DNA of 48,184 nucleotides, taken from the IMG/VR virus record IMGVR_UViG_3300037042_002106, positions 1 to 48,184 of that record; one strand, given 5' to 3'. Numbering within the stretch: position 1 is the first letter of the stretch; each line of letters opens with the position of its first letter. Positions 1 through 48,184 of the stretch are shown here, one piece after another. Under the pieces are notes generated by a model, which saw only the letters and a program-made list of their open reading frames with translations, was not told the DNA's origin and did not search any database. Source of the stretch: a virus. A program made the translations under genes and the position numbers.

Positions 1-296
1 ATCTGTTGGTTAAATCCCGGCTGTTGAACAGGAGGATTAGTCCCCGGTTGAAATACCAAAGAACCATCTTCCGAAGATGAACCCGTAGCGGGTACTTTTT
101 TTTTTAAGTCAGCAGGTTGTTGAGTAGCACCCATAACTGAATTAAACTCATTTACTCCTACCCAATCTTGCATCTTCTTTGTATAAGACGCATCTTGCAT
201 TTTCTGAACAAAAGATTGATATGGAACATCAGTTGCATAAGAAGGGTCTCTCTGCAATATTAATTCGTATAGTTTCTTTAATTGTTGTTCGTTCAT
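1..296 (-). CDS. Virion protein, N-terminal part (cut by window edge)
   Basis: An open frame starts at an ATG at 296 (minus strand) and runs off the left end without a stop, so only about 98 residues are visible. They begin MNEQQLKKLYELILQRDPSY and continue with a helical, charged stretch (FVQKMQDASYTKKMQDWVGV) and then a Pro/Gln/Ser-rich low-complexity linker. The gene directly follows the 636-aa protein upstream with a 10-nt gap, so it belongs to the same late structural operon. A helical N-terminus followed by a linker fits a large multidomain virion protein that goes on outside the window, but no catalytic domain is visible, so no function is assigned. Confidence 0.7.
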   Translation of the reverse strand, partial: MNEQQLKKLYELILQRDPSYATDVPYQSFVQKMQDASYTKKMQDWVGVNEFNSVMGATQQPADLKKKVPATGSSSEDGSLVFQPGTNPPVQQPGFNQQ

Positions 297-306
297 TTTC
301 TATATT

Positions 307-2217
307 TTATCTTGGGGCTTTATTATCCGGTTTAGGTTGTTCAGTCTTAGGAAATGCAGCTGCTGCTTTTGTTTGGTCAGCATTATCAATAATAAACTGA
401 TTAATCGCATCTAAGTTATCTAAATTATCGACAGGAATCCAATCTGATGTAACCCCATTGGACCCCTTAATTTGAATGTAATCATTTTGATTAAACATAC
501 CATCGGTTTTACCTGTAAATGTGAAACCAAGCCTATTATAAACTTTATTAAGATTTATAGCTGTTTGTTTAGGGGCATCAATTGAAATATTTTTACTTGT
601 ATTGCCTGTAGCATAGTTAGTAACTTGAGGTGTGTAATCGTCCGCCTGTGTCGTTGGTCTTTCAACTTCAGATGCCTCACTTGCTGTCTTATTAAACGTA
701 GCCCCTTTCAATAATCCACCTCTACTAACCGCAGACTTCCAATCCGCATTACCACCTAATAATGGAGCAGCCGACATAATAAAGTCTTGTTGACTCATCA
801 ACTTGCCATCCGTACCATAGAAAGGAAGATTCCTTGTCTCTAATTTGCCATCAGGACCTTTAAGTGTAACAACAACACCTGTAGGTGTTCTATCAACCTT
901 CTGTACATTCGGGTTAATATCACGGAACGCTGTAGTAGCTTTTTTAATCGCAGAACCATCAGCACCACCCCAAAGTGTACCAATAAGCGTAGCTGTATTG
1001 ACAAGATTTTTATCGTCTTGACCTTGTTGTTGCACATACTGAGGAGCATATTGTTTTTGAAGCTGAGTAGTAGAAGAGAGTGACTCTTTCTTGTCATATC
1101 TCATTCTTGCCTCAAGACGTAAACGGTCTAAGGCAACTTTCTTCTGTTCTTCAGAAAACTCAGGGACAGGGTTGCCATTTGGTTTATTCCTAAGAAGTAT
1201 TTTATCAGGATTAGCAGCGGCAACTTTTTCATCCCAAGTAAAAGAATACTCCTTGCCATTGGGAGCGATATTTACCGTGTTCGTTAAAAGTGATGAAGTA
1301 TTATATGGATTTGCTAATTGAGCCTCCAAAGCCTTTGTTTCAGCTTTTTCAAAATCCATAGCTGCTGCTTGTAGGTTTTTTTGGTTACTAAGCCATTGGT
1401 CTTGAGTCCCTTTAAATCCTTTCTTTACAGCTTCAGCATATAAAGCCTTTACCTTTTCAGGGTCTGTTGGGAAATTCTCTCTTTTCGTATAATCAAGAAC
1501 CTCTGCTATAGTACCCGTAGAGCCATAAGAATTTTTAGTCTGTACAAATGAGTTAATCTCAGTACCTAAACCATCTACATATGCGTCCATATTAGTCGCA
1601 ACGTCATATTTGTCAAAGTTCCCCTTAATGCGATTTCTCAGAGAGTTAATATCTGTAAACTTATTTGGGTCTTTACTCATTACATAAACACCATTTGCGT
1701 CTTTCTCCTTAAAAGCAACATTTACCTTCCCATCTGTTGGATTAATATAAAGCTGAGTAGCTGTAAAATTCCCAAACCCCTCTGCTTCTGCCATAAGAAA
1801 CTGTTCCAAATCTTGAGATTGGTCAGCTTTCATCCTATCCCATTTGGTCTTAAATTCTTCTTGGTATTCCTTAGATAAATTAAAAGCCTGAGTTGTTCCA
1901 TCTGTTACGTTTTGACGCATAACAAGATAGTCCTTAAGTTTTAACTGCCCGGACTTTAATAGCTTATCCTGCATAAGCCTTGCAGACTGAGCATCATTAG
2001 CGTATTGTAATGCCCACTCATTCATCAGCTTGCTTTCACCTTGAGGTGCATTAGCAAGAGTTTCTCCAAACTCACGAGAAGCTGCATCGAGAGCCGCCTT
2101 CTTTTCCTCACGTACTTTATTCTCGTTGGCAAGCATATCGCTCATATTCTTGCCAATCTCCGCCCAATTTATATAACTGTCGGCTTCTCGTTCTGCGTAT
2201 TTATAATATGTAGGCAT
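307..2217 (-). CDS. Probable internal virion / structural protein (636 aa)
   Basis: A complete 636-aa frame beginning MPTYYKYAEREADSYINW. The first 170 residues are highly charged and look alpha-helical or coiled coil; the rest is mixed, with a Pro/Thr-rich stretch near residues 530-550 and a Lys/Pro-rich tail. No transmembrane segment, signal peptide or enzymatic motif is seen. It lies between a T7 gp14-like candidate and the truncated protein at the left edge, downstream of the tail hub gene. That position is where podovirus-like phages keep ejected internal core proteins, which is the basis for the call. Function is an inference from order and helicity, not from a recognised family. Confidence 0.6.
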   Translation of the reverse strand: MPTYYKYAEREADSYINWAEIGKNMSDMLANENKVREEKKAALDAASREFGETLANAPQGESKLMNEWALQYANDAQSARLMQDKLLKSGQLKLKDYLVMRQNVTDGTTQAFNLSKEYQEEFKTKWDRMKADQSQDLEQFLMAEAEGFGNFTATQLYINPTDGKVNVAFKEKDANGVYVMSKDPNKFTDINSLRNRIKGNFDKYDVATNMDAYVDGLGTEINSFVQTKNSYGSTGTIAEVLDYTKRENFPTDPEKVKALYAEAVKKGFKGTQDQWLSNQKNLQAAAMDFEKAETKALEAQLANPYNTSSLLTNTVNIAPNGKEYSFTWDEKVAAANPDKILLRNKPNGNPVPEFSEEQKKVALDRLRLEARMRYDKKESLSSTTQLQKQYAPQYVQQQGQDDKNLVNTATLIGTLWGGADGSAIKKATTAFRDINPNVQKVDRTPTGVVVTLKGPDGKLETRNLPFYGTDGKLMSQQDFIMSAAPLLGGNADWKSAVSRGGLLKGATFNKTASEASEVERPTTQADDYTPQVTNYATGNTSKNISIDAPKQTAINLNKVYNRLGFTFTGKTDGMFNQNDYIQIKGSNGVTSDWIPVDNLDNLDAINQFIIDNADQTKAAAAFPKTEQPKPDNKAPR

Positions 2218-2233
2218 CTACTTTATTTTTTTA

Positions 2234-3070
2234 TTATTGAGGAAGAGGAGCATAAAAATTATATCCTGCCATACTTCTTAAAGGGTTTTTACCTTGACTA
2301 ATTAAATAATCTTGGAACTGTAATGGGTTCATAGCACCAACACCTGAAACGTCAAATCCATATCCTGACATTTTACCCATAGCTTGTTGAAAACCTAAAG
2401 GTTTACCGGTAGCATCCAAAAATTGTGAAGCCAATGCTTGACCCCCCGGCTTTTGACTTGCAGCAACCGCACTACTATAGTTTTTCTCTAATTGACCAAA
2501 TTGTTTTGTTGCTGCTGTTTTGGGGAACAAAGGAACCATCTGAAGCCCTTGCTGAAGCGTGTTTGTAAGACCCTCAAATCCCTGAGCCATAGCTGCTGCT
2601 CTTGCCTCTTGTGCATCCCTTGCAGCTTGCTGAGCACCTTCAGCCTCACCCAAGTCTAACTGAGTACCAATATCACGTAGTCGACTTTCTTCGGCTAATT
2701 GTAACTTTTGAATGTCAGCCATCTCTTTACCCATCTCGGTACGTATTCCCGCTTGAGCCTCATTCTGAGCCTGCTGTAATCGCCCTGCTGTAGCTGCTGC
2801 ACCTCTTTCACTTTCTACTCCCGCCTGCATAGCCTGAGCCCCCTGTGAAAGCAAAGCCTCTCTTTGCAATTCATAAGGCTCTTTATTCACCGCCATTTCA
2901 TCGTAGTAGTTTACTTCGAGTTTTTTGCGAGCCTCAGCCATTGCTTTTTGAGCATCAGCTTCAGCTTGCTTTTGCAACTTCTTTTGCTTCCCCGCATCAA
3001 TAAACGATTTTGTCGTTGTTGCCGCACTAATGGCTAACCCACCAATTGCGACCGCTGTTGCTACTCCCAT
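2234..3070 (-). CDS. Internal virion protein, gp14-like candidate
   Basis: A 278-aa protein. The first 25 residues (MGVATAVAIGGLAISAATTT) form one small hydrophobic Gly/Ala-rich segment that may insert in a membrane. Residues 30-170 are a long Ala/Gln/Glu/Lys-rich helical region, then comes a less charged C-terminal domain. This layout (short hydrophobic N-terminus plus long Ala/Gln coiled coil) is typical of podovirus ejection proteins such as T7 gp14, which form a channel across the cell envelope during DNA entry. It sits 1 nt after the acetyltransferase gene and 16 nt before the 636-aa gene, so it is translated with the late structural set. Homology to gp14 is by architecture only. Confidence 0.6.
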   Translation of the reverse strand: MGVATAVAIGGLAISAATTTKSFIDAGKQKKLQKQAEADAQKAMAEARKKLEVNYYDEMAVNKEPYELQREALLSQGAQAMQAGVESERGAAATAGRLQQAQNEAQAGIRTEMGKEMADIQKLQLAEESRLRDIGTQLDLGEAEGAQQAARDAQEARAAAMAQGFEGLTNTLQQGLQMVPLFPKTAATKQFGQLEKNYSSAVAASQKPGGQALASQFLDATGKPLGFQQAMGKMSGYGFDVSGVGAMNPLQFQDYLISQGKNPLRSMAGYNFYAPLPQ

Positions 3071-3071
3071 T

Positions 3072-3485
3072 TTATAAAATTTTAATCATTTCAGATGTAT
3101 AATTATCGCCCTTCACATAACCGTTTTCTTCGTAAGTTTTTATCAAAGATTGGTTTTTAATCAAGGCATAAGCATATTTATTACCTGTGTCTTTACAGAA
3201 TTTTGTCAAAGATGAAATCAACATTTTCAAAGCCTCTCTCCTTTCCGGTCTTGAGGTATATGTCTTACTCGATATAATCCAATCTACCCAAGCCACCTTA
3301 GAGTTTGTTATGTACATAAATCCTGCACAAATTGGCGTGTCATCGTCTAATACAATAACTCCGCCGCATCCATCCTCGGGCAAGAAGTCTTTTTTAGGAG
3401 GCTCCCAACCCCAATCTTCCCACCATCCTACGAGTGTTTCATCGTAGTCTGCATTGTTCAGTTTTCGTACATTTAATAATCCCAT
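3072..3485 (-). CDS. GNAT-family N-acetyltransferase
   Basis: A 137-aa protein of the length of a minimal GNAT domain. It has an N-terminal MGLLNVRKLNNADYDETL strand-helix, a central beta hairpin (GGVIVLDDDTPICAGFMY), the strand VAWVDWIIS that usually carries substrate contacts, then a helix with basic residues where acetyl-CoA binds (SRPERREALKMLIS), and the C-terminal strand-helix ALIKNQSLIKTYEENGYVKG seen in many phage acetyltransferases. The classical R/Q-x-x-G-x-G/A pyrophosphate loop is not clear, so binding of CoA is likely but unproven. It is embedded among virion genes with 1-nt spacing to the next gene, which suggests that it acts on a virion or host protein made late. Substrate unknown. 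Confidence 0.65.
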   Translation of the reverse strand: MGLLNVRKLNNADYDETLVGWWEDWGWEPPKKDFLPEDGCGGVIVLDDDTPICAGFMYITNSKVAWVDWIISSKTYTSRPERREALKMLISSLTKFCKDTGNKYAYALIKNQSLIKTYEENGYVKGDNYTSEMIKIL

Positions 3486-3507
3486 ACTGTATACAAAGAT
3501 ATTAAAT

Positions 3508-4305
3508 TTAAGGAAAACTTTTCATAACGTCAGACTCTACGGCAAATAACTCAATTTTACTTGATGAGCCATTCTGCATAGTAAACTTGCAATAGTGACC
3601 CAAGACCCCGTGAGACTCGGCAACTGAATCTTTTATCGTAGCAAAATAGTTTATGTTGCCGGGGATAGGAACCGCTCCGGGTATTGATGTATCTATTGTC
3701 ATTTGATTTAATCCGGCGGGGTAATTTACAGTAATTGCAACAATTTTACCCGCCAAAATCAATGGATTCCCGAAATACACTAAATCGCCAATGCTTATAA
3801 TGCTGCTAATTTCAATTAAAGGATTTATGCTAAATTTAATTAAACTGCCGGCAACAACAGCGATACTATTTCCTATACCTGTAACACTTCTTAAAGCAAG
3901 TTCTCCACTTGAATTATTCCTTACAAAGGCAAAGTATGTAGCCTCTTTTTTCTCAAACCAATTTGACTGAATAAACCCTGAGTTTTGCAAATCTGTCTCA
4001 AGCTGCATCTCCCAAGTGGCATCACCTTGTAAGTCTATTGTCTTAAAAAGTTTATTCTCAAGGACAGCTTGATTAAATACACTCTGAAGGGAAGCTGAAA
4101 CAAATGCCCCTCCCGGGCTACCTATCTGAAGCCACCAATCAAAGTAAAATGTGTTTCTGTTATTGTTGACGTTATGCCGATAGAGGTTCCCACCCTTAAA
4201 CGTATAAAAGTAGTTGTTCATCCCAATCATCCAATCAGGGTAATAAGAGTAGAAGGATACCCATCCCGCTACACCTTCGCTATATGTTAATGTATAATTA
4301 CTCAT
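3508..4305 (-). CDS. Virion-associated protein (265 aa), function unknown
   Basis: A 265-aa beta-rich protein. Its N-terminus, rich in aromatic residues (VSFYSYYPDWMIGMNNYFY followed by TFKGGNLYRHN), is unusually Tyr/Trp-dense. The rest alternates short hydrophobic strands and turns, with little charge. It lies directly downstream of the 465-aa adhesin-like gene (8-nt gap) and upstream of the acetyltransferase, within the tail module. I read it as a tail or adsorption component, possibly a receptor-binding accessory protein; no enzymatic motif is visible. Confidence 0.55.
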   Translation of the reverse strand: MSNYTLTYSEGVAGWVSFYSYYPDWMIGMNNYFYTFKGGNLYRHNVNNNRNTFYFDWWLQIGSPGGAFVSASLQSVFNQAVLENKLFKTIDLQGDATWEMQLETDLQNSGFIQSNWFEKKEATYFAFVRNNSSGELALRSVTGIGNSIAVVAGSLIKFSINPLIEISSIISIGDLVYFGNPLILAGKIVAITVNYPAGLNQMTIDTSIPGAVPIPGNINYFATIKDSVAESHGVLGHYCKFTMQNGSSSKIELFAVESDVMKSFP

Positions 4306-4313
4306 ATTTTTTA

Positions 4314-5711
4314 TTAAGGAATTTCTGTAAAAGTTAAATCTATTTCATAAAACGACCCCAAGTGGTATAGCCCATCATTAGTCGTAAAATCAATAAAGAA
4401 TGTATGAACGGTTCCTGCAAGTAATAAATAAGGGGGTGGCGTGGCAAATGTTTGAACTACCGGACCCATTGCACAGTCAAGATTCCCTCCTGCTGCGTGA
4501 GCATCTGCTACCTGTATTCCATCTAATGAAAATGTTATTTTTTCAAAATCAGGTGCTTCTAATTCGCCAATTCCATTAAATGACAGCCCCATATTAACAT
4601 CAAGTGCTCCAACAGTTATCGTTGCTGTAGCTGTACCGGATTGCGTATTAATACACGAACCACCGCAATTTTGAGAATCACTTACATTGTATCTAATCTT
4701 TAAATTTTGATTACTGATAACCCAAGGGGCAGCGTTACAAGGGTTATTGACAGTAGTAGCCCAAACTAATCCTGTTACAGGAAGAGGAGGAAGTTCACAG
4801 ACACCCATTGCTATAACAATACCATTATCAATTTCCATCCATTCAGAATTTCCATCATTATCTATATGATAAAACCCATCGGCTAAAGCAAATTGTCCAT
4901 TGGTATCGGTAAAAACGTAATCATATATGTCAACAAGAGTCGAATTTGTTAAAGAAGCAAAATAGTATGTTGTAATCAACGCAAACTCACAAGCCTCTTC
5001 TGATGAAACTGCTTTTAGGCTTGATTGGATTCCCGGCAATGGGTCAGGACAAGATATGTCAATATCAAATGTTGTCCCCGAACAAGCCCCGCATACAATC
5101 ACATTTAATATAAATGGAGTTGTTACTGTTTTTGGTATAACCATTAAGCATTGACCCGGAGACCCTGAAGATAAAGATACATCACCTGCTAATACAGAGA
5201 CAGTTTGAGTTGTCCCTTGGTTTACAAAAGTAGACCCATCATAAAGATAGTTCACCAATGTCGGATATGTAGAACCTGCAAGACCGCAGTCATCTGCACT
5301 ATCCCCAACAAAAGTAAAATTAAAAGGGTTTGTGCTTTGGTGATAACCGTCTACGGGAGATGATAGTTTGTTATAAACAACAGAGTTAAGAATAGCTTTT
5401 ATGCCATCAGGAACGCCAAATGGGTCAAACCTAATTAATATCGCTCCTATCCCGGTCCCTGTGTCTATGTTTAATTGATAAACCCCCTGACCCCCTGATG
5501 CAGAAATGGTTTCTAATCCGCAAGGCACTCCGCAGGTTGGACAAATTTGCTGAGGCAATAAAATGCACCCAACCAATTCCCGAGTAATTACTCCATCAGA
5601 ATAAAATCCATCAGCAGCACATATTGTCAATGTTGAATCTGTAAATACACAGGTTGCCGACCCTAAAGTTGGGGCATCTAAGTAGTATGTTTGTGGTATA
5701 ACCGTTGGCAT
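4314..5711 (-). CDS. Adhesin-like tail protein with repeated Cys-containing modules
   Basis: A 465-aa, Cys-, Gly-, Thr- and Asp-rich beta protein. A module of the form VFTD...DGFY...G..I....C occurs twice: near residues 21-50 (CVFTDSTLTICAADGFYSDG, ending with the Cys of VGCIL) and near residues 266-304 (YVFTDTNGQFALADGFYHID, ending with the Cys of GVCEL). A Cys-x-x-Cys-x-x-x-Cys cluster (CPTCGVPC) follows the first copy. The modular, secreted-adhesin-like composition, the place directly after the large tail hub gene and the 13-nt spacing suggest a tail-tip or adhesion protein. Receptor and exact location in the virion are unknown. Confidence 0.55.
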   Translation of the reverse strand: MPTVIPQTYYLDAPTLGSATCVFTDSTLTICAADGFYSDGVITRELVGCILLPQQICPTCGVPCGLETISASGGQGVYQLNIDTGTGIGAILIRFDPFGVPDGIKAILNSVVYNKLSSPVDGYHQSTNPFNFTFVGDSADDCGLAGSTYPTLVNYLYDGSTFVNQGTTQTVSVLAGDVSLSSGSPGQCLMVIPKTVTTPFILNVIVCGACSGTTFDIDISCPDPLPGIQSSLKAVSSEEACEFALITTYYFASLTNSTLVDIYDYVFTDTNGQFALADGFYHIDNDGNSEWMEIDNGIVIAMGVCELPPLPVTGLVWATTVNNPCNAAPWVISNQNLKIRYNVSDSQNCGGSCINTQSGTATATITVGALDVNMGLSFNGIGELEAPDFEKITFSLDGIQVADAHAAGGNLDCAMGPVVQTFATPPPYLLLAGTVHTFFIDFTTNDGLYHLGSFYEIDLTFTEIP

Positions 5712-5724
5712 AATTATATTTTTT

Positions 5725-8700
5725 TTAAGAAGGACAACCGCATCCGTCTCCTAAGATTCTAAGTTTAGCATTTTCAGGGACAAATATATTTGGTATGTTA
5801 GGATAAAGTACACAGCATATCAGATTATCTTGCGGACCCCCGCCTAACTCTACAGCATTGTAATTACCATTACAATCAAACCACGACACCGCAGTTGGAC
5901 CTGTCACTTCATAAACTTCAAACTGTATACACAATCCTTCTGTTGGAGGGCAAGCCCCGCAATAATTAGTCAAAACTAAAAAATCAGGATTCCCGAGAAC
6001 AACAGTAGGCACATCACCTATGCAAGCCTGTATTGAGGTTACTTGATTAGCAGGAGCCTCATCAATTTTTGTATCTTCACAGCTATCGCAAATTGTGTGT
6101 GTTATTAACGCATCGGTATTATCTTGGTTTATATAATACCATTGAGAACAAGTTTCTGTACAAGTATTACAATCGCAGTCAATTATTTCAACTGTAGCAA
6201 TTCCTGAAATAACTTGCCAAGCACCTTCACCCTCAAAATCATTCGCAACACAAATCTCTACAGTTTCAAGCGGTCCAAGCTGAACAGAAAAAGGTCCGGG
6301 TTCCCCTCCGCAAACAATACCTTGACCATTCGGGAATAATACCTCTGCGTCTATGCCTTTATCAAGCGGATTGGTAATCTTAACCGTAACGCAATCGCCT
6401 GTACAAGGCTCACAGTTACAGCATATATCTTTTTGAGGGTCTCCCACCTCTGTATTTTCTGCATAACACAACTGAATCGGAAGGGCATCTCTGAAATCCC
6501 ATATCAAATACAATGTGTCCCCAAAAGACGTATCCGGCACAATAAAATTTGCCCCAAATATAGAGCCGCTGCTTGTTATTGGAGTAGCTGTACTTGCTGC
6601 TGCCAACAAAGCATTGATGCCTGTATTTGTATTTGGATACAAAATATTAGTCCTTAGATATTTAAACTTATCGTTCAACGGATTGAACACAAAAGTATCA
6701 GGAGGTATTTTGTTTGTTTGCAACCTCATTGTGCTAAATGCAGGCGGGAACGAGCCCGAGCCAACATATCCACTAATTATATTGTAACGAGAAACAACAG
6801 GGGCAGGCGTTGAAGATATAAACGTAACACCGGCAGATTGCAAAGGACCAATATATGCTCCATTTGTATATCTAAACTCTGTATGAATACTTTGCCCCGC
6901 TTCTGCATTATTTGTAACAACAACCTCTACTATTTTGAGTTCTTCAGGTATAGGACAATCAACCATAAGGTCAATGTTCAAATATGCAGAAGTATATATT
7001 ATCTCAATAGTAACAATTGTCTCTGAAATTAAATTTTTGATAAATCCAATTTCACCGGTTCCCGCACTTGTCCATCCTGTAGAAGTAGTTACGCCATTAT
7101 ATGTAGCATTAATTTGAAAATTACCTCCTGAATTTCCATTGACGAGCCAATGTACTGCTGTTGCCCCAACAAGAGGTCCTAAGTCTACGCAATACTGATA
7201 AGATACTTCTTGTAAAGGAACTGACGTTTGATTCAAATTAAATGTCTGAGAAACACCACAAGGAAGACATTGTTCTACCACCGGTATTCTTCTGCTATTT
7301 GTTGAGAGAACATACTCGTCCATATACGGGTCATACCCGCCAAGTTTTTGAGTATTGAAAGAAGCATTAAACTCATCCCTAAACCAAGTTCTCATATTGG
7401 CTTCTGAAATGACTTTAAGCTGCTCATTAGTGTATGAATCGCCTACGAGTTGAATTACAGCCCCTCTTTTTACGTCTGTAAAGAATCTATTGAACCCCCA
7501 CTGAACATAACTTTCAGGATTAAAACTAATACCATACTTTTCGGTCCTTGCAATCTGAGTGCCCAATACCTCAGGCACAGAAGTTACCGCACCACCACCT
7601 GTAGAGTCTGAAAGCAAATTCTTCCCTGACAACACATAAGATATTTTATCCTCTTGCAAAACAAGTACATCTGTCTCTCTTCCGTCTAAAATATAAATGC
7701 CGCCAAAAGAGGCTTCTAAGTTCTTATAATTAAGAAGTCCAAGATTAAATTCATTGAGTTTATTTACATTGCTTTCAGCATTATATACACCGCTGTATGT
7801 AATGTCGGCAAACCTGTCCGCTTCCTTATAATCCTGAGCAGAAACAGTTGTAACCCTTTCTCCAAGATTAAAATGACGACCAATTAAAGAGTCACGAATC
7901 TTATAACTCTCAGCACCATTGCCAAATGAGAAACAGTTAAAAAAACCCGTGTCTATAATACCGGGAGTGTTAGTAGCTATATCTTGGTCTTGTACATTCC
8001 CTGAGTGGTTGCCATCTGAATCAATAGAAAACGAAAGATTATTCTCATACCAAACGTCAGGCAAAGCATCTGTCGGCTCTGTTTCAAATATAATGGTATC
8101 AATCGCACGGAAAACTTCAATATCTGCTCTTACGCAATACTTTCTTGAATTTGGATAGCCAACACCCGTGCAACTTTTACCTGTACTTGCTTGAAGTATC
8201 AATTGATTTGTAGTAGGATTCCGGTAGAACTGAAGATACATTGTTTCAAAATCGTAACTCGTAAGCACACCGTTAGTAGGTATATATTGTACGTTTGTAC
8301 TGCCATCTTTAGATACACCTGAATTTACCGTTACTCCAATATTGTCCCCGTTAAACCAATCTTCCATATTATCGTAATCGGCAGATGCTACATAATTTTT
8401 ATCTAACGTATATCCACGTGGTTCACAAGGGTTACCTACACCTGCACGATTCCAATCAAAATAAAACTTAATTCTACTCCCCGCAGGTATACTATAATCA
8501 ATATACATACCCGGATTTAAAGGGTCAGGTATATTCATTGGATATTGCAATGGGGTATAGTCAGGAGGGGCGTAATTACCTCCCTTTGCAGCACAAGCCT
8601 CAATGCTCCCCGGAGCAATAGTAGCGTTAGGGTCAACAACAGCAGAAAAGCTGTTTGGGTTTATTTTCATATAAACGCCTGCCGGCACAGTCACTTCTTC

Positions 8701-10845
8701 AACAGGGTCAATAAATCCCGCTGTTTTAGACTCTTTAGCAAGAACTGTAGCATAAGCACAATTCAATACAGGACCTGATGTGTCAGCCTTAACAATAAGT
8801 CTATCTCCAACTTCTATCTTTTTTGTATTCTCCCCTTCAAGGAAAAACCAAACTTCGTTAGTATCGGGGTCAGTAAAAAACAAATTGGTGTATATCACCT
8901 CATAGTTTTCTGCATCAGGCTTAATAACAAACTTATATCTTGTAGCCCAATAAGGAGCAATTTGTGTAGGCGGTATTGTTACCTGAATACTATTTTTATT
9001 TGCTGAATATCCACAAGGGATATGCTCAGTATTGTTCGGGCTAACTAATGCTGTAGAAGAACGATTAAATTCATCCATATAAACAATACCAATCTCGTAT
9101 CCTCTATTGCTATGAAGACTTTGAGGATTAGCTATTTCCTGAAATGTAGCATCCGCAAAATCAACTGAGTAATACTCATAAACATTTTGAGTAGGAGTTA
9201 CCAAGTTATTTACAAATCTCATAGCTATAAACTGAAATCCTATCTGCGTACTTGCAGGGGAAGTAATAATAGCAATTGGCTGATTATTTGTGCTAATTCC
9301 GCTACTGAATTTTGTTAAAGAATCTAAGTTATTAGGAATCACACAGTTTACGGAATCGGTAAATGTTGTTCCATCGCAAGATGTCTCAACTCCCGGTATG
9401 GGAGAATAGACAGGCTTTATGTTTAATGCAGTACCAACAGCATCCTGAAACTCAGGGCTTGTTGCCATCTGATAAACAGAGGTATAGTTATTAGAAAGAA
9501 AGAAAGAAAAGTCAATTGCTATATTATCAGTTGTCTCAGCAGGATAAGGCAGGTCCCCCGAAAAGCCCTGATGAGTAAATTGAATTTGTATATTAAGAGC
9601 CGCCCCCGAAACTAAACTTACACCCGCTAAATCTACATATAAAATAGAATCAGGGATAGCTTGGGGTCCATTAATGGAATAATTCCCTACGCCTCCACTA
9701 TCAGGTATATCTGTAGAACCAATTGGTTCTGTAATAAGAGTTGTATTATACTCGAGTTTTAATGGACTCCCATTCTTGTCAATCAAATCATATCCTTCAA
9801 CATAATCTCCATACATAAGCCTATTGCCCATAATTGTTTGAGCCTTAGCAAAACGAGGGACGTTATCATACAGCCTAAGTATTTCGTACTCAGGGAGAAT
9901 GGTAAATATCTTGCTGTTTGAGAAAGTATAAGTATAATCAGTATTATCAGCAAGACCTAAATTAGACTTGTCAAGTTTTTCAATTACCTTGATTATATTA
10001 TTCCCTGATTGCTTAAACAATAAGTCTACGCCAACTACAAGTGGACCACCTGTGTTGTATGTTACGTTTGCTGTGTTACAAAAATTAGTCATCCCCTCGT
10101 TTAGCATACTATTAATGCTAAAGCTAAAAGGATTCGGGACGAATGATACTTGAGACCATTGAGATGTAGCAGAATACTCTCCGTCTACATAACGGTATCT
10201 ATACGCAAACGAAATAAATCGAGTGTCCATATAGTTTTCTTGCCCACTTGTAACAATAGGTTGAACTGTCGGAGATTCTGTAGGTGGTTTTTTTATAACC
10301 AATAACTTCTCTGCTGAGAATTGGTCAATATACGATAAAGGGATAGGGTAAGTAGCCTCCGTATTTATAAATCGAGGCGGGTTATAATCATCTGTAAAAA
10401 ACAATAGGTTCTCTATTATATTTACTCCTGTTATTACATATTTGTCATTAAAATTTAATGTTGTATTTACTCCTCCTCCGTCATCCGTGCTAATTACGTG
10501 ATACGTAAGTATGTTCGAGAATACGTTATATGATACAATCATATCACACTTACCTGTCGTACTTAGTATAAAATTGGGGTCGTGAACAAACCAATATATT
10601 AATTCATTTGCACTATCGTCAATAGCACCGATACATCTTGCGTCAGTGCTTAAAGCAGTCCCAAGAAAAGCCAATGAAGTGAGAGAAAGATTGCCTTTAG
10701 TATTTTCTATAGCACCAATCTCAGAGTTCTCGGTACTACCCATTCTAATGTTCATAGCGTCAATATATTCGCCTTCAGGAAGTAGACGCTCGTCCACAAC
10801 CTTATTCATTCTACCCGCTATAAAGTTTCTTGCGATTTTTGCCAT
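5725..10845 (-). CDS. Large tail hub / stabilisation protein with Cys-rich C-terminus
   Basis: At 1706 aa this is the largest gene in the window. The N-terminus (GRMNKVVDERLLPEGEYIDA followed by MNIRMGSTENSEIGAIENTKG) is the conserved beginning of the beta-propeller-like tail stabilisation/tail hub proteins of podovirus-like phages (compare P22 gp10 and T7 gp12 roles). Roughly residues 1-1200 are repeated beta strands with aromatic and Gly residues. The last 400-500 residues change character, with many Cys pairs (DICCNCEPCTGDC, CDCNTCTETC, NYCGACPP, DGCGCPS) and Ig-like beta-sandwich composition; I infer that this part carries adhesion modules. It is the first gene after the tail-tube-like gene (1-nt gap). 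Late expression from the minus-strand operon. Confidence 0.7.
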   Translation of the reverse strand: MAKIARNFIAGRMNKVVDERLLPEGEYIDAMNIRMGSTENSEIGAIENTKGNLSLTSLAFLGTALSTDARCIGAIDDSANELIYWFVHDPNFILSTTGKCDMIVSYNVFSNILTYHVISTDDGGGVNTTLNFNDKYVITGVNIIENLLFFTDDYNPPRFINTEATYPIPLSYIDQFSAEKLLVIKKPPTESPTVQPIVTSGQENYMDTRFISFAYRYRYVDGEYSATSQWSQVSFVPNPFSFSINSMLNEGMTNFCNTANVTYNTGGPLVVGVDLLFKQSGNNIIKVIEKLDKSNLGLADNTDYTYTFSNSKIFTILPEYEILRLYDNVPRFAKAQTIMGNRLMYGDYVEGYDLIDKNGSPLKLEYNTTLITEPIGSTDIPDSGGVGNYSINGPQAIPDSILYVDLAGVSLVSGAALNIQIQFTHQGFSGDLPYPAETTDNIAIDFSFFLSNNYTSVYQMATSPEFQDAVGTALNIKPVYSPIPGVETSCDGTTFTDSVNCVIPNNLDSLTKFSSGISTNNQPIAIITSPASTQIGFQFIAMRFVNNLVTPTQNVYEYYSVDFADATFQEIANPQSLHSNRGYEIGIVYMDEFNRSSTALVSPNNTEHIPCGYSANKNSIQVTIPPTQIAPYWATRYKFVIKPDAENYEVIYTNLFFTDPDTNEVWFFLEGENTKKIEVGDRLIVKADTSGPVLNCAYATVLAKESKTAGFIDPVEEVTVPAGVYMKINPNSFSAVVDPNATIAPGSIEACAAKGGNYAPPDYTPLQYPMNIPDPLNPGMYIDYSIPAGSRIKFYFDWNRAGVGNPCEPRGYTLDKNYVASADYDNMEDWFNGDNIGVTVNSGVSKDGSTNVQYIPTNGVLTSYDFETMYLQFYRNPTTNQLILQASTGKSCTGVGYPNSRKYCVRADIEVFRAIDTIIFETEPTDALPDVWYENNLSFSIDSDGNHSGNVQDQDIATNTPGIIDTGFFNCFSFGNGAESYKIRDSLIGRHFNLGERVTTVSAQDYKEADRFADITYSGVYNAESNVNKLNEFNLGLLNYKNLEASFGGIYILDGRETDVLVLQEDKISYVLSGKNLLSDSTGGGAVTSVPEVLGTQIARTEKYGISFNPESYVQWGFNRFFTDVKRGAVIQLVGDSYTNEQLKVISEANMRTWFRDEFNASFNTQKLGGYDPYMDEYVLSTNSRRIPVVEQCLPCGVSQTFNLNQTSVPLQEVSYQYCVDLGPLVGATAVHWLVNGNSGGNFQINATYNGVTTSTGWTSAGTGEIGFIKNLISETIVTIEIIYTSAYLNIDLMVDCPIPEELKIVEVVVTNNAEAGQSIHTEFRYTNGAYIGPLQSAGVTFISSTPAPVVSRYNIISGYVGSGSFPPAFSTMRLQTNKIPPDTFVFNPLNDKFKYLRTNILYPNTNTGINALLAAASTATPITSSGSIFGANFIVPDTSFGDTLYLIWDFRDALPIQLCYAENTEVGDPQKDICCNCEPCTGDCVTVKITNPLDKGIDAEVLFPNGQGIVCGGEPGPFSVQLGPLETVEICVANDFEGEGAWQVISGIATVEIIDCDCNTCTETCSQWYYINQDNTDALITHTICDSCEDTKIDEAPANQVTSIQACIGDVPTVVLGNPDFLVLTNYCGACPPTEGLCIQFEVYEVTGPTAVSWFDCNGNYNAVELGGGPQDNLICCVLYPNIPNIFVPENAKLRILGDGCGCPS

Positions 10846-10846
10846 A

Positions 10847-11770
10847 TTATTTTACAATCTTGTCCATCCCTCTTAGATTCATTAAGAGTCTTCCGGGATG
10901 AATGTTACTAATTCTAATCTTTGCATTTCTAAGCAAGGCTTGCCTTTCTTTTCTTGCTCGATTAATTATGTATTCTTGAACTCCAAATTTAGAGTTTAAA
11001 ATCTCAAATTTGATAGCTGCATAAATGTATTGTTCAAATAATTTATTTACGGTAACCTTTGATGTATCCCCATTCTCCATTCCGTCTGATACATACTCAA
11101 GTATGCACAACTCGCCCGACATTGGAGAATCAAAATTAATTACCCCCGTCTTCTTATCAATATTGAATGTAGGATTAAAATTAGCGGTCTCTGTGTTAAG
11201 ACCAAAAGCACCCCCAAAATTATATTGGAAGTACCACATACCATCAATCTCCCAACCATACTGACCATTAAATTGGCTACCTTGGTTCAGGTAAATACTC
11301 TTCTTTGTTTTATTAAACCTATCTAAGTCAATCGTAGAGTTTTGCGGCTGAAGGATGCCCCCATTTTGGTCAAACAAAATCATTCCTGTATTATCCTGCA
11401 AATAAGCATTTGAGGACAAGGTCTGAATGTTTTCAGTCAATGGTCTAAGCCATCCATCCTTATAAAGAGAAATTCGCACCCAATTAACATAATCAGATGG
11501 AAGCACGTAAATCAATGAGTCAGGAACAGTCAACTCCAATACTTTAATTTCTTTGAAAGCATCATAGTTTAATTCCTGAATAGCACGCTTAGCGTGAAAC
11601 AAAATCTTGTACCTCTCCTCATTATTAACCAAAGAGTGGTTACCCGAATACATCAACAAGAAATTGTTGACAATGTCCTGAAGGCTAACGTATTGATAAG
11701 ACCCCCAATTTGCATCTGTAGGGTTAACACCATTATTGGTGTAGTATTGGTATTGTGAAATATATGCCAT
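10847..11770 (-). CDS. Tail-tube / head-tail connector-like protein
   Basis: I place the start at 11,770 (MAYISQYQYYTNNGVNPTDA), giving 307 aa. A longer frame to 11,884 would overlap the upstream gene by about 100 nt and has a poor N-terminus. The segment after residue 50 (EERYKILFHAKRAIQELNYD) and the strand SLIYVLPSDYVNWVRISLYK resemble the tail tubular protein A class that joins the portal to the tail in podoviruses. A mostly helical N-terminal part is followed by beta strands and a helical C-terminus ending in basic residues. It lies between another connector-like gene and the hub gene, which fits a tail-tube or adaptor role. Confidence 0.6.
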   Translation of the reverse strand: MAYISQYQYYTNNGVNPTDANWGSYQYVSLQDIVNNFLLMYSGNHSLVNNEERYKILFHAKRAIQELNYDAFKEIKVLELTVPDSLIYVLPSDYVNWVRISLYKDGWLRPLTENIQTLSSNAYLQDNTGMILFDQNGGILQPQNSTIDLDRFNKTKKSIYLNQGSQFNGQYGWEIDGMWYFQYNFGGAFGLNTETANFNPTFNIDKKTGVINFDSPMSGELCILEYVSDGMENGDTSKVTVNKLFEQYIYAAIKFEILNSKFGVQEYIINRARKERQALLRNAKIRISNIHPGRLLMNLRGMDKIVK

Positions 11771-11786
11771 ATCCAAAACGGTTTTA

Positions 11787-12764
11787 TTATTGCTGCATAC
11801 TGAATGTAGGTTGCTCGTGTTGTTGCTGTGCCATTCCAAATTGGCTGACTTCCATTTCACGAATAATAATACCACAGTATTCAAGAATCTTTGTTACTAA
11901 TTTATACTCATCCTCTGTAGGCAATTCAAAATCTTGATAATCAGGTTGAGATTGGTCAAAAACAGGCTCCCCACTAACAAGTGTAGTGTATGTCCATTTT
12001 GGGACCTTAGGATATGTAAAATAATCTGCCTTTACAGCACCATATCCATTTATTGTTGTTGGATAAAGAGACATATAGTTCCCTATGTTTGTATAAGCAG
12101 GGTATATCAATGACGGCGATGTAAGAAGGGAGTTTGATAACAACAAGATATTCCCGTTAGTTACCTTCTCGGCTTCTGAATAAGAAGAGCCTGAATAAAT
12201 AATGTAATCCTCACCGGTAAGTGGGTCTTGGAAAATATCATCGTAAAGGTCTAAAATTGTAGAACTTACAACAGCAGCAACCACAGAGCCTTGATATGTT
12301 GTAGAGTTTACAACAATATCCCCGGGCTGAACTCCGTCAGTAATAAAATCAGCATTAGAATCCTCAAGTTGAAATGGGACTAAATTGTCATTAAATCCTG
12401 AAGTTATTCTCTTTGTATAAACAATAATCTTATTAATCATATAAGCATTATTGCCTACTGTAATTACAGAAGGGAAGAAGTAATTGTTAATGTCAAGACC
12501 CGAAGCAGTTTGTTTTGGGACCAAAAAATCACTCTTTAGAAAGTTTTCTAAAACCTCTGAAATCGGCTTTTTAATATCAGCATATTCAGTGCCTGAACCT
12601 CTTCCATTTTCGGCGTTAATGACCTTATTATAATTGCTAAAATACTCCTCATAAATCTCCATTTGAGCATTTTGAGCCATAAGATTAAAATCAGACGGAG
12701 AGACATATCCGTAGTTATTTTTATTAAGGATTGTCAATACTGCGTTTCTTACGGAGTTTATCAT
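11787..12764 (-). CDS. Virion connector-like protein (325 aa)
   Basis: The start at 12,764 (MINSVRNAVLTILNKNNYGY) was chosen because a TATATTTG promoter element lies 17 nt upstream and the longer frame to 12,836 would run through that promoter and the preceding terminator. The helical N-terminus (SPSDFNLMAQNAQMEIYEEY) followed by a beta-rich middle and a Gln/Met-rich tail is typical of head-tail adaptor or tail proteins in this position, downstream of the capsid gene and upstream of the tail-tube gene. No specific family is recognised. First gene of a transcription unit that reads through the tail genes. Confidence 0.55.
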   Translation of the reverse strand: MINSVRNAVLTILNKNNYGYVSPSDFNLMAQNAQMEIYEEYFSNYNKVINAENGRGSGTEYADIKKPISEVLENFLKSDFLVPKQTASGLDINNYFFPSVITVGNNAYMINKIIVYTKRITSGFNDNLVPFQLEDSNADFITDGVQPGDIVVNSTTYQGSVVAAVVSSTILDLYDDIFQDPLTGEDYIIYSGSSYSEAEKVTNGNILLLSNSLLTSPSLIYPAYTNIGNYMSLYPTTINGYGAVKADYFTYPKVPKWTYTTLVSGEPVFDQSQPDYQDFELPTEDEYKLVTKILEYCGIIIREMEVSQFGMAQQQHEQPTFSMQQ

Positions 12765-12780
12765 CTGTCTACTTTTTTTA

Positions 12781-12788
12781 CAAATATA
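12781..12788 (-). promoter_or_regulatory. Bacteroidota -7 promoter element (TATATTTG)
   Basis: On the minus strand the bases read TATATTTG, a perfect match to the TAnnTTTG -7 box used by the Bacteroidota housekeeping sigma factor. It is placed between a terminator and the start codon at 12,764, so it would start transcription of the tail genes. Confidence 0.6.
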
Positions 12789-12789
12789 C

Positions 12790-12820
12790 AAAAAAAAGAG
12801 GGCACAAATTTGGACCCTCT
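12790..12820 (-). terminator. Intrinsic terminator after the 247-aa gene
   Basis: On the minus strand a 6-bp stem AGAGGG/CCCTCT (12,815-12,820 with 12,797-12,802) closes a 12-nt loop and is followed directly by a run of eight T. It ends the unit that contains 12,852-13,595. Confidence 0.75.
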
Positions 12821-12851
12821 TCTCATCATTAATCAAACCACAATCAGAGTA

Positions 12852-13595
12852 TTAATCTCCTAAAGTCGTCTCTAACATTTTCAAAGCGTCTAATCCTTCA
12901 TCACTCTTTAGGTAATAGCCAACTGAATCATAAGGCTCTTCTCCAAATGGCACAGAAAGCATTTTCTTTTTGTTAGTGCTTGTGTTAAACCAAACTTCTT
13001 TGTCCCCGTTTCGTAAAACTAACAATTTGTTTTCAAAAAACAAACGGACTTTAGCTTGGAATTTAAGTTCAGGGTCATTCAATATGTCAAGGAACTCCCT
13101 CGGCTCGTTTTTAGCAAACACCAAAATATCACGCTTCAACTCTGCGGTTGAAACTGTAGATGGGTCCTTACCAAACATAACTCGAGTGAGCATCTCAATT
13201 TGGTCAATACTTAATTGACGAGCCTCTATTAAAGCCTCTACCTCAATATTGAGGTCTTCAACTTCTGCTGCTGCGTCCTTCTCCTTGTCTACTTCTCCAA
13301 AAAGAATACCGTTTGCGGGATGGTAGTGCAAGAATTGTTGTAATACAGGATTTGTTTTAGGAACTCTCAAAAAGCCGTCTTCAAAAACTACAGGCTCGAG
13401 AATTGAGTTCCCGTCTTGTTCGTCTTCAAATGGTGACTTTTGGTTAACCGCATATCTCAAAGCCCTGTTAACATTGTTTTTCTCGTCATACCACATTAAG
13501 GGGAAGCGAGGATGATTCCGGGAAGCCAATGTATAAGAAAGCGGATTCCCAATTTTTAACTTGTAAACCTTATCGGTTGGTGTAATCTGTGCCAT
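12852..13595 (-). CDS. Virion-associated protein downstream of the capsid gene (247 aa)
   Basis: A 247-aa protein starting MAQITPTDKVYKLKIGNPLS. The first half is beta-like with a conserved-looking HPRFPLMWYDE stretch; the second half is acidic and helical (EVEDLNIEVEALIEARQLSI). It lies immediately downstream of the major capsid gene but is separated from it by a terminator hairpin and is followed by its own terminator, so it can be made as a short separate mRNA or by read-through. The composition suggests a head completion or head-vertex protein; this is an inference from position. Confidence 0.55.
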   Translation of the reverse strand: MAQITPTDKVYKLKIGNPLSYTLASRNHPRFPLMWYDEKNNVNRALRYAVNQKSPFEDEQDGNSILEPVVFEDGFLRVPKTNPVLQQFLHYHPANGILFGEVDKEKDAAAEVEDLNIEVEALIEARQLSIDQIEMLTRVMFGKDPSTVSTAELKRDILVFAKNEPREFLDILNDPELKFQAKVRLFFENKLLVLRNGDKEVWFNTSTNKKKMLSVPFGEEPYDSVGYYLKSDEGLDALKMLETTLGD

Positions 13596-13625
13596 TTTTT
13601 ATTAGATTTAATTTGATTTGAAATT

Positions 13626-13655
13626 TAAAAAGAGGAGTGTCTTTGAAGACACTCC
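13626..13655 (-). terminator. Terminator of the major capsid gene built from the 16-bp palindrome
   Basis: The dispersed palindrome (13,637-13,652, read GTGTCTTCAAAGACAC on the transcript strand) is lengthened here to a 10-bp stem by flanking GGA/TCC and followed by TCTTTTT on the minus strand. It lies 20 nt after the capsid stop codon, as an intrinsic terminator would. A T-run on the opposite side (plus-strand TTTTTTT at 13,660) makes it potentially bidirectional. Confidence 0.75.
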
Positions 13656-13674
13656 CCTGTTTTTTTGGATTTAA

Positions 13675-15099
13675 TTATCCGAAACGGAACAACACGAAGT
13701 TGTTTGCACCCAAGGTACATACGCAACGCTCAGAAAGGAAGTTGACTTCCATTGCATCGAGGTCGCTTGTTTGAGCCCCGCCCGCAGAACCTGTAATCCA
13801 AGTTTTGTAGCGGCGGTCTTCAGCCTCAGACGCACGGTAACGAACGTGCAAGAAAGGACGCTTAGCGTTCTTGCCCATAATTTGGTCGTACACAGAGGTA
13901 GACCCGGCAGGAACAAGCAAACCTGTAATTGTACCCGTAGCAGAAGCGATTGTTTGGTTCAAACCGCCACGCATTGTTGGGTCGTTCAGGTATTTCCAAT
14001 CGGATTTGTAGAAATCGTATCCACGGCGGAAACCACTGAACCCAAGGTTCAACGCCATATTCACGTCATTGTCGAACAAACCGTAAGAAGCAGCATTTGC
14101 AGCACCTGTTGTTGCCCAACCGTTCAAAGTAGCCAACATATTGTCAATGTCGAAACTCAAACCACGGTTTACAAATACCACGTTCTCTTCGATAGCACCT
14201 TGTTTGTCCAAACGAGATACGATAGTATCCCAATCAGCAAGGGTTGTAGGAGTACCTGCACCCCATACGTTACCACGATTGTTTACAACGTAGAATACAC
14301 CTTCAGAACCTTTGAAGCCGGCAGCAGCAGCACCACCACCCGCACCTGATACAGCAGGCACAGCCTCAATCATTGCAGTCTCAAGATAGTCCTCAAAACG
14401 CAGACGAGTCTCGTGCTCACTCTTCAAGTACCAAAGGTAGCCTGTAGCACCATTTTCAGTTGTAACCTCAACCCAACCAATTTGAGCCATATCAGAACCG
14501 TTCACAGCGTACTTGTCCTTGATGATGATTGGTGAGTTAGAGTAGATGTCATCTTCAGCTTCCAAAGAACCAACCATTCCGTTAGTTCCTTTTTTGAACT
14601 CAGAACCATAGATGAACACTGTACACTGAACAGCCGCAGCGAACGCCTGACCTGTACCTTCGTAGAAGGCAACAGTGAAAGTTGTTGCAGTTGGAACAGC
14701 AGTAACGATTGCTTTGTTGAAAACACCGGTGGTGTTTGTCTGAATCATTACGGTTTGTCCAACACGGATTGCAATGTAAGTAACACCTGCGTCAGCTACA
14801 GTGAAAGTAGCAGTTGCAGCACCTGCCGCAGCAGCTGATGTAACCTGAGTGTACTTGATGTGAAGACGACCTTGTTCTGCCCATTTGATTTGGTCAGAGT
14901 TAGAAGGCATCTCTGCTCCTACCATACGGAGGAAAGAAGATACTGTACGATTACCGTAACGCTCAAATTCCTTCTCGTAAGTATCAGGAAGATACTGATT
15001 CAAGAAGTTGAAGTTAGTAATGTAGTTTGTTTGCAAGGCGACCTGCTCCGCTGAGGGTTGCAGTGCAAACGTGGGGTTGTTTAATAAATTACCTGCCAT
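13675..15099 (-). CDS. Major capsid protein
   Basis: A 474-aa protein with the composition of a HK97-fold capsid protein: abundant Ala, Gly, Thr and Val, an N-terminal helical arm (MAGNLLNNPTFALQPSAEQV), the segment EKEFERYGNRTVSSFLRMVG that resembles the start of the capsid core, and an inserted beta domain (SAAAAGAATATFTVADAGVT). It is flanked by a scaffold-like gene and by the portal and terminase genes, and has its own strong terminator, as expected for a highly expressed gene. It is read as the shell subunit. Codon use is more GC-rich and C-ending than in the neighbours, consistent with high expression. Confidence 0.8.
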   Translation of the reverse strand: MAGNLLNNPTFALQPSAEQVALQTNYITNFNFLNQYLPDTYEKEFERYGNRTVSSFLRMVGAEMPSNSDQIKWAEQGRLHIKYTQVTSAAAAGAATATFTVADAGVTYIAIRVGQTVMIQTNTTGVFNKAIVTAVPTATTFTVAFYEGTGQAFAAAVQCTVFIYGSEFKKGTNGMVGSLEAEDDIYSNSPIIIKDKYAVNGSDMAQIGWVEVTTENGATGYLWYLKSEHETRLRFEDYLETAMIEAVPAVSGAGGGAAAAGFKGSEGVFYVVNNRGNVWGAGTPTTLADWDTIVSRLDKQGAIEENVVFVNRGLSFDIDNMLATLNGWATTGAANAASYGLFDNDVNMALNLGFSGFRRGYDFYKSDWKYLNDPTMRGGLNQTIASATGTITGLLVPAGSTSVYDQIMGKNAKRPFLHVRYRASEAEDRRYKTWITGSAGGAQTSDLDAMEVNFLSERCVCTLGANNFVLFRFG

Positions 15100-15120
15100 T
15101 TTTTTAAGTTTTTAATTTTT

Positions 15121-16212
15121 TTAAATACGTTTTATGCTGCGTATTTTTAGACTCCTACCGGAATCAGGGTTAACAGCCTTAACCTGTACCCCATCATTTG
15201 TCTTCGTAATTTCAGGTGCTCTACGTTCAGACATATTTACGTTTTTGATTTTTTTCGTAACATCATCTGTAGCAGAAGCAGCCCCTTGTTCATAGAAATA
15301 ACGAGCAAACTTTTCGGGGTTCATAGCAATAGCCAAAGCACGATGGTATCCAACCGCATCTTTAATTAATCCATTCTCATCCAAAAACTTACCAATAAAA
15401 TTTTGAGGAGTAGATTGAATTTTTTTCAGTTCGCTTGCGTCTCCCGGAGAAAAAACGATTTTTTTGTTATTGACATCGAACTCAAAACCTTTGAACTCTC
15501 CGCCAAAAACCTCATCGGTTTTCTTGGTAAACCATTCACGTTTGCGACTGTTTTCCTCTTCGATTGTTTTAGCCTGCTGTGTATATTGTCGAAACAATTC
15601 ATATTCCTCCTTCTCATCTTGAGAAAGGCTCGCCGTACTTGACTCAAGGGGCTGCTTGTACTTCTCCTTCTGAGAATTAAAGAATTTTTTCGCTTCGTTG
15701 ACAATCTTTTTTCTTTCGATTTTTATCTTCTTAATCTTTGACTCTTCGTCAATGTCCTCATCGTATCTGTAATCTTCCATCAAAGCCTCAATATCATCGT
15801 TATCAAGACCTTCCTGTGTAGCTGACAGATATTCTTTTACAAGTTGTTCAGGGTCCATAGAATCGAAATCCTTCTTCAACTTGATAAAGTCGTCAATTCC
15901 CCTACCCGTTTCCTTTTTGTATTTCAAAAAAGCGGAAACGTCTTCAGGTAAATCTTCAGCACTTTTACGCTCAGACATCAACTCGTCAAAAGAGTTAATC
16001 TGCTTATTATATCGTTTCCCAATATATGAAAGAACTTTTTCTTCGCTTAGGTCATCCTCTTGCCCTGCCGGTGGCTCATTGCCTGCCGGTGGCTCATCGC
16101 CTGCGGGAGGAGTTCCATTTACTTCTTGTTCGTGTTTCTCAAGCAATTCTTGTTCTACCTGAGCAACACCCTTTTCTTCTGTGCCTTCTAAGAGTCTTAC
16201 TTTTAATTCCAT
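15121..16212 (-). CDS. Scaffold-like / capsid assembly protein
   Basis: A 363-aa, strongly charged, helix-rich protein. Residues 35-55 hold a short tandem repeat (PPAGDEPPAGNEPPAGQED), followed by acidic coiled-coil regions and a basic C-terminus (GRSLKIRSIKRI). Acidic coiled-coil proteins with a basic, helical C-terminal end just upstream of the capsid gene are typically scaffolding proteins, which direct procapsid assembly and then leave. The order portal-scaffold-capsid supports this. No protease motif is seen, so it is not known how it would be removed. Confidence 0.65.
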   Translation of the reverse strand: MELKVRLLEGTEEKGVAQVEQELLEKHEQEVNGTPPAGDEPPAGNEPPAGQEDDLSEEKVLSYIGKRYNKQINSFDELMSERKSAEDLPEDVSAFLKYKKETGRGIDDFIKLKKDFDSMDPEQLVKEYLSATQEGLDNDDIEALMEDYRYDEDIDEESKIKKIKIERKKIVNEAKKFFNSQKEKYKQPLESSTASLSQDEKEEYELFRQYTQQAKTIEEENSRKREWFTKKTDEVFGGEFKGFEFDVNNKKIVFSPGDASELKKIQSTPQNFIGKFLDENGLIKDAVGYHRALAIAMNPEKFARYFYEQGAASATDDVTKKIKNVNMSERRAPEITKTNDGVQVKAVNPDSGRSLKIRSIKRI

Positions 16213-16233
16213 TTGATTAGATTTAATTTGTTA

Positions 16234-16241
16234 CAAATTTA
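16234..16241 (-). promoter_or_regulatory. -7 promoter element (TAAATTTG) before the scaffold-capsid genes
   Basis: On the minus strand TAAATTTG matches TAnnTTTG and lies 22 nt before the ATG at 16,212, in the 49-nt gap after the portal gene. It would give capsid and scaffold an extra promoter of their own. Confidence 0.5.
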
Positions 16242-16261
16242 TACAAAATTTCTGATATTAT

Positions 16262-18697
16262 TTAACGAGGCTCAAACTCGGCTAAATCAAAGCCATCTAA
16301 GCTATCTTCGTTAGATTCAAAATCCAACGGAGGCAGGTTATTTTTACGTTGTTGAATCAGTTTTGATTGTTGGCTATTTTGAAGGCTAATTCTTTGAGCC
16401 TTAGCAGCTTCTTTTTGCTGTTCCCTGTCTCCTGTTGTAGCGTTATTAATCTCAGCCAATTGCATATTGTACTGAAACTCACGGTCCATCAATGCTATTT
16501 TCAACTCTGCTTGCTTCTGCATTTTCATAATCTCAAACTGAGTCTCAGCCTCTTTTAATTGCATTTTACCTTGCATTTCCCCTTGCATTTTTTGCATAGC
16601 TGTTTGCCCCGCTAATTCTTGAGATTTCATTTGCTGCTCCGCAACCATTGCTTGCTTTTGCATTGCCATCTTTTCCTCACGCTCTTGTTTTTTGATGCGT
16701 TTTAATTTGAGGAGTTGATTTGCAAGTTTGAGATTTTTTACATCACGAATATCAATAGCGTCCTCAAGATTTATATCTCCTTTAGAAAGAGCCATTTGTA
16801 TATTGGCTTCAAGTTGAGCCTTTTGTTCTTCATCAGGTGCAACCTCGATAAAGATTCCAAAATCATAAATATACAAGTCACTTATTTCAGAAAGAAGATT
16901 AACATTGTATTTGCCTATCTGATTAATAAATTCATCTTTAAACTCAGCATACTCTAAAATATCAGAAACCCTATACGTTAAAGCCTCTGCCAATGCTCTA
17001 TACATAAACAATCCACTCTCAAGAATGTGACGAGTAGCTGTATTAGAATTTAACGCAGCTAATTTCTGAAGCCCAACCAAAGAATTAGGGTCAGGAGTAG
17101 AGCCGTCACGAGCCTCATTAAGACCGGTGACAGAGCGAATCATATCCAAATAGTGGTTATAATTGGCAAGAAGCATTTGAGTCTTACTTGCCCCTGAGTT
17201 AGATGTAAGCTGAGTAATAGGGACTTTCGCATTATTAAAGTCTCCATCTCCGGTAAAACTACGCCCAATAACGCTACCCGTTTGGAAATATAATCTAAGA
17301 GCATCTTCAGGACTATATGCGTTGCCGGTTCCTAAGTCAATTTCGCTTAACCCATCCGCATCTATGAATACTCCATCAGGAACAACACGGTTGATAACCT
17401 GTTGAAGTTTAAGATGGGTTATTTGAATAAGGTCAGCAAATGGTATCATCCTACGAACCAAAGATTCAATAACCCCTTTATACATACGAGGAGCACAAGC
17501 CACATAGTTAGAAAGTGCGTGTTGAGTAGCAGACTTAGGTCTTACCATATTCTCTGACAATCTCCACTGCAAAAGGATATTGGTTCCCATAACCAAAATA
17601 CCTTCATACCATACGTCAATAGTCTTCTCTACCTTCTCAAATCCTGCCTCTTCCATCATCTCAACGGGAGGATTAAACTTATCATCCTTCTCAATCATTC
17701 TAATACCGCCATTTTCAAGATTCTTCTTTTTGTAAACAATCTTCTTAGTGGTTTTATAATTGAAATACATCAAAGTGCAAGTATCTCTAAAGAACATATC
17801 GTTCTGATAAAACTGAGCCACATTAAAATAGTCGTACCAAGAATTACTGTATTGAGAAATCTCTTGAAGGTCTTCTTTTGTTAGAGTAGGGTCAATCTTC
17901 ATTAACTCAGTTAATGGTACAGTTTTAACCTCACCCCAATAAAAACAATCTCTAAAATAAGGGTCTTCTGTATAGCTGTAAACAATGTTTGCGGGGTCAA
18001 CATAAGATATTTTAACTCCTGCCCCGGGAAGAAACTCGTGCTTTGCTACAGCTATTCCAATTACGGTAGCATCATAGTCAAGCCTGCGTCTAATTTCATC
18101 GTACTTGTTGTTATCAAAAATTGTGTTGATTGCTTCTTCTTCGGCTATTTCAATAGCAGGCTTATATTTAAGCTGCATATGAAGTTTTAGTTCCTCGTCA
18201 TTTGTAGGCAATTCATCAGGGTTCATAACAAAAGGATTTGCCCCTGTTTGCTGCTGAATAATTGTCAATACATCTTTTGCAGCAGCTTGACCTTCTAATT
18301 GTTCTTGGTATTGGTTTCTATGAGACTGAGACATAGCGTCTTGTGCATATGCCTTAACTTTAAATAATCGCTCTGACATACCATTTACAACGATGTCAAC
18401 AAACTTTGGTAAGATTGGGACCGGGGTCCAATCAAGATTTAGATAAGAAATATCCCCGTCAATCGCTAATTCATTCTTGTACTTTGAGATAGGCTGCTCC
18501 CCTCTTGCGTAAAGTCTTAAACGATGAAACTCACGCCAACGACCATAGTATCTACTGTTGTTACCATCTTTTCTAAACCATTCATATTGGATAGCTTGAC
18601 CAATTTGTAAGCCGTAAGCCATTGATGCTTTCTCTTCGTCAGAACACATCTGAGAAGGAAAGACTGTAGATGTTATGTCTATTAATATATTTTTCAT
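16262..18697 (-). CDS. Portal protein
   Basis: An 811-aa protein starting at ATG 18,697, whose ATGA overlaps the terminase stop. It has the usual order of a portal gene (directly after the large terminase) and the usual make-up: a long alpha/beta body (residues 60-600) and a helical, Gln/Met/Lys-rich C-terminal region (LKLKRIKKQEREEKMAMQKQ and following) that fits the barrel or crown seen in long portals. It would form the dodecameric DNA entry channel at one capsid vertex and dock the terminase. The length is at the high end of the family and agrees with podovirus-like Bacteroidota phages. Confidence 0.75.
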   Translation of the reverse strand: MKNILIDITSTVFPSQMCSDEEKASMAYGLQIGQAIQYEWFRKDGNNSRYYGRWREFHRLRLYARGEQPISKYKNELAIDGDISYLNLDWTPVPILPKFVDIVVNGMSERLFKVKAYAQDAMSQSHRNQYQEQLEGQAAAKDVLTIIQQQTGANPFVMNPDELPTNDEELKLHMQLKYKPAIEIAEEEAINTIFDNNKYDEIRRRLDYDATVIGIAVAKHEFLPGAGVKISYVDPANIVYSYTEDPYFRDCFYWGEVKTVPLTELMKIDPTLTKEDLQEISQYSNSWYDYFNVAQFYQNDMFFRDTCTLMYFNYKTTKKIVYKKKNLENGGIRMIEKDDKFNPPVEMMEEAGFEKVEKTIDVWYEGILVMGTNILLQWRLSENMVRPKSATQHALSNYVACAPRMYKGVIESLVRRMIPFADLIQITHLKLQQVINRVVPDGVFIDADGLSEIDLGTGNAYSPEDALRLYFQTGSVIGRSFTGDGDFNNAKVPITQLTSNSGASKTQMLLANYNHYLDMIRSVTGLNEARDGSTPDPNSLVGLQKLAALNSNTATRHILESGLFMYRALAEALTYRVSDILEYAEFKDEFINQIGKYNVNLLSEISDLYIYDFGIFIEVAPDEEQKAQLEANIQMALSKGDINLEDAIDIRDVKNLKLANQLLKLKRIKKQEREEKMAMQKQAMVAEQQMKSQELAGQTAMQKMQGEMQGKMQLKEAETQFEIMKMQKQAELKIALMDREFQYNMQLAEINNATTGDREQQKEAAKAQRISLQNSQQSKLIQQRKNNLPPLDFESNEDSLDGFDLAEFEPR

Positions 18698-20943
18698 CGT
18701 ATTAATTGGCTTAATGTTCCGTCATTTTTATACCTTGCGAAGTTAATACTAATTTTCGATTCTTTTTTTTCAGGGACGTAGAGGTGTTTTTGGTTTGCCA
18801 TTATTGCTAATCCCGAACTAATAGAGGCATCAAATTTTGTTCTGTCATTGATGTCAAACTTCGCCCAATCTTCTAATGTTCTTGTAAATGGCATTGTCCC
18901 CATCATCTCGGGGTCTCTATATTTACCCTCTAAATCTAAGCCGATATGTTTTTCAATATAAGATTCGATTGCAGCAGCGTGAGCCTGACGGACATCTTCT
19001 GAAGAGTTTGGTATACCACCAAGTTCACGTTCTGTTTTTGATAACTTAGAAATATGCTTATCAGGTCTGTTCATACAGAACCCACGATAGCCTCTATTCT
19101 TAAAATGATAAAGCAATCTCGGTTTGTTATTCTCAATAAGAATAGGCATCCCAAAAAATATACACGCCATAAGTACCTCTTCAAAAAATATCTCAGCAGT
19201 CTGAGGGCGTGCTATATATTCTAAAAAAAACTCGTTTACAGGAGCCTCATCCATATGGTATTTAGTAAGCCCGTGCAGGGAACCATTTGACCCCCTGCCA
19301 TCAACTACCGCAGAAATATCATAAGAGTCACAGCCAAACGACCCAATATGCTCATTCCCCGGATACTTTATGCCTAATCGGGTATGAACATTGTTTTGTA
19401 AATGCTTAGGGGGGAACCAACTCACAAAGAACCTCCCGTTTTTATCAGGAGACCAAATAACCTCAGAATCTTTTATCCCATCTCTCCACTGAAATGTTCC
19501 ACGTGAAACATAGTGCTCCTTAATCATAGTGTCGTTGTAGTCAATCTGATGGTATATTTTGGTAAGGTTAAACAAAGCCTGCTTGCTCTCATCCCTAAAA
19601 GCGTGAGACTCGGTCCTTGGGAACTGACGATAGAACTCGTTCAAGGCATCTGAGTCATTTTTCAAAGAATCTACCTCAGCCTCCCAATAATCAATAGCCC
19701 CGTTTGTTATCCAACCACCATCAACCCCTCCAACACGCTCCTGAGGTTTTCTAAATACAGGCATCCCATACCGGTCAATAAAGCCTTCCATATTCCACTC
19801 CATCGGGATAAACAAAGCATATAGCCCACTTTTAGTCTGACCATTTGCGTTCCGTACAGATAATCTCGAATCCTCGTATACATCTTTAAAGTTCTGACCC
19901 CCTTTGCTTAGGGCATTTGAGGTAGACCCCATCATACACTTCCCAATAATCTTGCTACCAAGACGAAGACAGGTTTTAGTTACACGCCAATTCTCCTTGA
20001 TATTGTTTGGCTTAACCCACTTACCGCTCTCATCGTGAGCCAAGAATAGAAGTTTTTCTCCATCATAAGAGTTGTCCTCGGTATTCTTCCAATCTATTGT
20101 GGTATCCAATCCATCAATCTCATTGTCATTTACCTCATACATATTCTTCTTGGTAATCTTGGAAGCCGGCAACCTGAACGCCAACTCGGACTTTGGCTTA
20201 TCCATACCATCCATAACCGGTTTGAAAAAGAAAGGAAGTCTACTGTTTATCGGGACAACCTTGTCCGTAAACATCTTCTTAGCATCCGAACCGGTCTTAG
20301 ATAGGATTCCAACACGAGAATCTCTCGCAAGGGTAGCTATGTTGACGCACTCGGAAGATGCCATAAAAGAGAATCCCGAACGGCGAATCTTAAGATAAAT
20401 CATCCCAAATGCCCTTGGGTCAGCTTTACAAGCCTCCCAAAATATCCAATAAATCCGGTTAGCTTCTCTGAAGTCAGGATACCCAACGTCAATACTCGCC
20501 CATTGCAAATACATCCAATGAGACCCGGTTATATAGATTGGCTTTCCGTTATTCATAAACCAAAATCCCTGCTCACGACAGTCGAACTGATGCTCAATAT
20601 AATCTATCCATTGGTTCTTAAACTGAGATGCCATCTCATTCCAATGGAAGATTGATTGGATTTTGGCTAACTCCTTAGGGAGTTCTTCTCTTTCCCAATA
20701 TTGTTCTTTTGGATTCGAGTGTCTTTGAAGACACTTTTTAGGAGCAAGAGGCAACGCTATGGCTAACCCCGAAATACTTATAACTTCACCTATCTGACCG
20801 GTCTTTGAAATAATGACCATATTGTACTTTTCATCGTACCCATATTCCCACGACATAGCCTTATTCTTGGAAGCAAGAACATTAGCCGGCACGTAGTCAT
20901 AAAGTACCCTATACAATTCATTATTTAGAACGTCTTTCTGCAA
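18694..20943 (-). CDS. terL: Terminase large subunit
   Basis: A 749-aa packaging motor. The ATPase domain shows a divergent P-loop (KIRRSGFSFMASSECV, near residue 186) and a Walker B-like acidic strand (KLLFLAHDESGKW, near residue 302). The C-terminal nuclease domain contains the Asp-bearing strand HIGSFGCDSYDISAVVDGRG and later acidic residues (FFEEVLM). It would translocate DNA into the procapsid and cut it. The reading frame begins with TTG at 20,943 (overlapping the upstream gene by 23 nt); the first in-frame ATG is 28 codons later, so the start is uncertain. The gene also contains an exact copy of the 16-bp palindrome and a parS-like site. Confidence 0.85.
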   Translation of the reverse strand: MQKDVLNNELYRVLYDYVPANVLASKNKAMSWEYGYDEKYNMVIISKTGQIGEVISISGLAIALPLAPKKCLQRHSNPKEQYWEREELPKELAKIQSIFHWNEMASQFKNQWIDYIEHQFDCREQGFWFMNNGKPIYITGSHWMYLQWASIDVGYPDFREANRIYWIFWEACKADPRAFGMIYLKIRRSGFSFMASSECVNIATLARDSRVGILSKTGSDAKKMFTDKVVPINSRLPFFFKPVMDGMDKPKSELAFRLPASKITKKNMYEVNDNEIDGLDTTIDWKNTEDNSYDGEKLLFLAHDESGKWVKPNNIKENWRVTKTCLRLGSKIIGKCMMGSTSNALSKGGQNFKDVYEDSRLSVRNANGQTKSGLYALFIPMEWNMEGFIDRYGMPVFRKPQERVGGVDGGWITNGAIDYWEAEVDSLKNDSDALNEFYRQFPRTESHAFRDESKQALFNLTKIYHQIDYNDTMIKEHYVSRGTFQWRDGIKDSEVIWSPDKNGRFFVSWFPPKHLQNNVHTRLGIKYPGNEHIGSFGCDSYDISAVVDGRGSNGSLHGLTKYHMDEAPVNEFFLEYIARPQTAEIFFEEVLMACIFFGMPILIENNKPRLLYHFKNRGYRGFCMNRPDKHISKLSKTERELGGIPNSSEDVRQAHAAAIESYIEKHIGLDLEGKYRDPEMMGTMPFTRTLEDWAKFDINDRTKFDASISSGLAIMANQKHLYVPEKKESKISINFARYKNDGTLSQLIR
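19495..19510. promoter_or_regulatory. parS-like site inside the terminase gene
   Basis: The sequence TGTTCCACGTGAAACA fits the widely conserved ParB-binding site consensus TGTTNCACGTGAAACA at every fixed position. It overlaps the codons for VSRGT in the terminase gene, so chance plus codon constraint is possible. No parA or parB gene is in the window, so a protein acting here would have to come from the host or from outside the window. Confidence 0.4.
20719..20734 (-). repeat. 16-bp palindrome (exact), inside terL
   Basis: GTGTCTTCAAAGACAC on the transcript strand, encoding part of KKCLQRHS near the terminase N-terminus. Exact copy of the dispersed repeat. Confidence 0.9.
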
Positions 20944-21211
20944 AGCCTTGTTTTGTTTCAGTTTTACTTATTCCTTTATCAATAGCCTCAATATTTTCTT
21001 TTTCAGCCTCAATCCTGTTTAGAATCTCAAATGCGTCAAATATGGCTAACTTCTTTGTAGCCGCAGCGTTCTTAAGTTTGTCTGCCGCTAAATCGCCTCC
21101 ATCATCGTCAGGTTTTAAGATGGACTCTTCGGCAACTTTAATCAACTCTTGAACGGCTCTATGACCCGCCTGAATAATTCTAAGTTTTATGTCTTTTACG
21201 TCTTTACTCAT
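20921..21211 (-). CDS. Small helical protein before terL; possible small terminase subunit
   Basis: A 96-aa, almost entirely helical protein (IKLRIIQAGHRAVQELIKVA, then AADKLKNAAATKKLAIFDAF). It ends 23 nt inside the terL reading frame and its ATG overlaps the preceding gene by the ATGA arrangement. Position and size fit a small terminase or terminase helper, but no helix-turn-helix is clear, so the assignment rests on context only. Confidence 0.5.
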   Translation of the reverse strand: MSKDVKDIKLRIIQAGHRAVQELIKVAEESILKPDDDGGDLAADKLKNAAATKKLAIFDAFEILNRIEAEKENIEAIDKGISKTETKQGFAERRSK

Positions 21212-21678
21212 TTCTTCTCCTCCAAAAATATAACCTGACTTATTTTGCTTTTTTTAGGATTCACAGAATACTCGAAAGCGTCCCCGCCCGTTAAAACATC
21301 TGAATCAAACGCTACCATACGGTTAAACTTTGAATAAACAGTACAAAGCACGTTCTTCTCGTCATCGAAAATAACCGTGCCTTCATCCCCGTCTACATCG
21401 CTTAAAAACAAAACGGCTGTAATATCCCCGGTCATACCTTCATAGTTCAACTTCTTTGACTCTATATCAGGGTCTGATTTACGGATAACATTCCATTTTA
21501 TTTTATATCCCGGGAACATAGACAGAACATACTCAGCAAACTCGTCATTATTATCACGTGGCTGTACATTATGGAACGTCTTGTCCCCACTTGCAATTTC
21601 TTGAAACCCATAAGACTCAATGTCTTCAACATACTTGCTTGGGTCCTTTAATACATCGTCAAAAGTGATTAGATTCAT
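21208..21678 (-). CDS. 2OG-Fe(II) oxygenase-like fold, active site apparently lost
   Basis: A 156-aa protein whose strand pattern parallels the next gene: SGDKTFHNVQP corresponds to AGDKSFWVQFS there, GDITAVLFLSDVDGDEGTVI matches the core double-stranded beta-helix strands, and SKFNRMVAFDSDVLTGGDAF matches the region that carries the distal His. The metal-binding HxD and distal His are not visible. I read it as a diverged paralogue of the oxygenase, possibly structural or regulatory. The stop overlaps the ATG of the following gene. Confidence 0.5.
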   Translation of the reverse strand: MNLITFDDVLKDPSKYVEDIESYGFQEIASGDKTFHNVQPRDNNDEFAEYVLSMFPGYKIKWNVIRKSDPDIESKKLNYEGMTGDITAVLFLSDVDGDEGTVIFDDEKNVLCTVYSKFNRMVAFDSDVLTGGDAFEYSVNPKKSKISQVIFLEEKK

Positions 21679-21693
21679 ATAGATTTGATTTGA

Positions 21694-22260
21694 TTACTTA
21701 TAAAACATAACGTAGACCATTCTTCCCTCTGACCATCCTTGGTTTGGGTATTTGCTATGAAAATAGTTACAAGGATACATAACTGCCCTGTTTATTTTGT
21801 ATCCAATAACCGATTGCAAATCCCACTTGTCTACATTATTCGAGTCGTTCAACAATACGTTGTCGTATTCGCTAAACGATACATCTTGGGGCAAATAATC
21901 CCCAAGTTCTTTGTGCTTCCAAAAAGCTGTTCCGTGCAGCCCATTCATAAAAGAAGGAGACAGATAAAGAACCAATGCCCTTTCAGGTCTTTCGCCATTA
22001 ATAATGGCATCGGAATGAATCCTCCAATCTGTATCAACCTTGTCTGTAGCTACCCTAAAAAAGCTAAATATATTCTTTCTCTTAACGCCTTCAATCGTGC
22101 TTATCTTATTTAAAACAAGCCCATCAAACTCAGGACTGCTAAACTGAACCCAAAAAGATTTATCTCCCGCAGGAATCTCCTTGAATTGGTTGGACGACAA
22201 CTTCTTATAAAGAGGCTCGTATATGTCTGTATCTAAAAAATTATCTACAACATTTATCAT
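21694..22260 (-). CDS. 2OG-Fe(II)-dependent oxygenase
   Basis: A 188-aa protein with the facial-triad motifs of the 2-oxoglutarate/Fe(II) dioxygenase fold: HSD in WRIHSDAIINGERPERALVL (first His and Asp), then YPCNYFHSKYPNQGWSEGRM, whose FHS supplies the distal His and whose Arg would hold 2-oxoglutarate. Strand order and length fit the small phage-encoded prolyl hydroxylase-like group. Such enzymes hydroxylate proteins or nucleic-acid bases; the substrate cannot be read from the sequence. It overlaps the previous gene by the ATGA arrangement and is followed by its degenerate paralogue. Confidence 0.7.
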   Translation of the reverse strand: MINVVDNFLDTDIYEPLYKKLSSNQFKEIPAGDKSFWVQFSSPEFDGLVLNKISTIEGVKRKNIFSFFRVATDKVDTDWRIHSDAIINGERPERALVLYLSPSFMNGLHGTAFWKHKELGDYLPQDVSFSEYDNVLLNDSNNVDKWDLQSVIGYKINRAVMYPCNYFHSKYPNQGWSEGRMVYVMFYK

Positions 22261-22820
22261 AACTTAATCGTGATTTGATGGTCATACATTCTGTATAGTT
22301 TTTCCCCGTCTACCTCAAACTCATACTCACTATCAGGAGAAAAACAAACGTGGTCCCCGGCTTTTACACCACGACTAAGCAAGTAGTCATTCGGATATTT
22401 CATTATGCCCATCAAAGGCTCCTCAGAAAATGGCTTCTTGATATAAGAGTCAACCGCCGGTATAGGCTTTACAAAACAATACTTATCATAAGCGTTCCAC
22501 GTGGAACCTTTCTTATAGAGAAAGAACTGTTCTGAATCAATCAAAAAGACATCATCCCTGAAAAAACTACGACCACTTCTCTGACGACCTCTCATATCAT
22601 TATAGAACTTAAAAGCATTATGATGAACAAGAAGAATGTCCCCTTTCTCTATTGGACCATCGTATTTTACAGGTAATTCCAATACCTCAGCAAACCTGTT
22701 TGAAAACTTATGGTCTTCTTCAGAAGTGCTAACGACAATCTCAACCCCTGACATCTCTCTTGTATTGTCATATCTTTTCCCATTTAGGGGGCTAACTACA
22801 AAATAAAACGGTGACCTCAT
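22257..22820 (-). CDS. GroES-fold-like protein, function unknown
   Basis: A 187-aa protein containing segments that look like the GroES beta-barrel: PIEKGDILLVHHNAFKFYND in the middle and VKAGDHVCFSPDSEYEFEVD near the end, the latter followed by KLYRMYDHQITIKL as in GroES C-terminal strands. It lacks a clear mobile loop. It is distinct from the GroES encoded at 31,568. Its place among oxygenase genes upstream of the terminase suggests an accessory or assembly role. Call is by pattern only. Confidence 0.4.
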   Translation of the reverse strand: MRSPFYFVVSPLNGKRYDNTREMSGVEIVVSTSEEDHKFSNRFAEVLELPVKYDGPIEKGDILLVHHNAFKFYNDMRGRQRSGRSFFRDDVFLIDSEQFFLYKKGSTWNAYDKYCFVKPIPAVDSYIKKPFSEEPLMGIMKYPNDYLLSRGVKAGDHVCFSPDSEYEFEVDGEKLYRMYDHQITIKL

Positions 22821-23047
22821 TAAAAATTGATATTAAATTCGATTGAAATTGGAACAGTAGAACTAAACTGCTTCCATAAAACTACTTCTTTTTTTTCGTT
22901 TATGATATAAATCAGTATAGAATTTGTCGACTCTTCGTGTTTTATTAGGTGTATTTCGTTTGTGTCGCCAAGAATTTTCTGCCCAACGATGTAGTGCATC
23001 GCTCCGCTTTTGTAATCAGGTCCTATTGAAATTTTTCTGATGTCCAT
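22820..23047 (-). CDS. Small protein of unknown function (75 aa)
   Basis: A 75-aa beta-rich protein (MDIRKISIGPDYKSGAMHYI). Its stop shares the T of the neighbouring ATG (TAATG), so the two are translationally coupled. No family is recognised. Confidence 0.5.
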   Translation of the reverse strand: MDIRKISIGPDYKSGAMHYIVGQKILGDTNEIHLIKHEESTNSILIYIINEKKEVVLWKQFSSTVPISIEFNINF

Positions 23048-23048
23048 A

Positions 23049-25382
23049 TTATGCGTTTATAAGGCTTCGTTTTGTCATTTGGCATCCATAGTTTTTAAAT
23101 GAAACAGCCCCTGCCACCGTAGTGCTATTCCCCATCCAAATAACAGGGTAGCTTGTAGCACCTGTATTGTAATCAGATGTTATTGTTAAGGTAGTAACTG
23201 TAATAATACCGGTATTTGTAATTTTTGTCAACTCAAGATTAACAGCTGCAATACCGCTTTTCTTATAAATACGCATCCTCCACGTGCTCGTAGTATCTAC
23301 AGCAGAGAATGATGCCCCTAAGTCAGAAGATGAAGCTGTTCCCGTTGCATCATTCCAAACAAAATAGAAATTGTTTGAAGTTGACAGCTTTGCAAGACCT
23401 ATACTGTTTATTAAAGTAGTTGGCTCAACATTAGTTGGTGCTGCTGTAGGGTATAATGCAGATATTCCACAAAAGAATCTTTGTGCAGCATTATTTGTGT
23501 TTATCCTGAAACGGTAAGAAAAGTCAAAGTCAAAGTTTACCCCAAGGTATCCCGAACCTCCAAATGATGTCCCATATAAAGCAACAACAGAACTTACGGC
23601 GGCAGCTGTAGTAAATAATTGCCCCATTGGGTTTTCACTAAGTGCTGTAATAGTGCCCGTTGAAAGAATTGTACCACCTACACGAAGTGTATCCCACAAT
23701 ATGTTACCATCGCTTGGGAATATATATGAGTATTGATTGACCATAAACTTGTTGTAAAGCAAGTTAGTATCGTCAATCGTTATGTTTGGTATTGTAGTAG
23801 GATTAGTAACAGCAACAGTCTGACTTGGATTGGTCATAGCTGCACTGACGTTTGTAACGCCTGTACCTGCCATTATACCTGATTGTTGAGTAACCGTAAA
23901 TAATGTTGATGCAGTTGAAGGGAAATTAACCGTTCCTGCATTAAATCGAATACCAACATTAGTAATATCTGTAGTAGCCCAAACTATTTGATAAAAATCT
24001 CCTGCAATTATATCTAACAGAAAATTCCAAGTAACAATAGTATGATAAGGGTCTCCCGGATTCTTTCTTGGTTCCAATCCAACATACCCCGTTGACCCGA
24101 CTACATCAAAAGCAGTTGTTGTTCCATTCTTTCTTAGCCATATAAATATATCTTGAGGAGCATTTGAAAGGTTTTCAAACTGAGTTGAAAACTGAAGGTT
24201 ATACACCCCTGAATTGGCAAAAGTAATTTTTGTCAAGTTTGTTCCATCAGAAACTACAGTAATTCCATTAGATAAATCAAGAGTACCAAATATCATTGGA
24301 ACACCTACATTATTTATTGTAGCATTTTGGTCATTGTAATCAAAATACTGACCATAGTACCCCAAAGGAACAGGTGCGGTATTTGAACCCCACCTTAACC
24401 CGGTTGGCTGACTGCTATCTGCAATAAGAACTTGAGTATTTAATCCTACAGGAAGCCTTGTATTTACAGTGCTAAATGTATAAAGGTCTCCTTTTGTAGT
24501 AAGTGGGGAAAATGTTGATATAGGGATAGATATATTACCAAGAACACTTGCGGTAAATCCATTAACAGATAGTGGTATTGTTCCATTTTGGTCCGGCAAA
24601 TTATAAGTTCTATTTGCTGTTAAAAAGCTATTAAATATAGTAGAAGTTGAAAGTCCACTAACGCCCCCACTAAAAGAAATATATCCTTGTTCGGTAATAA
24701 ATACTAATTGACCGCTATTAAGACGAAACTCTAAACTGTTATCAACAGTCCTAAGATAATTATAATACAGATTAACAGTATCCCATAAGCCTAACTCCCC
24801 TATATCAGCATTTAATAAAGATGAGTTGCCTATAGACAAGACTGAGTTTAAGTCTTGGATTCCGGTGCTATTATTTATCCATTGAATCCCCGTTGCTGTC
24901 TTAGAAAGTATCTGACCGGTAGTCCCCAAGTTACCCAACCCATCCTTTATATTGCCGGGGATAATCTGAGTTGAAGTTATATTACCCGTCAACACAATGT
25001 TTTGCGTAGCTGTATTCCCTGCATCAAGAACTTGCTGTAAAGTTGAAGGAGGAATTGGACCCCAAGATATTCCTGAGAATGAACGAATAAGGACTTCTCC
25101 TACCGCTCCTGTAGAATTAAGACCGTCAATAATGTAAACAGGCTTAATAGTAGATGTCTCAATGTTTCCGGTAAGGAAAATGTTTTGAGTAGCTATATTC
25201 CCTGCATTTAAGGTCTGCTGAAGATTCCCAACAGCAGGCAGCGAAGAAAATAAGTTGTAAAGTTCTCCTAATGAAAAGTTTTTAGTGGCATTTGGGATAG
25301 GACCTCCTACTTCGGTCCCGATTAGCATATCGCTAAACGAGAGCGGCTGAGTCGCTAAAATGTAAGTCTCTATCTTTGCCAT
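23049..25382 (-). CDS. Tail fibre-like protein with C1q/TNF-like domain
   Basis: A 777-aa fibre candidate. Residues 1-50 (MAKIETYILATQPLSFSDML, then IGTEV...TKNFSLGEL) match the start of the next gene's product and are probably a common virion-attachment domain. Residues 60-190 hold three imperfect repeats around GNIATQNIFLTGNI. Residues about 350-500 (YYGQYFDYNDQNATINNVGV, INLRKNG-like strands, FLLDIIAGDFYQIVWATTD) resemble the C1q/TNF jelly-roll found at fibre tips, and the last 200 residues form another beta domain. It would be a receptor-binding fibre. Confidence 0.65.
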   Translation of the reverse strand: MAKIETYILATQPLSFSDMLIGTEVGGPIPNATKNFSLGELYNLFSSLPAVGNLQQTLNAGNIATQNIFLTGNIETSTIKPVYIIDGLNSTGAVGEVLIRSFSGISWGPIPPSTLQQVLDAGNTATQNIVLTGNITSTQIIPGNIKDGLGNLGTTGQILSKTATGIQWINNSTGIQDLNSVLSIGNSSLLNADIGELGLWDTVNLYYNYLRTVDNSLEFRLNSGQLVFITEQGYISFSGGVSGLSTSTIFNSFLTANRTYNLPDQNGTIPLSVNGFTASVLGNISIPISTFSPLTTKGDLYTFSTVNTRLPVGLNTQVLIADSSQPTGLRWGSNTAPVPLGYYGQYFDYNDQNATINNVGVPMIFGTLDLSNGITVVSDGTNLTKITFANSGVYNLQFSTQFENLSNAPQDIFIWLRKNGTTTAFDVVGSTGYVGLEPRKNPGDPYHTIVTWNFLLDIIAGDFYQIVWATTDITNVGIRFNAGTVNFPSTASTLFTVTQQSGIMAGTGVTNVSAAMTNPSQTVAVTNPTTIPNITIDDTNLLYNKFMVNQYSYIFPSDGNILWDTLRVGGTILSTGTITALSENPMGQLFTTAAAVSSVVALYGTSFGGSGYLGVNFDFDFSYRFRINTNNAAQRFFCGISALYPTAAPTNVEPTTLINSIGLAKLSTSNNFYFVWNDATGTASSSDLGASFSAVDTTSTWRMRIYKKSGIAAVNLELTKITNTGIITVTTLTITSDYNTGATSYPVIWMGNSTTVAGAVSFKNYGCQMTKRSLINA

Positions 25383-25396
25383 TATGCTTCATTATT

Positions 25397-25990
25397 TTAA
25401 ACTTGACTTATAAGGATTCGTGCACTTGGTATCATCGGAACTGTGCCGGTTGCTACAACAGACTGTAAAGAAATGTACGATGTACTTGTTTTGTAAGCTA
25501 TTGACACAATATCTGCTGCTGTAAAATCGTAAATATAACTTAGATTAAAAGTTACATTACCATTGCCTAAATTAGCACTATAATTTTCTATATAAGCAGG
25601 TCCAATATCAACTCCATTTACTCTTAACCAAAATCTAAATTCTCCACCGGAAACTGAGCCTTTTAAGGTAAAAGAACAATCAACACGATAATACCCCCCA
25701 TTGCCAATTTGAATCCCGGTAAATGTAGGACCTCCACTTGGTAATGGAGTAAGTCCTGTAGTTGCAAATTGAGTTGTATCAAAGGTAATAGTCGTATCTG
25801 TATTAACTACAGGAACCTGATTAACAGAACTATAAAGACTCGCCTTTTGAGTGATTTGAGGATACAAAGACAGTATCTGAGACAACTCAAAATTCTCAGT
25901 CTCATTGTTATTGTTCACGTTTGTGCCTATCACCATATCCATTAGGTCAGCCGGTGAAGGAACCACATTGTATGTACTAATCTTTGCCAT
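25397..25990 (-). CDS. Short tail fibre-like protein, shares anchor with its neighbour
   Basis: A 197-aa protein. Residues 1-45 (MAKISTYNVVPSPADLMDMV, IGTNV...TENFELSQI) parallel the N-terminus of the 777-aa fibre; the rest is a single C1q/TNF-like beta domain (GGYYRVDCSFTLKGSVSGGE, FRFWLRVNGVDIG, YIYDFTAADIVSIAYKTSTS). I infer a trimeric short fibre or fibre-tip protein using the same docking site as the long one. 14-nt gap between the two genes. Confidence 0.6.
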   Translation of the reverse strand: MAKISTYNVVPSPADLMDMVIGTNVNNNNETENFELSQILSLYPQITQKASLYSSVNQVPVVNTDTTITFDTTQFATTGLTPLPSGGPTFTGIQIGNGGYYRVDCSFTLKGSVSGGEFRFWLRVNGVDIGPAYIENYSANLGNGNVTFNLSYIYDFTAADIVSIAYKTSTSYISLQSVVATGTVPMIPSARILISQV

Positions 25991-25999
25991 CGCTTTTGC

Positions 26000-26341
26000 T
26001 TAGTTTAAAGTTAACAGATACAAGACCTTGTCAACTAAGTCAAGCATCTCGTCAATGATGTTTTGAAGTTCAGAAGGGTAATTAGCCCTCTCTGTATCAA
26101 GAATAGAACGCAACTCCTTCAAGTGGGTAGTTGAATCCATTACTTTAGACTCAGGGATGACAATCTCGACTCTTTTAGCAAAGCCAAAATAAGCCTCGGT
26201 GAACTTGTCTGTCAATTCAAGAATCTCATCATAATAATGATTCAAAGCCTTATGCTCCGCAAACGATGTTGTCTGAAGATGAGCGATGTGCATCGCATCT
26301 CTTGAGTGGAACAAAGTCCCGATAAATTTTCCCGGTGTCAT
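26000..26341 (-). CDS. Helical protein of unknown function (113 aa)
   Basis: A 113-aa, mainly helical protein (GKFIGTLFHSRDAMHIAHLQ; LEHKALNHYYDEILELTDKF). His-rich near the N-terminus, where IAHLQTTSFAEHKALNHYYD resembles a ferritin-like or DUF-type phage helical bundle of about this length. It sits between a fibre gene and a small coiled-coil gene. No function can be assigned. Confidence 0.5.
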   Translation of the reverse strand: MTPGKFIGTLFHSRDAMHIAHLQTTSFAEHKALNHYYDEILELTDKFTEAYFGFAKRVEIVIPESKVMDSTTHLKELRSILDTERANYPSELQNIIDEMLDLVDKVLYLLTLN

Positions 26342-26342
26342 A

Positions 26343-26579
26343 TTAGTCTTGTTTTTTTGTTACTTCTCCTGTTTGAACATTGATAACAGAATCCTGACCA
26401 TACTTCTCAATCAATCCAATTTCGTGCTTAGCAAACTCTCCTCTCAAAACCTCAATTGATTTTAAGATGTTTTGCTTCTGCATCTCTAAATCTCCAAGAG
26501 CCATTTTAGCTTTTGTAAATTCATTGTTCATTTCTTGGATTTTACCAAGTTCTTCTTTCGATAAAATTGTCTTTTCCAT
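26343..26579 (-). CDS. Small coiled-coil protein (78 aa)
   Basis: A 78-aa protein with a heptad-like helix over residues 5-55 (LSKEELGKIQEMNNEFTKAK) and a short C-terminal beta tail. It begins a unit after a TATATTTG promoter and the AATCAAATCAAATG leader. Unknown function. Confidence 0.5.
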   Translation of the reverse strand: MEKTILSKEELGKIQEMNNEFTKAKMALGDLEMQKQNILKSIEVLRGEFAKHEIGLIEKYGQDSVINVQTGEVTKKQD

Positions 26580-26600
26580 TTGATTTGATTTTATTTTTTA

Positions 26601-26608
26601 CAAATATA
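26601..26608 (-). promoter_or_regulatory. -7 promoter element (TATATTTG)
   Basis: On the minus strand TATATTTG lies 22 nt before the ATG at 26,579 within the 35-nt gap after the holin-like gene, suggesting a late promoter for the fibre genes. Confidence 0.55.
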
Positions 26609-26614
26609 GTAAAT

Positions 26615-27085
26615 TTATGGATGCACGTTCTTCTTAATGGCACTTCCGAAGTAGTAGCCAAAGATAGATAGCACAACGCCTTCTGAAATTCCAATAAGAT
26701 GTATCCATATCTCTTTATTTTGCTCAGGTATAGCCAAGAACACAATCGCATAAACGATAAAGCAGAACACACTTAACCCAACAAGCCCCGTTAAAAGAAA
26801 AAGGAAGTCAAACTTCCCGGTCTTAGCTATCTCTACCTCTCTCAGCCTTGCTGATTCACGGTCTTTAACCTCAATCTCAAACGCCTCAATAGATTTTGAC
26901 AACTCTTCCATCGCTAACGCCTTCTCCTCAGGGGTCAACTCATCTGAAGATGAGATGAGGTTTTTAACCACACCAAACACACCATTAGACGGGAGTATAT
27001 CCCCAACAACATCTAATATCTTTGGAGCCTTTTGGGTTAAAAACTTCCCAACCTTTGTTTCTTTAAATTTCTTTTTTTCAGGCAT
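26615..27085 (-). CDS. Membrane protein, holin-like
   Basis: A 156-aa protein with a charged, helical N-terminal 90 residues (KKKFKETKVGKFLTQKAPKI; LTPEEKALAMEELSKSIEAF) and two transmembrane helices near the C-terminus (FLFLLTGLVGLSVFCFIVYA and IGISEGVVLSIFGYYFGSAI). It lies 1 nt after the M15 peptidase gene. A two-helix membrane protein next to an endolysin is most simply a holin, though the long charged N-terminal part is unusual; a regulatory or virion membrane role is the alternative. Confidence 0.6.
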   Translation of the reverse strand: MPEKKKFKETKVGKFLTQKAPKILDVVGDILPSNGVFGVVKNLISSSDELTPEEKALAMEELSKSIEAFEIEVKDRESARLREVEIAKTGKFDFLFLLTGLVGLSVFCFIVYAIVFLAIPEQNKEIWIHLIGISEGVVLSIFGYYFGSAIKKNVHP

Positions 27086-27086
27086 A

Positions 27087-27551
27087 TCAATCTTTTATTT
27101 CAAAGTGCATCCAATCGTAGTTTTTTTCACGACCTAAAGAGATAAAACCGTGATTGTAAAAAGTATCAATCATAGCCTTATACTCAGGACGTGCAAACCT
27201 CGCTGTCGCACTCGTTTCTTTCAATGTATTACGTGCCGGGTCTAAATCAATAGCTATCCCCCAAGAGTGCATAGACATTTTAGTTCCACCACGCATCTTT
27301 CGATAGTTAAAACAACCGCCAAACAAGTCAATTCCCAACTCTTTAATCTTATCATACCCATAATGGATAAGCAACTCGTTAAAAACTGCCTTAAACTTTT
27401 CAGCCACCAAGCTATGACACATCATTGTTTTTACCGTGCTGTCAGTGTCCCAAGCTATTCGCATAGGGTAAGGCAACTCGATTTTTACCAAGTATCCCGT
27501 ACCTGTGACATTGGGTGTCCCATATTTCTTTGTAGCATACTGAGTTGTCAT
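27087..27551 (-). CDS. Endolysin, peptidase M15 (VanY/D-Ala-D-Ala carboxypeptidase-like)
   Basis: A 154-aa zinc peptidase with the signature [17 protein letters not shown] (S-x-H-x-x-G-x-A-x-D, giving the first His and Asp zinc ligands) and the C-terminal WMHFEIKD that supplies the last His. Such M15 enzymes cut peptide cross-links of peptidoglycan. There is no signal peptide, so release needs a holin, and three small membrane proteins flank the gene. Its stop side is separated by 1 nt from the holin-like gene and its start overlaps the preceding small gene. Confidence 0.8.
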
Positions 27552-27685
27552 CGTCCTTGACCTTTATACGGTTTTTTATATAGCTTACTCGACTTTAACG
27601 TACTTGTCTTTGTCTTAGCTGCTACGCCCTTCTTTTTTGCTTTCTTTTTGAAAGATGAGTCTGTTGAAATCTTTGCTTTTGCCAT
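27548..27685 (-). CDS. Very small basic protein (45 aa)
   Basis: An ATG at 27,685 opens a 45-aa frame, [20 protein letters not shown] followed by [20 protein letters not shown] and a short basic tail. About a third of residues are Lys or Arg. The ATG overlaps the stop of the upstream gene (TAATG) and its TGA overlaps the peptidase ATG (ATGA), and this tight coupling is the main evidence for its reality. The MAKAK start recurs in the basic protein cluster at 30,000-31,000. Confidence 0.6.
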
Positions 27686-27978
27686 TACTTAGAAGTTAAA
27701 AATTCAACAATAACTTTTAAAGCCCCTATCCCAAACAAGGTAACAAGTGCATAAAAATATGCTTTGTATTTTCGCAGTTGGTCTTTAATCTCATCCAATT
27801 CATCTTTCATTTCTTTGAAATCTGATAGCAAACCTCCTGAGTCTTTGTCGATAGGGTTCCCGGCTAACAAGGTATGAATATCCTTAAGCATAGTTTTCAT
27901 TTCAGACACCTCTCCCTTGATGGTTTTTAGTTCCTGTTCCATTGAGTCGAGTCTGAGATTTTCTTGCATTGTGCTCAT
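27685..27978 (-). CDS. Coiled-coil membrane-anchored protein, holin/spanin-like
   Basis: I place the start at 27,978 (MSTMQENLRLDSMEQELKTI), 97 aa, because a start at 28,002 would overlap the upstream gene. Residues 5-70 form a coiled coil (MEQELKTIKGEVSEMKTMLK; FKEMKDELDEIKDQLRKYKA), and the C-terminus is one transmembrane helix (FYALVTLFGIGALKVIVEFL). This resembles XhlA-type lysis proteins that sit beside endolysin genes. A role in lysis is likely but not shown. Confidence 0.55.
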   Translation of the reverse strand: MSTMQENLRLDSMEQELKTIKGEVSEMKTMLKDIHTLLAGNPIDKDSGGLLSDFKEMKDELDEIKDQLRKYKAYFYALVTLFGIGALKVIVEFLTSK

Positions 27979-27988
27979 AATTTTCTTT

Positions 27989-28471
27989 TTACCAAAGAGC
28001 AATTACTAATGTTGCTGTTGATGCTGAAGCTAATTTAATAACTTGAACAGGAAGAACAGTTCCCACAGGAACTCCTGTAAATGTTACAATGTCACCACTT
28101 ATAGTGGTTACTACCAATGTGCCTGACCCTCCAACATACAAAAAACAACCGGCATTACCGATTGTAGTCTGAGAAGATGCTTGATATACAACATACGCTT
28201 TAGCCGTAGCAGCAAATATGTCTGCATTTAAAACAAGCGTAGTCTGATTTGTAACAGAAACAACTGTTGCCGCAGTCCCATCAGTAGTATTGTAAACAAT
28301 ATCTCCGGGGGCAATAGCGTTTGTTACAAATGTTGCCGCAGAATTAATCAATTGATTTGTAGCAGTAGCAGTGTTTGTCCCTGATGCAGCATCAGCAGGA
28401 TAAGGTATGTTTGCATTATCAGACTTGATAACAGGCAACGCTCTTGAAAATTGTGATTTGAATACTGACAT
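27989..28471 (-). CDS. Virion decoration or fibre-like protein (160 aa)
   Basis: A 160-aa, Ala/Thr/Val-rich beta protein with one Cys, starting MSVFKSQFSRALPVIKSDNA and containing TNQLINSAATFVTNAIAPGD followed by IVYNTTDGTAATVVSV. The pattern resembles beta-sandwich virion decoration proteins in marine and Bacteroidota phages. It is a structural candidate placed by composition and context. Confidence 0.5.
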   Translation of the reverse strand: MSVFKSQFSRALPVIKSDNANIPYPADAASGTNTATATNQLINSAATFVTNAIAPGDIVYNTTDGTAATVVSVTNQTTLVLNADIFAATAKAYVVYQASSQTTIGNAGCFLYVGGSGTLVVTTISGDIVTFTGVPVGTVLPVQVIKLASASTATLVIALW

Positions 28472-28476
28472 AATCT

Positions 28477-28683
28477 TTATTTATTATCGTTGTTATAAAA
28501 TACTTTATTGACTAACAAGTTTGGATTATTCAGTCTCTCCTTCCTCTCTTCGCAACCACAATCTTTGCCCGTAGCCTCAGAAATCTTGTCTACGACCTTT
28601 TTAATGCCTGTTGCAGTAGTAATCTTTTCGATTGTATCTCCAAGACCTTTACCCTTCCATTTATCACGATGAATAATTGCCAT
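28477..28683 (-). CDS. Small conserved-looking protein (68 aa) with CxC motif
   Basis: A 68-aa protein, KGKGLGDTIEKITTATGIKK followed by VVDKISEATGKDCGCEERKE. The TATGIKKVVDKISEATGKDCGC segment is amphipathic and ends in a Cys-x-Cys pair; the pattern is familiar from small proteins in lysis/holin regions of Bacteroidota phages, function unknown. It is followed 1 nt later by the next gene. Confidence 0.5.
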   Translation of the reverse strand: MAIIHRDKWKGKGLGDTIEKITTATGIKKVVDKISEATGKDCGCEERKERLNNPNLLVNKVFYNNDNK

Positions 28684-28684
28684 A

Positions 28685-28870
28685 CTATGCTATAAATTTT
28701 TCCGCTTTTATTCGACCATACACAGCAAGTGCCAATCCAATAATCTCAACGATTTCAGATGACACATCGGGAATGTATAAATTAAAAATGTTCTTAGAAA
28801 TCAATCCCAAGAACGCAATTATAACGCCCCAAATTGTTTTTGATAAGTACCACGATTTTACTTGTTCCAT
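28685..28870 (-). CDS. Small membrane protein, holin candidate
   Basis: I place the start at 28,870 (MEQVKSWYLSKTIWGVIIAF), 61 aa; an extra 7 residues are possible. Two hydrophobic helices (TIWGVIIAFLGLISKNIF and IVEIIGLALAVYGRIKAE) with a basic C-terminus. The SKTIWG start is common in small phage holins. It lies near the endolysin gene, with a promoter element just upstream. Confidence 0.55.
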   Translation of the reverse strand: MEQVKSWYLSKTIWGVIIAFLGLISKNIFNLYIPDVSSEIVEIIGLALAVYGRIKAEKFIA

Positions 28871-28888
28871 TTTCTTAAATTTATTATA

Positions 28889-28896
28889 CAAATGTA
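28889..28896 (-). promoter_or_regulatory. -7 promoter element (TACATTTG)
   Basis: Minus-strand TACATTTG, 19 nt before the ATG at 28,870, matches TAnnTTTG. It could start a lysis-module transcript. Confidence 0.4.
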
Positions 28897-29232
28897 TTAA
28901 ATTTTTGAGACTCTTTTTCCCATCCCAACTCTTGACTTCTCAGCCTTCTTTGCCGATAACATTGAAGGAGATATTTCACTCTTTGTCTTTGGTGTCTTTG
29001 AAGACACTCTTTTTGATGGACGACAATACTCGTTCTTGCCTCCTGCCCCACAAGGTTTCCCCGTTCTTGTGTCAACCCATTTCTCAGCTTGCCACCTTTT
29101 TAGTGAAGTACCCTCAGCCCCTTTTCTTACACTCCCCGACTCTTTTCTACATTTAGCAATAGCTTGAGATGCTCTCGCTGACGGGAACACATCATATTGT
29201 GCCTTTACTTTTTTGTAGCAAGCGTCTTTCAT
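28897..29232 (-). CDS. DUF5872-like small basic protein
   Basis: A 111-aa, Lys/Arg/Ser-rich protein. Residues 1-36 (MKDACYKKVKAQYDVFPSAR, ASQAIAKCRKESGSV) and residues 45-70 (KRWQAEKWVDTRTGKPCGAG followed by GKNEYCRPSKR) have the look of the DUF5872 type of phage and giant-virus proteins with paired Cys. The C-terminal 40 residues are basic and low in complexity. The gene carries an exact copy of the 16-bp palindrome, encoding VSSKT. It follows the previous gene with an ATGA overlap. Confidence 0.55.
   Translation of the reverse strand: MKDACYKKVKAQYDVFPSARASQAIAKCRKESGSVRKGAEGTSLKRWQAEKWVDTRTGKPCGAGGKNEYCRPSKRVSSKTPKTKSEISPSMLSAKKAEKSRVGMGKRVSKI
28992..29007 (-). repeat. 16-bp palindrome (exact), inside the DUF5872-like gene
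   Basis: GTGTCTTCAAAGACAC on the transcript strand, encoding part of RVSSKTPK. Exact copy of the dispersed repeat. Confidence 0.9.
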
Positions 29233-29354
29233 TTCTTTTTCTTTTTTACTACCGGGCTTACATTACCTTTAAGAAACTTCATAGGTCCATCTAACGATTT
29301 CTTAGACTCAAACTTAGCAGCCTTCTTTATGATTTTTTTCATTGCTGTTGACAT
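29229..29354 (-). CDS. Very small basic protein (41 aa)
   Basis: An ATG at 29,354 opens a 41-aa frame, MSTAMKKIIKKAAKFESKKS followed by LDGPMKFLKGNVSPVVKKKKK, ending in TGA that overlaps the next ATG (ATGA). About one third of residues are Lys. The coupling at the stop and the 4-nt gap on the other side support it. Like the other small basic proteins here it may bind DNA or RNA. Confidence 0.5.
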   Translation of the reverse strand: MSTAMKKIIKKAAKFESKKSLDGPMKFLKGNVSPVVKKKKK

Positions 29355-29358
29355 ATCT

Positions 29359-29649
29359 TTAGTATTTACCTTTTCTGCCTTTAGGATTGCTTGTCGTTGA
29401 ACCTCCGGGACCTGCCCATAGGTTTTTACAAGCCCAATATCTTGGGGTCAATTTATCTGTTGCACTATCGCACCCGTGTCTTGCCTTGAAACTCTTACGA
29501 GCCGCAGCACTATAGTTGTTGCCATACCCTTTTGCCCCAAAATGGAGCAACTTCTCCTCGCCATTAGCACAGGCTTTAACCATTTTTTTCTTGCCGGGTC
29601 TATCTGAAGGAACCGGACGGTTACACTTCATCTTTGATTTATCTGCCAT
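29359..29649 (-). CDS. Small basic Cys-containing protein (96 aa)
   Basis: A 96-aa basic protein: residues 7-30 (MKCNRPVPSDRPGKKKMVKA), then GAKGYGNNYSAAARKSFKAR and HGCDSATDKLTPRYWACKNL. Four Cys and a GRKGKY tail. The pattern is seen in small capsid-associated or DNA-binding phage proteins of unknown role. It is the first gene downstream of the noncoding structured region. Confidence 0.55.
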   Translation of the reverse strand: MADKSKMKCNRPVPSDRPGKKKMVKACANGEEKLLHFGAKGYGNNYSAAARKSFKARHGCDSATDKLTPRYWACKNLWAGPGGSTTSNPKGRKGKY

Positions 29650-29670
29650 AGCACTATTGTTTTCAAATTT

Positions 29671-30056
29671 AAAAACAGGGTTCTTGGCGAAGTGTCATTC
29701 ATCTTGACCTTTCGGTCTCAATGTCCCAACCTTTTGTTTTATCCTACTACCTAAGTAGCGATACAGATAAAACTTTAAAAGGTAAGTGCTAAGGTTACAC
29801 TTAAACACTACGACAAGCAGACTGCCGCACATTGCACTCAGGTCTTGCAACCCTTCAACCCTCGGTTTCCCTCAGGCTTATGAGCGGCTCCTTCCGACTT
29901 TGCTTAGGCTCCATACGGGGTGATGCCAACTCAATGCCGCCACGACAATCCTTTTAACCCTGTATAATCAAGGACTCTACCTGACATTCCGGTTTCCCGA
30001 AATGGTGAACAGGGGCTTTTACACCCCTGCCCACAACACAGGCTTTATCCTTGATT
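29671..30056 (-). ncRNA. Candidate large structured noncoding RNA (about 390 nt)
   Basis: No gene of useful length lies between 29,650 and 30,044. On the minus strand two closed domains are visible. Domain 1 is closed by 9 bp (30,048-30,056 with 29,966-29,974) and holds a CAGGGG/CCCCTG hairpin (30,010-30,029) and an 8-bp hairpin with a GAAA tetraloop (29,985-30,004). Domain 2 is closed by the perfect 8-bp helix ACAGGGTT/AACCCTGT (29,956-29,963 with 29,675-29,682), which is followed by five T, like a terminator. Inside it are the nested helix ACCTTTT/AAAAGGT plus GTTTTATC/GATAAAAC (29,729-29,783) and a GACC-GAAA-GGTC hairpin (29,706-29,717). GC content is higher than in the flanks. The first strand of domain 1 overlaps the end of the 60-aa gene. 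It does not match tRNA, tmRNA, RNase P RNA or a group I/II intron by eye. Confidence 0.65.
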
Positions 30057-30227
30057 AATAGGTGTGCGGAAGTCACGACTTCCGTAGCCTGAATCCTCCT
30101 TTGCAGGAGCAGGCTCATTCAAAATTATTGGAGCAACCTCTTGCACACCTGTGGGTGTGGTTTCAGGAGTCGTCTCTTCTACCAATCCTGATTCAGGAGT
30201 TGTTTCAGTTGTTTTCTTAACAGCCAT
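30045..30227 (-). CDS. Thr/Pro/Glu-rich small protein (60 aa)
   Basis: A 60-aa low-complexity protein: MAVKKTTETTPESGLVEETT, then PETTPTGVQEVAPIILNEPA, ending SRDFRTPINQG. No domain is recognised. Its last three codons and stop form the 5' strand of the first helix of the noncoding RNA candidate, so the two features may be linked in expression. Confidence 0.5.
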   Translation of the reverse strand: MAVKKTTETTPESGLVEETTPETTPTGVQEVAPIILNEPAPAKEDSGYGSRDFRTPINQG

Positions 30228-30246
30228 TTCTGATTTTTTTTAACGA

Positions 30247-30456
30247 TTAACAATAAGGATTACTTCCCTTCATCCCCATTTTACCTTTTGTCTTTGAAAC
30301 AAGCGATGCAGCACCTCCCGCTTTCACGACAGCACCTGCTTTACCTTTTGCCATACCACCGTGCTCGGTGATGCGGCTACCTAACTTGTCACCGGTTGTT
30401 GGCATCTGCATACGAGATGAAGCCGGCAAGTTTGGAGTGTCTTTTACTTTTGCCAT
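30247..30456 (-). CDS. Small basic Gly/Lys-rich protein (69 aa), paralogue of the next
   Basis: A 69-aa protein, MAKVKDTPNLPASSRMQMPT, then Gly/Lys/Ala-rich sequence (KGKAGAVVKAGGAASLVSKT; KGKMGMKGSNPYC). The start MAKVKDTPNLPASSR is nearly the same as MAKAKSTNNLPAASK in the adjacent 51-aa protein, so the two are probably paralogues. The basic, flexible composition resembles nucleic-acid condensing peptides. Confidence 0.55.
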   Translation of the reverse strand: MAKVKDTPNLPASSRMQMPTTGDKLGSRITEHGGMAKGKAGAVVKAGGAASLVSKTKGKMGMKGSNPYC

Positions 30457-30457
30457 T

Positions 30458-30613
30458 TTAGTATTTTTTACTTTTGATTGATTTCATTGCACCTTTCATA
30501 GCACCTTTTACAGCACCCTTAAGAGCACCTTTGATTGCAGGCTTTGCAGCCGCAGCCGGAGACTTCAATTTTGAAGCAGCAGGCAGATTGTTTGTGGATT
30601 TAGCTTTTGCCAT
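30458..30613 (-). CDS. Histone H1-like Lys/Ala peptide (51 aa)
   Basis: ATG at 30,613; 51 aa. After MAKAKSTNNLPAASKLKSPA come four tandem KGA-type units (IKGALKGAVKGAMKGAMKSI), an H1-tail-like Lys/Ala repeat, and a basic end. The gene fits exactly between its neighbours (1 nt from the next ATG). It probably binds DNA by charge; inferred from composition. Confidence 0.55.
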   Translation of the reverse strand: MAKAKSTNNLPAASKLKSPAAAAKPAIKGALKGAVKGAMKGAMKSIKSKKY

Positions 30614-30643
30614 TTTTATTTATTTTTTGAATTAGAAAATATG

Positions 30644-30910
30644 TTATGATTTTGTAAGCTGTTGACCCATACTTGGCTGTAATTTACTTAATCCTGAAAT
30701 ACGACTTGAAAGAGCAGGACCCCTCTTAGATTTTGCAGTCGCAATCTGCTGTTTCAATTTTGTATTCTGAGCAGCAAGAGCCTTTTCCTTGTCCGACTTA
30801 AACTTATTGGTATTAATCTCAGCGATTTTTTCAGTAAGCGTCTTTGGCTTCTGTTCAGTTTTTTTGTCAGTAGTAGTAGCTGTCGTAGTGGCTGTCGTAG
30901 TGGTTGGCAT
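30644..30910 (-). CDS. Thr-rich N-terminus, helical small protein (88 aa)
   Basis: An 88-aa protein starting with alternating Thr and Ala (MPTTTTATTTATTTDKK), followed by a Lys/Gln/Ala-rich helix (LTEKIAEINTNKFKSDKEKA) and a basic C-terminus (SKRGPALSSRISGLSKLQPS). Part of the small basic cluster. Function unknown. Confidence 0.5.
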   Translation of the reverse strand: MPTTTTATTTATTTDKKTEQKPKTLTEKIAEINTNKFKSDKEKALAAQNTKLKQQIATAKSKRGPALSSRISGLSKLQPSMGQQLTKS

Positions 30911-30911
30911 A

Positions 30912-31085
30912 TTACATCATTTGTTGAGGTTGAGGAGTAGCCGCCAATGGCATATCAGGTCTTCCCTGCGGCATTACTTGTTGTGGACTCTTTTGAGCAG
31001 GCTGCTTTGCAGCTACTTTCGCAACAGGCTTTGCAGCTTTAGTTGGGAATTTCTGTGTTTTTTTGCTTGCGACTTTCTTTTTCAT
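30912..31085 (-). CDS. Basic Pro/Gln-rich small protein (57 aa)
   Basis: ATG at 31,085, 57 aa: MKKKVASKKTQKFPTKAAKP, then VAKVAAKQPAQKSPQQVMPQ and a Pro/Gln/Met-rich tail. The Lys/Ala/Pro composition is histone-tail-like. It is the first gene of a minus-strand unit and has a TATATTTG promoter element 19 nt upstream, which supports the start. Confidence 0.55.
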   Translation of the reverse strand: MKKKVASKKTQKFPTKAAKPVAKVAAKQPAQKSPQQVMPQGRPDMPLAATPQPQQMM

Positions 31086-31103
31086 ACGACTTTATTGATT
31101 GTT

Positions 31104-31111
31104 CAAATATA
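31104..31111 (-). promoter_or_regulatory. -7 promoter element (TATATTTG) for the small basic gene cluster
   Basis: Minus-strand TATATTTG, 19 nt before the ATG at 31,085, in the divergent gap between this gene and the plus-strand 147-aa gene. A weak plus-strand TAACTTCG lies nearby at about 31,127, so the gap may hold back-to-back promoters. Confidence 0.55.
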
Positions 31112-31158
31112 GTAAATGAATTTATTAACTTCGCAACAAAGATAATAAATTAAATCAA

Positions 31159-31602
31159 ATGAAATCGAAGGCGAATGACTACCTCAAATATTGGAGGGTA
31201 ATACGATATTTTTACAAAGCAAAGTACGGTCTGAATCAAGCTGACCTTGATATGCTTCTCTTCCTCTACTCAGAATCTTACTTCAGTAAAAACAAGTTTA
31301 TTGAGTTCGATGAACTACTTTCTTGGGACGAAGACCGGTTTGACCGCTTGCTCCGTGACGGATGGATTGTGGTGTTCCGCAAACGGATGGGACATCGCAA
31401 AGCATTGTACGAACTTTCGTACAAAGGAACACGGCTCGTTACTGAAATCTATAAAAAACTAAACGGGGATGAAATCCCCGTCAGTACGTCTTACAACCCA
31501 ATGTTTCAGAAGAACGTCTCATACTCCGATAAGGTATACCGCAATATGATTGTTCAGATGAACGCCGCTATACGACAACAACGACATCAGACTCCCGAAT
31601 AA
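31159..31602 (+). CDS. Possible winged-helix transcriptional regulator
   Basis: A 147-aa protein, the only clear plus-strand gene in the left arm. Residues 1-85 (YLKYWRVIRYFYKAKYGLNQ; ADLDMLLFLYSESYF; DELLSWDEDRFDRLLRDGWI) have the helix pattern of a winged helix-turn-helix: a helix-turn-helix then a beta wing (VVFRKRMGHRKALYELSYKG). An AATCAAATG leader precedes it. A lone gene on the opposite strand beside a divergent promoter suggests a regulator of the late unit. Its 3' end overlaps the groES gene tail-to-tail by 35 nt. Confidence 0.5.
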   Translation: MKSKANDYLKYWRVIRYFYKAKYGLNQADLDMLLFLYSESYFSKNKFIEFDELLSWDEDRFDRLLRDGWIVVFRKRMGHRKALYELSYKGTRLVTEIYKKLNGDEIPVSTSYNPMFQKNVSYSDKVYRNMIVQMNAAIRQQRHQTPE

Positions 31603-31825
31603 TCGTGTACTGTTCGTCATTGATTATCATCGTAAAGCCGTGAGTCTTATCGTAGTAGATGGTGTCGAGTTTCTCGATTGCCGAAACGTCAGTGCCCGGC
31701 TCAACCACAACGGCTTTCTTGTACCGCAACTGATTGGCATCTTCCCCTGAAAGGAATAGACCTGACTTGGTCTTGATTTCCTCATCTACGTTCTGAACAA
31801 CAATGTATTTTCCTATTGGTTTCAT
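31568..31825 (-). CDS. groES: GroES-like co-chaperonin
   Basis: I place the start at 31,825 (MKPIGKYIVVQNVDEEIKTK), 85 aa. It shows the GroES barrel plan: N-terminal strand KYIVVQNVDEE, a mobile-loop region (IKTKSGLFLSGEDANQLRYK), the hairpin KAVVVEPGTDVSAI, then TIYYDKTHGFTMIINDEQYT and the terminal strand IIRESDVVVV. It lies in one minus-strand unit with a RyR-domain gene and groEL, so it probably partners the phage GroEL in folding virion proteins. Shorter than host GroES (usually 95-97 aa). Confidence 0.7.
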   Translation of the reverse strand: MKPIGKYIVVQNVDEEIKTKSGLFLSGEDANQLRYKKAVVVEPGTDVSAIEKLDTIYYDKTHGFTMIINDEQYTIIRESDVVVVV

Positions 31826-32172
31826 CCGATATGTGGTTTTAAACTGTGAACAATTTGACGGAACAAATGGTCTTTCACTCTCTGCTCCAATGGTAATTCG
31901 CTGTAAAGGCAGAAACACGGATGCTCTTTCTTCTCAGCATCCTTAACGGGTCCCCATTTCCAACCCTCAGCCGCTTTATCACGACACCATTGTTCGTGAC
32001 TATTTTCCGGTGTTGCGTCAGGGTTGTTCAAATGGAAGTCAACACCTCTGATAGCTGACCCTTTCTGCCAATCAGGAGCATCCTCCCACGATGGCTGTGA
32101 ATTATCTCCAAAGGCTTCACAGTAAACCTTGTTGATTTCGTGTGCTACTTGAGCAACATTTTCTAATGTCAT
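31822..32172 (-). CDS. RyR-domain protein
   Basis: A 116-aa protein made largely of one RyR (ryanodine receptor repeat) domain: SWEDAPDWQKGSAIRGVDFH then NNPDATPENSHEQWCRDKAA and EGWKWGPVKDAEKKEHPCF, followed by LPLEQRVKDHLFRQIVHSL. This is the typical W-x-x-L/A-P-x-W, H...W and EGW-x-x-G core. RyR domains occur in phage and bacterial proteins as ligand-binding or unknown modules. It lies between groES and groEL and overlaps groES by ATGA, so a link to the chaperonin is inferred. Confidence 0.75.
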   Translation of the reverse strand: MTLENVAQVAHEINKVYCEAFGDNSQPSWEDAPDWQKGSAIRGVDFHLNNPDATPENSHEQWCRDKAAEGWKWGPVKDAEKKEHPCFCLYSELPLEQRVKDHLFRQIVHSLKPHIG

Positions 32173-32182
32173 TGTATTTGAT

Positions 32183-32437
32183 TTAAAGATTAAAGTTGTC
32201 GTTTACCCATATCGGGGTTTTGTCCCCAACGAATGAACCATCTACGTTGTAGTAGAAGAAGTCGATAGCCTCAGGATAGTCCATCTTGTGCTTATCCATC
32301 AAAATGTCAATACACTTTGGGACGGAATACACAAGAACGCCTTTGGTGCTTAGCCCAATAATGGCATCATCAAATCCATCTGCTTTCAAGAAGTCATCGT
32401 CAGGGTAGTCTTCTAAGATTTTTTTAAGTATGCTCAT
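32183..32437 (-). CDS. Small acidic protein (84 aa)
   Basis: I place the start at 32,437 (MSILKKILEDYPDDDFLKAD), which is 2 nt after the groEL stop region. The 84-aa product is acidic with the segment GFDDAIIGLSTKGVLVYSVP and a C-terminal YYNVDGSFVGDKTPIWVNDN. It resembles phage proteins described only as hypothetical. Cotranscribed with groEL. Confidence 0.5.
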   Translation of the reverse strand: MSILKKILEDYPDDDFLKADGFDDAIIGLSTKGVLVYSVPKCIDILMDKHKMDYPEAIDFFYYNVDGSFVGDKTPIWVNDNFNL

Positions 32438-32438
32438 A

Positions 32439-34055
32439 TTATTTGGTTTCGTAGCTTCTCGCCATTGTGATGATTGCATTTGTTGAAAGAATCGTTGTTG
32501 CAACACTGACTGCGTTTTGCAATGCACTGCGTGTCACCTTCAGCGGGTCAATAACACCCATTTGAATCAGGTTCCCTTTCTCCCCGGTCTTCAGGTTATA
32601 ACCATACCCTTCTTCCTCGTGACCGTTGTAGATATTGGTAACGCACAGTCCGGCGTTCTCAAGTATCTGCGTCAGCGGAGCGGAAAGAGCCGCATCGACA
32701 ATTTTCATAGCTGCCAACTGCTCCTCGCTTGTCGCCTCAGTGACAATGTCAGATACAAGAATCTCAGCCAATGCTTTGCCGGCTCCGGGCAAAATGCCCT
32801 CCTCAAGTGCGGAACGCACCGCACACACCGCATCATCAACACGGTCATACAGTTCTTTCTGCTCAAGGTCAGTCTGACCACCAACGAATATCACCCCGAT
32901 ACCGCCGGTCAGTGCAGCAATACGCTCCAAGATAAAGTCCTTGTCACCTTTCCGCTTAGCCTGAGCGTGAGCCTCCCAAAGTTGAGCGACCCTCTCCTCA
33001 ATAGCACCTTGGTCAGCTTTCAATGCCGACTTGATGATAACAGTCTTATCCTTACTGACAATGACTTTTGCGGCGTGACCAAGATGGGCATAGTTAATAT
33101 GGCTCAGGTCATCACCGGTCTTCTCGCTGAAATATGTCGCCCCAACACTGATGGCGATGTCTTGCATAATCTCGTGCTGCTTATGCCCAAAGTTTGGCGG
33201 AGGCACAATGCAAACCTTCAGGTTCCCTTTCACCACGTTAGCCGCCAACGTATTTATCACATTTGCGTTGCACGGTGAGATAATCAATAGCTTCTTCCCC
33301 TCGCTGATGATTGGCTTCAGCACGTTCTCCAACTGTAGCACATTTGCTATCTCCATATCTGCTACCAAGACCATAGTGTCCTCAAAGACACACTCGTCCT
33401 TCTTCGCATCGTTGATAAACATCGGGCTCATATACCCACGGTCAAACTTTAACCCCTTGGTCGTCTCGGCATATGTCTCAGCCGTCTGACTCTTCTCAAC
33501 GGTAACGATACCGGTCTTGCCCACGTCCTTGTAAACCTCGGCAATGATTCGACCAATCTCACGGTCATTGTTAGCCGACAAACTCGCCACATCAACCAAC
33601 ATACTGCTCGTCACCTTCTTGGCTTTCCTACGCAGCTTGTCCACCACCTTGGTGCTTATGTCCACCATATGTCTCAACACCTCAGTCCGGTTGTGGGTCT
33701 CCTTGATATGCTCAAGCCCGCCCAATACCAAAGACTCAGTCAGCACAATCGCCGTGGTCGTCCCATCGCCGGCACTTGTTGCCGTCCGGTCTGCTGCTTC
33801 CTTCATCATCTTGACCGCAAGGTTCTCAACCGGGTCAAGCAAGTCAACAGCCTTCGCAACCGTGACCCCATCCTTTGTTACTGTAATACCGTGAGTGTGG
33901 TGTGGTGACTCAATCAGGACAGTATTGCCCCCGGGTCCCAACGTACTCTTGACAGCCCTCGCCATCTTTAGTACACCATCAATTAGTTTCTTCCTGCCCG
34001 TATGACCAAACTGTAGGTCCTTAGGCAAATAACTCGTGTCTGTTTTAAAGTCCAT
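32439..34055 (-). CDS. groEL: GroEL-type chaperonin
   Basis: A 538-aa chaperonin subunit. Residues 15-100 include the nucleotide-binding GNTVLIESPHHTHGITVTKD, the segment DGVTVAKAVDLLDPVENLAV, and AGDGTTTAIVL (the catalytic GDGTTT loop). The apical and intermediate domains follow at the usual distances (GTVTVEK-like GIVTVEKSQTAETYAETTKG), and a late GGTGVIFVGGQ-type loop is present (GGIGVIFVGGQTDLEQKELY). The Gly/Met-rich C-terminal tail of host GroEL is missing. It contains a one-mismatch copy of the 16-bp palindrome. A -7 element lies 35 nt upstream. Confidence 0.9.
   Translation of the reverse strand: MDFKTDTSYLPKDLQFGHTGRKKLIDGVLKMARAVKSTLGPGGNTVLIESPHHTHGITVTKDGVTVAKAVDLLDPVENLAVKMMKEAADRTATSAGDGTTTAIVLTESLVLGGLEHIKETHNRTEVLRHMVDISTKVVDKLRRKAKKVTSSMLVDVASLSANNDREIGRIIAEVYKDVGKTGIVTVEKSQTAETYAETTKGLKFDRGYMSPMFINDAKKDECVFEDTMVLVADMEIANVLQLENVLKPIISEGKKLLIISPCNANVINTLAANVVKGNLKVCIVPPPNFGHKQHEIMQDIAISVGATYFSEKTGDDLSHINYAHLGHAAKVIVSKDKTVIIKSALKADQGAIEERVAQLWEAHAQAKRKGDKDFILERIAALTGGIGVIFVGGQTDLEQKELYDRVDDAVCAVRSALEEGILPGAGKALAEILVSDIVTEATSEEQLAAMKIVDAALSAPLTQILENAGLCVTNIYNGHEEEGYGYNLKTGEKGNLIQMGVIDPLKVTRSALQNAVSVATTILSTNAIITMARSYETK
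33376..33391 (-). repeat. 16-bp palindrome (one mismatch), inside groEL
   Basis: Plus strand GTGTCCTCAAAGACAC; differs from the consensus by one base, and its CA loop lies on the non-transcript strand, unlike most copies. Confidence 0.6.
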
Positions 34056-34089
34056 TTGCGTAAAATTTGATTTAATTTTTAAAGATGTA

Positions 34090-34097
34090 CAAATATA
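34090..34097 (-). promoter_or_regulatory. -7 promoter element (TATATTTG) for groEL operon
   Basis: Minus-strand TATATTTG matches TAnnTTTG and lies 35 nt before the groEL ATG. An AATCAAAT leader follows. It would start the groEL-84aa-RyR-groES transcript. Confidence 0.55.
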
Positions 34098-34109
34098 GTA
34101 TAAATAAAC

Positions 34110-34211
34110 TTAGTTACTGAACAAATTATTAATGTAAATTAAAAATCCAAAGTAAACTATAGCCCATAGCCCAACAAAAACAAACACTATTAACTCATCT
34201 TTGTCCTCCAT
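34110..34211 (-). CDS. Possible 33-aa membrane peptide
   Basis: A short frame, MEDKDELIVFVFVGLWAIVY followed by FGFLIYINNLFSN, acidic N-terminus then one transmembrane helix. Small membrane peptides of this type are common in phages, but this one has no clear promoter or leader and overlaps the region before groEL, so it is only a candidate. Confidence 0.3.
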   Translation of the reverse strand: MEDKDELIVFVFVGLWAIVYFGFLIYINNLFSN

Positions 34212-34234
34212 ACCGCAATGTCATTTTATTTTTT

Positions 34235-34390
34235 CCCTATCTCTCTCTCTATTTACCTCCTTTATATAATATTTTTCCCACTACAGTTTCTCTTTTAAAT
34301 CGACATTATCGACATTATTATTGATTATTAATTAGTTACATTAGAAAAAACGACATAAAATATATCATAATTAGTGTCGATTATGCCAAT
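34235..34390. repeat. Control element copy A: CCCTAT, pyrimidine tract, ATCGACAT repeats
   Basis: In the gap between groEL and the 77-aa gene. CCCTAT (34,235-34,240) is followed by a CTCTCT-rich pyrimidine tract, and 64 nt on by ATCGACAT (34,299-34,306), then ATCGACAT again, CGACATAAAA (34,350), and an inverted ATCGACAC (34,376). The same components in the same order and with the same 64-nt spacing occur at 45,769 upstream of the primase. Possible binding or origin element. Confidence 0.5.
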
Positions 34391-34393
34391 CTA

Positions 34394-34427
34394 TAAAAAA
34401 AGAAAGGGGATTCTATATAGAACCCCC
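34394..34427 (-). terminator. Intrinsic terminator after the 77-aa gene
   Basis: On the minus strand a long stem GGGGTTCTATATAGAATCCCC (34,406-34,427) is followed by a T-rich run (TTTCTTTTTTT). It lies 28 nt after the stop of the gene starting at 34,688. Confidence 0.75.
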
Positions 34428-34454
34428 TAATAGTTGCTAACCCACAAGAGACTT

Positions 34455-34688
34455 TTAAAGACAACAGTCTCCCATATCACTCATACGGTTTCCCATAGCA
34501 ATAGCCTCCGAATAGGTTGCTATCTTCTCAGCACGCTTAATGGTTTTCTTCATCTGTGCCATCTGCTGAATACCCGTCTGACCGTCAGGGCGATTGTTAA
34601 TCAACATACCATCTTTCACATTCAAGCCGTAACCTGAACCCTTCTGTTGGTAAATACTGTTTCCGAGATTTACTTTTTTACTAAACAT
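34455..34688 (-). CDS. Small protein of unknown function (77 aa)
   Basis: I place the start at 34,688 (MFSKKVNLGNSIYQQKGSGY), 77 aa, because a TATATTTG element is 26 nt upstream and the longer frame runs into a noncoding region. The middle has DGMLINNRPDGQTGIQQMAQ, and the tail is short with Met and Cys (SDMGDCCL). First gene of the late minus strand next to the noncoding centre. Own promoter and own terminator make it a one-gene unit. Confidence 0.6.
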   Translation of the reverse strand: MFSKKVNLGNSIYQQKGSGYGLNVKDGMLINNRPDGQTGIQQMAQMKKTIKRAEKIATYSEAIAMGNRMSDMGDCCL

Positions 34689-34713
34689 AGCTATGTGTTT
34701 TAAATGTACCCTA

Positions 34714-34721
34714 CAAATATA
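34714..34721 (-). promoter_or_regulatory. -7 promoter element (TATATTTG)
   Basis: Minus-strand TATATTTG, 26 nt before the ATG at 34,688. It is the rightmost minus-strand promoter and so marks the edge of the late arm. Confidence 0.6.
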
Positions 34722-35013
34722 AGTTTTTTCTTGACACGAGATACCCGTAGTGTTTGGGTTATACCCCACCGCACGTCAGCGGACCCCCGCCGGAAAACGG
34801 AAAAAAAAGAGAAGGGGGGGGTGCAAAAATGGACAGCCCCTGCCGATATTTTCGGCTTTTCCCCTGCCTGCCTGCACCTGCACAGGCAGGCACAGGCACA
34901 GCCCCTGCTCCTGCTCCGCTCCGCTCCCTGCTCCGCTCCCTGCCCCTGCTCCCTGTCACCTGCTCCGCTCCCTGCTCCCTGCTTCCTGTGTGAACAGGAA
35001 ACAGGACAGCCCC

Positions 35014-35097
35014 TGTGTACCTGTATCACCTGTGTACCTGTGTCACCTGTTCACCTGTGTACCTGTGTCACCTGTTCACCTGTGTACCTGTGTCACG
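35014..35097. repeat. Tandem repeat, 25-bp period
   Basis: Two full copies (35,031-35,055 and 35,056-35,080) of a 25-bp unit that starts TGTGTACCTGTGTCACC, with partial copies on both sides (35,014-35,030 and 35,081-35,097). Direct repeats with no coding role, in the centre of the noncoding region; iteron-like. Confidence 0.85.
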
Positions 35098-35152
35098 TTA
35101 TGAACAGCCCCTGAACACAGCCTGAACAGGACAGAAACAGCCCCTGCTCCCT

Positions 35153-35168
35153 GTGTCTTCAAAGACAC
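35153..35168 (+). repeat. 16-bp palindrome (exact), before the first early gene
   Basis: GTGTCTTCAAAGACAC, exact, in the noncoding leader of the early arm. Confidence 0.9.
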
Positions 35169-35315
35169 TAAAAGGGACAGGACAGCCCCTGTTTGAGCCC
35201 CTGAGACAAAAAATTTTTTTCAGGGAACAGACAGCCCGAAAGCCTTGTCAGTAAAGGGTTTCAGCGTATCGTGAAAAAAAACTTTGCCCTGACTGAAAAA
35301 AAAGTTGTCCAAAAA

Positions 35316-35347
35316 TTTGGTAGTGTAAAAGTAATAGACGAACATTG
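35316..35347 (+). promoter_or_regulatory. Early promoter P1
   Basis: TTTGG at 35,316-35,320 and, 19 nt later, GAACATTG, a 2-mismatch TAnnTTTG. The same TTTGG-19 nt-TAnnTTTG spacing occurs at 38,887 and 42,877. It lies about 65 nt before the first plus-strand gene. Confidence 0.4.
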
Positions 35348-35412
35348 TGCTGTCAATGAACGACAAATGAACACACATTACTAATTTTTTTAACATTTTA
35401 AACACTAACAAA

Positions 35413-36048
35413 ATGAGCAATTTACTAAGCATCGAGACAGCCTTCCTGAACAGGTCGGAAATTAAGCAGGCACTGAACCTGACAGAAGTACGTAGCCTAC
35501 AGCGTACACTAACCAACGGACAGAAGAAGAAATTTGAACAGACACTACAGCTGTCAAAGGCTGTGCTCGTGGCGGTTCAGTGGTACAGGTCGGAAGAGGG
35601 CAAAGCTACGCTCAGAGAGGACGGCATCGAGTGGAGCACCGAAGAGTTCGGCAACAAGGTTTTTGGATGGCAAAAAAGCTATTTCTACAAAGTCATCAAG
35701 GCAGGCGAATTGCAGGCTGAGGTGGTCGAGACGTTCAAAACTAAGTGTGACGAAGTGGAGCAGGCAGGACAGCAGGCGAACAGGTCGCTCGAGGGCTTGC
35801 TGAAATTCGCAAAGCAGGTGGAAACAGGGAGCACAGAAGGTGGACAAGGTGAAGCAGGTGAAGGTGAAGGTGAACAGGAAGAGGCACAGGTCGAGGTTCG
35901 TCCTGAGGTGGTATTCACCCTGTCCTTCAAACGTCCTGAGGGTAACGTATCGGTTCGTATCACTTCACAGGCTGAGGTGAAGACAACGAACAGCAGGGAG
36001 GAAATTGAGCAGGCAATTGCATTTTTAATCGCACAGCTTCCTGCTTAA
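35413..36048 (+). CDS. First early protein (211 aa), unknown
   Basis: A 211-aa protein. Residues 1-115 are mixed alpha/beta with NGQKKKFEQTLQLSKAVLVA and NKVFGWQKSYFYKVIKAGEL, basic and aromatic and perhaps DNA-binding; residues 130-155 form a Gly/Glu linker (GEAGEGEGEQEEAQVEVRPE), and the C-terminus is a small beta domain (VFTLSFKRPEGNVSVRITSQ). Rich in CAG/CTG codons. It directly follows the noncoding centre and so is likely an early regulator, replication initiator or origin-binding protein. Not recognised. Confidence 0.5.
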   Translation: MSNLLSIETAFLNRSEIKQALNLTEVRSLQRTLTNGQKKKFEQTLQLSKAVLVAVQWYRSEEGKATLREDGIEWSTEEFGNKVFGWQKSYFYKVIKAGELQAEVVETFKTKCDEVEQAGQQANRSLEGLLKFAKQVETGSTEGGQGEAGEGEGEQEEAQVEVRPEVVFTLSFKRPEGNVSVRITSQAEVKTTNSREEIEQAIAFLIAQLPA

Positions 36049-36057
36049 GCAGGGGCT

Positions 36058-36073
36058 GTGTCTTCAAAGACAC
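36058..36073 (+). repeat. 16-bp palindrome (exact), between the 211-aa gene and amidoligase
   Basis: GTGTCTTCAAAGACAC, exact, 10 nt after the upstream stop codon. Confidence 0.9.
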
Positions 36074-36111
36074 TAATCAATCACAATAACCACAATCTAA
36101 ATTTAATTTTT

Positions 36112-37017
36112 ATGAATCAGACAGGTATCGTTTACAGCATCACAGGTAATTCAAGCAGGGGTCAAGTGGCACACTACCACGGCAAGCCGTCACCCCTCAA
36201 GTTGAACAAGACAGCCCACAAAGTGGACGTTGCAGGGCTCAAGCCTGTAGAACAGCGGACAGCTGTAGTTTTTGACGGCTCAGAGTTCGAGTCAAAATTT
36301 ACTATCGGCTTCGAGGTCGAGAAAAACCAATTGTCACGTGGAGCGGTTCGTGAATACGAGTTGTTCTGTGGCTTCGAGAGAGACGGAAGCTGTGGCTACG
36401 AGGCGGTGACACACATTTTGCCCCTGCTTCCTGCGGGCAAGTGGAGAACGAAAGTTTTCGATATGATGCACAAGGCTGAGCGTATTATTGATGACAGGTT
36501 CAGCCCCTCAGACAGACGCTGTGGCGGACACATTACAATCGGTGCTCAGGGCTTGACAGGTGACGAGTTGAGAGCGGCGGTAAGAGTGAACGCAGGCATA
36601 ATCCTGAGCCTGTTCAGGAAGCGTATTCAGAACACCTACTGCTCCCACAATCAGCGTCTTCAAGAGGAAGGGCTTGGATGGAGCGAGTATGCAGGCGGTA
36701 ATCACCACAAATACTGCTTAGCCTTGGTGAAGGGCAACTGCCTTGAGTTCAGAGTGCCTTCTAAGTTCGAGAGCGTGAAGCAAATGATGAGACGTTACGA
36801 GTTGTTCTACGAGGTGGTAAACTACAGCCTGAACAATCCGAACGGAAGCCACGAGACCCTGCTCAAGAGACTACGTCCAATCGTCCTGAGTATGTACAAC
36901 GGAGACGTGGACAAGGCGAACGAGGTAATCGACCTGAGCCGTCACTTCCGCAAGTTCATCCTGACAGGCGAGGTTCACCCCTCAATCGCTCAGTACGTGA
37001 GTGCTCCCCGAAACTAA
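36112..37017 (+). CDS. Amidoligase (COOH-NH2 ligase family)
   Basis: I place the start at 36,112 (MNQTGIVYSITGNSSRGQVA), 301 aa; the earlier in-frame ATG lies inside the palindrome leader. Motifs of the phage-type amidoligase fold are present: IGFEVE near residues 65-70, RDGSCGYEAVT near 90-100, CGGHITIG near 137-144, and LEFRVPS near 211-217 (acidic and Arg residues that bind ATP, Mg and the amine). Amidoligases of the ATP-grasp/glutamine synthetase-like class join a carboxyl and an amine; Iyer and co-workers predicted links with class-II glutamine amidotransferase and GGCT proteins, both encoded by a gene 2 kb away. Likely acts on a peptide or cell-wall component. Confidence 0.8.
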   Translation: MNQTGIVYSITGNSSRGQVAHYHGKPSPLKLNKTAHKVDVAGLKPVEQRTAVVFDGSEFESKFTIGFEVEKNQLSRGAVREYELFCGFERDGSCGYEAVTHILPLLPAGKWRTKVFDMMHKAERIIDDRFSPSDRRCGGHITIGAQGLTGDELRAAVRVNAGIILSLFRKRIQNTYCSHNQRLQEEGLGWSEYAGGNHHKYCLALVKGNCLEFRVPSKFESVKQMMRRYELFYEVVNYSLNNPNGSHETLLKRLRPIVLSMYNGDVDKANEVIDLSRHFRKFILTGEVHPSIAQYVSAPRN

Positions 37018-37041
37018 GGGGGCACTCCCCTCAGGGGGTCA

Positions 37042-37081
37042 GGTGCAGGGGCACACATCAGGGTTCGAGTCCCTGAGCACC
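37042..37081 (+). ncRNA. tRNA-like minihelix, copy 1
   Basis: After the amidoligase stop, GGTGC...GCACC (37,042-37,046 with 37,077-37,081) encloses an 11-nt bulge and a 6-bp stem TCAGGG/CCCTGA topped by TTCGAGT, which is the canonical tRNA T-loop with its closing G-C pair. The arrangement resembles the acceptor/T-arm half of a tRNA. No D-arm or anticodon arm is present. Confidence 0.6.
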
Positions 37082-37112
37082 ACTAATTTTTTAACCAATC
37101 AAATCAAATCAA

Positions 37113-37280
37113 ATGAGACAGACATCATCATTCGCACTCAAGGTGCAGACAGCAATCTTCGTGGTAATCTTAGCAGGTTTAATCATCTCGAGCCTGTCAT
37201 CCTGTAGGACATCAGGATACGGGTGCAAGGGCAAAGAGAGTTGGGGCAGGATGGTAAAGCGTATCAACAACGGCTACTAA
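37113..37280 (+). CDS. Small lipoprotein (55 aa)
   Basis: ATG at 37,113 behind an AATCAAATCAAATC leader; 55 aa. MRQTSSFALKVQTAIFVVIL, then AGLIISSLSSC: a basic n-region, a long hydrophobic core and a lipobox ending LSSC (Cys at residue 31), followed by RTSGYGCKGKESWGRMVKRI. The mature part would be a 25-aa lipid-anchored peptide with a second Cys. It is framed by the two tRNA-like minihelices, which is striking. It may be the substrate or effector of the amidoligase pathway. Confidence 0.6.
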   Translation: MRQTSSFALKVQTAIFVVILAGLIISSLSSCRTSGYGCKGKESWGRMVKRINNGY

Positions 37281-37282
37281 TC

Positions 37283-37298
37283 GTGTCTTCAAAGACAC
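37283..37298 (+). repeat. 16-bp palindrome (exact), just before minihelix copy 2
   Basis: GTGTCTTCAAAGACAC, exact, 2 nt after the lipoprotein stop codon and 1 nt before the tRNA-like stem. Confidence 0.9.
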
Positions 37299-37299
37299 T

Positions 37300-37341
37300 C
37301 AGTGCACAGGCAGACATCAGGGTTCGAGTCCCTGAGCACTG
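37300..37341 (+). ncRNA. tRNA-like minihelix, copy 2
   Basis: CAGTGC...GCACTG (37,300-37,305 with 37,336-37,341) encloses an 11-nt bulge, then TCAGGG/CCCTGA and the TTCGAGT loop. Compared with copy 1 the outer stem has changed both sides together (G-C to A-T), keeping pairing. Total stacked length is 12 bp, the same as acceptor plus T-stem in a tRNA. Confidence 0.6.
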
Positions 37342-37360
37342 CGAATCAAAACCAATCACA

Positions 37361-37456
37361 ATGAAGCAATCAACAAAGGACACAATCACAATCATCGTCA
37401 TCATCATCATCGGTATGTTAGGTGACAGCATCTATGAATCAATTTTTAACTTTTAA
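37361..37456 (+). CDS. Small transmembrane peptide (31 aa)
   Basis: ATG at 37,361, 31 aa: MKQSTKDTITIIVIIIIGML then GDSIYESIFNF. A short basic start followed by an Ile-rich transmembrane helix. It lies 19 nt after the minihelix. An upstream in-frame ATG would take the frame through the minihelix, so this start is preferred. Function unknown. Confidence 0.4.
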   Translation: MKQSTKDTITIIVIIIIGMLGDSIYESIFNF

Positions 37457-37468
37457 AACCAATCAGGA

Positions 37469-37741
37469 ATGGCACGCATCACACCACAAATCAAATCAAT
37501 TGCGGACGCACACATCGAGGCACGCAAGACCGGTCAGTTCGACAATCCCCGGGTGACTACAGCCCGGGAGGTATTCGCTCAGCTGAGAGCCGGCAAGACC
37601 TTCGAGGAGGTCATCAAGCAGATTGAAATCAGGTACTGCTCAATCGGTTCAATCCTTATGAGCACACAGCTAAGCTACACGTCTCAGGCGTACAGGAGTT
37701 CAGTCTACAAGGGGTTCAAAACTTTATTACAAAACCAATAA
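37469..37741 (+). CDS. Small basic helical protein (90 aa)
   Basis: A 90-aa protein, MARITPQIKSIADAHIEARK, with a central VTTAREVFAQLRAGKTFEEV and Tyr/Ser-rich C-terminus. Moderately basic. No domain is recognised. Early arm. Confidence 0.5.
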   Translation: MARITPQIKSIADAHIEARKTGQFDNPRVTTAREVFAQLRAGKTFEEVIKQIEIRYCSIGSILMSTQLSYTSQAYRSSVYKGFKTLLQNQ

Positions 37742-37752
37742 ACCACACGCAA

Positions 37753-38235
37753 ATGTTACACAACGAGCATCTAAGAAAAGCGGACGAATCGTATGAGGTT
37801 CGTCACGACAGCAACGGAAACGCAATCCACGTCTACATCAAGGACGGCGAGGCAATCATCTTTCAAAACCTGCACGACTTCGTCCTGTACGTCTACTTTG
37901 GCGAGGCAGGAATCGACAGGTACTACATTGACGAGGAAGACCTGAGCAAGTTATACGACTGCCCTGCCTACGACTTCTACAATCTGAGACCTGTGCTCAG
38001 GAGACTGACAGGCAGGAAAGAACGCAAGGAGCAGGCGGTAGCTGAGGCACTCGAGTTCACCCACAAGGGTAAGGAATACCGAATCGTGTTCATCGTGGAA
38101 GAGCCTGACTTTTGGTTCACAGTGGACGGCTTGGACATTCACTACTGCGAGGACTACAACGACATCTGTGTCTACGAGGAGGGAGTTGTATCAGAATCTA
38201 TTTATTCACGCAAAATAAAATCCGATGGTAAGTAA
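37753..38235 (+). CDS. Unknown protein (160 aa)
   Basis: A 160-aa acidic/aromatic protein, NAIHVYIKDGEAIIFQNLHD, with a repeated-looking YIDEEDLSKLYDCPAYDFYN. The end overlaps the next gene by 11 nt. Unknown. Confidence 0.5.
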   Translation: MLHNEHLRKADESYEVRHDSNGNAIHVYIKDGEAIIFQNLHDFVLYVYFGEAGIDRYYIDEEDLSKLYDCPAYDFYNLRPVLRRLTGRKERKEQAVAEALEFTHKGKEYRIVFIVEEPDFWFTVDGLDIHYCEDYNDICVYEEGVVSESIYSRKIKSDGK

Positions 38236-38473
38236 ATCAACACTGCACCTGCTCGAGATGGAGACAATCGAAGACTACTTCGAGTATATCATCGAGAGCA
38301 AGGTCAACGGACAGCACGCTCAGGCGAGGGAGTTGTTCAGGGAGTTATCCGAAGGGATGCAGGGGCAACGTGCGGACTTCTTCAGGTGGGCTGAGACCAC
38401 GTACTACTACGAGGCTCAGGACTCAGACGAGATGGACGAGTTGCAGGCACTCAGGGACTACTTCAGAAAGTAA
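38225..38473 (+). CDS. Small acidic helical protein (82 aa)
   Basis: An 82-aa, acidic, helical protein (METIEDYFEYIIESKVNGQH) whose start overlaps the previous stop, so the two are translated together. Unknown function. Confidence 0.45.
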   Translation: MVSKSTLHLLEMETIEDYFEYIIESKVNGQHAQARELFRELSEGMQGQRADFFRWAETTYYYEAQDSDEMDELQALRDYFRK

Positions 38474-38490
38474 TTTTTAATCAGGGGCGA

Positions 38491-38506
38491 GTGTCTTCAA
38501 AGACAC
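38491..38506 (+). repeat. 16-bp palindrome (exact) in an extended hairpin
   Basis: GTGTCTTCAAAGACAC, exact, flanked by GGGGC and GCCCC, which lengthens the stem. Confidence 0.9.
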
Positions 38507-38527
38507 AGCCCCACAAAATCAAATCAA

Positions 38528-38710
38528 ATGAAAAAGAAAATCGCAATCGCAATCGTAACGGCTTCACTATTAACAAGCTGTGTCACTCAGTTCAGGGTTC
38601 AGAATGTATCGAACACTCAGACGAGTTCATACAGAAAGGGGGGAACAGAGTATAGGGTAACAAGGACGTACACGTCAGTGGTTACAATCGACACACTTAA
38701 AATCAAATAA
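38528..38710 (+). CDS. Small lipoprotein (60 aa)
   Basis: A 60-aa protein: MKKKIAIAIVTASLLTSCVT, with a Lys-rich start, hydrophobic core and LTSC lipobox (Cys at residue 18), then a Ser/Thr/Tyr-rich mature part (QFRVQNVSNTQTSSYRKGGT). It would be anchored in the inner or outer membrane. Second lipoprotein in the amidoligase neighbourhood. Confidence 0.6.
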   Translation: MKKKIAIAIVTASLLTSCVTQFRVQNVSNTQTSSYRKGGTEYRVTRTYTSVVTIDTLKIK

Positions 38711-38712
38711 CA

Positions 38713-38880
38713 ATGAGAGAAGCAGAATATCTTTTTGAGGTCAGATATGACGGACAGGTGCGGTGCTACATCACAGCCTGCACTAAGTGGCACGCCTTCG
38801 ATAAGGTTTATTGGAAACTTGCCTTCGATATACCAAACATCGACAGAAGCAAAATCAAGGTGGTCAAAAAAAAATTATAA
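38713..38880 (+). CDS. Small basic protein (55 aa)
   Basis: ATG at 38,713, two bases after the lipoprotein stop; 55 aa: MREAEYLFEVRYDGQVRCYI, then TACTKWHAFDKVYWKLAFDI and a basic tail (SKIKVVKKKL). The stop at 38,880 is directly followed by the early promoter P2. Unknown. Confidence 0.5.
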   Translation: MREAEYLFEVRYDGQVRCYITACTKWHAFDKVYWKLAFDIPNIDRSKIKVVKKKL

Positions 38881-38886
38881 AATAAA

Positions 38887-38918
38887 TTTGGTAATGTCGA
38901 AATCTCGTCTTATCTTTG
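38887..38918 (+). promoter_or_regulatory. Early promoter P2
   Basis: TTTGG at 38,887-38,891, 19 nt, then TATCTTTG (38,911-38,918), a perfect TAnnTTTG. A hairpin GTGTC...GACAC (38,947-38,961) in the leader resembles the palindrome. It drives the GAT/GGCT gene starting at 38,982. Confidence 0.6.
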
Positions 38919-38981
38919 TTCAACTTTAGTTTAATCATCGAGTTCTGTGTCCCTGAGACACTGCTCACAAATCAAATCACT

Positions 38982-40127
38982 ATGTGTGTAATTATTATCA
39001 AGCAACAAGGTCAGCACCTGCCAAAAGAGGTAGCAAAAAATTCAGCACGTATCAATCCCCACGGACTTGGTATCATTTGGCTCGACACGTTCGAGGTTAC
39101 TTATCACAAATCTTCTGAGTTCAAAAAGTTGGACACAGACCGACCCTTCATCGCTCACTTCCGCTACGCTACCATCGGGGCAATCGGGAAGCACAACACC
39201 CATCCGTTCAGATGCGGTAAGAATGAGAACGAGTGGCTTATGATGAACGGCACAATCAGGGGGCTCGGAGACCAAAAGAAGAGCGACTCACGTGTATTGG
39301 CTGAGGCACTCGGCGAGGTAGCCCGCCACACTTGGAAAAAAGAATTGGCTAAGTATGAGTGCCGATTCGTTACCATCAACACCCGAAACAAGACCTTTCA
39401 GATATACAACAAACAGCTGTGGACAATCAAGGACGGCGTGTGGTTCAGCAAGGACAACGTCCTCGAGGATAACCTTGTGGCTGTGTACGGCACGCTCAAG
39501 AAGGGCTACTCAAACTATTGGCACTACCTGAGCAGCAGCCTGCACCTTGGCAAGGGCAAGACCCTGAACAAGTATCCGCTCATAGTCAACGGACTACCTT
39601 ACCTGATTGACGAGGTGGACAAGGGGCACAATGTGGAGGTGGACGTGTTCGCTGTGAGCGACTCAAAGTTGCGAGACCTTGACAGACTCGAAGGTCATCC
39701 GAATTGGTATCAACGCAGACAGATACCGATTCGTGTCGGCAACAAGACCCTTAGCTGTTGGATATACTTCAACATCAAGGAGCGAGTGACTGATGATAGT
39801 GTCCTGCACAAAAAGTACACGCAAGACTACAAGCCGTGGAAAAAGTGGTGGGAGTACGAGAAGCCTGAGCCGAAGCAGGTCGCCCCGAAGCCTGAGCCTG
39901 TGCAAGCTGTACAGCGTTCGTTCTACTTCGAGGACTTGATGCTGACTGAGGACGATAAGTACCCACGTGAGAGCACCTTCGACACGAACGAGTTCGACAT
40001 TGAAAATGAGAAACCGATATGTATCGACTGCTTCCACGACTTGGAGCACGATGCGTTTGCAAATTATCACTGCTGTGGTTGTGGTGGTTGGTTCACTGAG
40101 GCTGAGGTTTTACGATTCAAACCTTAG
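38982..40127 (+). CDS. Class-II glutamine amidotransferase / GGCT / zinc-ribbon fusion
   Basis: I place the start at 38,982 (MCVIIIKQQGQHLPKEVAKN), 381 aa; removal of Met makes Cys2 the N-terminal nucleophile of an Ntn-type class-II glutamine amidotransferase. Supporting motifs are PHGLG (26-30), AHFRYATIG (58-66), HTHPF-like HNTHPF (71-76) and MNG (88-90). From about residue 165 a gamma-glutamylcyclotransferase (AIG2-like) domain follows: AVYGTLKKG (167-175) and LDRLEGHPNWYQR (near 233-245), whose Glu is the likely catalytic acid. The end has a zinc ribbon (CIDC at 347-350, CCGC at 364-367). GAT would provide ammonia or transfer glutamyl groups; GGCT would release 5-oxoproline from gamma-glutamyl bonds. 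Together with the amidoligase this makes a peptide-modification set. Confidence 0.75.
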   Translation: MCVIIIKQQGQHLPKEVAKNSARINPHGLGIIWLDTFEVTYHKSSEFKKLDTDRPFIAHFRYATIGAIGKHNTHPFRCGKNENEWLMMNGTIRGLGDQKKSDSRVLAEALGEVARHTWKKELAKYECRFVTINTRNKTFQIYNKQLWTIKDGVWFSKDNVLEDNLVAVYGTLKKGYSNYWHYLSSSLHLGKGKTLNKYPLIVNGLPYLIDEVDKGHNVEVDVFAVSDSKLRDLDRLEGHPNWYQRRQIPIRVGNKTLSCWIYFNIKERVTDDSVLHKKYTQDYKPWKKWWEYEKPEPKQVAPKPEPVQAVQRSFYFEDLMLTEDDKYPRESTFDTNEFDIENEKPICIDCFHDLEHDAFANYHCCGCGGWFTEAEVLRFKP

Positions 40128-40139
40128 TCTTTACGAGGG

Positions 40140-40155
40140 GTGTCTTCAAAGACAC
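40140..40155 (+). repeat. 16-bp palindrome (exact), just upstream of the hammerhead
   Basis: GTGTCTTCAAAGACAC, exact, 5 bp before the first paired base of the ribozyme and 12 nt after the fusion gene's stop codon. Confidence 0.9.
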
Positions 40156-40159
40156 TCCG

Positions 40160-40208
40160 CCGTATCAGGATGAGTGTCCTGACTGATGAGTCCTAAAGGA
40201 CGAAACGG
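40160..40208 (+). ncRNA. Hammerhead ribozyme, type III
   Basis: The core is complete. Stem III is CCGU/ACGG (40,160-40,163 with 40,205-40,208). Cleavage would follow the A of GUA at 40,164. Stem I is UCAGGA/UCCUGA (40,165-40,170 with 40,177-40,182) with a UGAGUG loop. CUGAUGA is at 40,183-40,189. Stem II is GUCC/GGAC (40,190-40,193 with 40,198-40,201) with a UAAA loop, and GAAA is at 40,202-40,205. All stems pair perfectly and the two conserved strands are exact. It lies in the gap between the GAT/GGCT gene and the 178-aa gene and would cut the early mRNA there. Confidence 0.85.
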
Positions 40209-40236
40209 AAACTTTAATCAAATCAAATCAAATACA

Positions 40237-40773
40237 ATGAGACAAATCACACAGAGAATTGTGTCAGCGTTCGAGGGACGCAGGGCACTAAAAATTGACA
40301 ACAGCGAGACAGACGGAACAAGCCTGTGGCTATTCGGCAACAAGATAGCTGAGTGGCGTAACGATGGGCTATGGATAACCAACGCAGGATGGAAGAGCAA
40401 CACCACAAAGGAGAGGCTGAACGGGTTGACGGGAGTTCGAGTTCAGAGCCTCAGGAGACAATGGTATCTGAACGATATGGCTTGGGATGGCGAGTGGATA
40501 AACGTGCACACAATGACATCACGTGAGGAGGCTGAGGCGTTCGACCTGTTCGACACCACGAGCGAGTGGATGGATGCAGGGTACAGCAAGCCTGTCTATT
40601 CAGTCTTCCACACCACGTATGAGTTGGAGTTGGATGCGGTTGAGTTCAAGCTACAGAGTTCAGGTATACCTTCCCGCAGGATGGAGTCCGACACAGCAGG
40701 AACGTACAGACCAAACTACTTCGTGGTTGTTAAGCCCGAAGACTTTCACAATTCATTAATCATCATTAAATAA
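40237..40773 (+). CDS. Unknown protein (178 aa)
   Basis: I place the start at 40,237 (MRQITQRIVSAFEGRRALKI), 178 aa; an earlier in-frame ATG would lie within the ribozyme. The first half has GNKIAEWRNDGLWITNAGWK then TTKERLNGLTGVRV, a pattern known from uncharacterised phage proteins. AATCAAATCAAATACA is the leader. Function unknown. Confidence 0.55.
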   Translation: MRQITQRIVSAFEGRRALKIDNSETDGTSLWLFGNKIAEWRNDGLWITNAGWKSNTTKERLNGLTGVRVQSLRRQWYLNDMAWDGEWINVHTMTSREEAEAFDLFDTTSEWMDAGYSKPVYSVFHTTYELELDAVEFKLQSSGIPSRRMESDTAGTYRPNYFVVVKPEDFHNSLIIIK

Positions 40774-40779
40774 ATCACA

Positions 40780-41061
40780 ATGAACACGACCACACGCTAC
40801 TTCAATTCAGGCGTTAAGCCTTGGAACACTGACGCAGAGATGCAAATCAGGAGAGGGAACAAATTCATAAACGGAGAGGTTCACATACCTTTCATAGTAT
40901 CAGGCGACATACCTGAGACTGCACGACTTGTGTGCCTTATGAATAATCCCTTTGAGCACTACTCAGAAAAGTATTTTATCATAGCCCCTGTCGTTGGCGG
41001 TAATATGGCGAGCGACTATGCGGTATTTCATAAACCAAATTTAGAACCATATAAATCGTAA
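40780..41061 (+). CDS. Unknown protein (93 aa)
   Basis: A 93-aa protein with VKPWNTDAEMQIRRGNKFIN and a following NPFEHYSEKYFIIAPVVGGN. Six nt after the previous stop. No domain is recognised. Confidence 0.45.
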   Translation: MNTTTRYFNSGVKPWNTDAEMQIRRGNKFINGEVHIPFIVSGDIPETARLVCLMNNPFEHYSEKYFIIAPVVGGNMASDYAVFHKPNLEPYKS

Positions 41062-41064
41062 ACA

Positions 41065-41289
41065 ATGAACATCTACAGAATCAACACCACAGCGTTCGAG
41101 GAAGAGGACTTCTTCCTTATGACCACACTCACAGAGAAACAAATTGTAAAAGTTATCAAGCCCATCGTAATGGCTGAGCGAAGCGGAGGCGAGGACTACG
41201 ACAACGACACCCTTGTCACAGCACTCGAGCGAGCCTATCCTGATGCAGAGGTAAATATGTATAACGAATTTGACACCATCACAATATGA
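41065..41289 (+). CDS. Small acidic protein (74 aa)
   Basis: A 74-aa acidic protein, EEDFFLMTTLTEKQIVKVIK, with a C-terminal EFDTITI. The stop overlaps the next ATG (ATGA). Unknown. Confidence 0.45.
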   Translation: MNIYRINTTAFEEEDFFLMTTLTEKQIVKVIKPIVMAERSGGEDYDNDTLVTALERAYPDAEVNMYNEFDTITI

Positions 41290-41522
41290 GAATGTACAAA
41301 CTACTTGAGAGTGACGGAATGGGATATTTCAACACTCACACGGAATGGCTCACGAAAGAAGAAGCCGAGCAAATGCGTGACGAACACGCTAAAGACTTCC
41401 CTGACTCAGATTGGATAATCGAACCTCATCACGAGGACGATGCCGATAACAGGGGAGTATTCAGAGATATACCTGCCGATGCCTGCGATGGATGGGAGGA
41501 CTTTTTCCCTGACAGGAATTAA
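41286..41522 (+). CDS. Acidic aromatic-rich protein (78 aa)
   Basis: A 78-aa acidic protein, YKLLESDGMGYFNTHTEWLT, with many Asp and Glu and a C-terminal DGWEDFFPDRN. Such very acidic small early phage proteins sometimes mimic DNA, but nothing specific supports that here. Overlaps the upstream gene by 4 nt. Confidence 0.45.
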   Translation: MRMYKLLESDGMGYFNTHTEWLTKEEAEQMRDEHAKDFPDSDWIIEPHHEDDADNRGVFRDIPADACDGWEDFFPDRN

Positions 41523-41533
41523 AACTACAGCGT

Positions 41534-41683
41534 ATGAAAAAGAAACTTAAAACCGTGTCTTTGAAGACACTCGAGATGCTTCACTTTTTATTCGTCTGTA
41601 TACCTGTCTTCCTGTTAGTATGGACAGCAGTTCAAACTTTTTTCTTAATCAAATCTATAATCAAATGGACAACAAAAAAATAG
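41534..41683 (+). CDS. Small membrane protein (49 aa) with the palindrome in its code
   Basis: ATG at 41,534, 49 aa: MKKKLKTVSLKTLEMLHFLF, then VCIPVFLLVWTAVQTFFLIK and a basic end. One transmembrane helix. Its codons for VSLKTL carry the palindrome. The next gene starts 19 nt before its stop, so the two frames overlap. Low-to-moderate certainty. Confidence 0.45.
   Translation: MKKKLKTVSLKTLEMLHFLFVCIPVFLLVWTAVQTFFLIKSIIKWTTKK
41555..41570 (+). repeat. 16-bp palindrome (exact, reverse orientation)
   Basis: GTGTCTTTGAAGACAC on the plus strand, the reverse complement of the usual transcript-strand form, within the 49-aa gene. The only exact copy with that orientation. Confidence 0.85.
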
Positions 41684-41895
41684 AACAAGCGAAAGCCCTG
41701 CTCGAGGAAGCAGGGTACTTTACACGGAACCTTTGGCACGTTGATGACGTGAAAGGTAAATTCAAATGCACGGACGAGCAGGCTCAGGAGGTGCTTGACG
41801 ATGCCCTGACCAATGACGCTACAATGGAGCAGATATGGTTGGCTATTGGAATTGTTGGAGAATCAAAATCATTAACCGAAATAAATCAAGACTAA
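41665..41895 (+). CDS. Small acidic protein (76 aa)
   Basis: I place the start at 41,665 (MDNKKIEQAKALLEEAGYFT), 76 aa, after a run of AATCAAAT leader bases. The helix-rich, acidic product (TDEQAQEVLDDALTNDATME) is common in phages and plasmids as a hypothetical protein. Overlaps the preceding small membrane gene. Confidence 0.5.
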   Translation: MDNKKIEQAKALLEEAGYFTRNLWHVDDVKGKFKCTDEQAQEVLDDALTNDATMEQIWLAIGIVGESKSLTEINQD

Positions 41896-41896
41896 A

Positions 41897-42490
41897 ATGA
41901 CAAACGAAATCAAATGCCCGAAATGTAATCAAGTGACGAATCAAATGATTGACCACTTGCCCTTAGAGTTTAAGACAATGCCGTTCGATGACGAGTTGTA
42001 TGCGACCTTTCAATGCCTACAAATGGGTTGCCACGAGGTATTCAAGAAGGTGCTCAAGGTATCAGTGCCCGAGCAGAAGCAGACCGAAGATAAAGGACTG
42101 ATGATAGTTGTAGAAAGAGAAGTGCCACGCCAAGTTATCGAAGACGTTTTTGTTACAGCCCTCGAAGGTGGTAGCAACTATTGGTACTTTTTGCCGGACG
42201 AAGCTATTGACCTCATACGTAAGGCTGTGCCTAAAAGTGTTGACCCTTACCTGAGCACAGCAATATCCAAGGCAATACTCGACCACGGAGTCGAAGTGCC
42301 TATTCACGATGCTGAGGAAGAAGACAGCGAGGTTGGAGTAATCAGTCTAAAGACAATTCAAGAACGCCTACAGAAACTTGCAACAGAATGTCAATGGGCG
42401 TTCGACAACGAGATGGAAGGTAATGGAGATGCTTCAAGCAGTGACGTGTGGATGCAGTATATGGCAATGGGAGAAGTTGTCTTTGGATAA
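41897..42490 (+). CDS. Zinc-ribbon N-terminus, unknown (197 aa)
   Basis: A 197-aa protein with a CPKCNQ...CLQMGC zinc-ribbon-like start (residues 7-50), then a helical domain around VTALEGGSNYWYFLPDEAID and an acidic C-terminus. The EGGSNYWY...DEAID pattern is seen in uncharacterised phage proteins. Unknown. Confidence 0.5.
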   Translation: MTNEIKCPKCNQVTNQMIDHLPLEFKTMPFDDELYATFQCLQMGCHEVFKKVLKVSVPEQKQTEDKGLMIVVEREVPRQVIEDVFVTALEGGSNYWYFLPDEAIDLIRKAVPKSVDPYLSTAISKAILDHGVEVPIHDAEEEDSEVGVISLKTIQERLQKLATECQWAFDNEMEGNGDASSSDVWMQYMAMGEVVFG

Positions 42491-42533
42491 ATGCGTAAAT
42501 TCGTTCACTTATTGTTTAACAAAATTCTATATT

Positions 42534-42875
42534 ATGAATAACTCATTAATTAAATCAAGAGAAGGCTTTGTTTGGTTGGAGGTAACCGACAAGGCGAGAA
42601 AAATTTATGAATCACAGGCGTTTGAATTGTTTCACGTTTGGCGTTATGATGGCAAGACTTTCAGGATGCCAATTGAAAATGAGGAAGACCTTGAGTATGC
42701 TTTAAGCACACCGTTCCCCGCAACTGAACACCACTCAGTGTGTATCGAAATCGGAGATGATGGCGTAGACAAGCGACTTGACTTTGTCACATTGGAAAGT
42801 TGGGAGAACGCAGATAAGATACAGCACAATGGCTTTATCTATGTGCGGTACGCAGACCTATCTTTCTGTAAATAA
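42534..42875 (+). CDS. Unknown protein (113 aa)
   Basis: I place the start at 42,534 (MNNSLIKSREGFVWLEVTDK), 113 aa. The beta/alpha pattern YESQAFELFHVWRYDGKTFR is unrecognised. An upstream in-frame ATG at 42,378 would overlap the preceding gene by 113 nt, so it is rejected. Confidence 0.5.
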   Translation: MNNSLIKSREGFVWLEVTDKARKIYESQAFELFHVWRYDGKTFRMPIENEEDLEYALSTPFPATEHHSVCIEIGDDGVDKRLDFVTLESWENADKIQHNGFIYVRYADLSFCK

Positions 42876-42876
42876 A

Positions 42877-42908
42877 TTTGGAATTGTAAAAGTATTGTAC
42901 TAAATTTG
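42877..42908 (+). promoter_or_regulatory. Early promoter P3
   Basis: TTTGG at 42,877-42,881, 19 nt, then TAAATTTG (42,901-42,908). The region has the same structure as P2. Confidence 0.6.
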
Positions 42909-42931
42909 CACAAAATCTAATCAAATCAACA

Positions 42932-43159
42932 ATGAAAAAGTTCATTAACAATGTGGTACTCATAGTCTTATGGCTTGCGTACCTGTTCGTGGGTTATCAC
43001 AGCGTAATCACTATGTTTATCCTGCTGATGCAATCCAACGGACTTATGCACGTAATCGGAGCAATCGTCACAGATATTATTTGGGGGTTCTTACTTTTTA
43101 TCGGTGGCGTTTTACTTTATTCAATAACAATCAAAAACAAAAAAGATGGGACTTATTAA
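42932..43159 (+). CDS. Small membrane protein (75 aa)
   Basis: A 75-aa protein with two hydrophobic helices (VVLIVLWLAYLFVGYHSVIT and MHVIGAIVTDIIWGFLLFIG). It starts an operon after P3 and overlaps the next gene by 14 nt. Function unknown. Confidence 0.5.
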   Translation: MKKFINNVVLIVLWLAYLFVGYHSVITMFILLMQSNGLMHVIGAIVTDIIWGFLLFIGGVLLYSITIKNKKDGTY

Positions 43160-43484
43160 GCAGCACCTACGCAAGGAAAGTGCAAAAGAAAAACAAGACA
43201 TTCACCTTATCAATAAGCTAACACGAGTGTTAGAAAGGGGCTCAATCACATTTGATGAGTGGAAAGAATCCGGCAGGTTCACAAACAGAGAATCGTTCGA
43301 GCAGAGCAATCCATCTGAGAATTTACACATCGACTGCACAGACGTTGTCGTGTACTACGGAGGGCTTTACATTCAGGTATTGAAGAGCGGAGAGTTCTAC
43401 TTAATGCCTGAGCAGACAAGCACATCACTCGATGCCGTTGAGAAAATGCTATGGAAGAAAAATGCGGAAAGTCTTTGGGGATAA
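43146..43484 (+). CDS. Unknown protein (112 aa)
   Basis: A 112-aa protein; a Lys/Glu-rich helical N-terminus (KQHLRKESAKEKQDIHLINK) and a beta-rich C-terminal half (DCTDVVVYYGGLYIQVLKSG). Coupled by overlap to the membrane protein. Unknown. Confidence 0.5.
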   Translation: MGLIKQHLRKESAKEKQDIHLINKLTRVLERGSITFDEWKESGRFTNRESFEQSNPSENLHIDCTDVVVYYGGLYIQVLKSGEFYLMPEQTSTSLDAVEKMLWKKNAESLWG

Positions 43485-43507
43485 AAAATCAAAATAATTA
43501 TTAACAA

Positions 43508-43542
43508 TTTGGACAGCGTTTAAACATATTAACGTATATTTG
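43508..43542 (+). promoter_or_regulatory. Early promoter P4
   Basis: TTTGG at 43,508-43,512 then TATATTTG (43,535-43,542), a perfect TAnnTTTG with 22-nt spacing. It precedes the replication genes, so it is probably the main promoter of that operon. Confidence 0.55.
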
Positions 43543-43564
43543 TCCTCCACTTAAATTTAATTCA

Positions 43565-43867
43565 ATGAAACAGGACGTTTTTAATCAGTATGTCGACAGA
43601 GTTGTTGACCTGTTTAACATCAGCAAAGAAGAGTTATTTTCAAAATCTAAACGCAGAGAGTTGGTTGACGCTCGTCACCTGCTGTACTACTTGTGTTCTA
43701 AGAGACCGATGCGTATCAACTACATTCAGAAGTATATGACAGACAATGGCTACAAAATTCAACACTCGTCAGTCATACACGGAATATCGGTAATCGAGGA
43801 ACGTATCAAGACCGACAACGACTATGTTGCAATTGTCAAGGAAGTTGAGAAGGCAGTATTCATTTAA
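43565..43867 (+). CDS. DnaA domain IV-like DNA-binding protein
   Basis: A 100-aa protein whose central part resembles the C-terminal DNA-binding domain of DnaA: DARHLLYYLCSKRPMRINYI, a turn, then HSSVIHGISVIEERI, corresponding to the domain IV signature D-H-T/S-T/S-V-x-H that reads DnaA boxes. The ATPase domains are absent. Located directly before the annealing protein and exonuclease, it likely binds an origin or regulates replication, perhaps at the ATCGACAT elements. A regulatory wHTH is the alternative. Confidence 0.65.
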   Translation: MKQDVFNQYVDRVVDLFNISKEELFSKSKRRELVDARHLLYYLCSKRPMRINYIQKYMTDNGYKIQHSSVIHGISVIEERIKTDNDYVAIVKEVEKAVFI

Positions 43868-43894
43868 TCAGTAATCATAATCAAATCAAATCAA

Positions 43895-44551
43895 ATGGAA
43901 AAGAAAACAGTTTTCGAGAGGCTATCCGCCATCAACGTGAACGACCACGTTGAAAAGAAAAAAGACCTGACCTACTTGTCGTGGGCTTGGGCTTGGAGCG
44001 AGACGAAGAAGGCTTGCCCTGATGCTACTTACAGAATCGGAGTTACCGAGTATGACGAAGCCCTTGGCTTTATGTGTCACACTACCGTGACCATCGAGGA
44101 CGAGACATTGGAAATGTGGTTGCCTGTTATGGACGGAGCAAACAAGTCAATGAAGAAGCAGGCGTACACTTATTCTACCCGCTTCGGAGACAAGACCGTT
44201 GAGGCTGCGACTACGTTCGACATCAACAAGACCATTATGCGTTGCTTGGTTAAGAACCTTGCTATGTTTGGATTGGGTATCTACATCTATGCCGGAGAAG
44301 ACTTACCGGAGACAGAGACCATCACATCGAAAGCACCTGTTAAGCCTGAGCCTGCAAAGGATGACTCAGATAAAATCTCCTTGAAGAAAGGAACAGAGAA
44401 TTGGGATAAGGTTGTTAAGTATGTTCAGGACAACAAAGCCTTAGGCTTGCAAAAACTTGGGCAACAACTTAACCGCAAGTACACCATCTCACCTGCGTTG
44501 AAAAAAGAATTAGCATCATTAATCAATACATCAGAAAATGGCAATCAATAA
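43895..44551 (+). CDS. Single-strand annealing protein (DUF1071/Sak3 family)
   Basis: A 218-aa protein with the DUF1071 signature: residues 1-35 (VEKKKDLTYLSWAWAWSETK), a beta core with TVTIEDETLEMWLPVMDGAN, and a helix around TFDINKTIMRCLVKNLAMFG. DUF1071 (Sak3) proteins are phage annealing proteins of the Rad52 superfamily. The C-terminal 60 residues form a lysine-rich helical tail. It lies directly before the PD-(D/E)XK nuclease (overlap 14 nt), the usual recombination pair of a phage Red-like system. Confidence 0.8.
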   Translation: MEKKTVFERLSAINVNDHVEKKKDLTYLSWAWAWSETKKACPDATYRIGVTEYDEALGFMCHTTVTIEDETLEMWLPVMDGANKSMKKQAYTYSTRFGDKTVEAATTFDINKTIMRCLVKNLAMFGLGIYIYAGEDLPETETITSKAPVKPEPAKDDSDKISLKKGTENWDKVVKYVQDNKALGLQKLGQQLNRKYTISPALKKELASLINTSENGNQ

Positions 44552-45281
44552 AGACATCATCGAGTTGTTGCGTGACGACAACGAATATTACAGCGGAGTT
44601 GGTAAAAAATACCTATCCAATTCAGACATCAGCGTGTTGCTGAACAATCCTAAGGAGTTCGGGAAGCCTCGTGAAGACAATAAGAATTTCGCAGAAGGCA
44701 GGTACTTCCATCAAATGTTGCTCGAGCCTGAGAAGGCTAAGTTCGTCCCTACTGTGGACGTTAGCACACGTACCACAAAGGAGTATAAGGCGTACTGCGA
44801 GACTCACAATCTTCCATTCGCCCTGCTTAAGAAAGAGGTTGAAGAGATTGACGGGCTCGTGAAGATTATGAAGGGGAATATCCAATTCTATGACGACATC
44901 TATGCTGACGGAAATTCTTTTGAAGTTCCTGCGGTTGGCGAGTTGTTTGGTATGAATTGGAAAGGGAAGGCTGATATTGTTGGAAAGGAGTTTATCATCG
45001 ACCTTAAAACAACGAGCGACATTCATAAGTTCAAGTGGTCAGCGAAGTCTTACAACTACGACTCTCAGTGCTTCATATACCAACAACTATTTGGTATACC
45101 TTTAGTATTCTATGTTGTAGACAAAGGAACAGGTCAACTTGGAATCTTCCGCCCGACAGAAGAGTTTGTTAAAGGAGGGGAGGCTAAGGTTATCAAGGCT
45201 ATTGAAATCTACAAAAGTTACTTTGGTGAGAACCCAACTGACGACATTGACAATTACTACATTGACGAGACACTCGGATAA
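44538..45281 (+). CDS. PD-(D/E)XK exonuclease (DUF3799-like)
   Basis: A 247-aa protein with the RecB-like nuclease fold. The N-terminal VGKKYLSNSDISVLLNNPKE is followed by FAEGRYFHQMLLEPEKAK, then the catalytic KADIVGKEFIIDLKTTSD (Asp...D-L-K) and the Gln motif SQCFIYQQLF. It would resect double-stranded DNA and supply the single strands for annealing. Its 14-nt overlap with the annealing gene couples their translation. Confidence 0.8.
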   Translation: MAINKDIIELLRDDNEYYSGVGKKYLSNSDISVLLNNPKEFGKPREDNKNFAEGRYFHQMLLEPEKAKFVPTVDVSTRTTKEYKAYCETHNLPFALLKKEVEEIDGLVKIMKGNIQFYDDIYADGNSFEVPAVGELFGMNWKGKADIVGKEFIIDLKTTSDIHKFKWSAKSYNYDSQCFIYQQLFGIPLVFYVVDKGTGQLGIFRPTEEFVKGGEAKVIKAIEIYKSYFGENPTDDIDNYYIDETLG

Positions 45282-45283
45282 GA

Positions 45284-45360
45284 GTGTCCTTAAAGACACT
45301 AAGTGTGGAGGCTTAGCCTCGGAGGTCTCTCACTTAGATTAACAGACCGAGGCAAAATTT
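45284..45360 (+). other. Structured leader with a palindrome variant
   Basis: The 92-nt gap between nuclease and SSB-like genes starts with a two-mismatch version of the palindrome (GTGTCCTTAAAGACAC, 45,284-45,299), followed by a GAGGCTTAGCCTC hairpin (45,307-45,319) and an arm GGTCT/AGACC. It resembles an mRNA leader or processing site. No gene lies in it. Confidence 0.4.
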
Positions 45361-45372
45361 AAACAATTTACA

Positions 45373-45684
45373 ATGGCACAAGACGAAAAAATCTTTGCAG
45401 ACGGCTTCTCCTTCAAACGTAACGAGAACGCCCCCGACTTCGTTGTCGGAAGACTTTCACTAAAGGTTGATGAAGCAATCGCCTTTATGAAGGAGAACGA
45501 AAAAAAGGGATGGGTAAACCTCAACATCAAGACTGCTCGCAGTGGCAATCATTATGTTGAATTAGATACCTTTGAGCCCAAGAACAGGGAGAACGGTGAG
45601 CAATCATCCAAGCCTGCTCCGGCAAAAAAAAAGTCTGAACCTGTGACAAACAACGAAGAAGAAGATGGAGACCTTCCATTCTAA
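45373..45684 (+). CDS. SSB-tailed DNA-binding protein (103 aa)
   Basis: A 103-aa protein. Residues 5-70 (IFADGFSFKRNENAPDFVVG, KGWVNLNIKTARSGNHYVEL) look like a small beta/OB-type domain; residues 75-97 are a charged linker, and the last residues EEEDGDLPF form the acidic-hydrophobic tip typical of single-strand binding proteins. It probably coats ssDNA during recombination or replication; it is too diverged to assign to a named family. Terminator follows. Confidence 0.55.
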   Translation: MAQDEKIFADGFSFKRNENAPDFVVGRLSLKVDEAIAFMKENEKKGWVNLNIKTARSGNHYVELDTFEPKNRENGEQSSKPAPAKKKSEPVTNNEEEDGDLPF

Positions 45685-45706
45685 CCCGTTTTAAAGTCCA
45701 AGCTAA

Positions 45707-45732
45707 TAGGGGAGTAATGCTCCCCTATTTTT
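45707..45732 (+). terminator. Intrinsic terminator after the recombination genes
   Basis: TAGGGGAG/CTCCCCTA (45,707-45,714 with 45,720-45,727) with a 5-nt loop and a following TTTTT. Perfect 8-bp stem. Confidence 0.85.
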
Positions 45733-45768
45733 AGCTTTCATCGGTGACAGAAATGCCATTACAAACAG

Positions 45769-45905
45769 CCCTATTCTCTCTATATATACTTTTACTTCTT
45801 CTTTATTTTTTTAATTAAATTCTGAGGTAAAAATCGACATAAAAGACATAGGGTCTGATAATCAACGACTTAGTTAAATAAAATCTATCACAAAATCGAC
45901 ACGAT
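45769..45905. repeat. Control element copy B before the primase
   Basis: CCCTAT (45,769-45,774), a CTCTCT-containing pyrimidine tract, then ATCGACAT (45,833-45,840) exactly 64 nt later, the same order and spacing as at 34,235. Further GACAT words, CGACATAAAA (45,835) and ATCGACAC (45,894-45,901) follow. The copy ends at the primase start codon. Candidate origin or operator. Confidence 0.5.
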
Positions 45906-48184
45906 ATGACATCGAGTGTAACAATCTTTCAAAACATACGAGATACAGACACTCCGTTCTTCCGACCTGTAGGGAAGATACTTGAGCGTATCAAGGAGGG
46001 AGCGACCAAGGAATTGGTTAAAAAGATTCGGGCAGAGAAGAATAAGCCCGAGAGACAGGAACTAAAGAAACAGCTACCGGCAATATGTTTCAGTGGAACA
46101 TTCAACAAGAGAGCCGATAACGCCCTTATGGAGCACTCAGGGTTGATTTGCCTTGACTTTGATGGGTACGAGAAACAGAAGACCCTATTGCAGGATAAGG
46201 AGACTTTGAGTAAGAACAAATACGTTTACAGCGTATTCATATCTCCATCAGGTAATGGGCTAAAAGTATTGGTTAAAATACCTCAAGACCCCGAGAACCA
46301 TCAGAACTATTTCAACAGCCTTGAGAAGTATTTCAATTCGCCATACTTTGACAAGACAAGCAAGAACCTTAGCCGTGTATGTTATGAGTCTTACGACCCA
46401 CTGATTCACGTCAACGAGAACTCGTCAGTATGGGATACAATTGAAGAGCCCGAGTACACGGAGGTAAGCAAGAACAGGGACAAGCCAACGATACCAATCA
46501 CGGACGAGAATAAGATTGTAGACATACTCGTAAAGTGGTGGCACAATAAGTACCCAATGCAAGAGGGACAGCGGAACCAAAATGCCTACGTCCTTGCAAT
46601 GGCGTTCAACGACTTCGGTATCAACAAGGGGCTCGCCTCATACGTCCTGAACCAATATGCTACAGCAGACTTTACAACGAGAGAGATAGCTACAACGATT
46701 GACTCAGCGTATAAGAACACGGCGAACTTTGGTACTAAATACTACGAGGACGAAGAGCGTATCAATCAAATCAAAGCCAAGCTACGCAGAGGCGTATCAA
46801 AGAAGGAAATCAAAATGCAGTTAATGGACAGCAATTTGGATTCAGATACCATCGACTCAGTGCTGAACAAGGTTGAGGAAGACAATGCGAAGCAAACCTT
46901 TTGGGACAGGAACGACAGAGGCGTAATCAGGATTGTGCATATACTGTTCAAGCAATTCCTTGAGGACAATGGATTCTACAAGTATTGCCCTGAGGGAGGT
47001 AAGAACTACATCTTTGTGAAAGTAACGAATAACTTAATTGACCACACATCAGAGAAAGAGATTAAGGACTTTATACTTTCATACCTGTTAGAGTTGGACG
47101 ACATCAGCGTGTATAATTATTTCGCAGACAACACACGATTCTTTAAGGAAGAGTTTTTGTCAATGCTATCTACGATTGACATTTACTTCATTGAAGACAA
47201 TAAAGATGCAGCCTACTTGTATTACCTGAATTGTGCAGTAAAGATTAGCAAGTACGACATTGTCCCGATAGACTACTTAGACCTTGGAGGTTACGTGTGG
47301 AAAGACCACGTCATCGACAGGAACTTTAATCTATGTTCTGTTACGGAAAAGTGCGACTTCAAAAAATTCATATCTAACATCAATGGTGGAGATGATAACC
47401 GTGTCAAATCAATGGAGAGCACTTTAGGATTTTTGATGCACGGATACAAGAACCTTTCTTTCTGTCCGGCGATAATTCTGAACGATGAGGTTATTAGCGA
47501 TAACCCTGAGGGAGGAACAGGCAAAGGTCTTCTGATGAGTGCAATAAGCAAGATGAAGAAGTTGGTTGTAATTGACGGAAAGTCTTTTGCGTTCGAGCGT
47601 TCATTCGCATATCAGTTAGTGTCAGCAGATACTCAGATACTATGCTTCGATGACGTGAAGAAACACTTTGACTTCGAGCGTTTGTTCAGTGTTGTTACTG
47701 AGGGATTGACATTGGAGAAGAAGAATAAGGATGCCATTAAGATACCATTCTCAAAGTCTCCAAAGATAGCCATCACTACGAATTATGCTATCAAAGGTGC
47801 AGGCAATTCATTTGCTCGCCGGAAATGGGAATTGGAGTTACACCAATACTACAGCAAGAACTTCACACCGCTCGATGAGTTTGGTAAGTTAATGTTCGGG
47901 GATTGGAACGATGACGATTGGTGCGAGTTTGACAACTATATGATTGGTTGCTTGAAGAGTTACCTGAACACCGGATTGGTTAAATCTAAGTTTGTTAATC
48001 TTAAGATTCGTCAGTTGTCGGCAGAGACCTGCCACGAGTTTATTGAGTGGTGCGGATTGGTTGATGGTCAGGATAGAACCAATTCACTTGAGGTTGGAGC
48101 ACGGTTGTACAAGAACGAATTGTATTATAACTTCATAGAGGAATACCCTGATTATTCGCCGAGAGGCAGGATGAGTATCAGCAG
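45906..48184 (+). CDS. Primase-helicase (VirE-N/BT4734-like primase plus SF3-like helicase), cut by window edge
   Basis: The ATG at 45,906 opens a frame with no stop before the end of the window; about 759 residues are visible. Residues 15-190 match the VirE N-terminal/BT4734 primase-like domain (ICLDFDGYEK at 81-90 and SPSGNGLKVLVKI near 113-125). The middle is helical (residues 215-340). The second half is a SF3-type ATPase: Walker A GGTGKG (536-541), Walker B ILCFDDV with Asp582/583, and motif C KIAITTNYAI near residue 620. It would prime and unwind phage DNA. It has its own upstream terminator and control element, so it is separately regulated. Confidence 0.8.
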   Translation, partial: MTSSVTIFQNIRDTDTPFFRPVGKILERIKEGATKELVKKIRAEKNKPERQELKKQLPAICFSGTFNKRADNALMEHSGLICLDFDGYEKQKTLLQDKETLSKNKYVYSVFISPSGNGLKVLVKIPQDPENHQNYFNSLEKYFNSPYFDKTSKNLSRVCYESYDPLIHVNENSSVWDTIEEPEYTEVSKNRDKPTIPITDENKIVDILVKWWHNKYPMQEGQRNQNAYVLAMAFNDFGINKGLASYVLNQYATADFTTREIATTIDSAYKNTANFGTKYYEDEERINQIKAKLRRGVSKKEIKMQLMDSNLDSDTIDSVLNKVEEDNAKQTFWDRNDRGVIRIVHILFKQFLEDNGFYKYCPEGGKNYIFVKVTNNLIDHTSEKEIKDFILSYLLELDDISVYNYFADNTRFFKEEFLSMLSTIDIYFIEDNKDAAYLYYLNCAVKISKYDIVPIDYLDLGGYVWKDHVIDRNFNLCSVTEKCDFKKFISNINGGDDNRVKSMESTLGFLMHGYKNLSFCPAIILNDEVISDNPEGGTGKGLLMSAISKMKKLVVIDGKSFAFERSFAYQLVSADTQILCFDDVKKHFDFERLFSVVTEGLTLEKKNKDAIKIPFSKSPKIAITTNYAIKGAGNSFARRKWELELHQYYSKNFTPLDEFGKLMFGDWNDDDWCEFDNYMIGCLKSYLNTGLVKSKFVNLKIRQLSAETCHEFIEWCGLVDGQDRTNSLEVGARLYKNELYYNFIEEYPDYSPRGRMSIS

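Follow-up and report, generated by a model that had tools for sequence, protein, structure and literature searches.

A hairpin-coupled type III hammerhead ribozyme after a conserved gene in an uncultured phage and its relatives

What a hammerhead ribozyme does between two genes of a phage operon, and which of those genes it belongs to, are the questions raised by positions 40160-40208 of a 48,184-base IMG/VR contig from an uncultured phage, the whole of which is referred to here as the window. No near DNA relatives of the window were found among GenBank phages. Its portal protein is 76% identical to that of the uncultured phage MW202828 and 46% identical to that of the cultured Flavobacterium phages known as elemo, and one large protein matches the crassvirus muzzle family. 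An earlier note on this DNA had described a type III hammerhead with the conserved strands and three stems, a GUA cut site, and a location between two early genes just past a copy of a dispersed palindrome, all of which was borne out; the two genes are co-directional. The features of the locus are as follows.

36112..37017, plus strand: gene with a predicted amidoligase fold (AlphaFold model), with no hammerhead after it
38982..40127, plus strand: upstream gene, with a class-II glutamine amidotransferase-like domain, GGCT (PF06094) and a C-terminal zinc-ribbon-like segment
40137..40158, plus strand: 9-bp hairpin, GGGGUGUCU-UCAA-AGACACUCC, built on the dispersed palindrome, between stop codon and ribozyme
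40160..40208, plus strand: type III hammerhead ribozyme (RF00008, 40.5 bits)
40160-40163/40205-40208, plus strand: stem III, CCGU/ACGG, open-ended
40164, plus strand: H17, the A of the GUA cut site (NUH, not NUG)
40165-40170/40177-40182, plus strand: stem I, UCAGGA/UCCUGA, 6 bp, closed by loop UGAGUG
40183-40189, plus strand: core, CUGAUGA
40190-40193/40198-40201, plus strand: stem II, GUCC/GGAC, closed by loop UAAA
40202-40204, plus strand: GAA strand
40209..40236, plus strand: A-rich leader of 28 nt, ending AATCAAATCAAATCAAATACA ahead of the next start codon
40237..40773, plus strand: downstream gene, Kyano_Gp96-like (PF23790 in residues 1-71)

The CUGANGA ... GAAA core with a closed stem II is present at 40183-40205, and the anatomy places the predicted cut between 40164 and 40165, in agreement with the earlier note. 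A descriptor search for all three hammerhead types, on both strands of the whole window, returned this one match and no second hammerhead, compared with 0.025 matches per shuffled window (40 first-order Markov shuffles), none of which scored as high; the expectation of a score above random shuffles was thus upheld. A CTGATGA...CGAAAC sequence at 9568 was considered as a hammerhead and rejected, as its stems are absent. The Rfam search proposed in the earlier note gave a divided result. RF00008 (Hammerhead_3) aligned over the full model (1-54) with 40.5 bits and an E-value of 9.8e-8 in a 251-base scan, or ~2e-5 once scaled to the whole window, but the score falls below the gathering threshold of 48.5 bits, and a default Rfam scan consequently reports nothing here. 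The gathering score is a curation cut-off, not a structural criterion, and the hammerhead of one relative (L129) attains 49.2 bits with the same model. The family model R1, which was built including the window sequence, gives the element 72.6 bits.

With respect to folding, the minimum free energy structure of the isolated 55-mer is the hammerhead (z = -2.5). In a 116-nt context, an alternative at -32.8 kcal/mol is 2.6 better than the hammerhead at -30.2 kcal/mol, with UACG upstream of the palindrome pairing with CGUA of stem III. This comparison uses nearest-neighbour energies without tertiary contacts or magnesium, and it counts against easy folding. A translation- or hairpin-controlled switch, in which UACG masks stem III, was considered and rejected: the masking is strong in the window, but relatives show it in 35 cases versus 34-39 in swapped-segment controls (n=127). 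In sum, the element is almost certainly a genuine hammerhead.

The upstream gene, referred to here as GATase-GGCT, matches PF06094 at 1.7e-22 and GATase_6 at 6e-5, the latter under its cut-off. An ATG at 40186, within the ribozyme, would give a longer downstream open reading frame; this start was judged an artefact, and the relatives align from 40237. The type of leader found at 40209-40236 recurs ahead of other genes in the window (repeat families D2 and D7). A Pfam search with the product of 36112-37017 gave no match. The best structural matches of its AlphaFold model (pLDDT 71.5) are to glutamine-synthetase/GmaS folds (E 4e-4) and to phage proteins annotated as amidoligases, and the gene is assigned an amidoligase fold with the moderate confidence of that model. 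Other repeats occur in this part of the window, including imperfect intergenic tandem repeats of the CCTGTGTACCTGTGTCAC type at 35012-35113 and two 45-nt copies, 87% identical, at 37043-37087 and 37302-37346. The latter contain a GGTTCGAGTCCC motif that resembles a tRNA T-arm, and no tRNA was called at either position.

The dispersed palindrome reported earlier is also real. It is a 16-nt sequence, GTGTCTTCAAAGACAC, and GTGTCYTNNAAGACAC-type sites occur 11 times in the window versus 0.36 expected, starting at 13637, 20719, 28992, 33376, 35153, 36058, 37283, 38491, 40140, 41555 and 45284. Orientation follows transcription at most sites. The copy at 33376 lies inside a GroEL-like chaperonin gene (32439-34055, minus strand). 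Copies neighbouring the hammerhead locus are as follows.

35153..35168, plus strand: palindrome copy, intergenic
36058..36073, plus strand: palindrome copy, 10 nt past a stop codon
37283..37298, plus strand: palindrome copy, right after the stop codon of a small open reading frame
38491..38506, plus strand: palindrome copy, 18 nt past a stop codon
41555..41570, plus strand: palindrome copy, 33 nt past a stop codon, with a reversed centre (TG)
45284..45299, plus strand: palindrome copy, 3 nt past a stop codon

Only 54 of 217 intergenic copies adjoin a hammerhead, and a further 77 copies lie within genes. Since most copies lack a hammerhead, the hairpin must have another role too. A Rho-independent terminator was rejected for the palindrome, as a T run follows just 12 of the 217 intergenic copies. 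The centres of intergenic copies are biased to the coding strand (CA in 163, TG in 27), and the stem extends beyond the palindrome by a mean of 2.5 pairs, compared with 1.1 when flanks are swapped. Palindromes beside the hammerheads of some relatives differ in sequence (GTCCGTTNNAACGGAC, GTCTGTTNNAACAGAC), and in L132, L150 and L193 hairpins of quite different sequence take the place of the palindrome, for instance GGGGCGGGAAACCGCCCC in L150. Although the palindrome forms the hairpin in most cases, a very different sequence can do so as well, which argues that structure, and not one sequence, is kept.

Relatives were chosen by their neighbouring proteins, with the ribozyme ignored, and comprised 80 viral contigs with the upstream protein and four with the downstream protein. 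In these, 135 catalytic half-cores were found, every one of them on the coding strand. The remaining stems completed 132 of the 135 (103 type III and 29 type I), versus 0.58 with shuffled flanks. Once duplicates were removed, covariance-model matches came to 146 distinct type III hammerheads; each lies on the coding strand, and the core is intact in 145. The covariance model A1 consists of 62 distinct type III copies picked by a descriptor that demands pairing; its members are therefore 100% paired by selection, and the flank-shuffle is the unbiased test. Within these 62 members, both sides change at 11 of 14 pairs (all six of stem I, three of stem II and two of stem III), with 250 such cells versus 77.6 after shuffling. 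The loop sequences UGWGUG (loop I) and NAAA (loop II) are kept across the family. At 10.1/11.1, a U.U or A.A replaces G-C in 26 of 38 copies after GATase-GGCT genes versus 9 of 59 after amidoligase genes (e.g., L131:5549-5597, L135:6157-6206 and L178:6131-6179, among others), and these may be slower natural variants.

Scanned with A1, 39 of the 42 long IMG/VR records of the phage group, the window included, showed one to four type III copies, and elemo showed one. Contigs of relatives carry up to four type III copies plus type I copies, co-directional and flanking genes, whereas the window has only the one. No hammerhead was found in the other three of the 41 IMG/VR relatives, in MW202828, the closest named relative, in four further phages of Bacteroidota (phi38:1, phi13:2, Gundel, Panino), or in C75C1. 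Outside the phage group, a search of viral contigs with one core pattern (L005-L124, at least 120 stretches) gave at least 108 type I and at least 20 type III hammerheads, and among the matches listed, 119 of 128 were co-directional with genes.

The median distance by which type III copies follow a stop codon is 34.5 nt. Of 131 such intervals, 126 contain a hairpin whose arms are 6 bp or longer, compared with 23.8 (maximum 38) in shuffles. The 34 nt just downstream of type III copies hold a hairpin in 31 of 146 cases. Among the matches listed, a hairpin precedes 138 of 147 type III copies in the group versus 8 of 20 in unrelated phages. Spacing between the ribozyme and the next start codon varies little as well (median 23 nt). 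The 29 type I copies overlap the stop codon of the gene above them (median -1 nt), and most use a palindromic hairpin as stem III, which the upstream product would retain. Judging from these layouts, the upstream cleavage product of either type would terminate in a hairpin, although the topology differs.

The genes on the two sides differ greatly in constancy. The upstream neighbours of the 146 type III copies include 59 amidoligase genes (cluster c3), 38 GATase-GGCT genes and 13 Gp96-like genes, and effective gene families number 6.2 upstream versus 46.6 downstream. A type III hammerhead follows within 100 nt of 38 of the 85 GATase-GGCT genes in relatives, and the position of the window hammerhead is common to 37 other distinct loci, after orthologous genes. 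Because upstream families are few and downstream families many, the ribozyme belongs with the 3' end of the GATase-GGCT gene and not with the Gp96-like gene. The stress that the earlier note put on a function ahead of genes like the Gp96-like one proved misplaced, given about 6 effective families upstream versus 47 downstream in relatives.

The elemo phages provide a cultured point of reference. All 68 records carry two unannotated hammerheads, a single copy each of types III and I, as in the following example.

NC_062743 (L213), 19044-19098 and 16952-17009, both on the minus strand: two hammerheads, one type III and one type I

The type I copy overlaps an annotated small open reading frame, gp68, on the other strand. 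No conserved gene precedes the type III copy, which stands ahead of the first gene of an early gene block and lies ~170 nt past what we take, by eye, to be a Bacteroidota-like promoter.

The reading we favour, and consider probable, is that hairpin and hammerhead form a self-cleaving intercistronic module that would give the upstream messenger RNA a hairpin end and separate it from the gene below. Under this reading, the hairpin at 40137-40158 and the hammerhead at 40160-40208 would act as one module at the 3' end of the GATase-GGCT gene. Upon transcription of the early operon, the RNA would cut itself after A40164, and a splitting of the polycistronic early mRNA is plausible by analogy with what has been proposed for other phages. 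The upstream mRNA would end in the 9-bp hairpin and a short tail bearing a 2',3'-cyclic phosphate; the downstream mRNA would carry its 5'-hydroxyl immediately at stem I and continue through the unstructured A-rich leader to the start codon. Capped by the hairpin, the 3' end should slow 3' exonucleases, and the 5'-hydroxyl and stem-loop should slow 5'-dependent decay. With decay slowed at both ends, the ends of amidoligase and GATase-GGCT messages would be fixed, and the level of their expression would no longer be tied to the variable genes below. The arrangement suggests that in these phages messenger RNAs may be cut and capped by RNA catalysis. Points against the module are that stem III has only 4 bp and that a competing fold is 2.6 kcal/mol better, that most palindrome copies stand without a hammerhead, that many copies after GATase-GGCT genes have the possibly slow U.U or A.A at 10.1/11.1, that the elemo type III copy has no conserved upstream gene, and that three of the 41 IMG/VR relatives and MW202828 lack a hammerhead. 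A broader version is tentative, and we would put it at somewhat under an even chance: in a large group of Bacteroidota podoviruses, hairpin-plus-hammerhead modules of two topologies would be the standard route by which mRNA 3' ends are formed at selected conserved genes, replacing terminators or RNase processing and tuned by the 10.1/11.1 variants (G-C, U.U, A.A).

The main rival, and the one closest to the emphasis of the earlier note, is that the ribozyme serves the downstream gene, whose translation or stability would be tuned by a 5'-hydroxyl leader with a ribozyme remnant. The tight distance to the start codon agrees with this, and the rival stays alive because of the elemo type III copy, located 5' of the first gene of the early gene block. 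We nevertheless regard it as unlikely, in view of the great diversity of downstream genes (46.6 versus 6.2 effective families) and the fact that type I and type III copies leave different 5' leaders, yet both leave the upstream hairpin. It is also rather improbable that the palindrome is the functional element, whether as operator, antitermination site or protein-binding hairpin, with the hammerhead a low-effect rider that trims RNA. Palindrome copies do outnumber hammerheads 11 to 1 in the window, and 77 copies lie inside genes; this reading is, however, at odds with the coding-strand bias of intergenic centres (CA 163, TG 27), the stem extension past the palindrome (2.5 versus 1.1 pairs with swapped flanks), the substitute hairpins beside hammerheads in L132, L150 and L193, and a hammerhead core kept in 145 of 146 copies.

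Circular-RNA or retrozyme-like elements, in which paired ribozymes excise and ligate unit-length RNAs, come to mind for genomes with up to five hammerheads flanking single genes, and ligation by hammerheads is possible in principle. The window genome has one copy, however, and in relatives neighbouring copies mix types I and III, differ in stem sequence and show no repeated unit between them; circular or spliced products also went undetected for similar prophage arrays (PMC3088659), and this origin is thus very improbable. Hardly credible, finally, is a chance or decayed, inactive sequence. The score below the Rfam gathering level and the unfavourable energetics of stem III in context would fit such a sequence, but the full core, the covariation, the shuffle controls and the group-wide bias in strand and position would not. 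The self-cleaving module at the 3' end of the upstream gene therefore remains our preferred reading.

The phage group amounts to a natural comparative experiment, in which dozens of genomes have the ribozyme placed alike behind orthologous genes. Further comparative value comes from the two topologies converging on a hairpin-ended upstream product and from the core variants. A 2017 review (PMC6155905) called the role of hammerheads in prokaryotes open, and the question is directly testable here since the cultured elemo phages carry two hammerheads.

Thousands of hammerheads, with all three types in bacteria, were reported by Perreault et al. in 2011 (PMC3088659), who described clustered hammerheads flanking genes in prophages and proposed transcript splitting; phage hammerheads cut in vitro, and an Agrobacterium tumefaciens array, when cloned, cut in E. 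coli. This general kind of element is accordingly already known. A literature search with thin coverage of subscription journals found no description of hammerheads in the present phage group or of hairpin coupling, and the coupling to a hairpin, like the constant placement at the 3' side of particular genes, appears to be new. In comparison with RF00008 type III hammerheads, the window copy shares all conserved core residues, the type III stem permutation, an NUH cut site and closed loops I and II. In contrast, it and most relatives tested score under the gathering threshold, the UGWGUG/NAAA loop pair is family-specific, and some relatives have a non-Watson-Crick 10.1/11.1. The elemo phages (Elemovirus, e.g., NC_062743) resemble the window in related virion genes, the portal among them, and in a type III hammerhead, but differ in a CUGAAGA core and in the placement of that copy ahead of the first gene of the early gene block. 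The prophage clusters (A. tumefaciens ardA, C. scindens and A. caulinodans; PMC3088659) are like the present relatives in that several hammerheads of mixed type flank single genes in phage operons. In the text searched, that paper mentions no preceding hairpin and no Bacteroidota or Flavobacterium case, whereas here a hairpin precedes the type III copies; and the flanked genes of the prophage clusters were described as not constant, whereas the upstream genes of the present phage group are.
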